A DNA stretch of 64,000 nucleotides from Caldicellulosiruptor hydrothermalis 108. GTDB lineage: Bacteria > Bacillota > Thermoanaerobacteria > Caldicellulosiruptorales > Caldicellulosiruptoraceae. Every line of letters starts with the position of its first letter. Position 1 is the first letter of the stretch. The DNA lies in NCBI RefSeq assembly GCF_000166355.1, contig NC_014652.1, positions 1,189,001-1,253,000 on the forward strand, in the 5' to 3' direction. The notes beneath the pieces were generated by a model that had not been told where the DNA came from, made no database searches, and worked only from the letters and a program-made list of their open reading frames with translations. Positions 1 through 64,000 of the stretch are shown in pieces. The position numbers and the translations under genes were made by a program.

Positions 1-1
1 T

Positions 2-1159
2 CTCGTAGATATAGAGGGATTGTGTCATGGCGATATTAGATTGCATTCTGAATCGGGTGAAGTTTCAAAAATGAAGATTGGGAGAGCCTTCTTAGAAAAA
101 GGTCAGAAAAAAATCAAAATTTATGGTGGCTGGGGAGTAGCTCACATATATGCAATTGAACTTGAAGAGGATAAGTTGCAAAATTACAGTGCTCCTTCAT
201 TTGATCTTTCAAACAAAAATGCCTCTGATAAATGCAAAAAATTGATGGAATATTTTTCAAAGATTTATAGCAAGGCAATTATTGCAGGCCAGCACACAAA
301 CACAGCAGCAGGACCAGAAATTGCATATTTAGAATATCAAACAGGCAAAAAGCCAGCTCTTCGAGGCTTTGATTTTCTCAGCTATACAAGACACACCATT
401 ACTGATAATATGACCTACGATGCAATATTTGAAGTAACGCTAAATCGGGGTTCTGTTGAAGAAGCAATTAAATGGCACAAAGAGTTTGGAGGAATTGTGA
501 CATTTTGCTTGCATTGGTTTTCTCCAACAGGAGGTAGTGACAAAACATTTTATACCAAAAACACTGATTTTGACATAGAGGCTGCTCTTTGTCCTAATAC
601 TAAAGAAAACAAGCTGCTGATAGAGGATATATATGAAATTGGCAAGTGGCTAAAAATCATGGCAGATGCAGATGTGCCTGTTATTTTCAGACCTCTTCAT
701 GAAGCTGATGGCAGATGGTTTTGGTGGGGAGCAAAAGGGCCTGAAGCTTACAAAAGGCTTTACTATCTTTTGTATGATGTATATACTAATTGCTTTAAGC
801 TAAACAATCTCATATGGGTTTGGAATGCACCACATCCTGATTGGAGAATAGAAAAAGACTACTATGATGTTGCAGGGGTTGATTTTTATGCCCCACCCCA
901 AAACTATGGTCCTCTTTCATTTTGGTATGATTATGTCTATGAGCTGATAGAAACTAAAAAACCCATAGCTTTAACAGAAAACGGGCCAATTCCTGACCCA
1001 GATAAACTGCAAAGTTCAAAGACTTATTGGCTTTGGTTTATGCCTTGGTGGGGTGGATTTACGACTGATGGTAAGATAAATTCGTTTGAACATCTGAGAA
1101 AGGTTTATAACCACCCTTACGTAATAACACTTGATAAATTCGACTTATTTAGAAGATGA
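2..1159 (+). CDS. GH26 endo-beta-mannanase, 5'-truncated by window edge
   Basis: Glycoside hydrolase family 26 catalytic domain, expected to cleave internal beta-1,4 bonds of mannan or glucomannan. The frame is open from base 2 with no stop, so the gene begins outside the window; the TTG at 20 is just the first possible start codon here. About the first 55 residues look like the last strands of a beta-sandwich carbohydrate-binding module (a GWGVAHIY-type strand). The GH26 domain follows. The acid/base Glu lies in the RPLHEADGRWFWWG motif (E about 228 counted from base 20) and the nucleophile is probably the Glu of ALTENGP (about 320). The protein ends directly after the catalytic domain with no S-layer or dockerin tail. 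It converges on a GH28 gene across a shared hairpin. Confidence 0.85.
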   Translation, partial: LVDIEGLCHGDIRLHSESGEVSKMKIGRAFLEKGQKKIKIYGGWGVAHIYAIELEEDKLQNYSAPSFDLSNKNASDKCKKLMEYFSKIYSKAIIAGQHTNTAAGPEIAYLEYQTGKKPALRGFDFLSYTRHTITDNMTYDAIFEVTLNRGSVEEAIKWHKEFGGIVTFCLHWFSPTGGSDKTFYTKNTDFDIEAALCPNTKENKLLIEDIYEIGKWLKIMADADVPVIFRPLHEADGRWFWWGAKGPEAYKRLYYLLYDVYTNCFKLNNLIWVWNAPHPDWRIEKDYYDVAGVDFYAPPQNYGPLSFWYDYVYELIETKKPIALTENGPIPDPDKLQSSKTYWLWFMPWWGGFTTDGKINSFEHLRKVYNHPYVITLDKFDLFRR

Positions 1160-1171
1160 AAAAAATAAAAG

Positions 1172-1240
1172 TTCAAGGCTGCCATTTGAAAGAGGTCATT
1201 TCATATGTTCTGGAGTGAACGGGCAGCCTTGAAATTTTGT
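1172..1240. terminator. Long-loop bidirectional hairpin between convergent hydrolase genes
   Basis: A 12-bp perfect stem pairs TTCAAGGCTGCC (1172-1183) with its complement at 1222-1233 across a 38-nt loop. ATTTTGTT follows on the plus side, and an A-rich run (1159-1170) provides a T-rich tail on the minus side. Probable shared terminator of the GH26 and GH28 genes. The stem core AAGGCTGCC recurs near 31.96 kb. Confidence 0.6.
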
Positions 1241-1267
1241 TATAACTGGGATTTTAAACTTTTGACT

Positions 1268-2599
1268 TTAAGTAGCTACTTTTCTAATACCAGAAAAGAA
1301 AGAGTTATTTACATTTTGAAAAATTCCCTCTATGTCAAAATCAGTTTTTAAGCTTTGTAAATTGTATCCATAGTTTATATCTTGAAGTTTAAGATTCAAA
1401 ACATCTTTTGCAAAAATCCATGGAATTTTATTCATGTAATCAGGGAAAGGTGGACATTGACTTGGGAGAATATCAATTCTTTTGCCAAAAAGTGACCTGT
1501 TTTTGCCAAAGCTGAGGTATATATCAATATTTTTAAGCGAAATATTTCGGATATTATTATCTTTGCCATAGATTAAAATCCCATTTTCCGAATAAGCTTT
1601 TACATTGGAAATAGAGATATCTTCAATAAAATTACCTTCTTCAGGGGAAGCAATTACAATTGGTTCACCCTTTCCCCACCATGTACCAGCAAATATTTTT
1701 GTTGTCATAATAACATTTGAAATTGTAACTGATTTGACATACCCATTTTTGCCGTTTGCAAATATTGCAATTCCTCTGTTTGAATTAAGGATGATAAGAT
1801 TAGAAGCAACCACATTCTTTACTTTGCTATCTAAATGTCCCATTCTCACAGCTGCTGAGCGTGTTTGCATTATGCAGTTTGACACAATTATATTTTCACA
1901 TGGTTTGTCCCAGTTTGTAATGCCAGATATAGCAACACAGTCATCACCGCAAGTAAAGAAGCTATCTGTGATTATTACATTTTCGCATGAGCAAAGATGT
2001 ATACCATCGCTGTTTGGGACTCTGAGATTGTTTATAATCCTTATGTTGTGCGCCTTGATGTATTTTGATGAGTGGATGCACACTGTCCAGCAAGGTGAGT
2101 CGATAATTGAAATACCGCTCAGGCTAATATTTTCGCAGTTATAGAAGAATATGGGCTGATTTGGTCTGTAAATTGGCTTACATTCTGTCTCTTCAAACTG
2201 CTCTTTGTCAAGTTGAGATAGCTCTTCAAACTGATTAAATGCTCTTGAAAAATCCATAAAACTGCTTCCAGAAAGGTCAATTGTACCTTTTCCCTCAACT
2301 GCTATGTTCTTTTCGTTCATCGCAGATAAAAAGGAAGTAACCTCTCCCCATTCGTTGTGGTAATAACCAATTTGGTAGAAATCTTCAATATTGTTGGTTG
2401 CTTTGATTACAGCACCTTCTTCTAAATATAGGGTTACATTAGATTTTAACCTTATAGGGCGGCTCAAATAAATTCCAGCAGGTATAACTACAACTCCACC
2501 ACCATTTTCGAAACAAGTGTCAATTGCCTTTTGTATTGCCTCTGTACTGAAACTTACACCATCTGGTTTTGCTCCAAAGTCAGTTACAATTATTCTCAA
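1268..2599 (-). CDS. GH28 family polygalacturonase-like pectinase
   Basis: Right-handed parallel beta-helix hydrolase of family 28, expected to act on galacturonan or rhamnogalacturonan oligomers. The N-terminus has the pectate-lyase-superfamily opening (DFGAKPDG). The GH28 landmarks follow: NSDG, CGDDCVAI (about residue 218, the catalytic Asp pair) and MGHLDS where the family usually has GHG. Repeated NI.ISN coils mark the helix. There is no signal peptide, so it probably acts on imported oligosaccharides in the cytoplasm. The longest frame starts at 2632, but AGGAGGT (2606-2612) lies 6 nt before a TTG at 2599, giving M-R-I-I-V-T-D-F; that start is preferred. Exact substrate is not readable. 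Confidence 0.85.
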   Translation of the reverse strand: MRIIVTDFGAKPDGVSFSTEAIQKAIDTCFENGGGVVVIPAGIYLSRPIRLKSNVTLYLEEGAVIKATNNIEDFYQIGYYHNEWGEVTSFLSAMNEKNIAVEGKGTIDLSGSSFMDFSRAFNQFEELSQLDKEQFEETECKPIYRPNQPIFFYNCENISLSGISIIDSPCWTVCIHSSKYIKAHNIRIINNLRVPNSDGIHLCSCENVIITDSFFTCGDDCVAISGITNWDKPCENIIVSNCIMQTRSAAVRMGHLDSKVKNVVASNLIILNSNRGIAIFANGKNGYVKSVTISNVIMTTKIFAGTWWGKGEPIVIASPEEGNFIEDISISNVKAYSENGILIYGKDNNIRNISLKNIDIYLSFGKNRSLFGKRIDILPSQCPPFPDYMNKIPWIFAKDVLNLKLQDINYGYNLQSLKTDFDIEGIFQNVNNSFFSGIRKVAT

Positions 2600-2734
2600 G
2601 AGTTTACCTCCTATTACTTTAGGTTCATACATTTAAAATAACCTAAAAAATCACTAAAATCCTCTCAATAATTTTGAGAAAATGTTAGATTTTGATGGTT
2701 GTAAATAACAGTGATTAAACATATTGTAATAAAC

Positions 2735-2760
2735 GAAAAAAGAAGGGCATAAAGCCCTCC
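2735..2760 (-). terminator. Minus-strand intrinsic terminator upstream of the GH28 gene
   Basis: Read on the minus strand, AGGAGGGC pairs with GCCCTTCT (one G.U pair) around a 5-nt loop, followed by a run of T. It would stop transcripts arriving from the decayed locus at 2.8-4.6 kb before they reach the GH28 gene, so the GH28 gene should have its own promoter in 2600-2735. I could not pick out a convincing one. Confidence 0.6.
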
Positions 2761-2814
2761 TTGCAATCCCTGTAGGGTTTGGGTTTGAGAAAAAACTTAC
2801 TTTTGTTTAAAATA

Positions 2815-2889
2815 TCAAGATTTTGAACCACTGTAAAAAACCATGGCTGACCATTTACTTATTACTTCATTCTCAAAAACACTGCTCAT
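2815..2889 (-). pseudogene. 24-codon remnant of a gene start
   Basis: A 24-codon open frame beginning M-S-S-V-F-E-N-E-V-I-S-K-W-S, preceded by a good ribosome-binding site (AAAGGAGAG, about 11 nt upstream) and lying 39 nt after the stop of the disrupted gene at 2929. It reads like the translated beginning of the next gene in an old minus-strand operon whose body has been deleted. I do not recognise the family. A minus-strand terminator follows at 2735-2760. It could also be a real short peptide, but nothing beyond the RBS supports that. Confidence 0.35.
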
Positions 2890-2928
2890 TTTACAAGCAC
2901 TCTCCTTTCAAAAGAGTTTCAAAAAAAT

Positions 2929-3062
2929 TTAGTTTTCTAATTTCAAGACTCTAAAACTTGTTGGTTCTAAGTTGATTTCATAGATATTTTCATTTTCTGA
3001 TATCATAGTGACTTTAAGATCAGAAGCTTTTAAAGGATCAATAAGTTTTTTATCAAAAATTA
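2929..3062 (-). pseudogene. C-terminal remnant of a gene disrupted by the TnpB element
   Basis: On the minus strand an open frame of about 45-48 codons reads ...L-I-D-P-L-K-A-S-D-L-K-V-T-M... and ends ...E-I-N-L-E-P-T-S-F-R-V-L-K-L-E-N-stop. It has no start codon and is closed upstream by a TAG at 3082-3084, inside what should be the transposon left end. The ending resembles the C-terminal beta-domain of many glycosidases, but the family is not identified. With the N-terminal piece at 4412-4587 it forms the two ends of one gene. Together they are far too short for a glycosidase, so the middle appears to be missing. Confidence 0.6.
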
Positions 3063-4411
3063 AACAAGAAGGCTCCGTCTTCTACAAGATGGAGATGAAT
3101 TGCTAAAAATATGATATAATATTCCTCAGGTGATTAAAATGTACAAAACACAGAAAAATCATATAAGATGTGATAAACAAACATACAGACTGCTACGTCA
3201 GCTTTGCCACTTTTCAAAAAACTTGTACAACTATGCTTTGTATCATATAAGGCAACACTACTTTAAAACTCAGGAATATCTGCGATATGAAAGTGTATAT
3301 CATCTTGTGAAAGAGAACGAAAACTACAGACTTTTGCCATCACAGGTTGCCCAGCAAACACTTATTTCAGTGGACGAAGCATTTAAATCTTTTCTAAGTC
3401 TTTTGAAAGCCAAAAAAGATGGGAAGGTAGATGAAAGAGTTTCAATGCCAAAATACCTGCCGAAAGATGGGATGTATCAGATAGTTTTTCCGAGGGACCA
3501 GTTCAAGACAGAAGACAAAAAAGTACGATTGAGTCTTGGCAGGAGTTTTGCAAAAGAGTTTGGTGTAAGGTACTTGTATTTTGAGTTGCCACAAACTGTT
3601 TCAGGCAAAAAGCTCAAGGAAGTCAGGATAGTACCAAGGCTTAATGGCAGATGGTTTGAGGTTGAGTATGTGTATGAAGAAGAGCATAAGCTGAGTATTT
3701 TTGATTTGAGCAGATATTTAGGGGTAGACTTAGGGCTTGACAATTTTGCAGCGGTGGTTGATACCATCGGGACTGCCTTTTTGATAGAAGGCAGGTATAT
3801 AAAATCAGTCAACCGATGGTACAACAAACAAAGAGCAAGACTTCAGTCAATCTACAGCAAGCAGGGAATAAAATGTGGCAGAAAACTTGCTCAGATTTCT
3901 CTTAAAAGACAGCATATAATTGACAACTTTTTGAATCAAGCTGTAAGTTTGATAATCAAGCACTGTTTGAACAATCAAATAGGTACAGTAGTTGTTGGCA
4001 AGATGAAAGGCATAAAGCATAAAATAGACCTTGGGGTTGTAAACAATCAAAATTTTGTGGGAATACCATATGACAAGTTCAAGAGGAAGCTAAAATCAAA
4101 GTGCATGTATTATGGTATAAGATATATGGAAGTGGATGAGAGTTATACATCACAAAGATGTAGCAGATGTGGGCAAGTTTGCAAAAGTAGCAGAAGATAC
4201 AGGGGATTGTATGTATGCAGAAAGTGTGGGTGTGTAGTAAATGCGGATGTAAACGGGGCGATAAATATACTTGCAAAGGTAGCTGGTGAGTCTGCGAAAG
4301 AGCAGATAACCAGTAGTGGGTGTGTGAGCCACCCTGTGAGAATAAGGGTAGCGTAGATGCTATCAAACTTCTCACGAAGCCACCACCTCTTGAGGTGGAT
4401 GGTAGTTCACT
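3062..4411 (+). mobile_element. IS200/IS605-type element carrying tnpB only
   Basis: Single-gene element: a subterminal hairpin at the left end (AGAAG/CTTCT, 3067-3083), tnpB, and a strong hairpin at the right end (CCACCTC/GAGGTGG, 4384-4399) ending near GTTCAC at 4405-4411. No Y1 transposase (tnpA) is present, so it depends on TnpA in trans or is immobile. The outer limits are inferred from where the host reading frames resume and are uncertain by about 10 nt. No target-site duplication is visible, as expected for this group. Confidence 0.7.
3139..4356 (+). CDS. tnpB: TnpB RNA-guided nuclease (IS200/IS605/IS1341 type)
   Basis: About 405 residues, the usual TnpB length. An N-terminal helix-turn-helix/wedge part is followed by the split RuvC nuclease. 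RuvC-I is LGVDLGLDN (Asp about 200, counted from the GTG at 3130). A C4 zinc ribbon (CSRCG...CRKCG) and RuvC-III (NADVNGAINI) follow. The usual RuvC-II Glu position is occupied by Gly in VVVGKMKG (about 290); a conserved-looking Glu stands instead in EVDESYTSQRC (about 337). AGGTGA lies 5 nt before the ATG at 3139, preferred over the GTG at 3130. TnpB proteins cut DNA with an omega-RNA transcribed from the 3' end of the element. The reading frame is intact. Confidence 0.9.
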   Translation: MYKTQKNHIRCDKQTYRLLRQLCHFSKNLYNYALYHIRQHYFKTQEYLRYESVYHLVKENENYRLLPSQVAQQTLISVDEAFKSFLSLLKAKKDGKVDERVSMPKYLPKDGMYQIVFPRDQFKTEDKKVRLSLGRSFAKEFGVRYLYFELPQTVSGKKLKEVRIVPRLNGRWFEVEYVYEEEHKLSIFDLSRYLGVDLGLDNFAAVVDTIGTAFLIEGRYIKSVNRWYNKQRARLQSIYSKQGIKCGRKLAQISLKRQHIIDNFLNQAVSLIIKHCLNNQIGTVVVGKMKGIKHKIDLGVVNNQNFVGIPYDKFKRKLKSKCMYYGIRYMEVDESYTSQRCSRCGQVCKSSRRYRGLYVCRKCGCVVNADVNGAINILAKVAGESAKEQITSSGCVSHPVRIRVA

Positions 4412-4430
4412 CTGAGCATCTTCTCTCTTG
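4200..4430 (+). ncRNA. Predicted omega-RNA (reRNA) with guide at the TnpB right end
   Basis: Position-based prediction. In TnpB systems the guide RNA scaffold overlaps the tnpB 3' end and right end, and the guide is the flanking DNA just outside the element. Here the scaffold would include the 7-bp hairpin at 4384-4399 (loop TT) and the guide would begin near 4411-4412 (TCTGAGCATCTTCTC...). That DNA is the end of the interrupted host gene. The 5' end given here is arbitrary. Confidence 0.4.
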
Positions 4431-4587
4431 GGACGGTATCTGCACCTCTGTGTGTCTCAAGGTATACCTTTGAGATATCTAAGTGTCTTTTGAAAAACTC
4501 TAAATCTTTTTCAAGTGTTTCAAACTCTACATTTTTTAAAAATCCAGCAGGGCAGTATATTGCCAGTTTGAAGTTTTCATATGCCAT
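4412..4587 (-). pseudogene. N-terminal remnant of the gene disrupted by the TnpB element
   Basis: About 59 native codons starting M-A-Y-E-N-F-K-L-A-I-Y-C-P-A-G and running to ...P-R-E-K-M-L-R-V; the last 11 residues of the open frame (NYHPPQEVVAS) are transposon right-end DNA. A good RBS (GGAAGG, 9 nt before the ATG) and a promoter at 4636-4663 show it was the first gene of a minus-strand unit. The alpha/beta sequence (K-V-Y-L-E-T-H-R) fits the first strands of a barrel enzyme, but I cannot name the family. The C-terminal end of the same gene lies at 2929-3062. Confidence 0.6.
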
Positions 4588-4635
4588 TTGTCAAAACCTT
4601 CCTTTCAATATTTGAGTAAATCGATTACAAGGAAT

Positions 4636-4663
4636 ATTATACTACTTAAGATTCTTATTACAA
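4636..4663 (-). promoter_or_regulatory. Sigma-A promoter of the disrupted minus-strand gene
   Basis: On the minus strand TTGTAA (4663-4658), a 16-nt spacer and TATAAT (4641-4636). It is back to back with the plus-strand promoter of the PhzF-like gene. Confidence 0.55.
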
Positions 4664-4691
4664 CCCTTTTGAATCAGATGAAAAGCAAGGC

Positions 4692-4719
4692 TTACAAATA
4701 TAGTGCTGTATGGTATAAT
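4692..4719 (+). promoter_or_regulatory. Sigma-A promoter of the PhzF-like gene
   Basis: TTACAA (4692-4697), a 16-nt spacer and TATAAT (4714-4719), 38 nt before the ATG at 4758. Confidence 0.6.
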
Positions 4720-4757
4720 AATTCTCAAAATTTGTCTTAAAGGAAGGTAGTTTTGAG

Positions 4758-5549
4758 ATGAAGCTATATCAGGTAGATGCATTTACAGATAAGTTATTTC
4801 ACGGTAACCCAGCGGGGGTTTGTATATTAGAAGATTCATTGAGTGAAGAGGTAATGCAAAATATTGCAATGGAGATGAACTTGTCTGAAACTGCTTTTTT
4901 ACAAAGTCAAGGTGATTATTATTTACTAAGATGGTTTACCCCTGAAACAGAGGTTGATCTTTGCGGTCATGCAACCTTGGCAAGTGCTCATATTTTGTGG
5001 GAAGAAGGTTATGTTGAAAAAGAAAAAGAGATTGTTTTTCACACAAAAAGCGGTATTCTCAAAGCAAAAAAAGAAGGTGAGTATATTACACTTGATTTTC
5101 CTTTGGAAGAGCCCAAAGCGGCAAGTGCGCCAGAAAATCTTGTTAAAGCATTGAATATTCCATTTTTGTACGTGGGAAAAAACAGAATGGACTACTTGGT
5201 TGAAACTGAAAGTGAAGAAATATTAAGAGATCTCAAACCAGATTTTGAATTACTTAAGAAAGTGGATACGCGAGGAGTAATTGTGACTGCCAAATCTTCA
5301 AGCCCTGAATTTGACTTTGTTTCAAGATTTTTTGCGCCAAAAGTAGGTGTAAATGAAGACCCTGTGACTGGCTCTGCCCACGCTGCTTTAGCACCGTACT
5401 GGAGCAAAAAGCTGCAAAAGACACAACTTGTGGCTTATCAGGCTTCAAAAAGAGGAGGGGTGCTAAAACTCAGAATAGATGACCAAAGAGTGTATATAAG
5501 CGGCAAGGCAATTACTTTTTTCAAGACAGAAATAAAGGACTGCCGATAG
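4758..5549 (+). CDS. PhzF-family isomerase/epimerase-like protein
   Basis: 263 residues, full length for the PhzF fold (two diaminopimelate-epimerase-like halves). N-terminal landmarks are DAFTDKLFHGNPAGVC and the catalytic Glu region NLSETAFL (about residue 45); the second half has the diagnostic VNEDPVTGSAHAALAPYW. Members isomerise or epimerise small carboxylates, but most have no assigned substrate and no phenazine genes are nearby. AAGGAAGG precedes the ATG. It is monocistronic and converges on the CopZ-like gene, the two stop codons lying only 2 nt apart inside a shared terminator. Confidence 0.85.
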   Translation: MKLYQVDAFTDKLFHGNPAGVCILEDSLSEEVMQNIAMEMNLSETAFLQSQGDYYLLRWFTPETEVDLCGHATLASAHILWEEGYVEKEKEIVFHTKSGILKAKKEGEYITLDFPLEEPKAASAPENLVKALNIPFLYVGKNRMDYLVETESEEILRDLKPDFELLKKVDTRGVIVTAKSSSPEFDFVSRFFAPKVGVNEDPVTGSAHAALAPYWSKKLQKTQLVAYQASKRGGVLKLRIDDQRVYISGKAITFFKTEIKDCR

Positions 5550-5579
5550 CATCAGTTCAGGCAGTCCTTGGTTTCTTTT
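5535..5579. terminator. Bidirectional terminator containing both convergent stop codons
   Basis: AAGGACTGCC (5535-5544) pairs with GGCAGTCCTT (5560-5569) in a 10-bp stem; a T-rich tail follows on the plus strand and TTTATTTC on the minus strand. The loop holds the stops of both flanking genes (5547-5549 plus, 5552-5554 minus). Confidence 0.75.
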
Positions 5580-6052
5580 CTAATTATTATAGCCTTTTCA
5601 AATGCCTCTTTTACAATATCTGCACAGCACTTTCCAGTTGGATTGTTTATCTCACATTTGCAATCTTTCATTGCACCTGTGATTTTACATGCTTCACTGA
5701 GAGTTTTTGCACCTTTTTTCAAAACCGCATCCATTATATCTTCTTCTGTAACCTTTCCACAATAGCATACATACTTGGGATTTGCATCTTTTTTAAGCCA
5801 GATTGGTACCTTTAGCTGCTGCTTGTAAAAGACATTTTCGCCTTGGTAATATCCTACATCACACTCTGGGTTTGTGCATAAGAAATAGTCATTAATTCCT
5901 ATTTGAGGCAAATACTCATTTAAAACAATATGCTTTACAGTGAAATTCTTAACGAGTATTCCTTGGTGTTTGCAAATAGGACAGGTTTGAGAGGGAGTTT
6001 CAATGTAGCTGCTTTCACAGCATGAGAAGTTAGAAAGTGTGCAACAGTCCAT
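5552..6052 (-). CDS. CopZ-like metallochaperone with zinc and [2Fe-2S] motifs
   Basis: 166 residues. The N-terminal half has CPIC (about 24-27) and CTNPECDVGYY, resembling the zinc-binding domain of the Archaeoglobus CopZ N-terminal part. The C-terminal half is BFD-like: CYCGKVTEEDI...CKCEINNPTGKCC, with Cys spacing typical of a [2Fe-2S] cluster. An extra Cys-rich tip (MDCCTLSNFSCC) precedes it. In the family this module is thought to bind or reduce metal for delivery to partner ATPases; here it is separate from any heavy-metal domain and the metal is not known. It ends 6 nt after the flavin reductase gene and probably shares its transcript. Confidence 0.7.
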   Translation of the reverse strand: MDCCTLSNFSCCESSYIETPSQTCPICKHQGILVKNFTVKHIVLNEYLPQIGINDYFLCTNPECDVGYYQGENVFYKQQLKVPIWLKKDANPKYVCYCGKVTEEDIMDAVLKKGAKTLSEACKITGAMKDCKCEINNPTGKCCADIVKEAFEKAIIIRKETKDCLN

Positions 6053-6058
6053 TATTTT

Positions 6059-6571
6059 TTACTCCTCCCTCTTTAGCACTTTAACAATCTCCCCAATAAA
6101 CATTCTATGATAATCTTTTGCAGTGTAAAAATTGTCAATGCTTTTGTCCAGGAAATTCTCAGGGATTATATCTTGAAAATAAATCTTTTTGCAAATCAAA
6201 ACAAGGTTAGCCTCATCGAAAAACACTGTTTTGAACTCTTCATCTTCTTTGGGGGTGAGCTTTGCCATCTCAACCTTATTAACATCTTTGCCAGAGTATT
6301 TGCCGCAGATTTCAAGAGTTGACCTATACTCCCTACCGAGAAACGAAAGTGTAAAGAATTCATTTTCTTCAACAAACTTTCTTGTAAACCTCTGGGGTCT
6401 TATTACACAAAAGGCAACAGGCCTTTCCCAAATATAGCCGAGGCTTCCCCAGCTTGCAGTCATTGTGTTAAATGAGTTGATGTTCCCTGCTGTAATGAGC
6501 ATCCACTCTTTTCCAATTAGAGTAAAGGGATTAAAATTGAGGTCTTCAATTTTGACCATTTTGTGTGCCAT
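6059..6571 (-). CDS. Flavin reductase-like FMN-binding protein
   Basis: 170 residues of the split-barrel flavin reductase family (NPFTLIGKEWMLITAGN...NTMTASWGSLGYIWERPVAFCVIRPQRFTRKF). Such proteins bind FMN and use NAD(P)H, or pass electrons to partner proteins. GAGGTGA lies about 6 nt before the ATG at 6571, which fixes the start. The downstream CopZ-like gene with a predicted [2Fe-2S] site suggests, as inference only, a small redox pair. Confidence 0.85.
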   Translation of the reverse strand: MAHKMVKIEDLNFNPFTLIGKEWMLITAGNINSFNTMTASWGSLGYIWERPVAFCVIRPQRFTRKFVEENEFFTLSFLGREYRSTLEICGKYSGKDVNKVEMAKLTPKEDEEFKTVFFDEANLVLICKKIYFQDIIPENFLDKSIDNFYTAKDYHRMFIGEIVKVLKREE

Positions 6572-6764
6572 GAAAAATCACCTCGATAGAAATTTTGAAA
6601 TTCTTAGAGTTTGCGATTGTCCTCTAAAACTTAAATATACTACAATGAGTTTTAGTTTTCAAATCATCTTAACTGCAAAATTCAACAAATAGAGGAATTA
6701 TAGTAGTCTTTTTCATTAGACAAACAAAACTCTGAATACTAATTAAAGACTATCTTCAATAATA

Positions 6765-6793
6765 TTGCAAAAATAGTTGTAATGATGTATAAT
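6765..6793 (+). promoter_or_regulatory. Sigma-A promoter of the exported oligopeptidase gene
   Basis: TTGCAA (6765-6770), a 17-nt spacer and TATAAT (6788-6793). The rest of the 6572-6872 gap holds only a small hairpin just before the start codon (6847-6863). Confidence 0.6.
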
Positions 6794-6872
6794 TTATACC
6801 AAATTGAATGTATAAAAGCACACATGAATACAATTTTAAGAAAGGGGGAAAGCGGTAGTTTCCGCGAACAAA

Positions 6873-8753
6873 ATGAAGAGGATGCATTTAAAAAAACTTT
6901 TAGTCTTTGCTATTATCTTCTCTTTTATTGTCACCACAGTTATTGGTTTTGCTTCTGAGGGTGTGAAAAAGAGAAGTGAAATCCCTGACAAGTACAAGTG
7001 GAATCTTGAAGACATCTATAGTTCACCAGAAAAGTGGAATGCAGATCTCAACAAGGTTCTAAATTATTATATTCCTAAATTTAAAAACTATAAGGGTAAA
7101 CTTTCAGACAAAAATAAACTACTTGAATGTTTGAAGTTAAGAGATGAGATGATGAGAATTGCAGATAAAGTCTATGTTTATGCTCATATGAAGGCTGATG
7201 AAAATCAGGCTGATAACAAGGTCAGTGAAATGAGATCAAAATCTGAGACGATGTATGCGCAAGTCTCGGCAGCGGTTTCGTTTATCCAGCCAGAACTTTT
7301 GCGTTTGCCTGAAAAAACTTTAAAATCCTATATGCAAGATAAGAGTTTTGCAGATTATAAAATGTATCTGGATGCTGTTCTAAAGCAAAAACCTCATACG
7401 CTCTCCCCAGAGGGTGAAGAATTATTAGCGTTAGCTCAGGATTTTGCAGGCTCACCATACAATATATTCACTCAGCTAAAGTATGCAGATCTCACATTCC
7501 CAAAGATTAAGGATGACAAGGGTAATGAGATTCAACTTACCGAGGCAAGTTATGGAAAGTATCTTGAGAACAAGGACAGAGATTTTAGGAAGAGAGCATT
7601 TGAAGGTATATACTCCTCATTTGACAAAGTTAAAAATACATTGGCAGCTACATTGACTGCTGAGGTTAAGAAGAATGTGTTTTTTGCAAAGGCAAGAAAA
7701 TATAATTCAGCATTAGAGGCTTCTTTAGCACAAGAATTTATTCCAAGGAGTGTTTATGATAATCTTATCAAGGCAGTTAATAACAATATTAAGTACTTGC
7801 ATAAGTATGTGGAGCTTAGAAAGAAGGTACTCAATCTTGACAAAGTTCATATATATGATATGTATGTTCCGCTTGTAGCAAATTATGAAATGAACATTGA
7901 TTATGAACAGGCGAAGAAGTTGATTTTAGAAGGTTTAAAGCCACTTGGGAATGATTATTTAAAGGTTTTAAACATTGCATTCAACAATAGGTGGATAGAC
8001 GTATTTGAGACCGAGAACAAGTATACAGGTGGATATCAATGGGGAGCGTATGATACGCATCCTTATATCCTTATGAATTATAATAACACTATGGATTCTG
8101 TTTTAACTCTTGCTCATGAACTTGGGCATGCTATAAATTCATACTATACAAACAAGACACAAAAGTATATAAATTCTAATGTGCCAATCTTCACAGCTGA
8201 GGTTGCTTCAACCACAAATGAGCTTCTCATGATTAATTATCTGCTTAAAAAAGCAAAAAGTGATGATGAAAGACTTTATCTATTAAATACTTTAGTAGAA
8301 AATATAAGAGGTACTGTTTATACTCAGGTTATGTATGCTGAATTCGAGAAAGAAATTCATGAAAGAGTTGAAAAGGGCGAAGCACTTTCTGCAGAAACAT
8401 TAAGTAACATTTGGGGTAATTTAATGAAGAAGTATTACGGTGATAGCTTTGAAGTTGATAAGCTTGCAACACTATGGTGGGCAAGAATACCACACTTTTA
8501 CATGAACTTTTATGTTTACAAATACGCAACTTCTATGGCTGCTGCAAATGAGGTTGTAAAGAATATTGAGAAAGGCGATACTGCTAAATATATAGAGTTC
8601 TTAAAAGCAGGAAGTTCAGATTATCCAATCAATGTTCTTAAAAAAGCAGGTGTTGATATGACATCAACAAAGCCTGTTGACAACTTGTTAACATATTTTG
8701 GTCAGCTTGTTGACGAGATGGAAAAGATTTTGAAAAAGCAAGGAAAGATATAA
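6873..8753 (+). CDS. pepF: Oligoendopeptidase F-like M3 metallopeptidase with signal peptide
   Basis: 626 residues, PepF-like throughout, with the zinc motif H415-E-L-G-H419. The N-terminus is a clear signal peptide: basic MKRMHLKK, a hydrophobic stretch of about 18 residues and a VIGFAS cleavage region around 27. The product should be outside the membrane, whereas most PepF proteins are cytoplasmic. Family members cleave short peptides of roughly 6-20 residues. AAAGGGG at 6841-6847 is about 25 nt from the ATG, too far for normal initiation, but a GGAAA/TTTCC hairpin between them would shorten the gap to about 9 nt. An ATG at 6882 is the alternative start. Confidence 0.85.
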   Translation: MKRMHLKKLLVFAIIFSFIVTTVIGFASEGVKKRSEIPDKYKWNLEDIYSSPEKWNADLNKVLNYYIPKFKNYKGKLSDKNKLLECLKLRDEMMRIADKVYVYAHMKADENQADNKVSEMRSKSETMYAQVSAAVSFIQPELLRLPEKTLKSYMQDKSFADYKMYLDAVLKQKPHTLSPEGEELLALAQDFAGSPYNIFTQLKYADLTFPKIKDDKGNEIQLTEASYGKYLENKDRDFRKRAFEGIYSSFDKVKNTLAATLTAEVKKNVFFAKARKYNSALEASLAQEFIPRSVYDNLIKAVNNNIKYLHKYVELRKKVLNLDKVHIYDMYVPLVANYEMNIDYEQAKKLILEGLKPLGNDYLKVLNIAFNNRWIDVFETENKYTGGYQWGAYDTHPYILMNYNNTMDSVLTLAHELGHAINSYYTNKTQKYINSNVPIFTAEVASTTNELLMINYLLKKAKSDDERLYLLNTLVENIRGTVYTQVMYAEFEKEIHERVEKGEALSAETLSNIWGNLMKKYYGDSFEVDKLATLWWARIPHFYMNFYVYKYATSMAAANEVVKNIEKGDTAKYIEFLKAGSSDYPINVLKKAGVDMTSTKPVDNLLTYFGQLVDEMEKILKKQGKI

Positions 8754-8782
8754 GGTAGAAAAAGAAAAAAGATAAAGATTCA

Positions 8783-8826
8783 AAAGGGACTGCTCGTAAA
8801 GAAGAGGAGTGGTCCCTTTTTTTTTA
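8783..8826 (+). terminator. Intrinsic terminator after the oligopeptidase gene
   Basis: GGGACTGCTC pairs imperfectly with GGAGTGGTCCC around a purine-rich loop, followed by nine T. Confidence 0.8.
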
Positions 8827-8863
8827 GTTTTAAATAAAAGAGATGCAGTTTCAAATATTCTTC

Positions 8864-8914
8864 TTGACCCAGAAAGAAAAATCTGTTATTATATAATTGA
8901 AAATGATTTTCAAT
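8864..8914 (+). promoter_or_regulatory. feo promoter with Fur box
   Basis: TTGACC (8864-8869), a 17-nt spacer and TATTAT (8887-8892). A perfect 9-1-9 palindrome, ATTGAAAATGATTTTCAAT (8896-8914), lies just downstream of the -10. Its core TGAAAATGATTTTCA matches the 7-1-7 Fur-box pattern (TGATAATNATTATCA). With fur encoded at the end of the cluster, iron-dependent repression of feoAB is the natural reading. Confidence 0.75.
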
Positions 8915-8993
8915 TAACACAAAATATCAATTACAAATTGTTTTCAAAAAAACCAGAGAGTTTTATGTTAAATATCATGAGAGGTGATCAGCT

Positions 8994-9215
8994 TTGACGC
9001 TGGATATGATTTCAAAAGACCAGGAAGTTATAATAAAGAGCATAAAAAGCAAAACCGCACGTGTGTATGCTTTGAGATTTGGTATAAATGAAGGAAGCAA
9101 AGTAAAATGTGTAGCTAAAATAAATAATGGTCCTATTATTCTCAGGAAGAATCACCAAGAGATTGCAATAGGAAACGGTCTTGCTAAGCAAATTGAAGTT
9201 GAGACTCAAAAGTAG
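8994..9215 (+). CDS. feoA: FeoA, small SH3-like partner of the ferrous iron transporter
   Basis: 73 residues with the FeoA core (ISKDQEVIIKSIKSKTARVYALRFGINEGSKVKC...GPIILRKNHQEIAIGNGLAKQIEV). FeoA is a cytoplasmic SH3-fold protein that supports FeoB. It starts at a TTG after AGGTGAT (about 5 nt spacing). feoB follows after 17 nt and the Fur box lies upstream, so it is the first gene of an iron-regulated operon. Confidence 0.9.
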   Translation: MTLDMISKDQEVIIKSIKSKTARVYALRFGINEGSKVKCVAKINNGPIILRKNHQEIAIGNGLAKQIEVETQK

Positions 9216-9232
9216 AAAGGGGCTTGATACAT

Positions 9233-11056
9233 TTGAACTGTCACTGTGTTCAAGAGATGCTAAATATTCCAGATGACAAAGAGGTAATAGCACTTGTTGG
9301 AAATCCTAATGTTGGGAAGTCGGTTATTTTCAATAAACTGACAGGAAGATATGTAGAAGTTTCAAATTATCCCGGCACAACTGTAGATGTTAATTATGGT
9401 TTTTACAAGGATTATGTTATTGTCGACACACCAGGCGTTTATGGAATTTCTTCTTTCAATGATGAAGAGATTGTAACGCGTGATATTGTGCTGAATACGC
9501 AGAAGATTATAAATGTAGTCGACAGTGTCCATCTTGACAGAGACTTATTCTTAACACAGCAGCTTATTGATTACCAAAAAGAAGTCATAGTTGTACTTAA
9601 CATGGTTGACGAGGTTGAGAAAAATAATATCAAAATTGACATAGAAAAACTAAAAGAAAGCCTTGGTGTTGAAGTGATAGCAACATCTGCAAGCAAAGGA
9701 ATTGGTATTGACAAGTTGAGAGAAGCTATAGACAAAAATCTTTTTAAAAAGGGCAAATCCACTCCTAATTTAGAAAAGATTTTAGAATCTGAAGGAAAGA
9801 AATTTTCTTGGGAAAGCCTTGCCGAAGCTGAAAATGTATTCAGTTCATCAGTGTCTGAACTTCAAGAAAAGATATTCGCTTTGAGGCGCACCTATGTGGA
9901 TGAGATATTCAATAAAACTGTCAAGTTTGATACCAAAAAGCTTGAGTTCAAAAACAAACTAAGTCAAGTTCTCATAAATCCTGTCACAGGAATTCCTATT
10001 TTGTTTGCCACTATGTATATTATGTATTATTTTATGGGAGTGCTTGTTGCGCAAAGACTGGTTGACTTTACTATGAATACAGTGATGGGAGAATATTATC
10101 TTGGCTTAATAAAAGGGATTGTAGGTAAGTTTGTTACAAACCTCTTTTTGCAAAAGATTATTGTTGGTAATTATGGAATTCTTTCTATGTTTCCAATCAT
10201 CTTTTTTGGTTTGTTGTTTCCTCTTGTTGTAGCCTTCCACCTTTTTATGAGTATATTAGAAGACAGCGGTTATCTTCCCAGAATTGCAGCGCTTGTTGAC
10301 AGAGTGTTTAATAAGATAGGTTTAAATGGAAGGGCGATAATTCCTATAATTTTGGGCTTTGGCTGTGTTACAATGGCAACAATGACAACAAGAATATTAG
10401 GGTCAAAAAGAGAAAGGCTCATTACAATGTTTTTGCTGGGACTCACAATACCATGCTCTGCTCAGCTTGGAATAATTAGTGGGCTTATTTCAAGACTTGG
10501 GTTTTGGTATCTTGTTGCTTATATTTTGATAATTGCATTTATTTTCGGACTGGTGGGCAGGATATTGAACAAAATTATAAAGGGTGAATCAACATCGCTT
10601 TTTATAGATCTCCCAACTTTGAGAATTCCTCAGCCTTCTAATGTTTTGAAAAAAACCTATTATAAATCAAAAGGATTTTTGGTAGAGGCTTTTCCGATCT
10701 TTGTTGCAGCAACGCTTGTACTTGGATTTTTGGATGCAACAAACCTTCTTCATGCTATAGAAAATTTTGCACAGCCGGTTGTTACAGGATTTTTAAAGCT
10801 GCCAAAGGAGATAACTGAGGTATTTATCCTGGGTATAATAAGACGAGACTATGGAGCTGCAGGTCTTGTGACAATCCCGACAACAAAAGGTCAGATGTTT
10901 GTTGCACTTGTAACAACAACATTGTTTGTTCCTTGCATTACTTCTTTTGCTATGATGACAAAAGAAAACGGGCTTAAATATTCAGTTTTTGTGTGGGTTT
11001 CTTCTGCTGTGATTGCGATTTTAGTGGGAGGGATTCTTGCACATATAATACTTTAA
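9233..11056 (+). CDS. feoB: FeoB ferrous iron transporter (GTPase-permease)
   Basis: About 607 residues, on the short side for FeoB. The N-terminal G domain has G1 GNPNVGKS (residues 23-30), G3 DTPG, G4 NMVDE and G5 SASKG. The membrane part has the two gate-type segments: LEDSGYLPR followed by GFGCVTMATMTTR, and PCSAQLGIISGL. The GCNVPA box usual after the first gate is replaced by GCVTMA. The longest frame starts at TTG 9224, only 1 nt after the AAAGGGG site; TTG 9233 has 10 nt spacing and is preferred. The Cys-rich tail often fused to FeoB is absent; a separate Cys-rich peptide is encoded next. Confidence 0.9.
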   Translation: MNCHCVQEMLNIPDDKEVIALVGNPNVGKSVIFNKLTGRYVEVSNYPGTTVDVNYGFYKDYVIVDTPGVYGISSFNDEEIVTRDIVLNTQKIINVVDSVHLDRDLFLTQQLIDYQKEVIVVLNMVDEVEKNNIKIDIEKLKESLGVEVIATSASKGIGIDKLREAIDKNLFKKGKSTPNLEKILESEGKKFSWESLAEAENVFSSSVSELQEKIFALRRTYVDEIFNKTVKFDTKKLEFKNKLSQVLINPVTGIPILFATMYIMYYFMGVLVAQRLVDFTMNTVMGEYYLGLIKGIVGKFVTNLFLQKIIVGNYGILSMFPIIFFGLLFPLVVAFHLFMSILEDSGYLPRIAALVDRVFNKIGLNGRAIIPIILGFGCVTMATMTTRILGSKRERLITMFLLGLTIPCSAQLGIISGLISRLGFWYLVAYILIIAFIFGLVGRILNKIIKGESTSLFIDLPTLRIPQPSNVLKKTYYKSKGFLVEAFPIFVAATLVLGFLDATNLLHAIENFAQPVVTGFLKLPKEITEVFILGIIRRDYGAAGLVTIPTTKGQMFVALVTTTLFVPCITSFAMMTKENGLKYSVFVWVSSAVIAILVGGILAHIIL

Positions 11057-11093
11057 AGATTCAGTCCAAAACAAAAGGGAGAGTGTTTTTGTG

Positions 11094-11237
11094 ATGAAAG
11101 TAAAATGTCCTGTGTGTGGTTATGAGGTGGACATTTCAAACAAAAAATGTCCGCGGTGTAACGCATCTTTGTTTGAAGCGTTTAAGTGTTCAGGAAATTG
11201 CAAAACCTGCAAAAAGAGTTGTTCAATGAAGTCTTGA
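11094..11237 (+). CDS. Small Cys-rich protein downstream of feoB
   Basis: 47 residues with eight cysteines: an N-terminal zinc-ribbon-like half (CPVCGYEVDISNKKCPRC) and a second cluster (C-S-G-N-C-K-T-C-K-K-S-C). A GGGAGAG site precedes GTG 11091/ATG 11094. It lies 37 nt after feoB and is probably co-transcribed. Cys-rich FeoB-associated peptides and FeoB C-terminal Cys tails are known in other bacteria; this one has no membrane segment. A role in iron or redox handling at FeoB is inference from position and composition. Confidence 0.65.
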   Translation: MKVKCPVCGYEVDISNKKCPRCNASLFEAFKCSGNCKTCKKSCSMKS

Positions 11238-11263
11238 CATCTGAGCTTTTGAGAGAATAAAAT
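11234..11263 (+). promoter_or_regulatory. Promoter of fur, overlapping the end of the Cys-rich ORF
   Basis: TTGACA (11234-11239) includes the TGA stop of the preceding gene; an 18-nt spacer leads to TAAAAT (11258-11263). This could give fur an expression level independent of the Fur-repressed feo promoter. Confidence 0.5.
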
Positions 11264-11321
11264 GTATATCATAAATAAATTGCAAATTACAAATTGATGT
11301 GGCGGAGCAGTGATATTCAGA

Positions 11322-11765
11322 ATGAAAAAAGATCAGTTGGAAGAAATAAAAGATCAGCTTAAGCAAAAAGGTTATAAGCTCACAACCCAAAGAAGAATAA
11401 TATTAGATTCAATTCTTGACAATCAAGACAAACATTTGAGCATTGAAGAGATTTACAAGATAGTAAAAGAGAAGATGCCAGAGATTGGACTTGCAACAGT
11501 ATACAGAACCATAATGCTTTTGAACGATTTAAAAGTTCTTAACAAGATTGACCTTGACGATGGATGTTCACGTTTTGAACTTTCAAATAGCGAAGATTCT
11601 CACAATCATCATCACTTGATATGTATAAAGTGCGGGAAAGTGGAAGAAGCAGAGGATGATTTACTTGAAAGTTTAGAGGATCAAATAGAAAAAGAAAAAG
11701 GATTTAAAGTTGTCAATCACATAGTTAAGTTCTATGGTATATGTAAAGATTGTAAAAAGGAATGA
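11322..11765 (+). CDS. fur: Fur-family metal-dependent repressor
   Basis: About 147 residues: an N-terminal winged helix (KLTTQRRIILDSIL...GLATVYRTIMLLNDL) and a C-terminal dimerisation domain with the HNHHHLICIKCGK metal site and a second Cys pair (CKDC) for the structural zinc. Fur, PerR and Zur are hard to separate by sequence; the adjacent feo genes and Fur box favour Fur. The frame is open back to GTG 11310, but the ATG at 11322 is more plausible (GGAG 14 nt upstream, a weak site). Its stop lies inside the downstream terminator. Confidence 0.85.
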   Translation: MKKDQLEEIKDQLKQKGYKLTTQRRIILDSILDNQDKHLSIEEIYKIVKEKMPEIGLATVYRTIMLLNDLKVLNKIDLDDGCSRFELSNSEDSHNHHHLICIKCGKVEEAEDDLLESLEDQIEKEKGFKVVNHIVKFYGICKDCKKE

Positions 11766-11795
11766 GAAGGAGCTTCTTCTCATTCCTTTGATTTT
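11757..11795. terminator. Bidirectional terminator between fur and the CBM-like gene
   Basis: GGAATGAGAAG (11759-11769) pairs with CTTCTCATTCC (11776-11786), an 11-bp stem with a 6-nt loop. A T-rich stretch follows on the plus side, and an A-run before the stem serves the minus strand. The stop codons of both genes (11763-11765 and 11780-11782) lie within the arms. Confidence 0.85.
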
Positions 11796-12085
11796 ATACC
11801 TATCTTATAAAAGTTTCCATTGTTATCATCTGGATTTCCAAAATTGTCTTTAAATGCAATAAATAAAAAACCACTTTTGAGCAGAGGAAGTACTGCTATA
11901 TATTCGCCATTTTTCTTTATCATTTTAGTTTCATAAACTTTGCCTTCTGCAAACTCATCTCCAAACCCAAATTTAAGATAAATTTCCTTCTCAAGACCAT
12001 CTAGTAAAATACCATTATTGTAAGTTACTATCAATTTATCACCTGCAATGGGCTGTTGTGGGTAAAATTTAAAAGGCAGTTGCAT
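11780..12085 (-). CDS. Stand-alone CBM25/53-like starch-binding-type domain protein
   Basis: 101 residues forming a single beta-sandwich-like domain. YPQQPIAGDKLIVTYNNGILLDG and the ending GNPDDNNGNFYKIGI resemble the family 25/53 carbohydrate-binding modules found on amylases and starch synthases. There is no signal peptide or catalytic domain, so if it binds glycan it should do so in the cytoplasm. AAGGAAGGTGA lies 12 nt before the ATG. The neighbours are unrelated (fur and a SleB-like gene). The family call is from motif memory and is moderate. Confidence 0.55.
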   Translation of the reverse strand: MQLPFKFYPQQPIAGDKLIVTYNNGILLDGLEKEIYLKFGFGDEFAEGKVYETKMIKKNGEYIAVLPLLKSGFLFIAFKDNFGNPDDNNGNFYKIGIKSKE

Positions 12086-12107
12086 CTTTGAATTGATTCA
12101 CCTTCCT

Positions 12108-12788
12108 TTACCTTGCGAATACATGATTGCCTATGACAGCCACGATTGGTCTGCTCCAAATCCATTTGTTTGTAGTTTTTGCAGGATTAAAAAAGTAAAG
12201 CGCGCCACCTGTCGGGTCCCATCCGTTGAGTGCATCCCTTGCAGCGTTTATTGCTGATACTGTCGGGGGAAGGTTTATCTGACCGTTTGCTACAGACTCA
12301 AAAGCCCCTGGTTGATAGATCACACCTGCTATTGAGTTTGGAAAGCTTGGATGTCTCACCCTATTTAGCACCACTGCTCCTACTGCAACTTGTCCAACAT
12401 AAGGTTCTCCCCGCGCCTCTGCACTGATAAGATGAGCAAGAAGGTTGAGGTTTGAGCTGTATGATGAACGTGATGTTGTTGTGACAATTCCAAGTGCCCT
12501 TAGAGTTTCACTTCCTGCAATTCCATCTACTTTAAGGCCATTTTTAGCCTGGAAGTATCTTACCGCCATATATGTTTTATATCCATAAATACCGTCAATT
12601 GGCCCATCGTAATATCCCCACTGTTTAAGTCTTTTCTGGATTTCAATAACCTCTGGTCCGGTAGAACCATAGTATGAAAGAACAATAGGAGAGAGAGCAT
12701 ATTTGAATTTAAGGTGCTGATAGTCTGCTATAGTATATACGCTCAAACTCAAAAGTATGAGTAATATTAATGCTTTTACAAATCTCAT
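12108..12788 (-). CDS. sleB: SleB-like cell-wall hydrolase with peptidoglycan-binding domain
   Basis: 226 residues: an N-terminal hydrophobic segment (about 5-22), a peptidoglycan-binding domain 1 (about 42-100, GSTGPEVIEIQKRLKQWGYYDGPIDGIYG) and a hydrolase_2 domain (about 115-226, LAHLISAEARGEPYVGQVAVGAVVLNRV...FFNPAKT) with the catalytic Glu in SAEARGE. In spore formers SleB is a spore-cortex lytic transglycosylase; the same architecture also occurs in vegetative wall enzymes. GGGGTGATGATAA precedes the ATG. It diverges from a D,D-carboxypeptidase gene, another wall enzyme. Confidence 0.8.
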   Translation of the reverse strand: MRFVKALILLILLSLSVYTIADYQHLKFKYALSPIVLSYYGSTGPEVIEIQKRLKQWGYYDGPIDGIYGYKTYMAVRYFQAKNGLKVDGIAGSETLRALGIVTTTSRSSYSSNLNLLAHLISAEARGEPYVGQVAVGAVVLNRVRHPSFPNSIAGVIYQPGAFESVANGQINLPPTVSAINAARDALNGWDPTGGALYFFNPAKTTNKWIWSRPIVAVIGNHVFAR

Positions 12789-12944
12789 TTATCATCACCC
12801 CATGCAGTTTAATTCACGCTGCAATAAGATTTTACAAATAGTATTATGCATCTAAATTTTTGAGAATATGTATAATGAATAACCAAAGCTGAATGTGCAG
12901 ATAATTTAAAAGTAGGAGAATTAAAGAATTGGGGTGATGGCAAG

Positions 12945-14105
12945 GTGAGAAAGGCCATAGCAATTTTAATTTTGATTTTCCTATTGTTTGGAAATTCACT
13001 TATTGGCTGTAATAAAGTATTTGGCGAGTCCCTTCAAACCCAAACACCGTCCTTAGAAATTTCAGCAAAATCAGCAATACTTGTTGACTTTGACACAGGA
13101 AAGATTCTTTACGAAAAGAACTCACATGAAAAACTTCCCCCAGCGTCGATCACCAAGATAATGACCATGATTTTAATATGTGAAGCTATAGAAAAAGGCA
13201 GAATAAAACTCTCTGATAGAGTAATTGCAAGTCAAAATGCGTCAAGTCTTGGAGGGTCTCAAATTTATCTTAAGGAAAATGAAGAGATGACAGTTGAAGA
13301 GCTTTTAAAATCAATTGCAATTGCCTCAGCAAATGATGCGTGTGTTGCACTTGCTGAGCACATTGCAGGAAGCGTCCAAGAATTTGTTTATATGATGAAC
13401 AAAAAAGCAAAAGAACTTGGAATGCTTGACACAAACTTTGTAAATCCATATGGACTTGATGCTGAGAATCATTACACCAGCGCATATGATGTTGCAATAA
13501 TGTCAAGAGAACTTTTAAAACACAAGATCATCAGAAAATACCTTACAACATGGGTAGATACCATAAGGGAAGGCAAGTTTGGCCTTACAAATACAAACAA
13601 GCTTGTGAGGTTTTATAGAGGATGTACAGGTGTCAAAACAGGTTCTACCGACAAAGCAAAGTTTTGTGTATCAGCATCGGCTTTGAGAAATGGCCTTCAT
13701 TTAATTGCGGTTATAATGGGAGCACCAGACAGCAAAACAAGGTTTAATGAGGCCACAAAGCTTTTGGATTGGGGTTTTGCAAATTTTTCAATGTACAGCC
13801 CTTATTCTAAAGGATATTGTTTTGGGAAGGTAAAGGTGAAAAATGGAATTGAGAAAGAAGTAGAAGCAATTTTGAGCACAGATGTCAAGCTTCTTGTTAA
13901 AAAAGGTGATGAAAGTACAGTTGAATCAAAAGTAACCTTGCCTCAGCAAATATCAGCACCTGTGAAAACTGGACAGAAGATTGGAAAATTAGAACTATGG
14001 CAAGAAGGGAAATTGCTGGGTGCATATGACTTAATTGCCAAGAAGGATGTCCAAAAGAGAAATCTTTTTGATATTTTCCGCATGCTTTTTAGGCTTGAAA
14101 GCTGA
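12945..14105 (+). CDS. dacF: D-alanyl-D-alanine carboxypeptidase, S11 family (DacF/PBP5-like)
   Basis: 386 residues. Penicillin-binding motifs are S68-I-T-K71 (SxxK), SAN (SIAIASAND) and KTGST. A C-terminal PBP5-like beta domain follows. It trims the terminal D-Ala from peptidoglycan stem peptides outside the membrane. The N-terminus is a hydrophobic signal ending LIGC, which fits a lipobox, so it may be a lipoprotein. The usual C-terminal amphipathic anchor is not obvious. The start is GTG, 4 nt after GGGGTGATGG. The tRNA-Pro gene converges on it 18 nt downstream. Confidence 0.88.
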   Translation: MRKAIAILILIFLLFGNSLIGCNKVFGESLQTQTPSLEISAKSAILVDFDTGKILYEKNSHEKLPPASITKIMTMILICEAIEKGRIKLSDRVIASQNASSLGGSQIYLKENEEMTVEELLKSIAIASANDACVALAEHIAGSVQEFVYMMNKKAKELGMLDTNFVNPYGLDAENHYTSAYDVAIMSRELLKHKIIRKYLTTWVDTIREGKFGLTNTNKLVRFYRGCTGVKTGSTDKAKFCVSASALRNGLHLIAVIMGAPDSKTRFNEATKLLDWGFANFSMYSPYSKGYCFGKVKVKNGIEKEVEAILSTDVKLLVKKGDESTVESKVTLPQQISAPVKTGQKIGKLELWQEGKLLGAYDLIAKKDVQKRNLFDIFRMLFRLES

Positions 14106-14122
14106 ACTTGAAAAAAATAAGA

Positions 14123-14201
14123 TGGTCGGGGCGACTGGACTTGAACCAGCGAACCTCTAGCACCCCAAGCTAGCGCTCTAACCAAACTGAGCTACGCCCC
14201 G
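14123..14201 (-). tRNA. tRNA-Pro (GGG)
   Basis: 79 nt including an encoded CCA. Acceptor CGGGGCG/CGCCCCG, anticodon arm CTAGC-TTGGGGT-GCTAG with anticodon GGG, and a normal T arm. A T-rich run follows the CCA on the minus strand. Confidence 0.95.
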
Positions 14202-14224
14202 ACCTTTTGTTATTTACATCATCA

Positions 14225-14253
14225 ATTATATTCTAATTTTTTTAATATTTCAA
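14225..14253 (-). promoter_or_regulatory. Promoter of tRNA-Pro
   Basis: On the minus strand TTGAAA (14253-14248), a 17-nt spacer and TATAAT (14230-14225), about 24 nt before the tRNA. The -35 lies within the 3' end of the glycosyltransferase gene. Confidence 0.65.
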
Positions 14254-15366
14254 GGAAAAAATTTGCTGGTAAATTTTCAAAGTATTCATAACTGTTTTTT
14301 CCCAGCTATAACTTTTTGAAAGCAAATAACCTTTTTGAGCAAGCTGATTTCGTAGCTCTACATTTTCTAAAACAAGCAGTATTTTTTGAGCGATGTCTTC
14401 TTCAGAATAAGGGTCCACATACAGGGCAGCATCCTTTAAAACTTCAGGCAGGCAAGTTGTGTTGCTTGCTATAGTCGGGACTTTGCAAGCCATTGCCTCA
14501 AGTGGTGGAAGACCAAACCCTTCGTACAGCGATGGATATACAAAAAGCAAAGCACCGTTGTATATATATGGCATAAATTCTACATCCACATAGGAAAGAA
14601 AATGCACGTGGGAAGTGAGCTTAAGATTTTCAACCAGATTTTTTATTTCCTCATAACTTCTGCTGAACTTCCCCGGTATAACAAGATGGATGTGCTCGAT
14701 TTTTTCTCTTATTAAGGAATAAGCTTTGACCAATCTTTTAAGATTTTTCCTTGGCGAAAAACCACCTACATAAAGGATGTATGGGAAATCAATGTTGAAT
14801 TTTTGCAAAAGAAAGGTTTTGACTTCATCTTCTGGTAAGGGCTTGTATATGTCTTCTGCTGCTAAATATGTTACAAATACTTTTGATGGATGGATGTCGA
14901 AGTATTCGCAAATATCTTTTTTGGAAAACTCAGATACAGTGATGATACAGTCGGTTATTTTTATAATTTTTGGGACGACATCTCTAAATATTTTCAAATA
15001 GCCCGGTCCAACTGTTTCAGGAAGCCTGAAAGGAATTATGTCATGCAGAGTAATAATGTAACTGCATTTTTTAGACAGAGGAAGCCCAATACCATTTTGA
15101 GGGACATGATATATATCAATATCATTTTGAAGTATAATCTCTTTTATCATAATTTCTTCCCAGAACTTATCTAACTGCTGAGGAAGAAGGTTGATGTTTA
15201 TATTCTGTGCAAGTACAAATTCTGTCTCGCAGCTATCAGGCCAAATTATTAAATATTCATTTTCTTTGTCGAGTTTTTTGATATAATTTAAAAGCTGATA
15301 GGTGTATGTGCCAATACCGGAACCCCTATACCATTTAGCAGCTCTACCATCAATGCCAATTTTCAT
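14242..15366 (-). CDS. GT4-family glycosyltransferase
   Basis: About 374 residues, GT-B fold. The N-terminal domain opens [29 protein letters not shown]. The C-terminal donor-sugar domain has [18 protein letters not shown] and the EX7E-type motif [19 protein letters not shown] (about 290-310). Similar proteins transfer mannose or other hexoses in polysaccharide or glycolipid synthesis; donor and acceptor are not readable. The longest frame starts at 15420, abutting the divergent gene; starting at ATG 15366 matches how family members begin and leaves room for promoters. Neither start has a strong RBS. Confidence 0.85.
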
Positions 15367-15444
15367 GATTTTTTCATTTTCAATTTGGTCAATTTTATTA
15401 TATGATATTAGTATTCTCATGTGTTAAAAGGGAGTGATCAAGAA

Positions 15445-16380
15445 GTGACGGTGAATTTTGTTGTTGATAAAGAGCTGGCAGGGGTAAAAGTGGAAAAAGC
15501 CATAAAAAAGAAATATCCTATAATTCCAATGAGTGTAATTTTTAAAATGCTCAGGAGAGGAGAAATTATTGTAAGTTTTCTTCCTGCTCAAAAAGGACAG
15601 GTTTTGAGGTTTGGAGACACTGTAAGTTTTGAAATAGAAGATAGATTTTTGGAGCACAAAAAAGTGGAGATTCTTAAAGTGTACGAGGATGACAACATTG
15701 TTGTAATTGACAAACCATACGGAATTCCATCACATCCAGATTCGAACAATGAGTACTCTGTTGTCAGCTGGATAGAAGACAATTACTCTAAAAATGAACT
15801 TCCTCAGCTTTGTCACAGGCTTGACAGGAACACAGCAGGACTTATGATCGTTGCAAAAAATAGACAAGTTTTAAGCGAGATGTTAAAATATATGAGTAGA
15901 AGGGCAATTATAAAGAAGTATTTATGTATAACTAAAAAAGCTGATTTGCCAGAAAGTGGAGTGCTTGTTCACTATCTTAAAAAAGATTCAAAAAAGAGCA
16001 AAGTATATATTTCTGACTTTCCACAAGATGGCTATTCAGAAGTGGTGACAGCATATAAGATTGTGAGACAAAAAGATGACTTGCAGCTTGTAGATGTTGA
16101 AATCAAGACTGGTAAAACCCATCAAATCAGAGCGCAGCTTGCGCACGTTGGGCTTTGCATCTTGGGTGACAGCAAGTATGGTGATTGGAAACTAAATAAA
16201 AAGTACAAGGCAGATATGCAAGCCTTGTGTGCTTATTATCTTAAATTTGAGATTGGTAAAAAAGGTGTTTTGAGGTATTTGGATGGTCAAAAGATAGTAA
16301 AAGAGACAGTAGAATTCCCGGTTGATATCGAAGGTTTTTCTTCAATAAACGTATATAAAGAAAGAGGGCTGGAGATATGA
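15445..16380 (+). CDS. RluA/RluD-family 23S rRNA pseudouridine synthase
   Basis: About 311 residues: an N-terminal S4-like RNA-binding part (VKVEKAIKKKYPIIPMSVIFKMLRRGEIIV) and the RluA catalytic domain with HRLDRNTAGLMIVAKN, whose Asp is the nucleophile, then KTGKTHQIRAQLAHVG. It converts specific uridines to pseudouridine; the target site cannot be read. AGGGAGTGA lies 7 nt before GTG 15445, which is preferred over the frame start at 15421. Its stop overlaps the next ATG (ATGA), implying translational coupling. Confidence 0.88.
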   Translation: MTVNFVVDKELAGVKVEKAIKKKYPIIPMSVIFKMLRRGEIIVSFLPAQKGQVLRFGDTVSFEIEDRFLEHKKVEILKVYEDDNIVVIDKPYGIPSHPDSNNEYSVVSWIEDNYSKNELPQLCHRLDRNTAGLMIVAKNRQVLSEMLKYMSRRAIIKKYLCITKKADLPESGVLVHYLKKDSKKSKVYISDFPQDGYSEVVTAYKIVRQKDDLQLVDVEIKTGKTHQIRAQLAHVGLCILGDSKYGDWKLNKKYKADMQALCAYYLKFEIGKKGVLRYLDGQKIVKETVEFPVDIEGFSSINVYKERGLEI

Positions 16381-17624
16381 GAAAGCTTTTATATGCATTG
16401 GGGTCGTTTATCATAATACTTTTGATAGGCATAAATGCTCTTTTTTACTATGAAAACATGTACATCAAAAAATACATTCCTGTCTCAGAAGAGGTTTCCA
16501 GAAAACCTCAGCAAAAGACTTTGCCAAAGACACAGCAGAATAAGAATACTTCTGCTAAAAACAATTCTTTGTCTGTTAAGCTTAAGTCCCAGCCAAAAGA
16601 ATACAAGGCAAGTATATTTATGGCAGGAGATGTGTTTTTCAACGGTTATCTTTTAAAATCTTATTATGACAGACAATCTCAGGCTTATGCATTCGGGGAT
16701 ATATTGGAAAATGTAAAAGACATCACTTATGCAGACCTTAGTATTTTCAAGTTTGATAGCACAATTACTGACAATATTCCTGTTTCAACATATGGAAAAT
16801 ACAATGCTCCAAAAGAGGTTTTAAATGTGCTCAAATCAGGCCGATTTAATCTTGCAGTGCTTTCATCATCGCACATATTTGATGGAAAAGTGGAAGGTTT
16901 GCAGAAAACAATAAATAATTTGAAAGAGGCAAAGATTGAAACTGTAGGTGTTAAGCTTTCTAAGGAAGATCATACCTCAAAGTTTTTTGATATAAACAAC
17001 ATAAGAATTGGCGTTGCTGCGTTCACAAAAGAGCTTTCATCAGTCTATTTGGGAGGAAGCTCTACTTATAAAGATTTTGTTAGTCTTCTTGACAAGGATG
17101 AGATACAAAATGAGATTGAGTACTTGAAAGGGCTCGACTGTGACATTATAATAGCATATGCAAACTGGGGATTTGAAAATTCAAACTCAGTTAGTTTTGA
17201 GCAGAAAGAGTTTGCAAAAGAGCTTATAAAGAATGGTGTTGATATTGTAATTGGTACTCATACTCATACAATTCAGCCGTTTGAAAAGGTTAAGGTTGAG
17301 GATGAGTCAGGCAACGTAAAAGAGGGGATAGTATTTTATTCGCTTGGTAATTTCCTGTGCGACCAGACAGTTATTTTTCCATACAATAGATTTGGTTTGA
17401 CAGTGAGACTTGATCTTGTTAAAAAAGAAAATAAGCTCACTAAAAAGATATCAGTTGAGCCAATATATATCTTTAGAAAGACAAGAAGGAATGCAAGTTA
17501 CTATGATTTTATTGTTCTTAAAGCAAAAGACATTTTAAATAGAAATGATGTAAAAACATCCTACATTAATTATGCCAAAAAACTGCTTGAAGATGTTGAT
17601 AAATGGCTTAAAACTGTGCAATAA
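16377..17624 (+). CDS. CapA-like metallophosphatase-fold protein, membrane-anchored
   Basis: 415 residues. An N-terminal membrane segment (about 5-25) and a Lys/Gln/Ser-rich linker to about 70 lead into a CapA (PgsA) type domain: FMAGDVFFNG, ANWGFEN, GVDIVIGTHTHTIQPFEKV and FYSLGNFLCDQ. Relatives belong to poly-gamma-glutamate synthesis or act as wall-associated phosphoesterases; no capB/capC is nearby. The usual LANNHxxD motif is replaced by LSSSHIFD, so one metal-ligand position appears changed. It overlaps the pseudouridine synthase by 4 nt. lepA follows 35 nt downstream. Confidence 0.75.
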   Translation: MRKLLYALGSFIIILLIGINALFYYENMYIKKYIPVSEEVSRKPQQKTLPKTQQNKNTSAKNNSLSVKLKSQPKEYKASIFMAGDVFFNGYLLKSYYDRQSQAYAFGDILENVKDITYADLSIFKFDSTITDNIPVSTYGKYNAPKEVLNVLKSGRFNLAVLSSSHIFDGKVEGLQKTINNLKEAKIETVGVKLSKEDHTSKFFDINNIRIGVAAFTKELSSVYLGGSSTYKDFVSLLDKDEIQNEIEYLKGLDCDIIIAYANWGFENSNSVSFEQKEFAKELIKNGVDIVIGTHTHTIQPFEKVKVEDESGNVKEGIVFYSLGNFLCDQTVIFPYNRFGLTVRLDLVKKENKLTKKISVEPIYIFRKTRRNASYYDFIVLKAKDILNRNDVKTSYINYAKKLLEDVDKWLKTVQ

Positions 17625-17659
17625 ACAAAATTTTTTGTGCGTAGGGGGATTATTCTAAA

Positions 17660-19468
17660 GTGGAGAGGAGACAGGACAGAATACGTAACTTTTGCATAAT
17701 AGCTCACATAGACCATGGGAAGTCAACCTTGGCTGACAGAATAATTGAGCTCACAGGAGCACTCACAGAAAGAGAGATGCAGGACCAGGTACTTGACACC
17801 ATGGACATAGAAAGAGAAAGAGGGATTACCATAAAAGCCCAGGCGGTAAGGCTCAACTACAAAGCAAAGGATGGCAAGGAATATACATTTCATCTGATAG
17901 ATACTCCTGGTCATGTAGACTTTACCTATGAAGTTTCACGAAGCCTTGCTGCCTGTGAAGGTGCGATTTTGGTTGTGGATGCAACTCAAGGTATTGAAGC
18001 ACAGACCCTTGCAAATGTCTATCTTGCACTTGAACACAACTTAGAGATAATACCTGTTATAAACAAGATTGACCTACCAAGTGCAAGACCTGAAGAGGTC
18101 AAAAAAGAAATAGAAGATGTGATTGGACTTGATGCTTCTGACGCACCGCTCATTTCAGCTAAAATGGGCATTAATATAGAGGAGGTCTTGGAGAGAATAG
18201 TAAGAGACATTCCACCTCCGAAAGGTGACGATACAAAACCGCTAAAAGCTTTAATTTTTGATTCGCTTTATGACAACTACAAAGGTGTTTTGGCGTATGT
18301 GAGGGTGTTTGACGGGGTTGTGAAACCTAATATGACCATTAAGATGATGTCAACAGGTGCTCAATTTACTGTAACAGAAGTTGGGTATTTTAAACCGGGA
18401 ATGCTAATCCCATGTGATGAGCTAAGAGCCGGGGATGTTGGCTACATTGCAGCGTCAATTAAGACTGTGAGAGATACAAGAGTTGGTGATACCATAACTG
18501 ATGCGAACAATCCAGCTGATGAGCCTCTGCCGGGCTTTAGGAGATTAAACCCAATGGTGTTCTGTGGAATATATCCAACTGGTGATACAAAATATGAAGA
18601 GTTAAAAGATGCACTTGAAAAACTTCAGCTAAATGATGCAGCATTGTTTTTTGAACCAGAAAGCTCTGCTGCGCTCGGTTTTGGTTTTAGATGTGGATTT
18701 CTTGGACTTTTGCATATGGAGATTGTTCAAGAAAGGCTTGAGAGGGAATATGATTTGAACATAATCACAACAGCACCTTCTGTTGTATTTAAAGTTACAA
18801 AGACAGATGGTGAGGTTTTGTACATTGACAATCCAACAAAACTGCCACCCCCGAACGAGATTGCCAAGATGGAAGAACCAATGGTAAAGGCAACTATCAT
18901 GGTACCGAACGAATTTGTAGGTAGCGTGATGGAGCTGTGCCAGGAAAGAAGAGGAATTTTTAAGGACATGTCATATATTGAGACAACACGTGTTATTCTC
19001 ACTTATGAGATGCCTCTTATGGAGATTGTGTACGACTTTTTCGATGCTCTAAAGTCAAGGTCAAAAGGTTATGCGTCGTTTGACTATGAGTTTATAGGGT
19101 ATGCTGAGTCAAAACTTGTAAAGCTTGACATTATGATAAAAGGCGAGGTTGTTGACGCGCTTTCGTTTATTGTTCACAAGGATAAAGCTTATCAAAGGGC
19201 AAGAAGAATTGTTGAGAAGTTAAAAGAGGAGATTCCGCGGCACTTATTTGAAATACCAATTCAGGCTTGTATTGGCAGCAAGGTTATTGCAAGAGAAACG
19301 GTAAAAGCTTTGCGAAAAGATGTGCTTGCTAAGTGTTATGGCGGGGATGTCACAAGAAAGAAGAAGCTCTTAGAGAAGCAAAAAGAGGGTAAAAAGCGAA
19401 TGAAACAGGTAGGAGAGGTTGAGATACCGCAGGAGGCATTTATGGCTGTTTTAAAGCTTGAAGACTAA
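17660..19468 (+). CDS. lepA: Elongation factor 4 (LepA), ribosome back-translocase GTPase
   Basis: 602 residues, the normal length. G domain: AHIDHGKST (G1), RGITIKAQ (G2), DTPGHVDF (G3), NKIDLP (G4) and SAKMG (G5). The EF4-specific C-terminal domain ends ...[28 protein letters not shown] start, 10 nt after AGGGGG. It stands just upstream of hemW and the heat-shock genes, an order common in Firmicutes. Confidence 0.97.
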
Positions 19469-19508
19469 ACCATTTGGTTAAAATAAAAAAAGGAAGTGCA
19501 AGCCACAA

Positions 19509-20639
19509 TTGAGAAATATAGGACTATATATTCACGTTCCATTTTGTAAAAGAAAGTGTTATTACTGTGATTTTGTGTCATATGAAAATGTCAATGATGA
19601 TGTGATTTTTGCATATTTTAGCGCGCTTGAAAGTGAGTTAATTTATTATAAAGAAAATTATGAAATTGAAATAGACACAATTTATATAGGGGGTGGCACA
19701 CCTTCCTCCATTTCTGCCAAGTATATCTTAGAACTATTAGAATTTATATATTCAAATTTCAAGATTAAAAGCAACTGCGAGATAACCATCGAAGCAAATC
19801 CTGAGAGTATCACACAGGAGAAACTTCAAAGTTACAGCTTGGCAGGAGTAAACAGACTCAGTGTGGGGATACAGTCGCTAAACGATGTAGAACTGAGAGC
19901 AATTGGTAGAGTCCATGACTCTGAGGTTGCGTTGAAGATTTTGAGTGTGGTACCTTTATATTTTGTAAATTTTAGCGTTGATGTTATCACAGGTCTTCCA
20001 TATCAGACTTTTAAAAGTTTTATGCAAACACTCAATACACTTTTGGAATTTTCACCGCCTCATGTGTCAATTTATTCACTGAAGATAGAAGAGGGAACAC
20101 CTCTTTTTGAAAGATATGAAGAGTATAAGAGCTTGTTGCCAAGCGAAGATGAAGAAAGAAGAATGTTCTGGTGGGCAAGGAGAATACTTTCTGAGGTTGG
20201 ACTTTATCATTATGAGATTTCTAATTTTGCTAAGAAAGGTTTTGAGTGCAAACACAACTTGAAATACTGGAATGTAGAGGAATACATTGGAGTTGGCTGT
20301 GCAGCTCATTCATTTTTTGAGGGTTACAGGTATTATAATACTTCTAATATAAACGAATATGCTAAGAAAATTAAAGAAAATGGTTTAGCTGTGGAAGGGG
20401 AAGAGTTTATTTCAAATGAAGAAAGTGAAAAGGAGTTTATCATATTAGGGCTAAGAAAGATAGAAGGATTTTCTCTTGATGAATTTAGAGAAAGATTTGG
20501 CGTAGAGTTTGAAAGAAAGTACAACTCTCAAATTGAGAAGCTGAAAAAATATGGATTGATAGAGGTAAACAACAGCCGTCTAAAACTTACAGAGAGAGGA
20601 ATTGACCTTGCAAATTTGGTGTGGCGGGAGTTTGTGTAA
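19509..20639 (+). CDS. hemW: HemW, radical SAM heme chaperone (coproporphyrinogen oxidase-like)
   Basis: 376 residues. The radical SAM cluster motif is near the N-terminus (HVPFCKRKCYYCDF, CxxxCxxC), then GGGTPS and the HemW C-terminal domain. HemW binds heme and delivers it to respiratory enzymes; it is often misnamed as oxygen-independent coproporphyrinogen oxidase. TTG start, 10 nt after AGGAAG. It lies between lepA and hrcA as in many Firmicutes. Confidence 0.92.
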   Translation: MRNIGLYIHVPFCKRKCYYCDFVSYENVNDDVIFAYFSALESELIYYKENYEIEIDTIYIGGGTPSSISAKYILELLEFIYSNFKIKSNCEITIEANPESITQEKLQSYSLAGVNRLSVGIQSLNDVELRAIGRVHDSEVALKILSVVPLYFVNFSVDVITGLPYQTFKSFMQTLNTLLEFSPPHVSIYSLKIEEGTPLFERYEEYKSLLPSEDEERRMFWWARRILSEVGLYHYEISNFAKKGFECKHNLKYWNVEEYIGVGCAAHSFFEGYRYYNTSNINEYAKKIKENGLAVEGEEFISNEESEKEFIILGLRKIEGFSLDEFRERFGVEFERKYNSQIEKLKKYGLIEVNNSRLKLTERGIDLANLVWREFV

Positions 20640-20666
20640 AAAGGTCAAAGAAAGTCAAAAATATAC

Positions 20667-20733
20667 TTGACAAAAATCTACTCAAGTGATATCTTATATC
20701 TTAGAATTAGCACTCATCAACAGAGAGTGCTAA
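20667..20733 (+). promoter_or_regulatory. Heat-shock promoter with CIRCE operator
   Basis: TTGACA (20667-20672) with a probable -10 TATCTT (20690-20695, 17-nt spacer). A perfect CIRCE follows: TTAGCACTC (20707-20715), 9-nt spacer, GAGTGCTAA (20725-20733). HrcA binds this to repress the hrcA-grpE-dnaK unit. Confidence 0.93.
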
Positions 20734-20749
20734 CAGTAAGGTGAGGAAA

Positions 20750-21781
20750 ATGCTGGATGAAAGAAAAAGAAGAATACTTGAAGCTATTATAGATGATTAT
20801 ATAAATACAGGTGAACCTGTTGGTTCAAGGACAATTGCAAAGAAATACATTTTTGGTATTTCTTCTGCTACAATCAGAAACGAGATGTCGGACTTAGAGG
20901 AGATGGGATACTTAGAGCAGCCCCACACGTCAGCTGGTAGAATTCCTTCAGATAAGGGCTACAGGTATTATGTTGATGAGCTGATGAAGGTGTCAAGGCT
21001 TTCGCCACAGCAAGTTGAATTTATCAGGTCGCAACTTGATATCAAATTCAATGAAATAAACGAATATATGGAGAACATTGCAAAGATAATATCTAACCTT
21101 ACAAACTACACAGCAGTAATTTCAACACCAAATGTTAAAAAGAGCTTTATAAAGTATCTTCAGCTTGTACCAGTTGACAGCAAAAGGTATATACTAATTT
21201 TAGTAACAAACACAGGTCTTGTAAAAGATATTCTCTTGGACAAACCGGAGAATGTCGACATAAAAGACTTCATATATATATCAAATATCCTTAATGAGAA
21301 ACTGAGCGGGCTTAAACTTGAAGACATTGACCAAAAAATTGTACTTGACATTGAAAACATACTTGGTAAAAACAAGACAATCTTGTCACCAATAATTGAA
21401 AATGTACTGCGCACAATCAGTGCAGCTGACAGCACAGAAGTTGTTTTAAGTGGAATCAAGAACATGTTTGATTTTCCTGAGTTTAGTGATGTTTTAAAGG
21501 CAAAGATATTCCTGCATATATTTGAGCAAAAGGAGATGCTAAGACAAATAATAAACTCTGCAATGCATGAACATATAACCATCAGGATTGGTACAGAAAA
21601 TCCCATAGAGGATTTAAAAGAGTGCAGTGTTGTTCTTTCCACTTACAGAATAGGTGATAGTATTGCTGGTTCGATAGGTATAATTGGCCCAAAAAGGCTG
21701 AGATATTCTCAGACAGTTTCACTGATTGATTACATTTGCGATACTTTATCTGATATTTTGACAAGACTTTTTACAGAATAA
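20750..21781 (+). CDS. hrcA: HrcA heat-inducible transcription repressor
   Basis: About 343 residues, full length. The N-terminal winged helix (RILEAIIDDYINTGEPVGSRTIAKKY...SSATIRNEMSDLEEMGYLEQPHTSAGRIPSDKGYRYYVDEL) is diagnostic, followed by a GAF-like domain and dimerisation part. It represses its own operon through the CIRCE 17 nt upstream and depends on GroEL for folding in characterised species. AAGGTG with 6-nt spacing selects ATG 20750 over the GTG at 20741. Confidence 0.96.
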   Translation: MLDERKRRILEAIIDDYINTGEPVGSRTIAKKYIFGISSATIRNEMSDLEEMGYLEQPHTSAGRIPSDKGYRYYVDELMKVSRLSPQQVEFIRSQLDIKFNEINEYMENIAKIISNLTNYTAVISTPNVKKSFIKYLQLVPVDSKRYILILVTNTGLVKDILLDKPENVDIKDFIYISNILNEKLSGLKLEDIDQKIVLDIENILGKNKTILSPIIENVLRTISAADSTEVVLSGIKNMFDFPEFSDVLKAKIFLHIFEQKEMLRQIINSAMHEHITIRIGTENPIEDLKECSVVLSTYRIGDSIAGSIGIIGPKRLRYSQTVSLIDYICDTLSDILTRLFTE

Positions 21782-21803
21782 ATTAAAGAGGTGATTTGTG
21801 AAG

Positions 21804-22481
21804 ATGCTTGACATGGAAAACAAAGATCTAAAGAGCGAGGAGGTAAACTCTTCTGAGGCTCAGACTTTAGAAGAAACTAATTCCGAGGGAAAAAATGAGA
21901 ATATGCAACATTCTCAAGAACCTCAAGAGGACGCAGCAAAAACACAGGAAAATGATGGGTCAAATGAAAGTAGTGAAGATATTGAGGTTGAACCTCACCA
22001 AGAGGACACTGTGGAAACTTTAAAAAAGCAGCTGGAAGAGAAAGAAAGGGAGGTTGAAGAGTACAAAAGTCTATGTCAGAGGATAGCTGCTGATTTTGAT
22101 AACTACAAAAAGAGAATAGCAAAAGATAAAGAGAATATGTATTATGAAGTTGTTGCTGATGTTGTTGGTAAACTCCTTCCGATTGTTGACAACTTTGAAA
22201 GAGCGATTGACTCTGCAAAAAATTCAAGAGATAAAAATGATGAACTTTTAAAGGGGCTTGAAATGATAAAAAAACAGATTGATGATATCTTTTCAAAACT
22301 TGGTGTTGAGCCAATTGAGGCTTTGAATAAAGAATTTGACCCATACCTTCACAATGCAATTATGCATGTTGAAGATGAAAGGTACGGTAAAAATGTTGTA
22401 ATTGAAGAATTCCAAAAAGGTTACAAGATAAAAGATAGAGTTATTAGATATAGCCTTGTAAAGGTTGCAAATGCTAATTAA
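21804..22481 (+). CDS. grpE: GrpE nucleotide exchange factor
   Basis: About 225 residues. A long acidic, Gln/Glu-rich N-terminal tail (to about 75) precedes the coiled coil and beta-wing (RIAADFDNYKKRIAKDKENMYYEVVADVVGKLLPIVDNFERAI...EFDPYLHNAIMHVEDE). It releases ADP from DnaK. GAGGTGA lies 9 nt before ATG 21804. It is between hrcA (22 nt) and dnaK (51 nt) in one CIRCE-controlled operon. Confidence 0.95.
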   Translation: MLDMENKDLKSEEVNSSEAQTLEETNSEGKNENMQHSQEPQEDAAKTQENDGSNESSEDIEVEPHQEDTVETLKKQLEEKEREVEEYKSLCQRIAADFDNYKKRIAKDKENMYYEVVADVVGKLLPIVDNFERAIDSAKNSRDKNDELLKGLEMIKKQIDDIFSKLGVEPIEALNKEFDPYLHNAIMHVEDERYGKNVVIEEFQKGYKIKDRVIRYSLVKVANAN

Positions 22482-22487
22482 ATTTAA

Positions 22488-24356
<1,869 letters not shown>

Positions 24357-24379
24357 AGACTGTGATAAAAACAAGGTAG

Positions 24380-24425
24380 AGGACCAAAGTCATGAAGTTT
24401 TTAAAAATGGCTTTGGTCCTTTTTA
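24380..24425 (+). terminator. Intrinsic terminator after dnaK
   Basis: AGGACCAAAG (24380-24389) pairs with CTTTGGTCCT (24411-24420) and is followed by TTTT. It separates hrcA-grpE-dnaK from dnaJ. Confidence 0.85.
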
Positions 24426-24432
24426 TGATTAT

Positions 24433-24461
24433 TTGTTAAATTCATGTTATTAGTATATAAT
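24433..24461 (+). promoter_or_regulatory. Promoter of the dnaJ operon
   Basis: TTGTTA (24433-24438), a 17-nt spacer and TATAAT (24456-24461), just after the dnaK terminator. No CIRCE is seen here, so dnaJ may not be under direct HrcA control. Confidence 0.65.
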
Positions 24462-24491
24462 AATATTCAGTAAAGTAAGCGGGTGATAGAG

Positions 24492-25658
24492 ATGGCACAA
24501 AAAAAGGACTACTATGAGATTTTAGGTGTTTCAAGGAATGCAACAGAAGAAGAGATAAAAAGAGCCTACAGAAGACTTGCAAAACAATACCATCCTGATG
24601 CAAATCCAGGTAATAAAGAAGCAGAGGAAAAGTTCAAAGAGATAAATGAAGCATATGAAGTCTTGAGCGACCCTGAAAAGAGAAAGCTTTACGACCAGTT
24701 TGGCCATGCAGCGTTTGACCCGAAATATGGTGCGCAAGGCAGCGGTGGTTTTTCTGGTGGATTTGGCGGTGGGTTTGCTGACTTTGATTTTGGCAGTTTT
24801 GGCGATATTTTCGAAGACCTATTTGAAGGCTTTGATATATTTGGAACATCCAGAAGAAGAAAAGAAGCACCAAGAAAAGGTGCTGATATATATGTCGATT
24901 TAGAGCTGACTCTCAAAGAGTCTGTATTTGGCTGTGAAAAAGAGATTCCAATTTACAGAACTGAAAAGTGCAGTGTTTGTGGTGGAAGTGGTGTAAGACC
25001 AGGTTCTGCACCTGTGAGATGTCAAAAGTGCGGCGGCACGGGCCAGATAAGGTCAAGACAGGCAACATTCTTTGGAGAGTTCACCACCATAAAAACCTGT
25101 GATGCATGCGGCGGAACAGGAACTATTATAACAGACCCATGCAGAGAATGTGGCGGAACGGGAAATGTAAGAAGACAGCGACGAGTAAAGATTAACATTC
25201 CGGCAGGAATTGATGATGGTCAGGTAATAACATTAAGAGGCGAGGGTGAAAGTGGCATAAAAGGTGGACCAAACGGTGATTTGCATATTAGAATAAAAGT
25301 AGCGCCTCATCCTGTGTTCAAAAGAGTCGGGCAAGACCTCTATATTGAGGTTCCAATAACATTTGTTAATGCAGCTTTGGGTGGAGAGATAGAAATTCCA
25401 ACGCTTGATGGCAAGACAAAGGTGAGAATTGAACCAGGGACACAAAATGGTGATGAGGTCAGAATTAGAGGCAAGGGCGTTCCGAACCTGCGTTCGCGAG
25501 GAAGAGGCGACCTTGTTGTGAAGTTTATAGTGGAGGTTCCCAAAAAGCTTACAGAAAAGCAGAAAGAACTTTTGAGAGAGTTTGAAAGACTTTCATCAGA
25601 AGAGGGATATGAAAAGAGAAAACATTTTTGGGATAGAATAAGAGAAGCGTTTTCTTAA
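24492..25658 (+). CDS. dnaJ: DnaJ (Hsp40) co-chaperone
   Basis: About 388 residues. J domain (1-70) with the HPD motif (YHPDANPG), a Gly/Phe-rich region, four CxxCxGxG-type zinc repeats ([32 protein letters not shown]) and the C-terminal substrate domain. GGGTGAT precedes ATG 24492; the frame is open to GTG 24483. First gene of a unit continuing with prmA and rsmE. Confidence 0.97.
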
Positions 25659-25696
25659 ACCATTTTTGAATTTGAAAAAAGGAGAAGAAAGCGCAA

Positions 25697-26611
25697 ATGA
25701 GATGGTATGAGATATCAATTAAGACCACCGAAGAGGCAGAAGATGCTATTTCAAATATTTTGTATGAGCTTGGAGCAAACGGCGTTGTCATTGAAGACAA
25801 TGAGATTGTGTCAAGACCAAATTTATGGGATTATATTGACGAAAACCAGTTTACAAAAAAGGATTATGCGAAAGTTTGTGCTTATTTTCCTGAAAGCAGC
25901 AATATTTTAGAGCTTACCCATACTATTGAGGAGAGGCTTAAAGAGACTGCAAAATATATCAATATTGGAGAAGGCAAAATTACCGTTTCTGAAGTTGATG
26001 AAAAAGACTGGGCAGAAGAGTGGAAAAAGTATTATAAGCCTGTTGAGATAGGGGATATTGTGATTGTTCCTTCATGGCAAGATTATAAAGCCGAAGACAG
26101 CAAAACAATTGTTAGGCTTGACCCGGGTATGGCATTTGGCACAGGAACTCATGAGTCAACCATTTTGTGCCTTGAAGCTATCCAGAAATATGTAAAGCCA
26201 GAGATGGATGTTCTTGATGTTGGGACAGGTTCAGGGATATTGGCAATAGCTGCAAAGAAGTTTTTGGCAAAAAGAGTTTTAGCAGTTGATATTGATGAGG
26301 TTGCTGTGAAGGTAGCAGAGGAGAACGCGAGGTTAAATGGAGTTGAGATTGAGATAAAAAAGAATGACCTTGTTGAAGGCATAGAAGAAAAGTTTGATGT
26401 GGTTATCGCTAACATTGTGGCTGATATCATTATGAGGCTCTCAAGAGATGTAAAGAAAGTTTTGAAAGACAACGGAATTTTTATCTCTTCTGGCATTATT
26501 GAAGACAGGCTTGAAGATGTTTTGAAAAGCTTTGAGAAAAATAGTCTTGAAATTGTAGAAGTGAAAAAAATGGGTACATGGTCCTTGGTTGTTAGCAAAA
26601 AAACTGTGTAG
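25697..26611 (+). CDS. prmA: PrmA, ribosomal protein L11 methyltransferase
   Basis: 304 residues. N-terminal L11-recognition domain (MRWYEISIKTTEEAEDAISNILYELGANGVVIED), then a Rossmann methyltransferase with LDPGMAFGTGTHESTILCLEAI, VLDVGTGSGILAIAAKK and the NIVADI motif. It uses SAM to methylate lysines of L11, whose gene (rplK) is at 43.8 kb in this window. AAAAGGAG lies upstream of the ATG. Its place after dnaJ and before rsmE is a common Firmicutes order. Confidence 0.95.
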   Translation: MRWYEISIKTTEEAEDAISNILYELGANGVVIEDNEIVSRPNLWDYIDENQFTKKDYAKVCAYFPESSNILELTHTIEERLKETAKYINIGEGKITVSEVDEKDWAEEWKKYYKPVEIGDIVIVPSWQDYKAEDSKTIVRLDPGMAFGTGTHESTILCLEAIQKYVKPEMDVLDVGTGSGILAIAAKKFLAKRVLAVDIDEVAVKVAEENARLNGVEIEIKKNDLVEGIEEKFDVVIANIVADIIMRLSRDVKKVLKDNGIFISSGIIEDRLEDVLKSFEKNSLEIVEVKKMGTWSLVVSKKTV

Positions 26612-26622
26612 GGTGATATTAA

Positions 26623-27354
26623 GTGCCAATCTTTTTTGTTGAAAAGCAGAACATTGAGAATGATATTGCCTACATCACAGATAAGGAAGATATAAATCAT
26701 ATAGTCAAGGTTTTAAGGAAAAGAGAAGGAGATAAAATAAATCTATGTGATGGCAATTATGACTACTCATCGCGAATACTTGAAGTTTCCAAAGACAGAA
26801 TAAAACTTTTGATAGAAAGCAAAACTTTGAATGACCGAGAAAGTACCAAAAACATTTTTTTATTTCAATGTATTATCAAAAACCAAAAAATGGATTTTGT
26901 TGTGCAAAAGGCAACAGAGCTTGGAGTAAAAACAATTGTACCTGTGGTGTCGAAAAGAGTGGTGATTGATATTTCAGAAAAACAGGAAAAAAAGGTTGAA
27001 AGGTGGCGCAAAATTGCGCAAGAGGCCCAAAAACAGTGTCTTCGCCCTATACCACCTTTAATCGAAATGCCAATTAGAATTTCTGAGATTAAAGAGAAAT
27101 ATTTAGATAAGCTTGATATTCTTTTTATTCCTTATGAAAAGGAATCGGAGACTTCAGAGTGGTGTATATCTTCAGATTATAATAACATTGGGATTTTGAT
27201 TGGACCTGAAGGTGGTTTTGAAGAAGAGGAGATAGAAGAGTTAAAAACCTTTAAAAATGTACAAGTTATTTCGCTTGGCAAAAGAATACTCAGAAGTGAG
27301 ACAGCCTCAATTGCTGCGCTTTCCATCCTAATGCATGAAGTTGGAGAAATATGA
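26623..27354 (+). CDS. rsmE: RsmE, 16S rRNA m3U1498 methyltransferase
   Basis: 243 residues, SPOUT-class (knotted) methyltransferase with an N-terminal PUA-like part. Diagnostic stretches are KATELGVKTIVPVVSKRVV, RWRKIAQEAQKQCLRP, LIGPEGGFEEEEIE and SLGKRILRSETASIAALS. GTG start after GGGTGAT. It sits between prmA (11 nt) and a cysteine desulfurase gene (16 nt). Confidence 0.95.
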   Translation: MPIFFVEKQNIENDIAYITDKEDINHIVKVLRKREGDKINLCDGNYDYSSRILEVSKDRIKLLIESKTLNDRESTKNIFLFQCIIKNQKMDFVVQKATELGVKTIVPVVSKRVVIDISEKQEKKVERWRKIAQEAQKQCLRPIPPLIEMPIRISEIKEKYLDKLDILFIPYEKESETSEWCISSDYNNIGILIGPEGGFEEEEIEELKTFKNVQVISLGKRILRSETASIAALSILMHEVGEI

Positions 27355-27370
27355 AGGGAAGTGCAAAATT

Positions 27371-28519
27371 ATGAATGTGTACTTTGACAACGCTGCAACC
27401 ACAAAGCCTTTTGATGAGGTAATTGAGCAGCTTTCAAAGTTTTTGCTAGATACCTATGGCAATCCTTCATCGCTTCACAGACTTGGTGTTGAGGCAGAAA
27501 GAATAGTAAAAGAGGCAAAAGAAATTATTGCCAAAAAACTTGGAAGTAGCAGCGATGAGATTTATTTTACCTCTGGTGGAACAGAAGCAAACAATTTAGC
27601 ACTTATTGGCTGTGCATTTGCACATCAGAAAAGAGGAAAAAGGATTGTATCAACGCCTGTTGAACATCCTTCTGTTATTTCTACACTTGAGTATTTAGAA
27701 AGAAATGGATTTGAGATACAATATGTACCTGTGGATGCTGAGGGAAATTTAGATTTTGAGCAGTTTGAGAAGCTTGTGGACCAGAATACCATTCTGGTAA
27801 GCGTGATGCTTGTCAACAACGAGACAGGGCATATATTTGACGTGAAGAAGCTATCAGAAATTGCGAAAAAGAAAAACCCAAATGTTATTGTTCACACAGA
27901 TGCTGTCCAGGCTTTTATGAAAGAAAAAACCAATGTTAAAGAATTGAATGTGGACCTTATGTCGATAAGTGGTCATAAAATACACGCATTAAAAGGAATA
28001 GGAGCTTTGTATATCAGAAAGGGTATAAACATCCAGCCGATAATCTTTGGAGGACAGCAGCAAAAAGGTATAAGACCTGGAACAGAGAATATGCCCGGCA
28101 TTTTTTCGTTTGCTAAAGCAATTGAGGTGTATGAAAAGCTAAAAGCTTCTGAACCAGATAAGCTAAGGAATATAAAACGAAGATTTATTGAAGGACTTTC
28201 AGCGTTCAATGATGTTGTGATAAATTCTCCCTTAGAAAAGACATCTGATGCAATATTAAATGTGTCTTTTTTGGGTATAAAATCTGAAATATTTCTTCAC
28301 ACACTTGAAAGTTATGGTATATTTGCATCTTCAGGTTCTGCCTGCTCATCAAAAGGCAGAACTTACAACAAGGTTTTGCACTGCATGGGAAAAAGGATGG
28401 AAATTGCAGAAAGCAGTATACGTTTTTCGTTTTCTTACCTCAATCAAATTGAAGAGGTTGACTATGTGCTTGAGTGTATCGAAAAATCGCTAAGATTCTT
28501 GAGAAAAATAAAAAAGTAA
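27371..28519 (+). CDS. Cysteine desulfurase (IscS/NifS family), partner of ThiI
   Basis: About 382 residues, PLP-dependent fold type I. It opens MNVYFDNAATTKPFDEV. The PLP lysine is in SGHKIHALKG and the catalytic Cys in SSGSACSSKG. It strips sulfur from cysteine as a protein persulfide. thiI follows after only 15 nt, so this is probably the dedicated sulfur donor for 4-thiouridine in tRNA (as NifZ in Bacillus) rather than the Fe-S cluster enzyme. GAAGGGAAG selects ATG 27371 over the frame start at 27335, which overlaps rsmE. Confidence 0.9.
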   Translation: MNVYFDNAATTKPFDEVIEQLSKFLLDTYGNPSSLHRLGVEAERIVKEAKEIIAKKLGSSSDEIYFTSGGTEANNLALIGCAFAHQKRGKRIVSTPVEHPSVISTLEYLERNGFEIQYVPVDAEGNLDFEQFEKLVDQNTILVSVMLVNNETGHIFDVKKLSEIAKKKNPNVIVHTDAVQAFMKEKTNVKELNVDLMSISGHKIHALKGIGALYIRKGINIQPIIFGGQQQKGIRPGTENMPGIFSFAKAIEVYEKLKASEPDKLRNIKRRFIEGLSAFNDVVINSPLEKTSDAILNVSFLGIKSEIFLHTLESYGIFASSGSACSSKGRTYNKVLHCMGKRMEIAESSIRFSFSYLNQIEEVDYVLECIEKSLRFLRKIKK

Positions 28520-28534
28520 AGGATGGGCTCAAAA

Positions 28535-29713
28535 TTGAAAGCACTGCTGATGAGATACGGTGAGCTTGCGTTAAAAGGTCAAAATCGTCCTTTTTTTGAA
28601 GATACGCTGGTCAGGAATATCAAAAAAAGACTTTCTGACATTGACTCGGTTATGGTTAAAAAGGAGCAGGGCAGGATATTTGTTGAGAATTTAAGTGAGG
28701 AATATTTTGATGAAGCAATTGAAAGGCTCAAACGCGTTTTTGGGATTGTAGGAATTACCATATGCGAGGTTGCTGAAAAGAATTTAGAGGGAATAAAGCA
28801 GGCTGCTGAAGTTGTTACCAAAAGTGAGCTTGAGAAGGGTAAGAAGACTTTTAAGGTTGAGACTAAGCGAGCAGATAAGAAATTTGAGTTAAAGTCTCCA
28901 GAGGTCTCTAAGTTAATAGGCGCGCATATCTTGAGAAAGTTTGCTGAGATGTATGGACTTTGTGTTGACGTTCACAACCCTGATTTTATTTTGAACATTG
29001 AAATAAGAGACAAAGTATATGTCTATTCATCAGAAGAAAAAGGTATTGGAGGAATGCCGCTTGGCACAGGTGGCAGGGCACACCTTCTTTTGTCCGGTGG
29101 TATAGACAGTCCTGTTGCCGGTTTTATGATTGCCAAAAGAGGTGTTGAGATAGAAGCAATTCACTTTTACAGTTTTCCTTACACCGGCGAGAAAGCAAAG
29201 GAAAAGGTAATAGACTTGTGTAAGGTTTTGGCAAAATACACAGATAAGATAAAGCTCTATATAGTTCCATTTACTGAAATTCAGCTTTCTATTTATGAAA
29301 ATTGTGATGAGAGATTCTTGACAATAATAATGAGAAGGTTCATGATGAAGATTGCACAGAAGATTGCGATGCAAAACGGTGGACTTGCTTTGATTACTGG
29401 TGAGAGCATAGGTCAGGTTGCAAGCCAGACAATGGAAAGCCTGTTTTGCACGCAGGCAGCTGTTTCAATGCCAGTTTTCAGACCGCTCATTGGCATGGAC
29501 AAGGAAGAGATAATAAGACTTGCAAAGAAGATTGGCACATATGATATCTCTATACTTCCTTATGAAGACTGCTGTACTGTGTTTGTTCCTAAGCATCCGA
29601 AAACAAAACCAAAGCTTGAACAAGTTTTGGCTGAGGAAAGCAAGCTCAAGGCAGAAGAACTGATTGAAAAGGCAGTAACAAATACCGAGTGGATGGTGAT
29701 AAGAGATAGGTGA
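28535..29713 (+). CDS. thiI: ThiI, tRNA 4-thiouridine synthase
   Basis: About 392 residues: a ferredoxin-like/THUMP domain (1-165) and a PP-loop ATP pyrophosphatase (LLLSGGIDSPVAGFMIAKRG). There is no C-terminal rhodanese domain, as in Bacillus. It activates U8 of tRNA with ATP and inserts sulfur from the adjacent cysteine desulfurase. The AAAGGATG site has 7-nt spacing to TTG 28535 (MKALLMRYGELALKG), better than ATG 28523, which overlaps the site. Its stop is within the upstream region of rluB. Confidence 0.93.
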   Translation: MKALLMRYGELALKGQNRPFFEDTLVRNIKKRLSDIDSVMVKKEQGRIFVENLSEEYFDEAIERLKRVFGIVGITICEVAEKNLEGIKQAAEVVTKSELEKGKKTFKVETKRADKKFELKSPEVSKLIGAHILRKFAEMYGLCVDVHNPDFILNIEIRDKVYVYSSEEKGIGGMPLGTGGRAHLLLSGGIDSPVAGFMIAKRGVEIEAIHFYSFPYTGEKAKEKVIDLCKVLAKYTDKIKLYIVPFTEIQLSIYENCDERFLTIIMRRFMMKIAQKIAMQNGGLALITGESIGQVASQTMESLFCTQAAVSMPVFRPLIGMDKEEIIRLAKKIGTYDISILPYEDCCTVFVPKHPKTKPKLEQVLAEESKLKAEELIEKAVTNTEWMVIRDR

Positions 29714-29735
29714 GCTTGTAAGACTTCAGAAATTT

Positions 29736-30428
29736 ATGGCACAGTGCGGTGTTGCTTCCAGGAGGAAGTGTGAAGAGATTATCCTGCAAGGCAGAGTAAA
29801 AGTAAACGGAAAGCTTGTGAACCAGCTTGGGTTCAAGGTTGATCCAGAAAAAGATGTGGTTGAAGTAGATGGAAAGAGAATATCCTTGCAGAGGCAGAAG
29901 GTATATATAATGCTTAACAAACCTTTTGGAGTTATTTCTTCTGCAAAGGATGAAAAGGGCAGAAAAACAGTGGTTGATTTGGTCAAGGACAAAGTAAATG
30001 TAAGAGTATTTCCTGTAGGAAGGCTTGATTTTGACACAACTGGCTTAATTCTTCTTACAAATGATGGTGAATTTGCATACAAAGTCACACATCCAAAACA
30101 CGATATTGAAAAGACCTATATAGCCTTAATCAAAGGCATTCCTTCTAAGGAAGAGATAGAAAGGTTTGAAAAAGGTCTTTTGATAGATGGGAAAATGACT
30201 GCACCTGCCAAATTTAAGATTTTAAAGCTTATAAATGGTAATGCTCTGGTTGAGATAAAAATACATGAGGGAAGGAACAGGCAGATAAGAAAAATGTGTG
30301 ACCAAATTGGTCATAAGGTTTTGAAGCTAAAAAGAGTTGCAATAGGCAAACTCCAGCTTGGAAAGCTAAAAGAAGGGAAGTTTGTTTTCTTAGATAGAGA
30401 TACAGCAAACAAGGTGTTTGAAAAATGA
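29736..30428 (+). CDS. rluB: RsuA/RluB-family pseudouridine synthase, start uncertain
   Basis: 231 residues from the first ATG: an S4 RNA-binding part (AQCGVASRRKCEEIILQGRVKVNGKLV) then the catalytic domain with VGRLDFDTTGLILLTNDG (nucleophile Asp) and HEGRNRQIRKMCDQIGHKVLKLKR. Family members usually begin with a Met followed by RLQKYLA. Here R-L-Q-K-F is encoded in frame just upstream (29721-29735), with no ATG, GTG or TTG between the TAA at 29700-29702 and the ATG at 29736. The true start may be a rare codon (ATA 29706 or GTA 29718), or the protein lacks its first residues. It follows thiI directly. Confidence 0.88.
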   Translation: MAQCGVASRRKCEEIILQGRVKVNGKLVNQLGFKVDPEKDVVEVDGKRISLQRQKVYIMLNKPFGVISSAKDEKGRKTVVDLVKDKVNVRVFPVGRLDFDTTGLILLTNDGEFAYKVTHPKHDIEKTYIALIKGIPSKEEIERFEKGLLIDGKMTAPAKFKILKLINGNALVEIKIHEGRNRQIRKMCDQIGHKVLKLKRVAIGKLQLGKLKEGKFVFLDRDTANKVFEK

Positions 30429-30458
30429 AAATTAAAAAACTGAAAGGAGAGTGCTAAA

Positions 30459-31574
30459 TTGACTGATGAGAGGTTAAAACTTCTTGCAAAAAACCTTATT
30501 GAGTATTCGGTTGAATTAAAAGAAGGCGAGAACATTTTGATAGAGCTAATTGGTCAGGAGATCGAGCTTGCAAAAGAACTTGTAAAACTCTCATATTCAA
30601 AAGGTGCAAAACCATTTTTGTGGCTAAAACACCCAACACTACTTAGAAGTCTTCTTTTGAATGCAACAGAAGAGCAGATAGAAATTATTGCTCAAAATGA
30701 AAGAGATCTTATGGAAAAGATGGATGCATATATAGGTATTAGATCTTCACCAAATCCATTTGAACTTTCAGATGTTCCAGACGAGAAGATGAATCTGTAT
30801 CAAAGAATATGGTTTCACAAAGTTCACGGAGAGGTCAGAGTTCCAAAAACGAAGTGGTGCATATTAAGATATCCCAACTATTCAATGGCACAACAGGCAA
30901 AGATGAGTTCGGAAGAGTTTGAAGATTTTTATTTTAACGTTTGCAATCTTGACTATAGCAAAATGTCAAAAGCAATGGACGCTTTGGTTGAGCTTATGCA
31001 GAACACAGATGAGGTTCGGATAGTAGCAAAAGACACAGATTTGAGATTTTCAATTAAAGGCATGAAAGCTGTAAAATGTGATGGTCACATGAATATTCCC
31101 GATGGTGAGGTATACACTGCGCCTGTCAAAGATTCTGTAAATGGTTATATAACATACAATACACCTTCGAACTATGCAGGGTTCAAGTTTGAAAATATAA
31201 GATTTGAATTTAAAGATGGAAAGATTGTAAAAGCAACTGCTAACAATACAGAGAAGCTCAACAAGATACTGGATACCGACGAGGGTGCAAGGTATATTGG
31301 TGAATTTTCAATTGGTCTGAATCCCTACATTACAAAGCCGATGGAAGACACGCTTTTTGATGAGAAGATTGCGGGAAGCATTCATTTTACTCCTGGTAAC
31401 GCCTATGAGGATGCTGACAATGGCAACAGGTCAGCTGTTCATTGGGACATTGTGCTCATTCAAACACCTGAATATGGTGGTGGGGAAATTTACTTTGATG
31501 GAAAGCTTATTAGAAAAGATGGGAGATTTGTGATAAAAGAGCTGGAAGGCTTAAATCCAGAGAACTTGAAATAG
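30459..31574 (+). CDS. M29-family (thermophilic-type) metallo-aminopeptidase
   Basis: 371 residues, full length for AmpS/PepS/aminopeptidase T-like M29 enzymes. Recognisable parts are LVKLSYSKGAKPFLWLKHP, DLRFSIKGMKAVKCDGHMNIPDGEVYTAPVKDSVNG and GNAYEDADNGNRSAVHWDIVL, with the Glu, His and Asp metal ligands in the C-terminal half. Releases N-terminal amino acids from peptides in the cytoplasm. TTG start after AAAGGAGAG. Last gene of the long plus-strand run that begins at dnaJ. Confidence 0.92.
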   Translation: MTDERLKLLAKNLIEYSVELKEGENILIELIGQEIELAKELVKLSYSKGAKPFLWLKHPTLLRSLLLNATEEQIEIIAQNERDLMEKMDAYIGIRSSPNPFELSDVPDEKMNLYQRIWFHKVHGEVRVPKTKWCILRYPNYSMAQQAKMSSEEFEDFYFNVCNLDYSKMSKAMDALVELMQNTDEVRIVAKDTDLRFSIKGMKAVKCDGHMNIPDGEVYTAPVKDSVNGYITYNTPSNYAGFKFENIRFEFKDGKIVKATANNTEKLNKILDTDEGARYIGEFSIGLNPYITKPMEDTLFDEKIAGSIHFTPGNAYEDADNGNRSAVHWDIVLIQTPEYGGGEIYFDGKLIRKDGRFVIKELEGLNPENLK

Positions 31575-31662
31575 ACTCTTTACTTGAAAAAATTTTTTTC
31601 ACAGTATTTGCCTTTTAAGAATATCATAGAAGTAGACATAATATATTATTTGAGGATGGGAA

Positions 31663-31950
31663 ATGGAAAATTATCTTTCTGCTCAGCAGCTTGGAACATT
31701 TGCTGGGATTGCTATCGCTACAAATATAATTGTTCAGTTTACCAAAAGCATTTTTAAAAGACGATGTAAAGATTATGTAATCAGAATATACACATTTGTT
31801 GTAACTTTTATTCTTTCGTTTATCTTCATACCTCATCAAAATACACCTAAGGATATTGTGCTTCTTATTATTAATTCAATATTGATTTGCATGACTTCAT
31901 TTGGGAACTATGAGATTTTTAAAGACACATACAGAAACACCAAAAACTAA
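31663..31950 (+). CDS. Small multi-pass membrane protein, unrecognised
   Basis: 95 residues with three hydrophobic segments: about 10-27 (LGTFAGIAIATNIIVQFT), 42-60 (YTFVVTFILSFIFIPHQ) and 65-82 (DIVLLIINSILICMTSF). Basic residues between the first two (KSIFKRRCK) fit an inside loop. Size and layout are holin-like, but no phage gene or endolysin is adjacent. GAGGATGG precedes the ATG. Monocistronic by position, ending in a hairpin shared with argF. Confidence 0.55.
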   Translation: MENYLSAQQLGTFAGIAIATNIIVQFTKSIFKRRCKDYVIRIYTFVVTFILSFIFIPHQNTPKDIVLLIINSILICMTSFGNYEIFKDTYRNTKN

Positions 31951-31956
31951 AAATGG

Positions 31957-32020
31957 ATAAGGCTGCCCAGCAAACAGAGTTACAATTTAGCTCCTTGACT
32001 TTGCGGGCAGCCTTATTAGT
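31957..32020. terminator. Long-loop hairpin between the small membrane protein gene and argF
   Basis: ATAAGGCTGCCC (31957-31968) pairs perfectly with its complement at 32005-32016 across a 36-nt loop. The arm shares AAGGCTGCC with the hairpin at 1172-1233. On the minus strand it is followed by a T-rich stretch, fitting termination of the car-arg operon; the plus-strand tail is weaker. Confidence 0.6.
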
Positions 32021-32040
32021 TCCTTTGAAAAACCGCTGGT

Positions 32041-32967
32041 TCAAATTTTCCCAAGACACACAAAAATCATTATAGCCTTGTGAGCGTGAAGCCTATTTTC
32101 TGCCTCATCAAATACCCTCGATTGCGAACCGTCTATGACCTCTGAGGTTACTTCAAACCCTCTGTATGCTGGAAGACAATGCAGGAATATCGCATCATCT
32201 TTTGCTAATTTCATAAGAGAGCTGTCTACCTGATATCCTTCAAAATCCCTTATTCTTTTTTCCTTTTCTTCTTCCTGACCCATCGAAACCCATGTGTCTG
32301 TATAGACAACATCAGCATCTTTTACAGCCTCTTTTGGACTATTGGTAAATATGATATTGCTTTTACTCTTTTTTGCCTCATCAAGTGAAAAATCTACCAC
32401 CTCTTTTTTTATTTCATAATCAGGTGGAGTTGCAACTGCAATGTCAAGACCAAGCTTTGCTGCGCCTACCAAAAGTGTGGCTGCTACATTGTTGCCGTCT
32501 CCCACATATGCGATCTTTAAGTTACTGAGCCTTCCTTTCTCCTCAAAAATTGTCTGAAAGTCCGCTATAATTTGGGTTGGATGATAATCATCAGTAAGAC
32601 CATTTATAACTGGGATGGAAGAGTATTTTGCAAACTCTTCAACCTCTTTTTGTTCATATGTTCTTATAACAATTAGGTCAAGGTAGCGCGACAGAACCTT
32701 TGCTGTATCTTCTATTGTTTCACCTCTGCCAAGCTGAAGGTCATTTTTCCCAAGATAGAGTGAATATCCGCCAAGCTGGTGGATTCCAACTTCAAATGAT
32801 ACACGCGTCCTTGTTGAAGCCTTTGTAAATATAAGTCCCAGCGCTTTGTTCTTTAAATAGGGAAAGTAAAAACCTTTTTTAGCTTCTTTTTTGAGTCTGC
32901 TTGCAAGCTCAACCAAATACATAATATCTTCTTTTGAAAGGTCATTTAGATGAAGAAAATGTCTCAT
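32041..32967 (-). CDS. argF: Ornithine carbamoyltransferase
   Basis: 308 residues. Carbamoyl-phosphate site STRTR in [21 protein letters not shown]; ornithine site near [14 protein letters not shown] and HCLPAYRG. It makes citrulline from ornithine and carbamoyl phosphate. The ATG lies inside the 3' end of carB (26-nt overlap), with AAAGGA 9 nt upstream, so translation is probably coupled. Direct linkage to carAB dedicates this carbamoyl-phosphate synthase at least partly to arginine. Confidence 0.95.
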
Positions 32968-35900
32968 AGCACTTCATCCTTTCATCTTTAAATAAATCAT
33001 TCAGACAGTAAATATCTTTTTCAATCTCATGTAGTAGAGATAGAACGTCCACATAATACTGTGCTGTATCAACCGATGTTAATGTTGTAACTCCAAACTC
33101 AACAGAAAGTCTTCGCAAAACAAATCCAAACTCTTGCATTTTGTCTTTGGATGGAATATTTATTACAAACGAGAATTTGTCTTCAAGTAGCATCTTTTCA
33201 GCAGTCTCTTTGTCTAAAAACTCTACATTTAAACCTTTTATATAATCCTTCATGCTATCTAAGAGGAACACTTTGTAGTTTACTTCATATAGTTTTCGTA
33301 TAATCTGCTGTATAGCATCCTTTTCACTTTCAGGTGCTAAAATCAAGCAGCTACCGTTTTTCACAAATTTGTGATTGGAGGATATGAAAGCTTTGTGAAG
33401 AGCAACTTTTAGGTTTTTGGAAATACCAAGAACTTCGCCGGTGGATTTCATCTCTGGTCCTAAGTATGCATCAACCTTGGATAGTTTAGAGAACGAAAAT
33501 ACAGGAGCTTTTACTGCAAAAAAGTCTGGTTCTTTTACAAGGCCAGTTTGGTATCCCAACTCTTTTAGCTTTTTGCCAAGTATGAGCTTGGTTGCAATCT
33601 TTATCATAGGAATTCCTGTAACCTTGCTCAAAATTGGCACAGTTCTGCTTGCGCGAGGATTTACTTCTATTACATAAACATTTTCATCTTTGTCAATTAC
33701 AAATTGGATATTGAAAAGTCCTACAACTCTCAAGGCACGGGCAAGTTTTATGGTATAATCAACAATTTTTTCTTTAACCCTTTCAGAGAGTGTATGGGGA
33801 GGAAACACTGCCATGCTGTCTCCAGAATGAACACCAGCTCTTTCAATATGTTCCATGATCCCAGGTATTAACACATCTTCTCCATCCGAGATTCCATCAA
33901 CTTCCGCTTCTTTTCCAAGGATGTATTTATCGATCAAAATAGGATGTTTTATTGATATCTCAATTGCAGCTTTGATGTATTTTTCAAGCTCCTCACGGCT
34001 GTAGACAATCTCCATTGCCCTTCCGCCAAGAACATAAGATGGTCTTACCAGAACAGGATAGCCAATCTTTTCGGCAACCCTCACCGCATCTTCCAAGCTG
34101 TATGCAGCCCCACCTGGAGGATAAGGAATATTGAGGTTTTTGAGAAGATTCAAAAACTTGTCTCTGTCTTCTGCAGTGTCAATGCTTTCCATAGAAGTTC
34201 CAAGGATCTTCACACCGTTTTTTGCAAGGTATGAAGCCATGTTTATTGCTGTCTGACCACCAAATTGAACTATTACCCCCATTGGTTTTTCCTGTTTTAT
34301 TATATCTAAAACACATTCTTTTGTTAGAGGTTCAAAAAAGAGCTTGTCTGATGTATCAAAGTCGGTTGATACTGTCTCAGGATTGTTATTGATGATTATA
34401 GCTTCAACTCCTTCTTCTTTTAACGCGAATATTGAATGAACACAGCAATAATCAAATTCAATTCCCTGACCAATTCTTATAGGACCTGAACCAATTACAA
34501 TTGCTTTAGGCTTTGAACTTACAACTAAGTCAGTTTCTTTTTCGTATGTGGAATAAAAATATGGTGTTTTTGCTTCAAACTCACCTGCACAGGTATCAAC
34601 CATCTTGAAAGAAGGTTTTAGCTTACATTTCTCTCTTATTTCTATTACCTCGTCCACATCCTCTTTTAAAAGATTTGCAATGTATGAGTCACCAAACCCA
34701 AGTCTTTTAGCTTTTTGTAAAAGGTCATATGGCAGTGATTCTATGTCATATTTTTTGAGCTGTTTTGACATATCAACTATGTTTTTGAACTTTTCAATAA
34801 AGAAGTAATCAATCTTGCTGAGGTCTGAAATGAACTTGCAGTCATAATTTCGGGAAAGAGCTTCGCATATTGCGAAAACTCTCTCATCGTTTGGAGTTTT
34901 TATATACTCTAAAAGCTCACTATCTGCCATCTCTTCGAATTTTTTAAGCCCAAGCTGGTAGTTAATCTTAACATCCAGTGAATCTATTGCTTTCAAAAAT
35001 GCTTCTTCAAATGTTCTTCCAATTGCCATGACCTCGCCAGTTGACTTCATCTGTGTGCCAAGTCGTCTGTCTGCCTTTTCAAACTTGTCAAACGGCCATC
35101 TGGGCACTTTTACAACAACATAGTCTATAGACGGTTCAAAGCTTGCATATGTGTTTTGGGTGATAGGATTTATTATTTCGTCAAGTGTAAGACCAATTGC
35201 TATTTTTGCAGCAATTCGAGCAATAGGGTACCCTGTTGCTTTTGATGCTAAGGCAGACGAACGGCTCACTCTCGGGTTTACCTCAATTACCACATACTCC
35301 ATGCTGTTTGGATTTAGCGCAAACTGAACGTTGCATCCGCCCTCAATTTTTAGACTTCTTATTATGTTTAAGGAAGCACTGCGAAGCATCTGATACTCTT
35401 TATCAGAAAGAGTTTGAGATGGGGCAACAACGATACTGTCACCTGTGTGAATTCCCACAGGGTCTATGTTTTCCATGTTGCACACAGTGATGCAGTTGTC
35501 GTTGCTATCCCTCATGACCTCATATTCTATTTCTTTCCAGCCAAGGACACTCTGTTCAATCAATACTTGATGAATTAAAGAAAGTTTCAATCCCTTGCTT
35601 GCAATATATCTCAGCTCTTCTTCGTTGTAAGCAATTCCACCGCCTGTGCCGCCAAGGGTATAGGCGGGACGAACAATAACAGGGTATCCAACTTCTCTTG
35701 CGAATTCTATAGCTTCTTGTACAGAGTGTGCTATGATGCTTTTTGGCACAGGTTCTCCAATTTCAATCATGGTCTTTTTAAAAAGTTCCCTGTCTTCTGC
35801 CTTTTTAATTGTTTCAAGCGATGTTCCAAGAAGAGAAACTCCGTACTTTTCCAAAATTCCTGCTTCGGCAAGCTCAAAAGCCATATTGAGCGCTGTCTGA

Positions 35901-36175
35901 CCACCAAGCCCAGCCAAAAGTCCCTGTGGTCTTTCTTTTTTGATTATTTCTTCGATATAATCAACTGAAATTGGTTCAATATATACCCTGTCAGCAATTT
36001 CTGTATCAGTCATGATTGTTGCAGGGTTGGAGTTTACAAGCACAACTTCTATTCCTTCTTCTTTTAAAGCGCGGCAGGCCTGAGTTCCTGAATAGTCAAA
36101 CTCAGCAGCCTGCCCAATTACTATCGGACCAGAGCCTATTATCAAAACCTTTTTTATGTCCTTTCTCTTTGGCAT
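32942..36175 (-). CDS. carB: Carbamoyl-phosphate synthase large subunit
   Basis: 1077 residues, the normal length. Duplicated ATP-grasp halves: the first opens [23 protein letters not shown], the second (from about 550) [22 protein letters not shown]. Each carries an ATP-grasp set, and a C-terminal MGS-type allosteric domain (about 930-1077) follows. With CarA it makes carbamoyl phosphate from bicarbonate, glutamine-derived ammonia and two ATP. It begins 6 nt after the carA stop and overlaps argF at its end. Confidence 0.97.
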
Positions 36176-36181
36176 CTTTTT

Positions 36182-37252
36182 CTACACTCCATTCAAAAGC
36201 TTAGTAAATTGGTCAAATATATATTTTGAGTCATGTGGACCCGGGCTTGCCTCAGGATGGTATTGAACAGATACTATAGGCAAATCAAGATGAGCAAACC
36301 CCTCAACAGTTTTATCATTTACATTTACATGTGTGATTTTTATTTTTTCATATTCTTTATATTCAATTGCATAGTTGTGGTTCTGTGAGGTTATATAAAC
36401 CTTGCCGGAAATCAAGTCTTTAACCGGGTGGTTTCCTCCATGGTGACCAAATTTCAGCTTGTATGTCTTAAGTCCTAAACACAAACCTAAAAGTTGGTGG
36501 CCAAGACAAATTCCAAGGATAGGCTTTTTTAGTTCTATTATTTGTTTCAAAGTAGGGAAGATTTCTTCTAAGTCAGTAGGATCACCCGGTCCGTTTGAGA
36601 ATACAAACCCTTCTGGATTTATTTTCATTATTTGGTCAAGTGAGCTATTATATGGAAACACATATAAGTCAAGCCCTCTTTTTGAAAGTTCTCTCAAGAT
36701 GTTTTGCTTAATTCCAAAATCTAAAACAGCAACCTTCTTGCCACTGCCTTCAATTCTGTATACCTGAGTGGTTGAAACCTCTTTTACCAGAGCTGGCTTT
36801 TGTTTTTTGTACTCAAATATTTTGCTCAGGAGAACCTCTTTATTGTCGGTCTCTGTTGAGATTATACCAAGCATTGAACCTTTATTACGTATGTGTTCTG
36901 TTATAGCTCGTGTATCTACACCCTCAATTGCTACAATATTATTTTCTTTTAAATATTCATGCAATGTCTTCTGAGCCCTGAAATTTGAAGGTGTTTTGCA
37001 TGCCTCTCTGACAATAAAACCTTCAACATGAGGTTTGTATGATTCCACATCTTCACTATTTATTCCGTAGTTGCCTATAAGAGGGTAGGTCATTGTAACA
37101 ATCTGACCATTATAGGAAGGGTCAGTCAGCACCTCTTGATATCCTGTCATGCATGTATTGAATACAATTTCACCAATTGTTTCGCCTTCACTGCCAAGTG
37201 AAATTCCTTCAAATGTCAGCCCGTCTTCTAAAACAAGTATCGCCTTTTTCAT
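36182..37252 (-). CDS. carA: Carbamoyl-phosphate synthase small (glutaminase) subunit
   Basis: About 356 residues: N-terminal CPSase_sm domain (ILVLEDGLTFEGISLGSEGETIGEIVFNTCMTGYQEVLTDPSY) and a class I glutamine amidotransferase domain with the nucleophile Cys in GICLGHQLLG and the His/Glu of YHPEASPGPHDS. It supplies ammonia to CarB. AGAAGGAGA touches the first ATG (37258) and is 6 nt from the second (37252), so the second is preferred. Lies 120 nt downstream of asnB. Confidence 0.95.
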   Translation of the reverse strand: MKKAILVLEDGLTFEGISLGSEGETIGEIVFNTCMTGYQEVLTDPSYNGQIVTMTYPLIGNYGINSEDVESYKPHVEGFIVREACKTPSNFRAQKTLHEYLKENNIVAIEGVDTRAITEHIRNKGSMLGIISTETDNKEVLLSKIFEYKKQKPALVKEVSTTQVYRIEGSGKKVAVLDFGIKQNILRELSKRGLDLYVFPYNSSLDQIMKINPEGFVFSNGPGDPTDLEEIFPTLKQIIELKKPILGICLGHQLLGLCLGLKTYKLKFGHHGGNHPVKDLISGKVYITSQNHNYAIEYKEYEKIKITHVNVNDKTVEGFAHLDLPIVSVQYHPEASPGPHDSKYIFDQFTKLLNGV

Positions 37253-37378
37253 TTTCATTCTCCTTCTTGAGCATTTTTAAATAAAAGAGTACCAAAATCT
37301 CAGCTTAAGTTCAATACTAAAAAGTTGTCAAATAAATTATAAACCAAAATGAATAAAAATACAATATCGAATTTATTT

Positions 37379-39214
37379 TTATTCGAAATCTACATTGTAG
37401 GTCTTTGCCCAAAAATCAAGCTGGATGATATATCCAAAAAACTGTGGGAGGGTCATTAGCTGACCAAACCAAGGTTTATCCAAGGGGAAATATTCTTTCT
37501 CTGTTATGATTTCCAAGTAAGTCTTATCTATTATCTCAAATATAGGAGAGTTATTTTTTATAATCTCTAAAACCTTTTTCTTTGTTTTTTTGAGATACTC
37601 GGGATTATAGGTTTTAGGATAAGGGCTTTTTTTGCGATTCTTTATTTCATCAGGAATAATTCCTTCAAATGAGCGCCTTAAAAGACCTTTTTCCATATTT
37701 TCAAGGCATTTTATCTTCCAAGGGACATTGTACAAAAGCTCTACAATTCTATAATCTGCAAATGGAACTCTTACCTCCAAAGAATTTGCCATACTCATTC
37801 TATCTTTTCTGTTTAAAAGCGTTACCATAAACCACTTAACATTCAAGTAGTACAAAATTCTATGTCTCACCTCTTCCTGAGAGTCACTGTCAAGGTAGTT
37901 TACTTTTCCAAGCGACTCTTTATACTTTGAGTTAACATACTCTTCAAGCTCAGATTTTGAATATTTTTTCGACAGAATATTTTTTCTGAATTCCAATGAA
38001 GGCGACCAAGGGAAGGTTTTAAAACTTTTATAATCCTCTCTCCAATACCAAGGATATCCGCCAAAAATTTCGTCAGCACACTCTCCCGATAGGGCAACCT
38101 TTGCATATTTTCTCACTTCACTTGTGAACAAGAGAAGTGATGAGTCAATGTCAGCCATGCCAGGAAGGTCATTTGCAACTGTGGCATGTAAGAGAGCATC
38201 GCATAAAAGTTCATTGTCAATTTCAACTACAATGTGTTCTGTGCCTATACTTTTTGAAGCTATCTTAGCATAGGTGTTATCTAATGTGGGCTGATACTGA
38301 TTGGATTTATAATATTTTGCGTTATCTTTATAATCGATAGAAAAACTCTTTAACCTTTTTCTTTCTTTTCTTAACTGGTTGGCAGAGATAGCTGTAATAA
38401 TGGTTGAATCCAGTCCGCCTGATAGAAAGCAGCATATTTCAAAGTCAGAAACAAGCTGTCTTGTTATGGCATCTGTGACAAGGTTTTTAACTATCTCAAT
38501 GGTTTCATCTACTGTTTTGTTAAACTTTTCTGGTTTTAACAGCCAATATTCTTTTATTTCATATCTATCTTTGCTGTATATTACATAATGTGCAGGAGGA
38601 AGTTCTATAATATCTTTGAAAATTGCTGAAAATGGAGACCTTGCAGGGCAAAGACCTATAAGCTCAAAAATACCCTCTTTGTTTACCTTAGTGGATATTA
38701 ATGGATGCTTTAGGAGAGCTTTTATTTCTGAAGCAAAAATAAAATTGTCATTTTTAATAGAGAAAAATAGCGGTTTTACTCCTAAATGGTCCCGAGCTAT
38801 AAAAAGCTGATTTTTGGTTTCATTAAAAACTGCAAAAGCAAATATACCATTTAAATATTTCACACACTCTTCTTTCCATTGAATATATGAGGTCAACACA
38901 ACTTCGGTATCTGAGTATGAACTGAAATGATACCCTAAGCTTTGAAGCTTTGCCCGAAGCTCTTGAGTGTTGTAAAGCTCACCATTGTAAACTATAACAA
39001 ATTTTTGTTGATCATGGAATTTAATCATTGGCTGTTTGCCACCTTCAGGGTCAATAATAGTGAGTCGCTTGTGCCCAAGCAAAGCATGTTTGGTGATATA
39101 ATAGCCTTCTTCATCAGGTCCGCGGTGACTAAGTACATCTGTCATCTTTGTTATTACATCCTGGAATTCAGAAATGTCTGAGCTAAAGCATATCCATCCG
39201 CTAAATCCGCACAT
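37379..39214 (-). CDS. asnB: Glutamine-hydrolysing asparagine synthetase
   Basis: 611 residues. The class II amidotransferase domain has the N-terminal nucleophile Cys (M-C-G-F-S-G-W) and YNGELYN. The synthetase domain carries the PP-loop CFLSGGLDSTIIT and ALSGECADEIFGGYPWY, and ends with the LEVRVPFADYRIVELLY region. It makes asparagine from aspartate, glutamine and ATP. Monocistronic or the first gene before carA; both systems use glutamine as nitrogen donor. Confidence 0.95.
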   Translation of the reverse strand: MCGFSGWICFSSDISEFQDVITKMTDVLSHRGPDEEGYYITKHALLGHKRLTIIDPEGGKQPMIKFHDQQKFVIVYNGELYNTQELRAKLQSLGYHFSSYSDTEVVLTSYIQWKEECVKYLNGIFAFAVFNETKNQLFIARDHLGVKPLFFSIKNDNFIFASEIKALLKHPLISTKVNKEGIFELIGLCPARSPFSAIFKDIIELPPAHYVIYSKDRYEIKEYWLLKPEKFNKTVDETIEIVKNLVTDAITRQLVSDFEICCFLSGGLDSTIITAISANQLRKERKRLKSFSIDYKDNAKYYKSNQYQPTLDNTYAKIASKSIGTEHIVVEIDNELLCDALLHATVANDLPGMADIDSSLLLFTSEVRKYAKVALSGECADEIFGGYPWYWREDYKSFKTFPWSPSLEFRKNILSKKYSKSELEEYVNSKYKESLGKVNYLDSDSQEEVRHRILYYLNVKWFMVTLLNRKDRMSMANSLEVRVPFADYRIVELLYNVPWKIKCLENMEKGLLRRSFEGIIPDEIKNRKKSPYPKTYNPEYLKKTKKKVLEIIKNNSPIFEIIDKTYLEIITEKEYFPLDKPWFGQLMTLPQFFGYIIQLDFWAKTYNVDFE

Positions 39215-39294
39215 TTTCCCACAACCAATTTTAGAATTTCAGTATCAATATATTAAGCAAAAGGTAAGATGGTGAATGAGGATGTTTTGGGTTA

Positions 39295-39323
39295 TTGACA
39301 TATCACATCAGATGTTTTATAAT
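39295..39323 (+). promoter_or_regulatory. Consensus promoter of tRNA-Ser
   Basis: TTGACA (39295-39300), a 17-nt spacer and TATAAT (39318-39323): a full consensus sigma-A promoter 31 nt before the tRNA. Confidence 0.9.
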
Positions 39324-39354
39324 AAATCTTGCATCGAAAATAGAAGATTTTTGC

Positions 39355-39446
39355 GGAAGGGTGTCCGAGTGGTTTAAGGAGCTGGTCTTGAAAACCAGTG
39401 ACCCGCCTGAAGCGGGCCGTGGGTTCGAATCCCACCCCTTCCGCCA
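39355..39446 (+). tRNA. tRNA-Ser (UGA)
   Basis: 92 nt including CCA. Acceptor GGAAGGG/CCCTTCC, anticodon loop CTTGAAA (TGA) and the long class II variable arm (ACCCGCC..GCGGGC region). Confidence 0.96.
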
Positions 39447-39543
39447 TTTAATTTTTATTAGGATTTTTTTATTTTACCGCTACAAAAGTGCTTGCAAGTT
39501 TTTGGACACATAGTGTAATATTATAATTGAGCGAGTAATTTAA

Positions 39544-39574
39544 GGACCATGAAAAAAATATGGTCTTTTTTTAT
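39544..39574 (+). terminator. Intrinsic terminator between tRNA-Ser and ispE
   Basis: GGACCAT pairs with ATGGTC around an A-rich loop, followed by seven T. It lies about 100 nt after the tRNA. The rest of the 39447-39727 gap shows nothing else I can support. Confidence 0.75.
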
Positions 39575-39727
39575 TACATCTCATCTTGCGATTATAATTG
39601 TAAGAATCAATTTCCTTATATTTCTTTACATTTTGTGATAATATAGTTTTTGAGGCCAAACAGAAGAATACAATATACACAATAAAATGAGTCTTTACAA
39701 TCATCATTGCGAAAGGTGTGGAATGCG

Positions 39728-40588
39728 TTGGAACTCAAGGCTTATGCTAAAATCAACTTAGCATTAGATGTGCTTTCGAAAAGAGAAGATGGCTATCATG
39801 AAATAAGAACTATAATGCAAACAGTGGATTTGTATGATATAATCAATATTGAAAAGATAGAAGAAGACAGTATAATTGTAACAACTTCAAGTGAAAATAT
39901 TCCAACTGACAATAAAAACCATGCATACATTGCGGCTTCACTTTTAAAAGAGCGTTTTGACGTAAAGCAAGGTGTGAGAATACATATTGAAAAGAACATT
40001 CCGGTCTCTGCGGGTTTAGCTGGTGGAAGCACTGACGCAGCAGCAGTTTTAAAAGGTCTGAATGAAATATTTGAGCTAAATCTTTCTGAGCAGCAGCTTA
40101 TGGAAATCGGAAGAGAGATTGGTGCTGATGTTCCATTTTGTTTGGTAGGTGGCACAGCCCTCTGTGAGGGAATTGGCGAAAAGGTTATAAAACTAAAATC
40201 AGCTCCTCAGATGAATATCCTCATTGCAAAGCCAGAGGTATATGTTTCTACGCAGGCTGTGTATGAGGCGCTTGATCTTAGCAAGATAAAAAAGAGACCA
40301 AACATTGAAGCTATGATTTCGGCAATTGAAGAAGGCAATGTAAAAGAGATAGCAAAGAATCTTTGCAATGTTTTAGAGGTGGTTACAGTAAATCAGTATC
40401 CAGTCATAAACAGAGTCAAGGACATTATGAGAAATAACAATGCTCTTGGGACAGTTATGACAGGAAGCGGACCAGCTGTATTTGGGATTTTTGGCAACAA
40501 GTATGATGCTTTAAAAGCTGCAGAGAGGCTTAAAGTATTCATAAAAGAAATTATCTTGACTACAACATGTGAAGGTAGCGGATTTTAG
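39728..40588 (+). CDS. ispE: IspE, 4-diphosphocytidyl-2-C-methylerythritol kinase
   Basis: About 286 residues, GHMP kinase. Opens ELKAYAKINLALDVLSKREDGYHEIRTIMQTVDLYD, with the ATP loop PVSAGLAGGSTDAAAVLKGL (about 90-110) and C-terminal GTVMTGSGPAVFGIF. It phosphorylates CDP-methylerythritol in the MEP isoprenoid pathway; ispD of the same pathway is at 54.8 kb. AAAGGTG lies 9-10 nt before TTG 39728, preferred over TTG 39707. A GntR regulator follows after 31 nt, an arrangement seen in other clostridia-like genomes. Confidence 0.94.
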   Translation: MELKAYAKINLALDVLSKREDGYHEIRTIMQTVDLYDIINIEKIEEDSIIVTTSSENIPTDNKNHAYIAASLLKERFDVKQGVRIHIEKNIPVSAGLAGGSTDAAAVLKGLNEIFELNLSEQQLMEIGREIGADVPFCLVGGTALCEGIGEKVIKLKSAPQMNILIAKPEVYVSTQAVYEALDLSKIKKRPNIEAMISAIEEGNVKEIAKNLCNVLEVVTVNQYPVINRVKDIMRNNNALGTVMTGSGPAVFGIFGNKYDALKAAERLKVFIKEIILTTTCEGSGF

Positions 40589-40619
40589 TAATTTAGTATA
40601 GTAGGAGTTGTGATAAAAA

Positions 40620-41300
40620 ATGAATGAGAAGAATGAGTCACATTATTTTTTAATAGAGAACTACAAGCCTCTGCGCGAGATTGTGTTTGAAAAGCTAAGA
40701 GATATGATTGTGAACGGAGATTTAAAACCTGGTGAAAGGCTTATGGAGATAAAACTTGCAGAAATGCTTGGAGTTTCAAGAACTCCTATCAGAGAGGCGA
40801 TAAGAAAACTTGAACTTGAAGGGCTTGTTGTGATGCTTCCTCGAAAAGGAGCTTATGTTGCCGATATTTCCAAAAAAGAAATAATGGATGTATTAGAGAT
40901 ACGGGCTGCACTTGACAAGCTTGCGACAGGTCTTGCAGCCCAGCGAATGACAAAATCAGAAAAGGAGCAGCTCAAAAAGGTTCTCTCTTCATTTGAGAAG
41001 AATTTTAAGTCGGGAAATATTGAAGGAATGATAAATGACGATATAAAGTTGCACGACTTGATATATTTGGGTGCAAAAAACGAAAAACTTCAGCACATAA
41101 TAAATAACCTTCGCGAACAGATAACCCGGTTCAGGATAATATATCTTAAAGAGATTTACAGAAAAAATGAAAATCTTTTGAAAGAACACAAAGAGATTGT
41201 GGAAGCAATTATAAGTGGAGATGTCGAAAAAGCACAGAAGATAGCAGAAGAACATATAAAAAATCAGGAAATAGAGCTTATCAACAGCTTAAAATTTTAA
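40620..41300 (+). CDS. GntR/FadR-type (FCD) transcription regulator
   Basis: 226 residues. N-terminal winged helix (PLREIVFEKLRDMIVNGDLKPGERLMEIKLAEMLGVSRTPIREAIRKLELEGLVVMLPRKGAYVADI) and an all-helical FCD ligand domain with metal-binding-type His (KLHDLIYLGAKN...LKEHKEIVEAI...EHIKNQEIE). The effector is unknown. It lies between ispE and a nucleotidyltransferase gene (16 nt), all plus strand, so it may be co-transcribed. Confidence 0.9.
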   Translation: MNEKNESHYFLIENYKPLREIVFEKLRDMIVNGDLKPGERLMEIKLAEMLGVSRTPIREAIRKLELEGLVVMLPRKGAYVADISKKEIMDVLEIRAALDKLATGLAAQRMTKSEKEQLKKVLSSFEKNFKSGNIEGMINDDIKLHDLIYLGAKNEKLQHIINNLREQITRFRIIYLKEIYRKNENLLKEHKEIVEAIISGDVEKAQKIAEEHIKNQEIELINSLKF

Positions 41301-41316
41301 CAAAAAGGTGAAAAAT

Positions 41317-42069
41317 ATGATAAATGCTGTAATACTTGCTGGATCTGATAAAAACAAATCAGGTACTCCTTATGAGTGCAAGGCATTGATAAAGATAGGA
41401 GAAAAATATTTAATAGAGTATGTGCTTGATGCAGTATGCAGCTCCAAGCATATTTCGCGCAGAGTTGTTGTAGGCCCAGTTCAGCTAAAAGAATTTTTAA
41501 TTTCAAAGTATCCACAGGTTGAATTTGTTGAAGAAGACACCTCAATAATGAAAAATGCCAAAAAGGCGATAGAATTTTTGAACGACGACAAAAAAATTTT
41601 ATTTTTAACTGCAGACCTGCCCTTTATCACTGCTGAGGCTATAGACCATTTTATCGAAGAGTCGATAAAATCAGGTGCAGATATCTGTTATCCTATTGTT
41701 GAAAAGAGCATAAACGATGAAAAATACCCTCAGATGAAAAGGACATATGGAACTGTAAAAGAAGGAACATTTACTGGTGGTAATGCCATTATAATAACTC
41801 CATCAGTATTTGAAAAGTGCTATTCACTTGCCGAAAAACTTGTGGAAAAACGCAAAAATCCTATCGCCATGGCGCGGCTAATAGGACCTACCATTTTGTT
41901 GCTTTTTTTAACCAAGAGACTTTCAATCCAGAAAGTTGAAAAAAGGGTATCTAAGGTTTTTAAGATTAAAGCTAAAGCTATCATCTCTACATATCCTGAA
42001 TTGGGGCAGGATGTGGATAAAGACTCTGACCTTGTGGTGGCAAAATTCTATCTTGAGAAAAAGAGGTAG
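41317..42069 (+). CDS. MobA-like nucleotidyltransferase family protein
   Basis: About 250 residues, GT-A-like NTP-transferase fold. Opens MINAVILAGSDKNKSGTPYECKALIKIGEKYLIEYVLDAV, with LFLTADLPFITAEAI as the metal-binding Asp motif and TGGNAIIITPSVFE. Related to MobA/MocA, but the strict LAGGxSxRMG loop is relaxed and no molybdenum genes are near. The C-terminal part (RVSKVFKIKAKAIISTYPELGQDVDKDSDL) resembles other unassigned clostridial homologs beside ispE. AAGGTGA selects ATG 41317. Confidence 0.7.
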   Translation: MINAVILAGSDKNKSGTPYECKALIKIGEKYLIEYVLDAVCSSKHISRRVVVGPVQLKEFLISKYPQVEFVEEDTSIMKNAKKAIEFLNDDKKILFLTADLPFITAEAIDHFIEESIKSGADICYPIVEKSINDEKYPQMKRTYGTVKEGTFTGGNAIIITPSVFEKCYSLAEKLVEKRKNPIAMARLIGPTILLLFLTKRLSIQKVEKRVSKVFKIKAKAIISTYPELGQDVDKDSDLVVAKFYLEKKR

Positions 42070-42137
42070 AATTCCGATTGAAATTGTGGTATAATATAAA
42101 AAGTGATACTTTTATCTCAAGAAGGAGGCAAATAGGA

Positions 42138-42356
42138 ATGCCAAAAATTACAACAGATACAATAATTGCAGATGTATTGAGGATTGATAGAGGGACTATT
42201 CCGATATTTTTGAACAATGGTCTTCACTGTTTGGGTTGTCCTTCTGCTCAAGGAGAAAGCATTGAAGAGGCATGTGCGCTTCATGGAATAGATGCGCAAA
42301 AGCTTGTAGATGAGCTAAACGAGTATCTCAAGAGCAAAGGTCTTTTGGATGAATAA
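42138..42356 (+). CDS. DUF1858 small protein
   Basis: 72 residues, a single DUF1858 domain (KITTDTIIADVLRIDRGTIPIFLNNGLHCLGCPSAQGESIEEACALHGIDAQKLVDELNEYL) with the characteristic CxxC (H-C-L-G-C). The domain occurs alone or fused to hybrid-cluster and ScdA-type iron-repair proteins; its biochemical role is not firmly known. AGGAGG lies 9 nt before ATG 42138; the longer frame from 42078 is not supported. A TATAAT at 42090 suggests its own promoter. Confidence 0.85.
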   Translation: MPKITTDTIIADVLRIDRGTIPIFLNNGLHCLGCPSAQGESIEEACALHGIDAQKLVDELNEYLKSKGLLDE

Positions 42357-42364
42357 AAAAATAC

Positions 42365-42393
42365 TTTACATCTTAAGCAAATCGTATTAAAAT
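42365..42393 (+). promoter_or_regulatory. Promoter of tRNA-Gly/tRNA-Thr
   Basis: TTTACA (42365-42370), a 17-nt spacer and TAAAAT (42388-42393), 14 nt before tRNA-Gly. Confidence 0.6.
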
Positions 42394-42406
42394 AATAAAT
42401 GGTAGT

Positions 42407-42480
42407 GCGGGTGTAGTTCAATGGTAGAACACCAGCTTCCCAAGCTGGCAGCGTGGGTTCGATTCCCATCACCCGCTCCA
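42407..42480 (+). tRNA. tRNA-Gly (CCC)
   Basis: 74 nt including CCA. Acceptor GCGGGTG/CACCCGC; anticodon arm CCAGC-TTCCCAA-GCTGG, anticodon CCC. Confidence 0.95.
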
Positions 42481-42522
42481 GATGAGAAAGAGGGGGGTAT
42501 GCTCCCCTTTATTTTTGTAATC

Positions 42523-42598
42523 GCCCACGTAGCTCAGCAGGCAGAGCGTCGCCTTGGTAAGGCGGAGGTCGCCGGTTCGAGCCCGGTCGTGGGCTCCA
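42523..42598 (+). tRNA. tRNA-Thr (GGU)
   Basis: 76 nt including CCA. Acceptor GCCCACG/CGTGGGC; anticodon loop TTGGTAA, anticodon GGT. A weak G-run/C-run hairpin with a T tail (42492-42517) lies between it and tRNA-Gly. Confidence 0.95.
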
Positions 42599-42606
42599 TT
42601 TAGTTA

Positions 42607-42635
42607 TTGACAATTTTAATTGTTTATGATAGATT
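42607..42635 (+). promoter_or_regulatory. Probable promoter of the rpmG-secE-nusG operon
   Basis: TTGACA (42607-42612), a 17-nt spacer and TAGATT (42630-42635), a weak -10. It gives a 5' leader of about 130 nt before rpmG, in which I see no clear structure. Confidence 0.45.
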
Positions 42636-42774
42636 TAAAAAGTCAAGCAAAGAAGGGTTATTTTTTTTTGCTAATTTTCATTGTTGAAGAATACAAAGTG
42701 TTGTTCTGAAAAAGAAAAGAGAAAAAGGATGAGGTCATTTATAGAAGGTTTGAGATGGAGGTGAACACAGAAAC

Positions 42775-42939
42775 ATGGCGGCAAAAGGTGCGAGAATGAT
42801 AATTCATCTTGAATGTACCGAGTGCAAAAACAGAAATTATACGACAGAGAAGAATAAGAAGAATGACCCAGATAGACTTGAGCTAAAGAAGTATTGTAAG
42901 TTTTGCAGAAGACACACCATCCATAGAGAAACTAAATAG
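42775..42939 (+). CDS. rpmG: Ribosomal protein L33 (zinc-binding form)
   Basis: 54 residues: [18 protein letters not shown]... to ...TIHRETK. Four cysteines in two CxxC pairs (CTEC, CKFC) mark the zinc-containing paralog. GGAGGTGA precedes the ATG. It lies just before secE and nusG, the usual Firmicutes place for an rpmG copy. Confidence 0.95.
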
Positions 42940-42962
42940 TTAAGAAAGAGGATGTGTGAATT

Positions 42963-43232
42963 ATGGTGGAGAAGAAAAAGGTGGAAAAGGTACTTGCAAA
43001 ACCTCAAGGAAATAAAAAGAAGATGAATTTTAAAGAATGGTGGGCAAGAACTTTAAAGTTTTTCAGAGATGTTAGAATAGAGATGAAGAAGGTTGTGTGG
43101 CCTTCTCAAAAGCAGGTGGTAAAGCACACAATTGTTGTGTTGACATTTACATTATTTTTTACAGTATTTATCTTGCTTGCTGACCTTATATATGACCAGC
43201 TTATTTTTAAACTTTTATTGAAGATAAAGTGA
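42963..43232 (+). CDS. secE: SecE preprotein translocase subunit
   Basis: 89 residues: a Lys-rich N-terminal extension, the amphipathic SecE motif (WARTLKFFRDVRIEMKKVVWPSQKQVVKHTIVV) and one C-terminal membrane span (about 58-78). Single-span Gram-positive form that clamps SecY. Precedes nusG by 48 nt. Confidence 0.95.
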   Translation: MVEKKKVEKVLAKPQGNKKKMNFKEWWARTLKFFRDVRIEMKKVVWPSQKQVVKHTIVVLTFTLFFTVFILLADLIYDQLIFKLLLKIK

Positions 43233-43280
43233 TAATGTAATTCTTTAGAAAAAAGGAGGGCGGGCTTTTAGCCCTTCAAA

Positions 43281-43805
43281 ATGAGTGATAAAAGAGCAAA
43301 ATGGTATGTTGTTCATACCTATGCAGGCTATGAAAATAAGGTAAAAGCCAATTTAGAAAAGATAATTGAAAATAGAAATTTGGCTGATAGGATTTTAGAT
43401 ATCAGGATTCCCACAGAACTTGTTACTGAAATTAAGGATGGAAAGAAAATAGTGAAAGAAAAAAAGAAATTTCCTTCGTATGTGCTGATCAAAGCTGTTA
43501 TGGACAATGAAATATGGTACACTATAAGAAACGTCAGAGGCGTAACTGGTTTTGTGGGTCCTGAATCAAAACCTACCCCCCTTACGGATGAAGAAATAGA
43601 AGCAATGGGTATAAAGGAAGAAGTTGTAGAGATATTTGATATTGAAGTTGGTGATAATGTTAAGGTTGTATCTGGTCCATTTACTGATTTTTATGGGCCA
43701 GTTGTTGAGATAAACAAAGAACGAAGAAAAGTAAAAGTGATGCTAAACCTATTTGGGAGAGAAACTCCTGTGGAATTTGATTACCATCAGGTAGAGAGAT
43801 TATAA
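43281..43805 (+). CDS. nusG: NusG transcription elongation/antitermination factor
   Basis: 174 residues, the normal length: NGN domain (AKWYVVHTYAGYENKVKANLEKIIENRNLADRILDIRIPTE...TGFVGPESKPTPLTDEEI) and a C-terminal KOW domain (VGDNVKVVSGPFTDFYGPVVEINKERRKVKVMLNLFGRETPVEF). It couples RNA polymerase to the ribosome and factors such as Rho. rplK follows after 37 nt. Confidence 0.97.
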   Translation: MSDKRAKWYVVHTYAGYENKVKANLEKIIENRNLADRILDIRIPTELVTEIKDGKKIVKEKKKFPSYVLIKAVMDNEIWYTIRNVRGVTGFVGPESKPTPLTDEEIEAMGIKEEVVEIFDIEVGDNVKVVSGPFTDFYGPVVEINKERRKVKVMLNLFGRETPVEFDYHQVERL

Positions 43806-43842
43806 TATATCCAAACTCAAGTCAAACGGGAGGTGAAGAACA

Positions 43843-44268
43843 ATGGCAAAGAAAGTTTTAACACAAATAAAGCTTCAAATTCCAGCAGGCAAGGCAACAC
43901 CAGCACCACCAGTTGGACCTGCATTGGGTCAGCATGGTGTTAACATTATGCAGTTTTGCAAAGAGTTTAATGAAAGAACAGCGAAAGATGCTGGATTGAT
44001 TATTCCAGTTGTTATAACTGTTTACTCTGATAGGTCTTTTACATTTATTACAAAGACGCCTCCAGCATCAGTACTGTTGAAAAAAGCTGCGGGAATTGAA
44101 AGTGGGTCTCCAAAGCCAAACAAGCAAAAGGTGGCTACATTAAAGAGGGATGTAATTAGAAAGATTGCTGAGCAAAAGATGCCAGACTTGACTGCTGCAT
44201 CTTTGGAGGCTGCTATGAGAACCATTGAAGGTACTGCAAAGAGCATGGGAATTGTAGTTGAAGACTAA
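43843..44268 (+). CDS. rplK: Ribosomal protein L11
   Basis: 141 residues, full length ([37 protein letters not shown]...VGPALGQHG typical). Component of the GTPase-associated centre and the substrate of PrmA encoded at 25.7 kb. GGGAGGTGA precedes the ATG. Confidence 0.98.
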
Positions 44269-44291
44269 TATTTTTGCACCTTAAGGTAGGT

Positions 44292-44323
44292 GTGGGAGGT
44301 TAATTTATAGCCGCAAATACCAC
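44292..44323 (+). promoter_or_regulatory. Putative L1-binding mRNA element between rplK and rplA
   Basis: GTGGGAGG (44292-44299) and CCAC (44320-44323), with GCCG between, form the GTGGGAGG...CCAC pattern common before rplA in Firmicutes, directly upstream of the rplA RBS (AAAGGAGG). It fits an L1 autoregulatory site; assigned by pattern only. Confidence 0.4.
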
Positions 44324-44343
44324 AAAGGAGGTTTATAAAGAGA

Positions 44344-45036
44344 ATGTTCAGAGGTAAGAAATATCAAGAAGTCGCAAAACTTGTCGATAAAACAAAGCTT
44401 TATGACCCAGAAGAAGCAATTGATCTTGCGCTAAAAACATCTTATGCAAAGTTTAACGAGACAGTGGAAGTTCATGTAAGATTAAACGTTGATCCAAGAC
44501 ATGCTGACCAGCAGGTAAGAGGCACTGTGGTTTTGCCGAACGGTACAGGTAAAAACGTAAGAGTTTTAGTTTTTGCAAAAGGTGACAAGGCAAAAGAAGC
44601 AGAAGAAGCAGGAGCAGATTATGTAGGTGCAGAAGAGCTTGTTGCAAAGATTCAAAATGAAGGCTGGACAGATTTTGATGTATGTATTGCAACACCTGAT
44701 ATGATGGGTTTGGTTGGAAGACTTGGTAAGATTTTAGGCCCTAAAGGTTTGATGCCAAACCCAAAATCAGGGACTGTAACAATGGATGTTGCAAAAGCTG
44801 TGAAAGAAGCAAAAGCTGGTAGAGTTGAATTTAGGCTTGACAAGACAGCTATAATCCACTGTCCAATTGGCAAGGTTTCATTTGGGAAAGAGAAACTTCT
44901 TGAAAACTATAGAACACTAATGGATGCAATCATCAAGGCAAGACCAGCTGCTGCAAAAGGGCAGTTTATAAAAAGCATCACAGTAGCAACAACAATGGGA
45001 CCTGGAATTAAAATAAACCCATTAAAACCGTTATAA
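44344..45036 (+). CDS. rplA: Ribosomal protein L1
   Basis: 230 residues, full length: [66 protein letters not shown] and [22 protein letters not shown]. Builds the L1 stalk and represses its own mRNA in other bacteria. Follows rplK by 75 nt containing the putative L1 site. Confidence 0.98.
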
Positions 45037-45070
45037 TAGTATAAAAATGTTCTAAAATTCAAAAAGTGAA

Positions 45071-45215
45071 TAGCCTACAACCGAAGACAGTAGGTGCAAA
45101 GTACTTTTTAAGGGTACTTTGCTTAAAGGTTTGCCTACCGAGGTTGTAATTATTTGTAAGCCCATCGGCCGAGGTGTATTGTGAATTGTTTTTCTCATTG
45201 GCCGAAGGGGGGAAG
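45071..45215 (+). promoter_or_regulatory. L10 leader (ribosomal protein L10-L12 autoregulatory RNA)
   Basis: The rplA-rplJ gap holds the conserved L10 leader: a base helix TACAACC/GGTTGTA, CGAAGACAGTAGGTG on one side (from 45082) and GCCTACCGAGG on the other (45133-45143), plus an inner GCAAAGTAC/GTACTTTGC hairpin (45096-45122). A second helix (CATCGGCC...GGCCGAAG) follows. The L10(L12)4 complex binds this RNA and favours the terminator at 45226. Confidence 0.85.
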
Positions 45216-45225
45216 GATAATTACA

Positions 45226-45262
45226 GCCTCTTTAAGGTAAACTTAAAGAGGCTTTAATAATT
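45226..45262 (+). terminator. Attenuator terminator of the L10 leader
   Basis: GCCTCTTTAAG (45226-45236) pairs with CTTAAAGAGGC (45242-45252), an 11-bp stem with a 5-nt loop, followed by TTTAATAATTT. It sits 39 nt before rplJ as the expression switch of the leader. Confidence 0.85.
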
Positions 45263-45290
45263 TATGGGATACAAAAGGGAGGTGAATTTG

Positions 45291-45815
45291 TTGGCAAAGT
45301 CAAGAGCGGTAAAAGAACAGCTTTTAAATGAATACAAGGAAAAGCTGTCCAAAGCAAAAGCTGGTGTGATTGTTTGCAATCATGGAATTACCGTCGAACA
45401 GGACACAGCGCTCAGAAAGAAGCTAAGAGAAGCAGGAATTGAGTACAAGGTTGTAAAAAAGACTTTGTTTACCTTTGCTGTAAGGGAAAATAATCTTTCT
45501 GAGCTTGAACAGTTTTTTGAAGGGCCTATTGCTATTGCATTTTCATACGATGACCCTGTAAAGGTTGCAAAGGTATTAAAAGAAGGCGCAAAAGACCTTG
45601 AAAAGTTAGAAATAAGAGGCGGATTTATTGAAGGTAAAGTGATTTCTGCAAAAGAGGTTGACGCACTTTCCAAACTTCCATCAAGAGAAGAACTTGTTGC
45701 AAAGATGCTTGGCGGCTTGAACGCGCCGATGTCTGGTCTTGTATATGTACTTTCTGGTACAATTAGAAAGCTTGTTCTGGCACTCGATGCTATTGCTAAG
45801 AAGCAGAGTGCTTAA
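45291..45815 (+). CDS. rplJ: Ribosomal protein L10
   Basis: About 174 residues (AKSRAVKEQLLNEYKEKLSKAKAGVIVCNHGITVEQDTALRKKLREAGIEYKVVKKTL). C-terminal helix for L12 dimers. AGGGAGGTGA lies about 5 nt before TTG 45291; the longer frame from 45264 starts just after the attenuator and is rejected. Forms the L10(L12)n stalk and autoregulates via the leader upstream. Confidence 0.96.
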   Translation: MAKSRAVKEQLLNEYKEKLSKAKAGVIVCNHGITVEQDTALRKKLREAGIEYKVVKKTLFTFAVRENNLSELEQFFEGPIAIAFSYDDPVKVAKVLKEGAKDLEKLEIRGGFIEGKVISAKEVDALSKLPSREELVAKMLGGLNAPMSGLVYVLSGTIRKLVLALDAIAKKQSA

Positions 45816-45862
45816 CATAAATAAAAAAATAAAAAAATTTTAAAGTGGGAGGTTGTTTAAAG

Positions 45863-46252
45863 ATGGCAAGCGAAAAGGTTCAAAAATTGATTGAAGAAAT
45901 CAAAACATTGACAGTATTAGAGCTTTCTGAGATGGTAAAAGCTTTGGAAGAAGAGTTTGGCGTTACAGCAGCAGCTCCAGTTGCGGTTGCAGCAGCTCCA
46001 GTTGCTGGTGCTCAGGCAGCAGCTCCAGCTGCAGAAGAGAAGACAGAATTTAACGTTATTTTAGCAGATGCAGGTAGCGATAAGATCAAGGTTATCAAGG
46101 TTGTAAGAGAGATAACTGGTCTTGGGTTGAAAGAGGCAAAGGATCTTGTTGATGGTGCTCCAAAGCCAATCAAAGAGAATGTTTCAAAAGACGAAGCTGA
46201 GCAGATCAAGAAGAAACTTGAAGAAGTTGGAGCAAAAGTTGAACTCAAATAA
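45863..46252 (+). CDS. rplL: Ribosomal protein L7/L12
   Basis: About 129 residues: N-terminal dimerisation helices, an Ala/Pro-rich hinge (about 38-60) and the C-terminal factor-binding domain ([40 protein letters not shown]). GGGAGG selects ATG 45863 over 45845. A strong terminator follows instead of rpoB. Confidence 0.97.
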
Positions 46253-46269
46253 TGAATGCCAAATTACTG

Positions 46270-46301
46270 AAAAAGGGCGGGGGAAATTTCCTGCCCTTTT
46301 T
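46270..46301 (+). terminator. Intrinsic terminator after rplL
   Basis: AAAAGGGC...GCCCTTTTT with internal G-rich/C-rich pairing (GGGGGAAATTTCC); runs of T follow. Ends the rpmG-to-rplL cluster. Confidence 0.85.
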
Positions 46302-46320
46302 CAATTTGATGGATGAAATC

Positions 46321-46348
46321 TTGAGTTTAGTGTGGTATTATATAAAAT
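46321..46348 (+). promoter_or_regulatory. Promoter of the helical protein gene at 46389
   Basis: TTGAGT (46321-46326), a 16-nt spacer and TAAAAT (46343-46348). Confidence 0.45.
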
Positions 46349-46388
46349 ATATATTACACTATTAAGTCAGGAAGGTTGGGTTAGAAAA

Positions 46389-46760
46389 ATGAATGAAAAG
46401 TACTTAGAGATTGTCCAAAAGATAAATGAGCTTACCTCTACCATGTCAGAAGCTTTTGATCATATCATGAATGTTCAAATTCCGCAGCTGAGGTTTGAAG
46501 ACTCTTTTTATCTTTTAAACGATATCATTGAAGCATTCTTAAGCATTTCAAGTGCTCTGAGAGTAATTCAAGATGAGTTTGACGTAGAAAGTCTTCAGAA
46601 CACAGAAAATGAATTTCAAGAAAGGTTGAGCGAGCTTCTTCAGATGTACAAGCAGCCAGTAGCTGAAAAGCTTCTTGCCAAGTATCAAAACGAAATAATA
46701 CCGGTTTATGAAAAATGGCAGACACAGCTTCTAAGTACGATAAACAAATATCAAGCATGA
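46389..46760 (+). CDS. Small all-helical hypothetical protein
   Basis: 123 residues, highly helical, acidic, without Cys, signal or membrane segment (MNEKYLEIVQKINELTSTMSEAFDHIMNVQIPQLRFEDSFYLLNDIIEAFLSISSALRVI...). It looks like a short helical bundle of the kind often labelled DUF8042; I cannot assign a function. AGGAAGG lies upstream of ATG 46389. It has its own promoter and ends at a hairpin shared with the convergent ABC exporter operon. Confidence 0.6.
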   Translation: MNEKYLEIVQKINELTSTMSEAFDHIMNVQIPQLRFEDSFYLLNDIIEAFLSISSALRVIQDEFDVESLQNTENEFQERLSELLQMYKQPVAEKLLAKYQNEIIPVYEKWQTQLLSTINKYQA

Positions 46761-46766
46761 ATCATA

Positions 46767-46803
46767 AAAAATGGCTGGCTACTTTGGACCAGCCATTTTT
46801 AAT
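46767..46803. terminator. Bidirectional terminator between the helical protein and ABC exporter genes
   Basis: AAAAATGGCTGG (46767-46778) pairs with CCAGCCATTTTT (46789-46800), a 12-bp stem with a 10-nt loop and A/T flanks on both strands. Confidence 0.85.
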
Positions 46804-46811
46804 TGGGATTA

Positions 46812-48605
46812 CTATTTTTCAAAATATTTAAACTGTGAGGTATAGAGATTATAGTAATAGCCTTTCTTCTCAATAAGCTGTTCATGATTGCCTTCTTCAA
46901 CAATTTGTCCATCGTGGATGACAAATATCCTGTCTGCATTTCTGATTGTGGACAGTCTGTGAGCTATAATAATTGAGGTCCTGCCCGATGTTAGCTTTTC
47001 TATAGCCTGTTGGATTAGGACCTCTGTTTGAGTGTCTACTGCCGAGGTTGCTTCATCTAATATCAGTATTTTTGGGTCAGCTAAAAGTGCTCTGGCAAAT
47101 GCGATGAGCTGTCTTTGGCCGATAGAGAGGCGACTTCCTCTTTCGTTGACCTCCGTATCATATCCGTTTTCCATTTTCATAATAAACTCGTGCGCATTAA
47201 CAATCTTTGCAGCCTTTATTACTTCATCCATTGTAGCTTGCGGTTTTGCGTATCGAATGTTGTCTGCAATTGTGCCAGAAAATATGAAAGTGTCTTGTAA
47301 CATTATACCCATTTGCTTTCTTAGTGAGTTTAAAGTTACGTTTTTGATGTCATGTCCGTCAATCAGGATTTTTCCTTTTTGAGGATCATAAAACCTTGCA
47401 ATGAGATTTATTATTGTGGTTTTTCCTGCACCTGTTTCGCCTACAAGCGCAATTGTCTCACCAGCTTTAATGGTGAATGAAACATCTTTTAAAACAGGTT
47501 TTTCCTCGTCGTATGAAAAAGAAACATTTTCAAATGTTATTTCACCTCTAATTGGTGGTAAGTCATATGCATCTTTGGCATCTTGAACATCCGGTTGAGT
47601 ATCAAGAATTTCGAATATGCGCTCTGTTGATGCCATAGCAACAAGCAGCTGGTTATAAAAGTTAGATATATTGTTAATAGGTTGCCAGAACATTCCCATA
47701 TAATTAGAAAATGCTATAATTGTGCCAAGTGTTGTGTACCCTTTTCTCATCATCCAGATACCAAAAAGAAATATAAGAACACTCGAAAGGGTCCCGGTGA
47801 AATCTATTGTTGGCCAAAATAGGTTATTTACTCTGATTGCTTTCATCCATGTATTTTTGAATGTAGTGTTAAGCATCTTAAAGATTTCAGCATTTTTTTC
47901 TTCTCTAACAAAAGCCTGAGTTATTTTCATTCCTTGAATGCTTTCATGGATGTAAGCATTCAAGGTAGAGGATTTTTTCCTGACATCTTGCCATCTTGTT
48001 CTTATCGAATTTTTTAATATCATGATTATTGAGATTAAAAGAGGAAGCACTGCAAGTGCGACAATGGAAAGTTTTATATCTATTGAAAGCATTATTACTA
48101 TGGTAGCCCAAAGGCTTAAAGTGTCAACAAGCACATTTAAAATACTGTTAGACAAAAGCTCTGATAAAGAATCCACGTCATTCATTACTCTTACCATTAT
48201 CTTGCCTGCAGGTCGACTGTCAAAAAAGTTGAGAGATAGTTTCTGAAGATGAGTAAAAAGATGCATTCGAATATCTGAGACCACACTGTTGCCGAGTTTT
48301 GTCATAAAGATTGTTCTTACGCGAAGACTTATCACGTACAATAAGGTAAGTACAATATAGAAAACTGCCTTATAAAAAAGAGCATGGATATTTCTGTGGG
48401 GAATATCAATATCAATAACCAATCTTATCAAATACGGTCCGGCAAGGTTGTAGAATGTAGCAAGTATCATTAGAAGAAGAGAGTATATAAAGTACCTTTT
48501 ATATGGCTTTATATATCTCAAAAGTCTCACAAACTGTGACCAATTAAAAGGCTTTGTTATTGGTTCATCTTCTTCAATTCTGAGTCTTTTTGTAGAAGTA
48601 TTCAA
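46812..48605 (-). CDS. ABC exporter half-transporter, catalytically complete NBD
   Basis: 597 residues: six membrane helices in the first ~340 residues, then an ABC domain with Walker A GETGAGKTT, variant signature LSIGQRQL and Walker B ILILDEATSAVD with catalytic Glu. MsbA/LmrA-like type IV exporter half. The TTG start overlaps the stop of the upstream half-transporter (TTGA), RBS AGGTGG. The variant signature would sit opposite the partner's degenerate Walker B, as in heterodimeric exporters (BmrCD, TM287/288). Substrate unknown; probably drugs or lipids. Confidence 0.9.
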   Translation of the reverse strand: MNTSTKRLRIEEDEPITKPFNWSQFVRLLRYIKPYKRYFIYSLLLMILATFYNLAGPYLIRLVIDIDIPHRNIHALFYKAVFYIVLTLLYVISLRVRTIFMTKLGNSVVSDIRMHLFTHLQKLSLNFFDSRPAGKIMVRVMNDVDSLSELLSNSILNVLVDTLSLWATIVIMLSIDIKLSIVALAVLPLLISIIMILKNSIRTRWQDVRKKSSTLNAYIHESIQGMKITQAFVREEKNAEIFKMLNTTFKNTWMKAIRVNNLFWPTIDFTGTLSSVLIFLFGIWMMRKGYTTLGTIIAFSNYMGMFWQPINNISNFYNQLLVAMASTERIFEILDTQPDVQDAKDAYDLPPIRGEITFENVSFSYDEEKPVLKDVSFTIKAGETIALVGETGAGKTTIINLIARFYDPQKGKILIDGHDIKNVTLNSLRKQMGIMLQDTFIFSGTIADNIRYAKPQATMDEVIKAAKIVNAHEFIMKMENGYDTEVNERGSRLSIGQRQLIAFARALLADPKILILDEATSAVDTQTEVLIQQAIEKLTSGRTSIIIAHRLSTIRNADRIFVIHDGQIVEEGNHEQLIEKKGYYYNLYTSQFKYFEK

Positions 48606-50347
48606 AATCTACCACCTTCTTTTTGTGTACTCAGAATATCTTTGTATTGCTGAACAAATATATTATAATATCTGCCTTTTTTAGCTAAAAGTTCACTATG
48701 AGTTCCTTGTTCCACAATCTTTCCATTTTCAAGGTAGAGTATCAAGTCGCAGTCTTTTACCATTGAAATCCTATGAGCAATGATAAATACGGTACAGTCT
48801 TTAAAATATTCTTCTAACGCTTTGCTTATCAAATATTCTGTCTCCATATCAACTGCAGATGTTGCGTCATCGAGGATCAATATCTTGGGTTTTTTCAAAA
48901 GAGCTCTTGCTATTGCAATTCGTTGTTTTTGACCGCCTGAAAGACCAATTCCTCTTTCTCCAACAAGAGTATCGTATCCATCTGGGAACTGGATAATAAA
49001 CTCATGTGCCTGAGCAAGTTTTGCGGCGTTTATGATATCTTCCAAAGAAGCGTTTTCCACGCCGTATGCTATGTTGTTTGCAATAGTATCAGAAAATAAA
49101 AATGTCTCTTGAGGGATTACAGAAATTGCACCTCTGAGTTTTTTAAGGTCGTAGTCTTTTACATCTATTTCGTCTATTAGTACTCTTCCGCTTGATACGT
49201 CATAAAAACGGGGTATAAGATTTACCACAGAAGATTTTCCTGAACCTGTTGGTCCCATTATAGCAACCTTCATTTTAGGTTTTACTTCAAAATTGATATT
49301 TTCTAACACAAGATTTCCAGAGTGTTTGAAATACACATTTTCAAACCTTACATACCCTTCTTTGACCTCAAATGGGGTTGGTTTTCCTTTGATTTTGACA
49401 GGTGTACTGAGCAATCCAAATACTCTTTCACAAGAAGCGTTTGCTCTTTCCACCATACTTATAATCCATCCCAATGACCTCAAAGGCCAAATTATAGCCC
49501 AAAGATATCCTTGAAAAGCCATAAGTGTTCCAACTGTAATTAAATTTTTAATTACCATAAAACCGCCCAGTGCGAAAATAATCAGAACAAGTAAAGATGT
49601 CACTGCTTCAATCATAGGAAAGAATTTGCCCCAGATAAGTCCCACTGTGATATTTTGTTCTTTGTATTCGCTGTTGGCAGACGAAAATTTCTCTATTTCA
49701 AAGTTCTCTTGTGAGAAAGCCTTTACAACTCTGATACCTGTAATATTTTCCTGAGTTGCTGTGTTGAGTTTAGAATACTTTTCTCGTATCTTGATAAATT
49801 CTGGTCTTATGGTTCTGTCAAAAATATAAACCAAAATTAGCAATATAGGCGTTGAGAGAAGTAGAGCAAATGTGAGCTTTACGTTTAAAATGAACATTAT
49901 GGTAAGAGATATCGAAAAGTTCAAAATATTTTCGGCAAGCAGAGCTAAGGCAGTGGAGAAAAACATTCTAATTCCTTCCAAGTCACCTGTCATGCGTGCC
50001 ATGATTTCTCCTGTTCGAGTTTTGTCATAAAATTCATAGGTCTGTCTTTGTAAAAAATTGTAAAGTGTTTCTCTGAGTTCATACAGTATATTCTGGGATA
50101 CGTTTTCAAATAAGTATGAGTGACTATATCTTATAAGACCCCGCACCAAGCTTACACTGAGCATTGTGATGACAAATGGTAAAAGCAAATGATACTTTTT
50201 CTTTGAAATTGCTTCATCAATGATCAGTTTAGAGATATATGGATTTACCATTCCAAGGGTTATAGATATGGAAATGAGAGCAAATCCAAGGATTAAAAAT
50301 TTTTTATATTTTCGAAAATATGGTGATAATCTTTTTAAGTTGTCCAC
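48602..50347 (-). CDS. ABC exporter half-transporter, degenerate NBD
   Basis: 581 residues: six membrane helices, then an ABC domain with Walker A GPTGSGKSS, canonical signature LSGGQKQRIAIAR and a Walker B reading ILILDDATSAVD, where Asp replaces the catalytic Glu. This marks the non-hydrolysing site of a heterodimer with the next gene, which it overlaps by 4 nt. GTG start after GGAAGGGTG. First gene of the two-gene minus-strand operon; no regulator is adjacent. Confidence 0.9.
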   Translation of the reverse strand: MDNLKRLSPYFRKYKKFLILGFALISISITLGMVNPYISKLIIDEAISKKKYHLLLPFVITMLSVSLVRGLIRYSHSYLFENVSQNILYELRETLYNFLQRQTYEFYDKTRTGEIMARMTGDLEGIRMFFSTALALLAENILNFSISLTIMFILNVKLTFALLLSTPILLILVYIFDRTIRPEFIKIREKYSKLNTATQENITGIRVVKAFSQENFEIEKFSSANSEYKEQNITVGLIWGKFFPMIEAVTSLLVLIIFALGGFMVIKNLITVGTLMAFQGYLWAIIWPLRSLGWIISMVERANASCERVFGLLSTPVKIKGKPTPFEVKEGYVRFENVYFKHSGNLVLENINFEVKPKMKVAIMGPTGSGKSSVVNLIPRFYDVSSGRVLIDEIDVKDYDLKKLRGAISVIPQETFLFSDTIANNIAYGVENASLEDIINAAKLAQAHEFIIQFPDGYDTLVGERGIGLSGGQKQRIAIARALLKKPKILILDDATSAVDMETEYLISKALEEYFKDCTVFIIAHRISMVKDCDLILYLENGKIVEQGTHSELLAKKGRYYNIFVQQYKDILSTQKEGGRF

Positions 50348-50487
50348 GTAAGAAGCACCCTTCCGAATTTAAATTTTCATTTGCTGGCTACTTTAATACA
50401 TTATAAACCTGTTTTATGTGAAAATAAATATAAGAATTTTAATATTTAGCTCACTTTTTTAAGCCTGTATTTGTTCTTCATAAAACA

Positions 50488-50516
50488 TTGAGCTTTTTAA
50501 TAATATTGTTTATAGA
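50488..50516 (+). promoter_or_regulatory. Promoter of the P-type ATPase gene
   Basis: TTGAGC (50488-50493), a 17-nt spacer and TATAGA (50511-50516), 27 nt before the ATG. Confidence 0.45.
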
Positions 50517-50543
50517 TATTCAGGCGAGGATGATAAAACCACG

Positions 50544-53093
50544 ATGCTGAACAATCTTAAAAGCTTTGAAAAAGGGCTTTCTTTCAAAGAAGCTGAAGAG
50601 AATATGGAAAGATTTGGTATAAACGAGATTGAAATTGAAAAAAGAAAGAAACCTCTTTCAATATTTTTAGACCAGTTCAAAGACATTCTGGTTCTGATTT
50701 TGGCTGTGTCTACGGCTTTATCATTTTTGCTCGGCGAGTTTTTAGATGCTATTGTTATCTTTTTCCTTATAATTTTAAACGGAACGCTGGGGTTTATTCA
50801 GGAATACAAAGCCGAAAGAGCTTTGGAATCATTAAAAAACTACATTTCCTACAAAGCAAAAGTCATAAGAGACGGAAAATTAGAAGTAATTGAAGCAAAA
50901 TATGTAACAGTAGGAGACATTGTAGTAATTGAAGAGGGAGACAGAATTCCAGCAGATGGAGTATTAGTCGAAGGATATTCACTGAAGGTTGATGAGTCTA
51001 TCTTAACAGGTGAGTCTACAGCAATGGACAAGGATGTTCACAGTGAAAATAGGCTTTATATGGGTACGTACGTAGTCAAAGGAAAGGGTTTGATGAAGGT
51101 TACTTCAATAGGGCTTAACACCAAAATGGGACAAATAGCAAAGGTACTGGGAGAAACACAGGAGACTAAAACACCTTTGCAAGTCAGATTAAACCAGCTT
51201 GGTAAAATACTTGCTGTAATTTGTATTGCTATATGCAGTGTAATAGTAATACTGGGAATAATTAGAGAACAAAATATCTACGACATGTTTATGATAGGAA
51301 TAAGTTTAGCAGTTGCAGCAATTCCTGAAGGTCTTCCTGCTGTTGTAACAATTACCTTGGCAATAGGGGTTCAGCGTATGGCAAAGAAAAATGCACTTGT
51401 AAGAAAGCTTTCATCTGTTGAGACCTTAGGGTGTGTAAATGTTATTTGTTCAGACAAAACAGGGACTTTGACAGAGAACAAGATGACTGTGAAAAGGATA
51501 GAGACAGTTGACATGAGCATAGAGGTTGAAGGGACAGGGTATGATTTAAAAGGAAGGATTCTTTTAAACGGCCGAATTGTAAAAAATCAGCTTCTTGATT
51601 ACATAATGATGTGTGCTGTTAACTGCAACAATGCAGAGTTAGAAAAAATCAGAAATGACTTAAAAACAAGCGGTGACCCAACTGAAATAGCACTTTTGGT
51701 TTTGGCAAAAAAATATAAAGAGTATATAAAAAGAGAAGAAAAAGTAGCAGAAATACCTTTCGATTCTAACAAACGGTATATGGGTGTGACAGTAAAATAT
51801 GGTGATAGCAGTATTTTATTTGTCAAGGGTGCATATGAAAGCTTGATTGGAAGATGCAAGTTTTATATGTGTCAAGATGGGACAATAAAAGAACTTACCT
51901 CCTATGAAAAGAGGATAATTGCCAAGAAAAATGAACTGATGTGCAGTGCAGCATTGAGAGTTTTGCTTATGTGCATGAAATTTAATTCTCAAGATGTAGA
52001 TGATATGATTTTTTTAGGTCTTGTTGGAATGATAGACCCACCTAAAAGAGGTGTCAAGCTGGCAATTAGCAAGGTAAGAAAAGCTGGAGTTAAAACAGTT
52101 ATGATAACAGGTGACCATAAACTTACAGCGTTTGCAATAGCAAGGGAACTTGGAATTGCAGAAAGCTTTGAAGAGGTGGTCACAGGCGAAGAACTTGAAA
52201 AGGATGAGAAGTTTATTGAAAAGAATATTGACAATATTTCGGTATTTGCAAGGGTAGACCCGCTTTGCAAACTAAAAATTGTAAGACTTTTAAAAAGAAA
52301 AGAGAACATTGTTGCCATGACAGGCGATGGAGTAAATGACGCACCAGCAGTCAAAGAAGCGGATATTGGTATTGCCATGGGGATAAGTGGAAGTGATGTT
52401 ACAAAAGAAGCTGCTTCAATGGTATTACTTGATGATAATTATGTCACGATTGTTCATGCGATTGAAGAGGGAAGAATTATCTATGACAATATAAAAAAGT
52501 TTGTTAAATATCTTCTTGCTTGTAATATTGGCGAGGTATTGATAATGTTTTTTACCTCAATATTAAATTTGCCAATTGCACTCTTGCCCATGCAAATTCT
52601 ATGGGTAAATCTTGTGACAGATGGTCTTCCTGCAGCAGCTCTTTCTCTTTCCAAAGGTGATGAAGACGTAATGAAAAGAAAGCCAAGACCCAAAAAAGAA
52701 AGCCTTTTTGCAGGTGGACTGATGCAAGAAATAGTATTAAGAGGGCTTTCAATCGGCATATTTGCAACCTTGTCGTTTTACTTACCTCTTTTTAAAGGCT
52801 ATGACATCAAAACAGCAAGAACAGTTGCATTTGCCACACTTGTAATATCTCAGCTCATTTTTGCTTTTGAGTGTTCAACAAATAAAAGAAATATACTCTC
52901 AATGTTGTTTGGGAACATATACCTTTTGATTGCTGTAATTACATCATTTGTATTATTTTTACTGGTAATATATATACCACAGCTGGGTATAGTATTTGAG
53001 GTAAGTTCCTTGAAAAGTCTTGAATGGGGCATCATCATAATCTGTTCATTATTTCCATCTTTGCTTCATAATATATTTGCAAAAAATATCTAA
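50544..53093 (+). CDS. P-type Ca2+-transporting ATPase (P2A type)
   Basis: 849 residues: actuator domain with LTGES, phosphorylation motif DKTGTLTENKM, VNDAPAVKEADIGIAMG hinge and ten predicted membrane helices. M4 has AAIPEGLPAVVT and M6 has LWVNLVTDGLPAAALS, the Glu and Asn/Asp positions of SERCA/PMR1-like Ca2+ pumps. It exports Ca2+ (possibly Mn2+) using ATP. Monocistronic with its own promoter; a CoA-disulfide reductase gene follows. Confidence 0.9.
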   Translation: MLNNLKSFEKGLSFKEAEENMERFGINEIEIEKRKKPLSIFLDQFKDILVLILAVSTALSFLLGEFLDAIVIFFLIILNGTLGFIQEYKAERALESLKNYISYKAKVIRDGKLEVIEAKYVTVGDIVVIEEGDRIPADGVLVEGYSLKVDESILTGESTAMDKDVHSENRLYMGTYVVKGKGLMKVTSIGLNTKMGQIAKVLGETQETKTPLQVRLNQLGKILAVICIAICSVIVILGIIREQNIYDMFMIGISLAVAAIPEGLPAVVTITLAIGVQRMAKKNALVRKLSSVETLGCVNVICSDKTGTLTENKMTVKRIETVDMSIEVEGTGYDLKGRILLNGRIVKNQLLDYIMMCAVNCNNAELEKIRNDLKTSGDPTEIALLVLAKKYKEYIKREEKVAEIPFDSNKRYMGVTVKYGDSSILFVKGAYESLIGRCKFYMCQDGTIKELTSYEKRIIAKKNELMCSAALRVLLMCMKFNSQDVDDMIFLGLVGMIDPPKRGVKLAISKVRKAGVKTVMITGDHKLTAFAIARELGIAESFEEVVTGEELEKDEKFIEKNIDNISVFARVDPLCKLKIVRLLKRKENIVAMTGDGVNDAPAVKEADIGIAMGISGSDVTKEAASMVLLDDNYVTIVHAIEEGRIIYDNIKKFVKYLLACNIGEVLIMFFTSILNLPIALLPMQILWVNLVTDGLPAAALSLSKGDEDVMKRKPRPKKESLFAGGLMQEIVLRGLSIGIFATLSFYLPLFKGYDIKTARTVAFATLVISQLIFAFECSTNKRNILSMLFGNIYLLIAVITSFVLFLLVIYIPQLGIVFEVSSLKSLEWGIIIICSLFPSLLHNIFAKNI

Positions 53094-53180
53094 AGTGATA
53101 AAATGAAATGAGAAGGTAATTTGATAAAGAAATAACATTTGAAATTTGAAATCATTAATAGAAAGGGGAATGGCAAACAA

Positions 53181-54833
53181 ATGAAAATTGTGATAATCGG
53201 TGGAGTTGCAGCTGGAGCATCTGCAGCCACAAAAGCCAGAAGAACAAACGAAAATGCTCAGATTGTACTACTTGAGCAGGGAGAGTATGTATCATTTGCG
53301 AACTGCGGTCTTCCGTACTATGTTGGTGGAACAATCCCAAAAAGAGATAGCTTGCTTGTTGTAAGAGAAGAGCTGTTTAGGAAAAGATATAACATTGATG
53401 TTCGCACGTTATCCCAAGTTATAAAAATTAACAGAAGTAAGAAATCTGTGACCGTTTTAGACAAAAGAAATAATACAACATATGAAGAAAGCTATGACAA
53501 GCTTATCATTGCCACAGGTGCAAGGCCTTTTGTTTTGCCTTTTTTGAAAGATTGCAAAAACTCTTATACATGTTTTACACTCTACGATGTTGATAAAATA
53601 AAAGAGGCTTTCTCTGCAGCTCCAGTAAAAAAAGCAGTTGTAATTGGAGCTGGCTATATTGGCATGGAACTTGCTGAGCAGCTAAATCTTCTGGGTGTGG
53701 ATTGTACCATTGTTGAACTAAAAAGTTCTATTTTGCCTCAGTTTGACAAAGAGATGACAAACCCTGTTGTGTATACGTTAAAAGAAAAAGGTGTCGATGT
53801 GAAGACTGGGGTATCTGTGGTTGATGCAGATGTTATTGACGGGATTGCAAAGAGGTTAAAACTTTCAAATGGCGAAGAGATAGAATGTGATGTTGTTTTC
53901 CAGACAGCAGGTGTGATACCAAATGTTGAGCTTGCAAGGGAAGCAGGCCTTGAAGTGAACAGGGGAATTGTGGTAAATAACAAGATGCAGACCTCTGACC
54001 CTGACATTTATGCAGCCGGCGATGCAGTTGAAGTAAAAAGTATTATCACAGGCAAAAATGTATGGATTCCTTTGGCAGGACCTGCAAACAAGCAGGGAAG
54101 AGTTGCTGGGTGCAATGCAGCAGGCGGAAATTTGGAATTCAAAGGTGTTATAGGAAGTTCTATTATCAAGGTATTTGACTGGGCTTTGGCGAAGGTTGGA
54201 CTTAGCGAAGCTGAGTGTAAAGACCAAGGACTTGATTATAACGTGACCATTGTTCATCCTCTTCATCATGCTGGTTACTATCCTGGAGGAAAACAGCTAA
54301 CAATAAAACTTATATTTGACAATACAACTGGCAGAATTTATGGTGCACAGGTTGTTGGGAAAGAGGGAGTTGACAAAAGAGCTGATGTTATTGCAACTGC
54401 AATATATGCAGGTTTGACAGTATTTGACCTGGAAAATCTTGACCTTGTATATGCGCCGCCATTTTCATCTGCAAAAGACCCTGTTATAATGGCTGGCATG
54501 ACAGCTTCTAATATAATACGTGGAGAAGTTAAGAATATTTTGCCTGACAGAGTATTTGAACTTCTTGACAGCAAAGGACATCTTATCTTGGACGTAAGAA
54601 CACCTGAAGAGTACGAGTTTGGACATATAAAGGGAGCGATAAATATTCCTGTAGATGAGCTGAGAAGCAGACTAAACGAACTTCCAAAGGACAAGAAGAT
54701 TATTGTTTACTGTGGTGTTGGATTCAGGTCATACCATGGATGTTTGATTTTAAAAGCAAACGGTTTAGATTGTTTGAATATGAGCGGTGGCTGGACCTCA
54801 TGGAGAATGTACTATCCTGATATGGTAGAGTAA
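53181..54833 (+). CDS. CoA-disulfide reductase/NADH oxidase-like protein fused to rhodanese
   Basis: About 550 residues. Two-dinucleotide-binding flavoprotein (MKIVIIGGVAAGASAATKARR; VVIGAGYIGMELAEQL; DIYAAGDAVEV) with the single redox Cys in NCGLPYY (C42), then a C-terminal rhodanese domain (about 455-550) with active-site Cys in VYCGVGFRS (C511). Similar fusions (CoADR-Rhd) reduce CoA disulfide, CoA persulfide or polysulfide with NAD(P)H. Useful to an anaerobe for sulfur or oxygen-stress handling. AAAGGGGAATGG lies upstream of ATG 53181, which starts exactly at the Rossmann strand; the frame start at 53139 is rejected. Confidence 0.9.
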   Translation: MKIVIIGGVAAGASAATKARRTNENAQIVLLEQGEYVSFANCGLPYYVGGTIPKRDSLLVVREELFRKRYNIDVRTLSQVIKINRSKKSVTVLDKRNNTTYEESYDKLIIATGARPFVLPFLKDCKNSYTCFTLYDVDKIKEAFSAAPVKKAVVIGAGYIGMELAEQLNLLGVDCTIVELKSSILPQFDKEMTNPVVYTLKEKGVDVKTGVSVVDADVIDGIAKRLKLSNGEEIECDVVFQTAGVIPNVELAREAGLEVNRGIVVNNKMQTSDPDIYAAGDAVEVKSIITGKNVWIPLAGPANKQGRVAGCNAAGGNLEFKGVIGSSIIKVFDWALAKVGLSEAECKDQGLDYNVTIVHPLHHAGYYPGGKQLTIKLIFDNTTGRIYGAQVVGKEGVDKRADVIATAIYAGLTVFDLENLDLVYAPPFSSAKDPVIMAGMTASNIIRGEVKNILPDRVFELLDSKGHLILDVRTPEEYEFGHIKGAINIPVDELRSRLNELPKDKKIIVYCGVGFRSYHGCLILKANGLDCLNMSGGWTSWRMYYPDMVE

Positions 54834-54847
54834 GTGGAGGGAAAAGA

Positions 54848-55522
54848 GTGAAAACATGCGCTATTTTGTGTGCGGCAGGTAAAGGCACGAGGTTTGGGGG
54901 GGATACCCCCAAACAATTTTTATTTTTAAAAGGTAAGATGATAATTGAATATTCTCTTGAAGTGTTTGAAAAATCACACTTTATTGATGGAGTTGTGCTG
55001 CTTGTACCTCAAGGTTTTGAAGATATTGCAAGAAGTTTGAAAGAAAAATACAGCAAAGTTGTTTATTGGGATTATGGTGGGAAAGAGAGAGCAGACACTG
55101 TAAAAAGAGGATTGGAGATTTTAAAAGGTGAATGTGATATTGTTGCAATCCACGATGCTGCAAGACCTTTTATTACTTTAGAGCTTCTGGAAAAGCTAAT
55201 TGCTGAGGTTGAGACTCATTTTGCAGTTGCGCCTTGCATTTTAGCAATGGATACTGTAAAGTTTGTAGTGGATGGTCACATACAAAATACATTGCCACGG
55301 TCTAATATATGTTTGGTACAAACACCTCAAGTTTTTAAATTTGATTTAATATACAGAGGATATGAGATGTTTAAAAATGAGTTATTTACAGATGATCTTC
55401 AGTATGTTGAACGATTGGGTATAAAGCCTAAAATAATTGAAAATAGTAGAATAAATTTCAAGATAACAACAAAAGAAGACCTCCTGATTGCAGAGGCTAT
55501 TGTAGAGAAGGGGTATTGGTAG
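54848..55522 (+). CDS. ispD: IspD, 2-C-methylerythritol 4-phosphate cytidylyltransferase
   Basis: 224 residues. CTP site LCAAGKGTRFGGDTPKQFLFLKGKMIIEYSLEVFE, then GGKERADTVKRGL and IHDAARPFITLELLEKL. MEP-pathway step before IspE (39.7 kb). GTG start after GTGGAGGG, 14 nt after the CoA-disulfide reductase gene. No ispF adjacent. Confidence 0.94.
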   Translation: MKTCAILCAAGKGTRFGGDTPKQFLFLKGKMIIEYSLEVFEKSHFIDGVVLLVPQGFEDIARSLKEKYSKVVYWDYGGKERADTVKRGLEILKGECDIVAIHDAARPFITLELLEKLIAEVETHFAVAPCILAMDTVKFVVDGHIQNTLPRSNICLVQTPQVFKFDLIYRGYEMFKNELFTDDLQYVERLGIKPKIIENSRINFKITTKEDLLIAEAIVEKGYW

Positions 55523-55572
55523 TAAAATATCTTTTGAAAGGTTTTAAAACTTTTTGAAAAGGTTGTGAGGCT

Positions 55573-56382
55573 GTGAAAGTGTATGCTTTAGTTGGACCAA
55601 GTGGTACAGGTAAAAGCTATAAGGCAATAGTTGTTGCGAAGATGCTGGGAGCAAGTGCTATAATAGACGATGGTATTTTGGTTTACAACTCAAAGCTTGT
55701 TGCGGGAAAGTCTGCAAAGAAAGAACCTACATATTTGGCTTCGGTAAGAAGAGCGCTTTTTATGGAAGATGATCATGCAAATGAAGTAAAGAAGGCAATA
55801 AAAGATTTGAACATTGATTCAATTTTAATCTTAGCTACATCCAAACAGATGGCACAGATGATAGCAAAAAGATTAGAATTGGGAAGTATTGAAAGGTTTG
55901 TTGATATCAAAGAAGTTTCGAGCGACCTTGAGATAAAAAAAGCAATAACCATGCGAAATAAAGAAGGAAAACACGTTGTACCTGTTCCGACTTTTGAAAT
56001 AAAAAAGGACTTTTCGGGTTTGCTGATATATCCTTTAAAGCTTTTTAAGAGAATTAACCTCAACGATTATATTGTTGCCGAAAAGACTATAGTAAGACCT
56101 ACCTTTAGCTATTTGGGTGAATATACTATTTCAGAAAATGTCTTGATTGCGTATGTTCGCAGAGTACTCAAAAAAAGCAATGATATTGCTAAGATACTTT
56201 CAATTGACCTTGCTATCAAAAATAATCTGTTGTATATAAAGATTGAGGTTATATTAAAATTTGGTTGCAACATAAAATCTGTACTTGAAGGGATACAAAG
56301 GGAGATAAAAGAGGAGATAGAATATTATACCTCAATAAATGTAGAGTATATTCACATCATTGCAAAAGGAATACAGGTTTAG
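55573..56382 (+). CDS. P-loop protein fused to an Asp23-like domain
   Basis: 269 residues in two parts. Residues 1-165: a P-loop nucleotide-binding domain, Walker A GPSGTGKSYKA (8-18), then an IIDDGILVY strand and an ILILATSKQMAQ region; it resembles small-nucleotide kinases without matching one I know. Residues 170-269: an Asp23/Gls24-like fold (RPTFSYLGEYTISENVLIAYVRRVLKK... IKIEVILKFGCNIKSVLEGIQREIKEEIEYYTSINVEYIHIIAKGI). Asp23 domains link to membrane or envelope stress functions. Function unknown. GTG start, 50 nt after ispD; likely the same operon. Confidence 0.65.
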   Translation: MKVYALVGPSGTGKSYKAIVVAKMLGASAIIDDGILVYNSKLVAGKSAKKEPTYLASVRRALFMEDDHANEVKKAIKDLNIDSILILATSKQMAQMIAKRLELGSIERFVDIKEVSSDLEIKKAITMRNKEGKHVVPVPTFEIKKDFSGLLIYPLKLFKRINLNDYIVAEKTIVRPTFSYLGEYTISENVLIAYVRRVLKKSNDIAKILSIDLAIKNNLLYIKIEVILKFGCNIKSVLEGIQREIKEEIEYYTSINVEYIHIIAKGIQV

Positions 56383-56389
56383 AAAATAT

Positions 56390-57154
56390 TTATTTGTATT
56401 TTCCCAATTTTTCTGTTGCATTTAAAAGCGAATTTCTTATCTCTTCTGTAATAGTATTATTGGCATTTCTGTAATCAAACTGTTTGTTAAAATCACAGAC
56501 GTTTGTATAGATTCGAGTAAGATTTTCAAGCTCAATTTTACAAATTTTTTCAACAAAGTTGTTAAATTCTTTTCCGGACAAATGGTCTACGGAGTATTTC
56601 AAAAGTTCATTAAAGTGATGTAAGCAAAAGCCTTTTGAAGAGAGAACCTTTTGCTGAAAATCTTTCTGGTTTTTCCACATGAAAAAGAATACTTCAAAAT
56701 AATTTTTCATTCTTAATTGAATTCTTTCGCAAATAACGCACTTAGAAGAGAGATTTTCTAAGTACTGTATTATATCTGTCAATTTGTTTTTGTTCAAGTT
56801 TTGATTGCCAAAAAGTTTTTTTATAAACCCTTCTTTTTGATGCAAGTTTGATTCTGAAAGATTAAAATATATAAGATTTTCAAGATTTGTTTTTATCTCA
56901 TTGAGGTGAGTTTCCAATATAAGTCCGTAAGGAAGTTTATTTTTTTGTTCAAGCAGCATATGAAAGTGCCTTCTGCAAAACCCTTTTTTGTTGGTTTCTA
57001 TTCTTGCATCAACCTCCATAACACTTTCCCCAAGTACAATTTCAATACATTGTTTTTCGAAATTATTTTCAAGGTAACAAAAAGCACATTCGCAATTTTT
57101 TGAAAAAGCATCATTGACAGGAATCATATATATCTTTTCGTTTCCCATTTGCAT
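56390..57154 (-). CDS. DUF6062 family protein with tandem Cys/His motifs
   Basis: 254 residues, soluble, no signal. Two similar halves each have CxxC and a later F-C-x-x-H-F: first C-A-F-C ... K-G-F-C-R-R-H-F-H-M-L-L, then C-V-I-C ... K-G-F-C-L-H-H-F-N-E-L-L. The ligand sets suggest zinc or iron-sulfur binding. Family function unknown. AAGGAG is 4 nt from the first ATG (57154) and 10 nt from the second (57148). It diverges from the Lon-like gene and converges on the P-loop/Asp23 gene. Confidence 0.7.
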   Translation of the reverse strand: MQMGNEKIYMIPVNDAFSKNCECAFCYLENNFEKQCIEIVLGESVMEVDARIETNKKGFCRRHFHMLLEQKNKLPYGLILETHLNEIKTNLENLIYFNLSESNLHQKEGFIKKLFGNQNLNKNKLTDIIQYLENLSSKCVICERIQLRMKNYFEVFFFMWKNQKDFQQKVLSSKGFCLHHFNELLKYSVDHLSGKEFNNFVEKICKIELENLTRIYTNVCDFNKQFDYRNANNTITEEIRNSLLNATEKLGKYK

Positions 57155-57336
57155 TCAACTCCTTATATTTTTTATTTTATTAATTGTTACCAGTTTTAAA
57201 ATGGTTCATAACATTTATTTTACAGCCTTTTTTTCTTTGTAACAACAACAATGTTGTTTTTATAAAAAAGAATAAATATCGAAAAAATGGGTATAAAATT
57301 TTTAAAGCAAAACTACAAAGATGGAGTGAAAAGCTT

Positions 57337-59700
57337 ATGAAACTTACACCAGATAAATTAAAAAAGAAGGTGGATTTATCCAATTTTGAATTTAAAACCA
57401 CAAACGAGATAGAACCTTTAACCACCATAATTGGACAAGAAAGAGCTAAAAGAGCATTTGAGTTTGGACTGAGCGTTACCACCAAAGGATACAACATTTA
57501 CATGTGTGGTCCTACAGGTACAGGTAAGACAAGTTTTGCCGAAAATTATTTAAATGAGATAGCTAAAAACAAGCCTGCTCCGAACGACTGGGTTTATGTT
57601 TATAATTTTGCCAATCCTGACTCACCTATTGCAATATCTCTGCCGAAGGGAATGGGCAAAGTTTTTAAGAAGGATATGGCAGATTTTCTGGAGTTTGTAA
57701 TTAATGATTTAAAGAAGGTTTTTAACAGTGAGGAATACGAAAATGACAAAAACAATATCTACAATGAGTACCAGGAAAAAAGGACCCAGCTTTTAGATAG
57801 GTTAGCTGAAGAAGCAAGGGAATATGATTTTGAGATAAAATATACTCCAAGCGGTGTGTATTTTATTCCTATTGTAAATGGTAGGGCGATTTCAGAAGAG
57901 GAATATCCTGAGTTAGAAAAGACTATTAGAGATGAAATAGAAAGAAAGGTAAAAAAGCTTCAACTTGAAACTCAAGAGGTTTTAAAGAAGATAAAGATTC
58001 TTGAAAGAGAGTTGAAAGAGAGAATAAAAGAACTACAAAAGAGGATAGCTGTCTTTACAATAAGTCATTATGTATACGAAATCAGAAGCAAGTATAAAGA
58101 TAACATAAAAATTTTGGATTATATTGATAGCGTAACAGATGACATTATTGAAAACCTTGATGATTTTTTGGACAAAGAAGAGGAAGATACACAATTTCCT
58201 TTGCAATTTGTTCCATATAAAAAGATCTCAAGACTTGATAAATACAAGGTCAATGTAATCGTTGACAATTCAGAATTAGATGGCGCGCCTGTTGTTTATG
58301 AAGTAAATCCAACCTATTACAATCTCATAGGCAAAATTGAATATGATAACGAGATGGGCAACATCCTTGTTACAGACTACACAAAAATCAAGGCGGGCGC
58401 GATTCACAGGGCAAACGGGGGATATCTCATCCTTCAGGCCAAAGATTTGCTGAGCTATCCACAGGCATGGGAAGCCTTGAAAAGAGTACTAAAAACAGGT
58501 CAGATATTCATTGAAAATCTAAAGGATATCTATGGACTTTTTATAACCCCTTCTTTAAAACCAGAACCTATACCAGTTGATTTAAAGGTTATTTTAATTG
58601 GCAGTGAGTATATTTATAATATCCTATACACATACGATGAAGATTTTAGAAAGCTTTTCAAGATTAAAGCTGATTTTGACAGCGAAATGGATTACAATCA
58701 AGATAATCTCTACAAAATGGTTCAGTTTATTAGTTCATTTTGTAAAAAAGAAAATTCATTGCCATTTTCCAAGGATGCTGTTGAGAAAGTGATTGAATAT
58801 TCCTGCAGACTTGTTGAGAACCAGGAAAAGCTTTCAACGCGGTTTAATGAAATTGTTGAGATATTGGCAGAAGCTAACACCTGGGCTGAACTAGAAAAAA
58901 GTAATGTGGTGAAGAAGGAACATGTGAGCAAAGCAATTTGCGAAAAAGAATTTAGAAGTGCAAAATATGAAGAAAAGATAAACCAGATGATTGAGAAAGG
59001 TACTATTTTAGTTGATGTGGATGGCTACAAGGTAGGGCAAATAAATGCTCTTGCAATTCTGGATGTTGGTGACTATGTTTTTGGCAAACCTTCTTTAATA
59101 ACAGTTACCACAAGTAGCGGAAGAAGTGGTATAATAAATATTGAACGTGAAGTACAAATGTCTGGCAAAACTCATAGCAAAGGTATTTTGATTATCTCAG
59201 GGTATATCGCCCAGCTGTTTGCCCAAGATATGCCACTTGCATTAAACGCCACTATATGTTTTGAACAACTATATTCTGGTATTGAAGGTGATTCTGCATC
59301 AGCAGCTGAACTTTGTGCTCTGCTTTCAGCCTTGAGTGATGTGCCCATTTATCAGGGGATAGCAATAACAGGTTCTGTAAACCAAAAGGGAGTGATTCAG
59401 CCTGTTGGTGGCGTAACAAAAAAGATAGAGGGTTTTTACTATGTTTGTAAAAGAAAAGGATTGAATGGAAATCAGGGTGTTATAATCCCGCATCAAAATA
59501 TAAAAAATTTGGTATTGTGTGATGAGGTAGTAGAAGAAGTTAGAAAAGAAAATTTTCACATCTGGGCAGTAAAAACAATCGATGAAGCTATTGAGATTTT
59601 GACAGGTAAAAGGTTTGAAGAAGTGGTGCTTTTAGCAAGACAAAAGTTGAAAAGATACTTAGAAAATTTAGTAAATCTTAGTGATAAAAAAGATGAATAA
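57337..59700 (+). CDS. Lon-family AAA+ protease (LonB/LonC-like, AAA_32 type)
   Basis: About 787 residues. N-terminal region, AAA+ core with Walker A GPTGTGKTSF (near residue 55) interrupted by a long coiled-coil insertion (about 165-270), then a C-terminal Lon protease domain with Ser653 in EGDSASAAELCALLSAL and Lys695/696 in VGGVTKKIEG. Unlike classical Lon it lacks the N-terminal LAN domain. GGAGTGA with 7-nt spacing selects ATG 57337; the frame extension to 57184 is a low-complexity, A/T-rich leader and is not supported. Substrates unknown. Confidence 0.85.
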   Translation: MKLTPDKLKKKVDLSNFEFKTTNEIEPLTTIIGQERAKRAFEFGLSVTTKGYNIYMCGPTGTGKTSFAENYLNEIAKNKPAPNDWVYVYNFANPDSPIAISLPKGMGKVFKKDMADFLEFVINDLKKVFNSEEYENDKNNIYNEYQEKRTQLLDRLAEEAREYDFEIKYTPSGVYFIPIVNGRAISEEEYPELEKTIRDEIERKVKKLQLETQEVLKKIKILERELKERIKELQKRIAVFTISHYVYEIRSKYKDNIKILDYIDSVTDDIIENLDDFLDKEEEDTQFPLQFVPYKKISRLDKYKVNVIVDNSELDGAPVVYEVNPTYYNLIGKIEYDNEMGNILVTDYTKIKAGAIHRANGGYLILQAKDLLSYPQAWEALKRVLKTGQIFIENLKDIYGLFITPSLKPEPIPVDLKVILIGSEYIYNILYTYDEDFRKLFKIKADFDSEMDYNQDNLYKMVQFISSFCKKENSLPFSKDAVEKVIEYSCRLVENQEKLSTRFNEIVEILAEANTWAELEKSNVVKKEHVSKAICEKEFRSAKYEEKINQMIEKGTILVDVDGYKVGQINALAILDVGDYVFGKPSLITVTTSSGRSGIINIEREVQMSGKTHSKGILIISGYIAQLFAQDMPLALNATICFEQLYSGIEGDSASAAELCALLSALSDVPIYQGIAITGSVNQKGVIQPVGGVTKKIEGFYYVCKRKGLNGNQGVIIPHQNIKNLVLCDEVVEEVRKENFHIWAVKTIDEAIEILTGKRFEEVVLLARQKLKRYLENLVNLSDKKDE

Positions 59701-59720
59701 GAAAGGGGAGATATTTTGAA

Positions 59721-60233
59721 ATGTCTGCAGATGTATTAGAAGTTTTAAAATCTCGAAGAAGTATCAGAAAGTACAAAAAAAATGTGGTCATAGAGAGGGA
59801 AGTTATTGAAAAGATTATTGATGCTGCGAGATTTGCACCTACTGCAAGAGGAAATGAAGGTTGGGAATTTGTTGTAGTAACAGATGAAAACATCAAAAGA
59901 CAAATTGCTCAAAAAGCCCGATATGGCAGATTCATAGAAGATGCTTCATGCTGTGTTGCTGTGCTTTATGAAAAAGATTTCGAATATATTTTAGAAGATA
60001 TGTCAGCGGCGACCACATATATTTTATTGGCTGCAAAAGCATTAGGACTTGGCAGTTGTTGGGTTGCAAGCTATAAAAAGGAGCATTCAGAAGATGTCAA
60101 GAAGCTGCTAAACGTTCCAGACAATTTAGAACTTTGTGCGCTCATTGCAATAGGTTATGCTGATGAAGAACCTGTAAGAAACAAAAAGCCCCTATCTTCA
60201 ATACTTCACTGGAATAAGTACCAAAGAAAATAA
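59721..60233 (+). CDS. Nitroreductase-family FMN oxidoreductase
   Basis: 170 residues, short single-domain nitroreductase: SRRSIRKYKKNVV (FMN phosphate site), APTARGNEGWEFVVV, AATTYILLAAKALGLGSCWVASY and IAIGYADEEP. It binds FMN as a dimer and reduces quinones or nitro compounds with NAD(P)H; the natural substrate is unknown. AAAGGGGAG upstream; 20 nt after the Lon-like gene. Confidence 0.9.
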   Translation: MSADVLEVLKSRRSIRKYKKNVVIEREVIEKIIDAARFAPTARGNEGWEFVVVTDENIKRQIAQKARYGRFIEDASCCVAVLYEKDFEYILEDMSAATTYILLAAKALGLGSCWVASYKKEHSEDVKKLLNVPDNLELCALIAIGYADEEPVRNKKPLSSILHWNKYQRK

Positions 60234-60253
60234 TACGGGAGGGAATTTCTAAT

Positions 60254-60646
60254 TTGTTTAGGGAAATTGAGATAAGAACAAAAGATAGAGTAGATTTTGT
60301 TGATATTACAAGTAAATTAAAAGAAATTGTTAGACAGTCTAATATTGAAGAAGGACTCATGACAGTGTTTGTTCCACATACAACTGCAGGTATTACAATC
60401 AATGAACATGCTGACCCGTCGGTTGTAAGTGATATAAAAAAACAACTTGAAAAGTTAGTACCGGAAAATAATGGCTATAGCCACAGTGAGGGGAATTCTG
60501 ATGCGCATATAAAGGCAAGCCTGATAGGTTCATCTGTTAACATTATAATTCGAAATGGTGAGATGATGCTTGGTACATGGCAAGGCGTGTTCTTTTGTGA
60601 GTTCGATGGTCCAAGGAGAAGGAAGATATATGTGTATATAAAATAA
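60254..60646 (+). CDS. YjbQ/UPF0047 family protein
   Basis: 130 residues with the UPF0047 signature (VFVPHTTAGITINEHADPSVVSDI ... HSEGNSDAHIKASLIGSS ... LGTWQGVFFCEFDGPRRRK). The His/Asp residues form a metal-type site; some homologs show weak thiamine-phosphate synthase activity, but the real role is unclear. TTG start, 10 nt after GGGAGGG, 20 nt after the nitroreductase gene. A long hairpin follows. Confidence 0.92.
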   Translation: MFREIEIRTKDRVDFVDITSKLKEIVRQSNIEEGLMTVFVPHTTAGITINEHADPSVVSDIKKQLEKLVPENNGYSHSEGNSDAHIKASLIGSSVNIIIRNGEMMLGTWQGVFFCEFDGPRRRKIYVYIK

Positions 60647-60656
60647 AGTTTTTATA

Positions 60657-60710
60657 TGCTCCGAACACCTTATGAGTCAATAGCAAGGATTAAGACAGGT
60701 GTTCGGAGCA
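60657..60710 (+). terminator. Long hairpin after the yjbQ gene
   Basis: TGCTCCGAACACCT (60657-60670) pairs perfectly with its complement at 60697-60710, a 14-bp stem with a 26-nt loop. There is no T-run after it, so termination is uncertain; it could instead stabilise the mRNA 3' end. Confidence 0.5.
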
Positions 60711-60723
60711 AAAACCTTTACAT

Positions 60724-60752
60724 TTGACAAAGAAGAAAGCTTGTGCTAAAAT
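60724..60752 (+). promoter_or_regulatory. Promoter of tRNA-Leu (UAG)
   Basis: TTGACA (60724-60729), a 17-nt spacer and TAAAAT (60747-60752). Confidence 0.75.
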
Positions 60753-60769
60753 ATAATACGCAAAAACAA

Positions 60770-60854
60770 GCGGGTATGGCGGAATTGGCAGACGCGCTAG
60801 ACTTAGGATCTAGTGGCAACAGCCGTGGGGGTTCAAGTCCCTCTACCCGCACCA
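60770..60854 (+). tRNA. tRNA-Leu (UAG)
   Basis: 85 nt including CCA. Acceptor GCGGGTA/TACCCGC; anticodon loop CTTAGGA (TAG); long variable arm (class II). Confidence 0.95.
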
Positions 60855-60867
60855 AGAGAAAAATATC

Positions 60868-60896
60868 TTGACAAAAGCAAGTGAAATCATTAAAAT
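60868..60896 (+). promoter_or_regulatory. Promoter of tRNA-Leu (UAA) and following tRNAs
   Basis: TTGACA (60868-60873), a 17-nt spacer and TAAAAT (60891-60896): identical boxes and spacing to the promoter of the first Leu tRNA. Confidence 0.75.
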
Positions 60897-60909
60897 ATAT
60901 AATTGCGAT

Positions 60910-60999
60910 GCCGGAGTGGCGGAACTGGCAGACGCACAGGACTTAAAATCCTGGGACCTGAATAAGGTCGTACCGGTTCAAGTCCGGTTTCCGGCACCA
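60910..60999 (+). tRNA. tRNA-Leu (UAA)
   Basis: 90 nt including CCA. Acceptor GCCGGAG with CTCCGGC-type partner (TTCCGGC); anticodon loop CTTAAAA (TAA); long variable arm. Confidence 0.95.
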
Positions 61000-61004
61000 G
61001 ATAT

Positions 61005-61080
<76 letters not shown>

Positions 61081-61101
61081 AATTATAAATATGATAGAAA
61101 T

Positions 61102-61178
61102 GGCGGCGTAGCTCAGTTGGCTAGAGCATGCGGTTCATACCCGCAGTGTCAGCGGTTCGAATCCGTTCGCCGCCACCA
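61102..61178 (+). tRNA. Elongator tRNA-Met (CAU)
   Basis: 77 nt including CCA. Acceptor GGCGGCG/CGCCGCC, anticodon loop TTCATAC (CAT). A lysidine-modified tRNA-Ile2 also has CAT; overall the sequence fits elongator Met better. Confidence 0.88.
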
Positions 61179-61198
61179 TTTTATGTAATAAGAAGTAT

Positions 61199-61273
61199 GG
61201 CCCCGTGGTCAAGTGGTTAAGACACAGGCCTTTCACGCCTGTAACAGGGGTTCGAATCCCCTCGGGGTCACCA
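61199..61273 (+). tRNA. tRNA-Glu (UUC)
   Basis: 75 nt including CCA. Acceptor GGCCCCG/CGGGGTC (one G.U), anticodon loop CTTTCAC (TTC). Confidence 0.95.
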
Positions 61274-61286
61274 AATAAAAAAGGAA

Positions 61287-61320
61287 AAAAGGGCTTAGAA
61301 AAAAAGCCCTTTTATTTATT
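61287..61320 (+). terminator. Terminator of the five-tRNA cluster
   Basis: AAAGGGCTT (61288-61296) pairs with AAGCCCTTT (61304-61312) around an A-rich loop, then TTTATTTATTTT. Confidence 0.8.
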
Positions 61321-61394
61321 TTATACAATCTTTTCAATATATTTCTTCTCCCTTTTCACCACAGTTTCGAATGTTAAGTTTCGTTTTTTTGAGA

Positions 61395-61444
61395 TTGACA
61401 GTCAAAGTCTTTTAATTTATAATAAAAGTGAGTAAGTACTTACT
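61395..61444 (+). promoter_or_regulatory. Consensus promoter with TetR-type operator
   Basis: TTGACA (61395-61400), a 17-nt spacer and TATAAT (61418-61423), a full consensus. A perfect 14-bp palindrome AGTAAGTACTTACT (61431-61444) lies over the expected start of transcription, 23 nt before the tetR-family gene: a likely autoregulatory operator. Confidence 0.75.
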
Positions 61445-61467
61445 TAATAAAAGGTGGTGAGAAATTA

Positions 61468-62079
61468 GTGAAAAAGAGTGAAGTAACAAAAAACAAGATA
61501 ATCCAAGCAGCTATAAAGCTTATTTCTCAAAATGGTTATGCTGCTACAACTACAGCTCAAATAGCGAAAGAAGCAGGAGTTTCTGAGGCCACACTTTTTA
61601 AGTATTTTAAAGACAAAGAAACCCTTCTCAAAGAGGTTATCAAGGCAGGAGTGACACAGATTCTTAGCCAGGTTGCTCTTTTACCATTAAAAGAAAATAT
61701 TAAAAAGAGTATGGCTTTAAAAACTCCAGATTTTATAAAGTCATTAATACGTGAAAGACTTGAAATGGCAGAAAAAAATATTGATATTTTCAAGGTCGTG
61801 TTGATTGAAATACAATACAATGACCTTCTAAAAAAAGAGGTAAGTGAAAAAATGGTACCCAAAACCTGTCAAGCAAAGCAGCTTATTGAAAGAATACTTA
61901 TGCAAAAAGCTGATGTCAGTTCTGATATGGCAAAGGGTCTTTCAAGGGTAATGATAGGGACGGTATTGACTTTTCTTATTCAAAAATACATTTTGGGAAT
62001 TGAGACTTCTGAAGATGAACTGGATAGAGAGATTAACAATGTACTTTTGGTATTCAAAAAAGCAATTGGGGAGGAGTAA
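61468..62079 (+). CDS. TetR-family repressor of the efflux operon
   Basis: 203 residues. N-terminal helix-turn-helix (KNKIIQAAIKLISQNGYAATTTAQIAKEAGVSEATLFKYFKDKETLLKEVI) is typical TetR; the C-terminal ligand domain is diverse as usual. GTG start after GGTGGTGAG. It lies directly upstream of an HlyD-like protein (4 nt) and ABC genes, and its promoter carries a palindrome, so it probably represses the whole operon until a drug or metabolite binds. Confidence 0.92.
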   Translation: MKKSEVTKNKIIQAAIKLISQNGYAATTTAQIAKEAGVSEATLFKYFKDKETLLKEVIKAGVTQILSQVALLPLKENIKKSMALKTPDFIKSLIRERLEMAEKNIDIFKVVLIEIQYNDLLKKEVSEKMVPKTCQAKQLIERILMQKADVSSDMAKGLSRVMIGTVLTFLIQKYILGIETSEDELDREINNVLLVFKKAIGEE

Positions 62080-62082
62080 AAA

Positions 62083-63180
62083 ATGCCAAGTATAAAAATC
62101 AAAACAAAATTGGTTTTGTTGTTATCTTTTTGTATAATTTTTTTGTTTTTCTTGACAGGATGTAAAGCAAAAAATGGAGAAGATATTTATTCATCGACAG
62201 TTGAGGTAAAAAGCATAGATATAAATAGTGAAATTGCCGGCAGGGTAGAAAAGGTGTATGTTGAGGAAGGTTCTAAAGTAAAAAAAGGAGATGTAATAGT
62301 CAAACTAGATAGTGGTATTTTGGAAATTCAAAAAAACTTATCTTTGTACAATCTTGAAATTGCAAAGATTTCTTCTAAAATTGCAAAAGAAAATCTTGAA
62401 ATTGCAAAGCTAAAATATGCTCTTATGAACAAAAAACCATCTAAATATCAGTTAGAGCAGTTGAAAGAAAGTATTTTTCAACTTCAAACACTTAAGGAAG
62501 GAAATGCAAAGAACATTTCTCTGCTTCGCCAAGCTATTGAAGATTTAAAAGCTGTTAGGGTTTCAAACACTGAAATGCTTAAAACTTTGACTGAACTAAA
62601 AATTCAACTGAATTCCTTGGAGGCGCAAAATGAAAGTGTGGCACATCAAATTAATTCTCTTGAAGTTCAGCTTCAAATGGTAAAAAACGAGACTGTAATG
62701 CCCGAAGACAAGTCAATATATGCGATATCAGTCGAAATTGCTCAAAAGAATTATTCACAAGCTTTAGAATATGTAAAAATAGCAGAAGGGAACTTGAAAC
62801 TTTGTGAGGAAAATCTAAAAAAAGCCTCCATCATTTCACCAGCAGATGGTATTATTTCGATAAAGGGCGTTGAAGAAGGTCAATTTATTGGACCTGGTAG
62901 TTTTGTAGCTCAAATTTCTCTTGACTATTATTACCTTAAAATTTATGTTCCATCAACTGAGCTTGGAAAAGTAAAGATAGGAAAAGAGGTTAGTATTGTT
63001 TCTGAAGATGGGCAGAAAGCATATGGAAAGATTGTGTATATTTCTGATAAAGCTGAATTCACTCCGCGGAATGTAGAAACAAAAGAAGAAAAACAGAAGA
63101 TGGTGTTTATGGTAAAGATAGATGTTACAAAGAATAAAGAGATACTCAAGCCTGGGATGATTGTAAACGTAATCTTGTAA
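62083..63180 (+). CDS. HlyD/YbhG-like adaptor lipoprotein of an ABC efflux system
   Basis: 365 residues. Signal peptide with lipobox F-L-T-G-C (Cys about 27), biotinyl-lipoyl-like half-domains (VEVKSIDINSEIAGRVEKVYVEEGSKVKKGDVIVKLDSG and ISPADGIISIKGVEEGQFIGPG), a long coiled-coil hairpin (about 80-225) and a beta-barrel. Membrane-fusion proteins of this type in Gram-positives sit outside the membrane and work with ABC-2 exporters. It begins 4 nt after the tetR-family stop. Confidence 0.88.
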   Translation: MPSIKIKTKLVLLLSFCIIFLFFLTGCKAKNGEDIYSSTVEVKSIDINSEIAGRVEKVYVEEGSKVKKGDVIVKLDSGILEIQKNLSLYNLEIAKISSKIAKENLEIAKLKYALMNKKPSKYQLEQLKESIFQLQTLKEGNAKNISLLRQAIEDLKAVRVSNTEMLKTLTELKIQLNSLEAQNESVAHQINSLEVQLQMVKNETVMPEDKSIYAISVEIAQKNYSQALEYVKIAEGNLKLCEENLKKASIISPADGIISIKGVEEGQFIGPGSFVAQISLDYYYLKIYVPSTELGKVKIGKEVSIVSEDGQKAYGKIVYISDKAEFTPRNVETKEEKQKMVFMVKIDVTKNKEILKPGMIVNVIL

Positions 63181-63211
63181 ATCATTTTTAGAAAGGTAGG
63201 TGAAGGTTGAT

Positions 63212-63934
63212 TTGGACAAAGCTATAAAAATTGAAAGACTTACAAAGAAATTCGGTAGCTTTGTTGCGGTGAATAATATTTCATTTGAGGTTCCAAAGGG
63301 TTGTATTTTTGGACTGCTCGGACCTAATGGCTCTGGGAAAACCACAACTATAAAAATAATCTGCGGAGTATTAAGAGCTACAGAGGGTTATGTTGAAGTT
63401 CTTGGGAAGGATGCTTCAAAATACCCTGAAGAGGTAAGACAAAATATTGGGTATGTTTCTCAAAAATTTAGTTTGTATGAGGATTTGACGATTGAAGAGA
63501 ACATCAATTTTTATGGAGCTGTGTATGGTCTTTCAAAAAACGAAATTGAGACAAAAAAGAAACAACTTGTAAAGCTTTTCAAATTTGAAGGTAGAGAAAA
63601 GTCTCAAGTCAGTACCTTATCCGGCGGAATGAAACAAAAACTTGCTTTTGCATGTGCCACACTGCACAATCCGCAAATCCTAATTTTGGATGAGCCCACA
63701 GCAGGAGTTGACCCCATTTCAAGAAAGGAATATTGGGAAATGATAAAATTTTTTTCAAACAGCGGTGTGACAGTGCTTGTAACAACCCATTATATGGACG
63801 AGGCAGAAAGATGTGATGTTGTTGCATTTATGTTCAATGGAATTTTAAAAGAGATTGACACACCTTATAATGTAAAGAAAAAGTATATGTCTGACAGCAT
63901 AGAGGATGTCTTTGTGAAGGTATTTTCTGAGTAA
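63212..63934 (+). CDS. ABC-2-type efflux ATPase (YbhF/CcmA-like)
   Basis: About 240 residues, one complete ABC domain: Walker A GPNGSGKTT (about 37-45), Q-loop YVSQKFSLYEDLTIEENINFYGAVYGL, signature LSGGMKQKL, Walker B ILILDEPTAGVDP and H-loop VTTHYMDEAERCD. AGGTGAAGG is 5-6 nt from TTG 63212 and touches GTG 63200, so TTG is preferred. It energises export by the permease whose gene begins at 63964. Confidence 0.92.
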   Translation: MDKAIKIERLTKKFGSFVAVNNISFEVPKGCIFGLLGPNGSGKTTTIKIICGVLRATEGYVEVLGKDASKYPEEVRQNIGYVSQKFSLYEDLTIEENINFYGAVYGLSKNEIETKKKQLVKLFKFEGREKSQVSTLSGGMKQKLAFACATLHNPQILILDEPTAGVDPISRKEYWEMIKFFSNSGVTVLVTTHYMDEAERCDVVAFMFNGILKEIDTPYNVKKKYMSDSIEDVFVKVFSE

Positions 63935-63963
63935 AAGTGTTCAAAAAGAGGTGTTAGTTTGCT

Positions 63964-64000
63964 ATGAGAGGATTCTCAGCAAGAAGGTTCTTTGCTATTG
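63964..64000 (+). CDS. Start of an ABC-2 permease gene, cut by the window edge
   Basis: Only 12 codons are present, reading M-R-G-F-S-A-R-R-F-F-A-I, with GAGGTG 10 nt before the ATG. Position after the ATPase gene and the basic N-terminus fit the cytoplasmic start of a YhhJ/YbhS-like ABC-2 permease. Confidence 0.6.
   Translation, partial: MRGFSARRFFAI

What the first reader, a model, noticed from the sequence alone, without database searches (positions are those of the whole stretch)
3139..4356. TnpB with the canonical RuvC-II glutamate replaced and a candidate relocated Glu
The strand where most TnpB proteins carry the RuvC-II Glu reads VVVGKMKGIKH, with Gly at the catalytic position (about residue 290). 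A Glu is present about 47 residues later in EVDESYTSQRC (about 337), just before the zinc ribbon. Rearranged RuvC-II sites have been described for Fanzor proteins and related TnpB clades; this protein appears to belong to such a group.
Basis: partly seen in the sequence, partly recalled or inferred. Interest (0 to 1): 0.55.

Follow-up and report, generated by a model that had tools for sequence, protein, structure and literature searches.

The report
TnpB nuclease with relocated catalytic glutamate
A bacterial jumping gene here encodes an RNA-guided DNA-cutting protein whose third catalytic residue sits at an alternative place in the chain, a layout already described for a whole branch of such proteins, so the finding is real but ordinary.

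Summary
In 63 aligned sequences (relatives 28-76% identical) the only invariant acidic residues are D197, E334 and D370, and G287 is invariant too. In a wider set of 111 TnpBs, 82 have G/E, 28 have E/non-E and one has both; the tree separates the two types. This is the "Ealt" RuvC described by Yoon et al. 2023 (PMC10711439): a D-Phi-G + Ealt TnpB, not a DPG pro-Fanzor. The model puts E334 directly after the fifth RuvC strand; the coordination distance could not be measured. Nuclease death is unlikely: triad intact, dN/dS 0.10-0.26. The gene lies in a tnpA-less IS200/IS605 element (3054-4410) with TTTAT target/TAM, left-end hairpin, structured right end, and guide from 4411. Its ends are shared with an autonomous TnpA + canonical-TnpB element, which probably mobilises it in trans; target and left-end guide base covary in 48 of 48 ends. 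New member of a known kind.

The parts
3049..3053 (+). TTTAT: IS200/IS605 target pentamer retained on the left flank, and predicted TAM of this TnpB
   Evidence: Flush boundary against relatives without the element; TTTAT precedes all 34 left ends of this type
3054..4410 (+). Whole tnpB-only IS200/IS605-type element, 1357 bp, no tnpA
   Evidence: Ends fixed by comparing copies and by relatives' uninserted locus
3069..3072 (+). Left-end guide tetranucleotide AAGG (last base G; A in the other 33 left ends with a TTTAT target)
   Evidence: named by analogy with IS608 GL (PMC5934647 passages)
3073..3094 (+). Left-end imperfect hairpin CTCCGTCTT-ctac-AAGATGGAG (probable TnpA recognition)
   Evidence: Sequence; conserved in copies
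3139..4356 (+). tnpB CDS, 405 aa from ATG (in-frame GTG at 3130 gives 408 aa)
3727..3729 (+). D197, RuvC-I catalytic Asp (DLG motif)
   Evidence: Invariant in 63 sequences
3997..3999 (+). G287 at the canonical RuvC-II Glu position
   Evidence: Aligned with the canonical Glu; invariant Gly in 63 sequences
4138..4140 (+). E334, alternative RuvC-II Glu (Ealt)
   Evidence: Invariant in 63 sequences; follows strand 328-333 in the model
4159..4227 (+). Zinc ribbon C341xxC344 ... C360xxC363
   Evidence: Sequence; PF07282 match
4246..4248 (+). D370, RuvC-III catalytic Asp (NADVNGA)
   Evidence: Invariant in 63 sequences
4318..4410 (+). Structured right end, predicted omegaRNA scaffold 3' part, overlapping the end of tnpB
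   Evidence: 29-pair consensus in 20 copies, 4 pairs with two-sided changes; 4295-4426 folds at z = -3.88
4379..4403 (+). Right-end hairpin, shared with the autonomous TnpA element at G000:516-518 kb
4411..4430 (+). Predicted omegaRNA guide (flank sequence right of the element; length assumed)
   Evidence: Same sequence follows TTTAT or TTCAT in 7 of 12 genus genomes; no such site in the own genome
4411..4587 (-). 5' part of a host gene interrupted by the element
   Evidence: Relatives carry one intact gene across the site, 571 aa in L224
2929..3053 (-). 3' part of the same host gene; 1414 bp of its middle are missing here

Best explanation
The protein is an RNA-guided DNA nuclease of the TnpB family with a rearranged (Ealt) RuvC site: D197, E334 and D370 form the metal-binding triad, E334 replacing the canonical RuvC-II Glu whose place is taken by G287. 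It is carried by a tnpA-less IS200/IS605-type element. Its omegaRNA comes from the structured right end, with the guide read from the flank (4411 on), and it should cut TTTAT + guide targets, that is, alleles without the element, which favours keeping the element after excision. The element moves when a Y1 TnpA made by an autonomous relative with the same ends acts in trans. Shown by sequence: residues, invariance, ends, target motif, shared ends. Inferred: metal binding by E334, cleavage, omegaRNA use, trans-mobilisation.
For: Only three invariant acidic residues in 63 sequences, D197, E334 and D370. Mutual exclusion of the two Glu positions in 110 of 111 TnpBs, with the two types on opposite sides of one branch (SH-aLRT 92). 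Model with mean pLDDT 89.2: G287 in strand 281-288, E334 right after strand 328-333, D370 at the start of helix 369-382, the topology given for the Fanzor catalytic Glu (loop between the fifth beta strand and the TNB domain, PMC11423790 passages). Structural matches to Cas12f, TnpB and Fanzor2 (Z 27.0 to 21.0). dN/dS 0.10-0.26 in 24 comparisons. Right-end structure; TTTAT + guide site in relatives; shared right end in 12 of 12 genus genomes; target/guide-base covariation 48 of 48.
Against: No coordinates, so the distances from E334 to D197 and D370 were not measured; pLDDT is 50-61 for residues 291-310 and 71-79 for about 331-360. No RNA or cleavage data. The right-end covariation is modest (4 of 29 pairs). 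The window copy has G at the last left-end guide base where 33 like ends have A, and its insertion came with a 1414-bp loss, so this copy may no longer move.
Confidence: 0.86

Rival explanations
1. Nuclease-dead, RNA-guided DNA-binding protein (TldR-like): loss of the canonical Glu abolishes cutting and the protein only binds and represses targets.
For: G at the canonical position; no tnpA in the element. Nuclease-dead TnpB relatives exist (PMC13418256, search listing only; their RuvC loss is recalled).
Against: All three carboxylates of the Ealt triad are invariant across bacteria and archaea; element ends, right-end RNA structure and guide/target layout are those of a mobile element; copies occur at many loci.
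Confidence: 0.06
2. The real RuvC-II carboxylate is another residue (E331, or one in 285-333) and E334 is structural.
Against: E331 is Glu in only 25 of 82 Ealt-type rows (those rows were chosen as having E at 334). E334 is invariant in the 63 rows of A2, which were chosen by homology alone, and no other residue between 200 and 369 is an invariant acid there.
Confidence: 0.03
3. This copy is a decaying element: the protein was a nuclease but the locus is no longer mobile or guided. (Compatible with the best explanation for the family.)
For: Left-end guide base G instead of A, G-T instead of A-T in the left hairpin, no linked tnpA, 1414-bp flush deletion of the host gene, other copies in the genus broken.
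Against: Intact ORF under purifying selection, intact right end and conserved RNA fold; G:T pairing at the guide base may be tolerated.
Confidence: 0.3

Closest known systems
D-Phi-G + Ealt TnpB clade (Yoon et al. 2023, NAR, PMC10711439)
   Same: D-Phi-G RuvC-I motif, no canonical Glu, Glu six residues before CxxC, zinc ribbon; matches their second regular expression
   Different: Nothing tested here sets the window protein apart
Pro-Fanzors and Fanzor2
   Same: Ealt position; same overall fold (9b0l_P, Z 21.0)
   Different: DLG instead of DPG; no IS607 serine recombinase next to it; IS200/IS605-type ends
Canonical TnpB (ISDra2, 8exa/8h1j; L001 in the same genome)
   Same: Fold, zinc ribbon, RuvC-I and RuvC-III Asp, right-end hairpin (L001)
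   Different: Canonical Glu present and Ealt absent there; the L001 element carries Y1 TnpA and uses a TTTAA target
Cas12f (AsCas12f1, 7wju/8j3r)
   Same: Closest solved fold (Z 27.0)
   Different: Canonical Glu there; no CRISPR array was looked for near the window gene
tnpB-only IS605 elements mobilised in trans (Halanaerobium, PMC7290912, passages)
   Same: Intact ends without a linked tnpA
   Different: Here the putative helper carries a TnpB of the other RuvC type

Membership tests
TnpB (guided_TnpB, NF040570) | Full-length profile match over curated cut-off | tested here: met
   235 bits against cut-off 100, residues 6-380
TnpB (guided_TnpB, NF040570) | RuvC D-E-D triad with zinc ribbon | tested here: met
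   D197, E334 (alternative place), D370; C341/344/360/363
TnpB (guided_TnpB, NF040570) | RNA-guided DNA cleavage | not testable with these tools
   No experiment
Ealt D-Phi-G TnpB clade (Yoon 2023) | Glu six residues upstream of the zinc finger and no Glu at the canonical place | tested here: met
   E334-x6-C341; G287
Ealt D-Phi-G TnpB clade (Yoon 2023) | RuvC-I D followed by a hydrophobic residue and G | tested here: met
   D197-L-G
Ealt D-Phi-G TnpB clade (Yoon 2023) | Branches with other Ealt proteins | tested here: met
   Tree of 111 rows, the 28 canonical ones on one side (SH-aLRT 92); Yoon's own sequences were not in it
Pro-Fanzor/Fanzor | DPG at RuvC-I | tested here: not met
   DLG
Pro-Fanzor/Fanzor | IS607 serine recombinase association (Fanzor2, pro-Fanzor) | tested here: not met
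   No recombinase ORF within the element
IS200/IS605 element | Insertion 3' of a fixed short target, subterminal hairpins | tested here: met
   TTTAT, LE and RE hairpins
IS200/IS605 element | Y1 TnpA inside the element (autonomous members) | tested here: not met
   tnpB only; two Y1 TnpA genes elsewhere in the genome
Nuclease-dead TldR | Loss of RuvC catalytic residues (recalled) | tested here: not met
   All three carboxylates conserved
Nuclease-dead TldR | Domesticated, not in a mobile element (recalled) | tested here: not met
   Complete element ends, many dispersed copies

The most novel reading that the evidence does not exclude
In this genus one Y1 transposase pool serves two element types that share ends but carry TnpBs of opposite RuvC-II architecture: autonomous TnpA + canonical-Glu TnpB elements aiming at TTTAA, and tnpA-less relocated-Glu TnpB elements aiming at TTTAT. 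The target, and with it the TAM, was switched by one base in the left-end DNA guide (T versus A), so a non-autonomous element can use another element's transposase yet keep a private target and its own nuclease. One autonomous copy with a TTTAT-type left end (L176) looks like a natural recombinant between the two.
Probability: 0.55. Interest if true: 0.45.

Novelty: new member of a known kind. Interest (0 to 1): 0.24.

Why it matters
The relocated Glu is published, so the protein itself is ordinary. It is a compact (405 aa) Ealt TnpB with a zinc ribbon and a predicted TTTAT TAM; it could serve to test whether moving the Glu changes trans-cleavage, which Yoon et al. suggest (PMC10711439). The shared ends of the two element types give a natural case of DNA-guided target switching by IS200/IS605 transposases.

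Tried and rejected
Nuclease-dead reading rejected on triad conservation. E331 as catalytic Glu rejected. Fanzor-proximal membership rejected (DLG). Rfam search of 3000-4600 at E up to 1 found nothing. Pfam found no family for the interrupted host protein. PADLOC gave Cas12-type cross-matches and one to a model named Csx1. A phage-record search found only matches under 60% identity, 112 records. A plain single insertion was rejected for the window copy: relatives have 1414 bp between the two TTTAT-type sites that now flank the element (6 of 6 relatives measured); two insertions followed by recombination, or a TnpA-made adjacent deletion, both fit and were not told apart.

Counting rows: L005 and L009 (the window copy itself), one duplicate (L039) and ORFs under 180 aa were left out, 78 of 81 rows have G/E and the other three are rows that are out of frame or truncated (L066, L091, L121); A2 holds the window, L059 and 61 of the 80 loci (11 with stops or broken frames and 8 short or redundant ones left out); one search holds 66 of those 80. 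In one search the last four rows are unaligned and were ignored. The loci were found through one motif ([NQ]AD[VI]N...), so that sample leans towards proteins with that motif. In one search two rows were in the wrong orientation; one search replaced it.

Full report
Check of the observation. The ORF at 3130/3139-4356 encodes a TnpB. From the ATG, the RuvC-I Asp is D197 in LGVDLGL, the residue at the canonical RuvC-II place is G287 in TVVVGKMKG, the later Glu is E334 in EVDESYTSQRCSRC, and the RuvC-III Asp is D370 in NADVNGA. HMMER alignments to solved Cas12f chains put G287 opposite the Glu of the MEDL motif of the best match and E334 opposite the residue before HTSQ or YTSQ.

Is it more than chance? 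In an alignment of the window protein with 62 relatives at 28-76% identity, D197, G287, E334 and D370 are invariant, and the three acidic ones are the only invariant acidic residues. In 111 TnpBs, chosen partly by homology to the window protein and partly as PF07282 hits in a draw of 101 genomes of the phylum, 82 have G at 287 and E at 334, 28 have E at 287 and another residue at 334, and one (L235o1) has both. A maximum-likelihood tree puts the 28 canonical proteins on one side of a branch (SH-aLRT 92) and all others on the other. E331 is Glu in only 25 of the 82. Within the genus two copies have Gly at 334 and one has Ser at 287 with D370 lost, which looks like decay.

Structure. AlphaFold2 with the 63-row alignment gave mean pLDDT 89.2 and pTM 0.78. 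G287 lies in strand 281-288, E334 follows strand 328-333 immediately before the zinc ribbon, D370 begins helix 369-382. This is the place described for the catalytic Glu of Fanzors (PMC11423790, passages) and for Ealt TnpBs (PMC10711439, passages). The best structural matches are Cas12f (Z 27.0), with a canonical TnpB (8h1j, 22.5) and mimivirus Fanzor2 (21.0) below.

What carries it. Comparison of copies and of relatives lacking the element at this place fixes the element at 3054-4410, 1357 bp, after a TTTAT at 3049-3053. It has a left-end hairpin, the tnpB gene and a right end whose last 93 bases fold into a consensus of 29 pairs in 20 copies, 4 of them with changes on both sides; the window's right end with its flank folds better than all 200 shuffles (z -3.88). 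There is no tnpA in the element. The flank 4411 on would be the guide. In 7 of 12 genus genomes the same flank, with up to two variable bases allowed for in the pattern, stands after TTTAT or TTCAT, and no such site is left in the own genome, as expected for a TnpB that cuts element-free alleles.

The host site. In the relatives one minus-strand gene, 571 aa in L224, spans the place; here its two ends flank the element and 1414 bp between two TTTAT-type sites are gone, flush with both ends of the element. Two insertions followed by recombination, or a TnpA-made adjacent deletion, would give this.

Who moves it. The right-end motif AGGTGGNNGGTAGTTCAC occurs 51 times in 12 of 12 genus genomes and never in the reversed control. 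In the loci examined it closes both the tnpA-less Ealt elements and elements with a Y1 TnpA and a canonical-Glu TnpB, such as L001 in the own genome. Of 48 distinct left ends, 34 have a target ending in T and all of those have A (33) or G (1, the window copy) as last guide base; 14 have a target ending in A and all have T. In IS608 the target is read by base pairing with such a left-end guide (PMC5934647, passages). The 34 comprise 33 tnpA-less elements and one TnpA-carrying element with a canonical TnpB (L176), which looks recombinant. Trans-mobilisation of tnpB-only elements has been proposed before (PMC7290912, passages).

Selection. Against 24 full-length copies (23 from the genus, the own genome included, and one on a contig filed as viral), dN/dS is 0.10-0.26, so the protein is maintained.

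Comparison with what is known. The relocated Glu, its distance from the zinc finger and the split into DPG and D-Phi-G clades are published (PMC10711439, section 23). The window protein is a D-Phi-G Ealt TnpB. It is not a pro-Fanzor and not a nuclease-dead TldR-like protein by the residues tested. The paper searches listed no paper that by its title or abstract start treats this element, which says little since the library is partial.

Verdict. Observation confirmed, interpretation supported, novelty low: a new member of a known kind. The less expected part is the shared ends between elements with the two RuvC-II layouts and their one-base target switch.

Noticed in passing
L062-L141 and others, rows: 61 of 82 Ealt-type TnpBs in the sample lack the CxxC...CxxC zinc ribbon but keep D197, G287, E334 and D370; a search that requires CxxC (as in Yoon 2023) would miss them. 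The sample was found largely through one motif, so the share is not a census.
   Followed up: partly
L235 (G093:C4, second TnpB-type ORF): A TnpB with Glu at both the canonical and the alternative RuvC-II place, sitting on the Ealt side of the tree on a long branch; perhaps a transitional form.
   Followed up: no
G000:309193-310365 (L007): A second kind of Ealt TnpB in the same genome, beside an IS607-type serine recombinase ORF, with the zinc ribbon lost.
   Followed up: partly
G000:22653-24151 (L006): A Y1 TnpA gene overlapping a third kind of TnpB, also Ealt-type (VLGDLKG, VKENGTSQVC).
   Followed up: no
L176 (G006, Y1 TnpA at 407523): Autonomous TnpA plus canonical TnpB element with a TTTAT target and guide base A, the left end of the Ealt elements: a likely recombinant.
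   Followed up: partly
L055-L058 (G009): Several near-identical copies in G009 have tnpB broken after residue 273; one of them (L056) reads DPG at RuvC-I.
   Followed up: no
L059 (IMG/VR contig IMGVR_UViG_3300034759_000344): A 96-kb contig filed as viral carries a copy 76% identical with the same element ends.
   Followed up: no
L228 (G007): The host gene interrupted in the window is also shortened in G007, by a different internal deletion.
   Followed up: no
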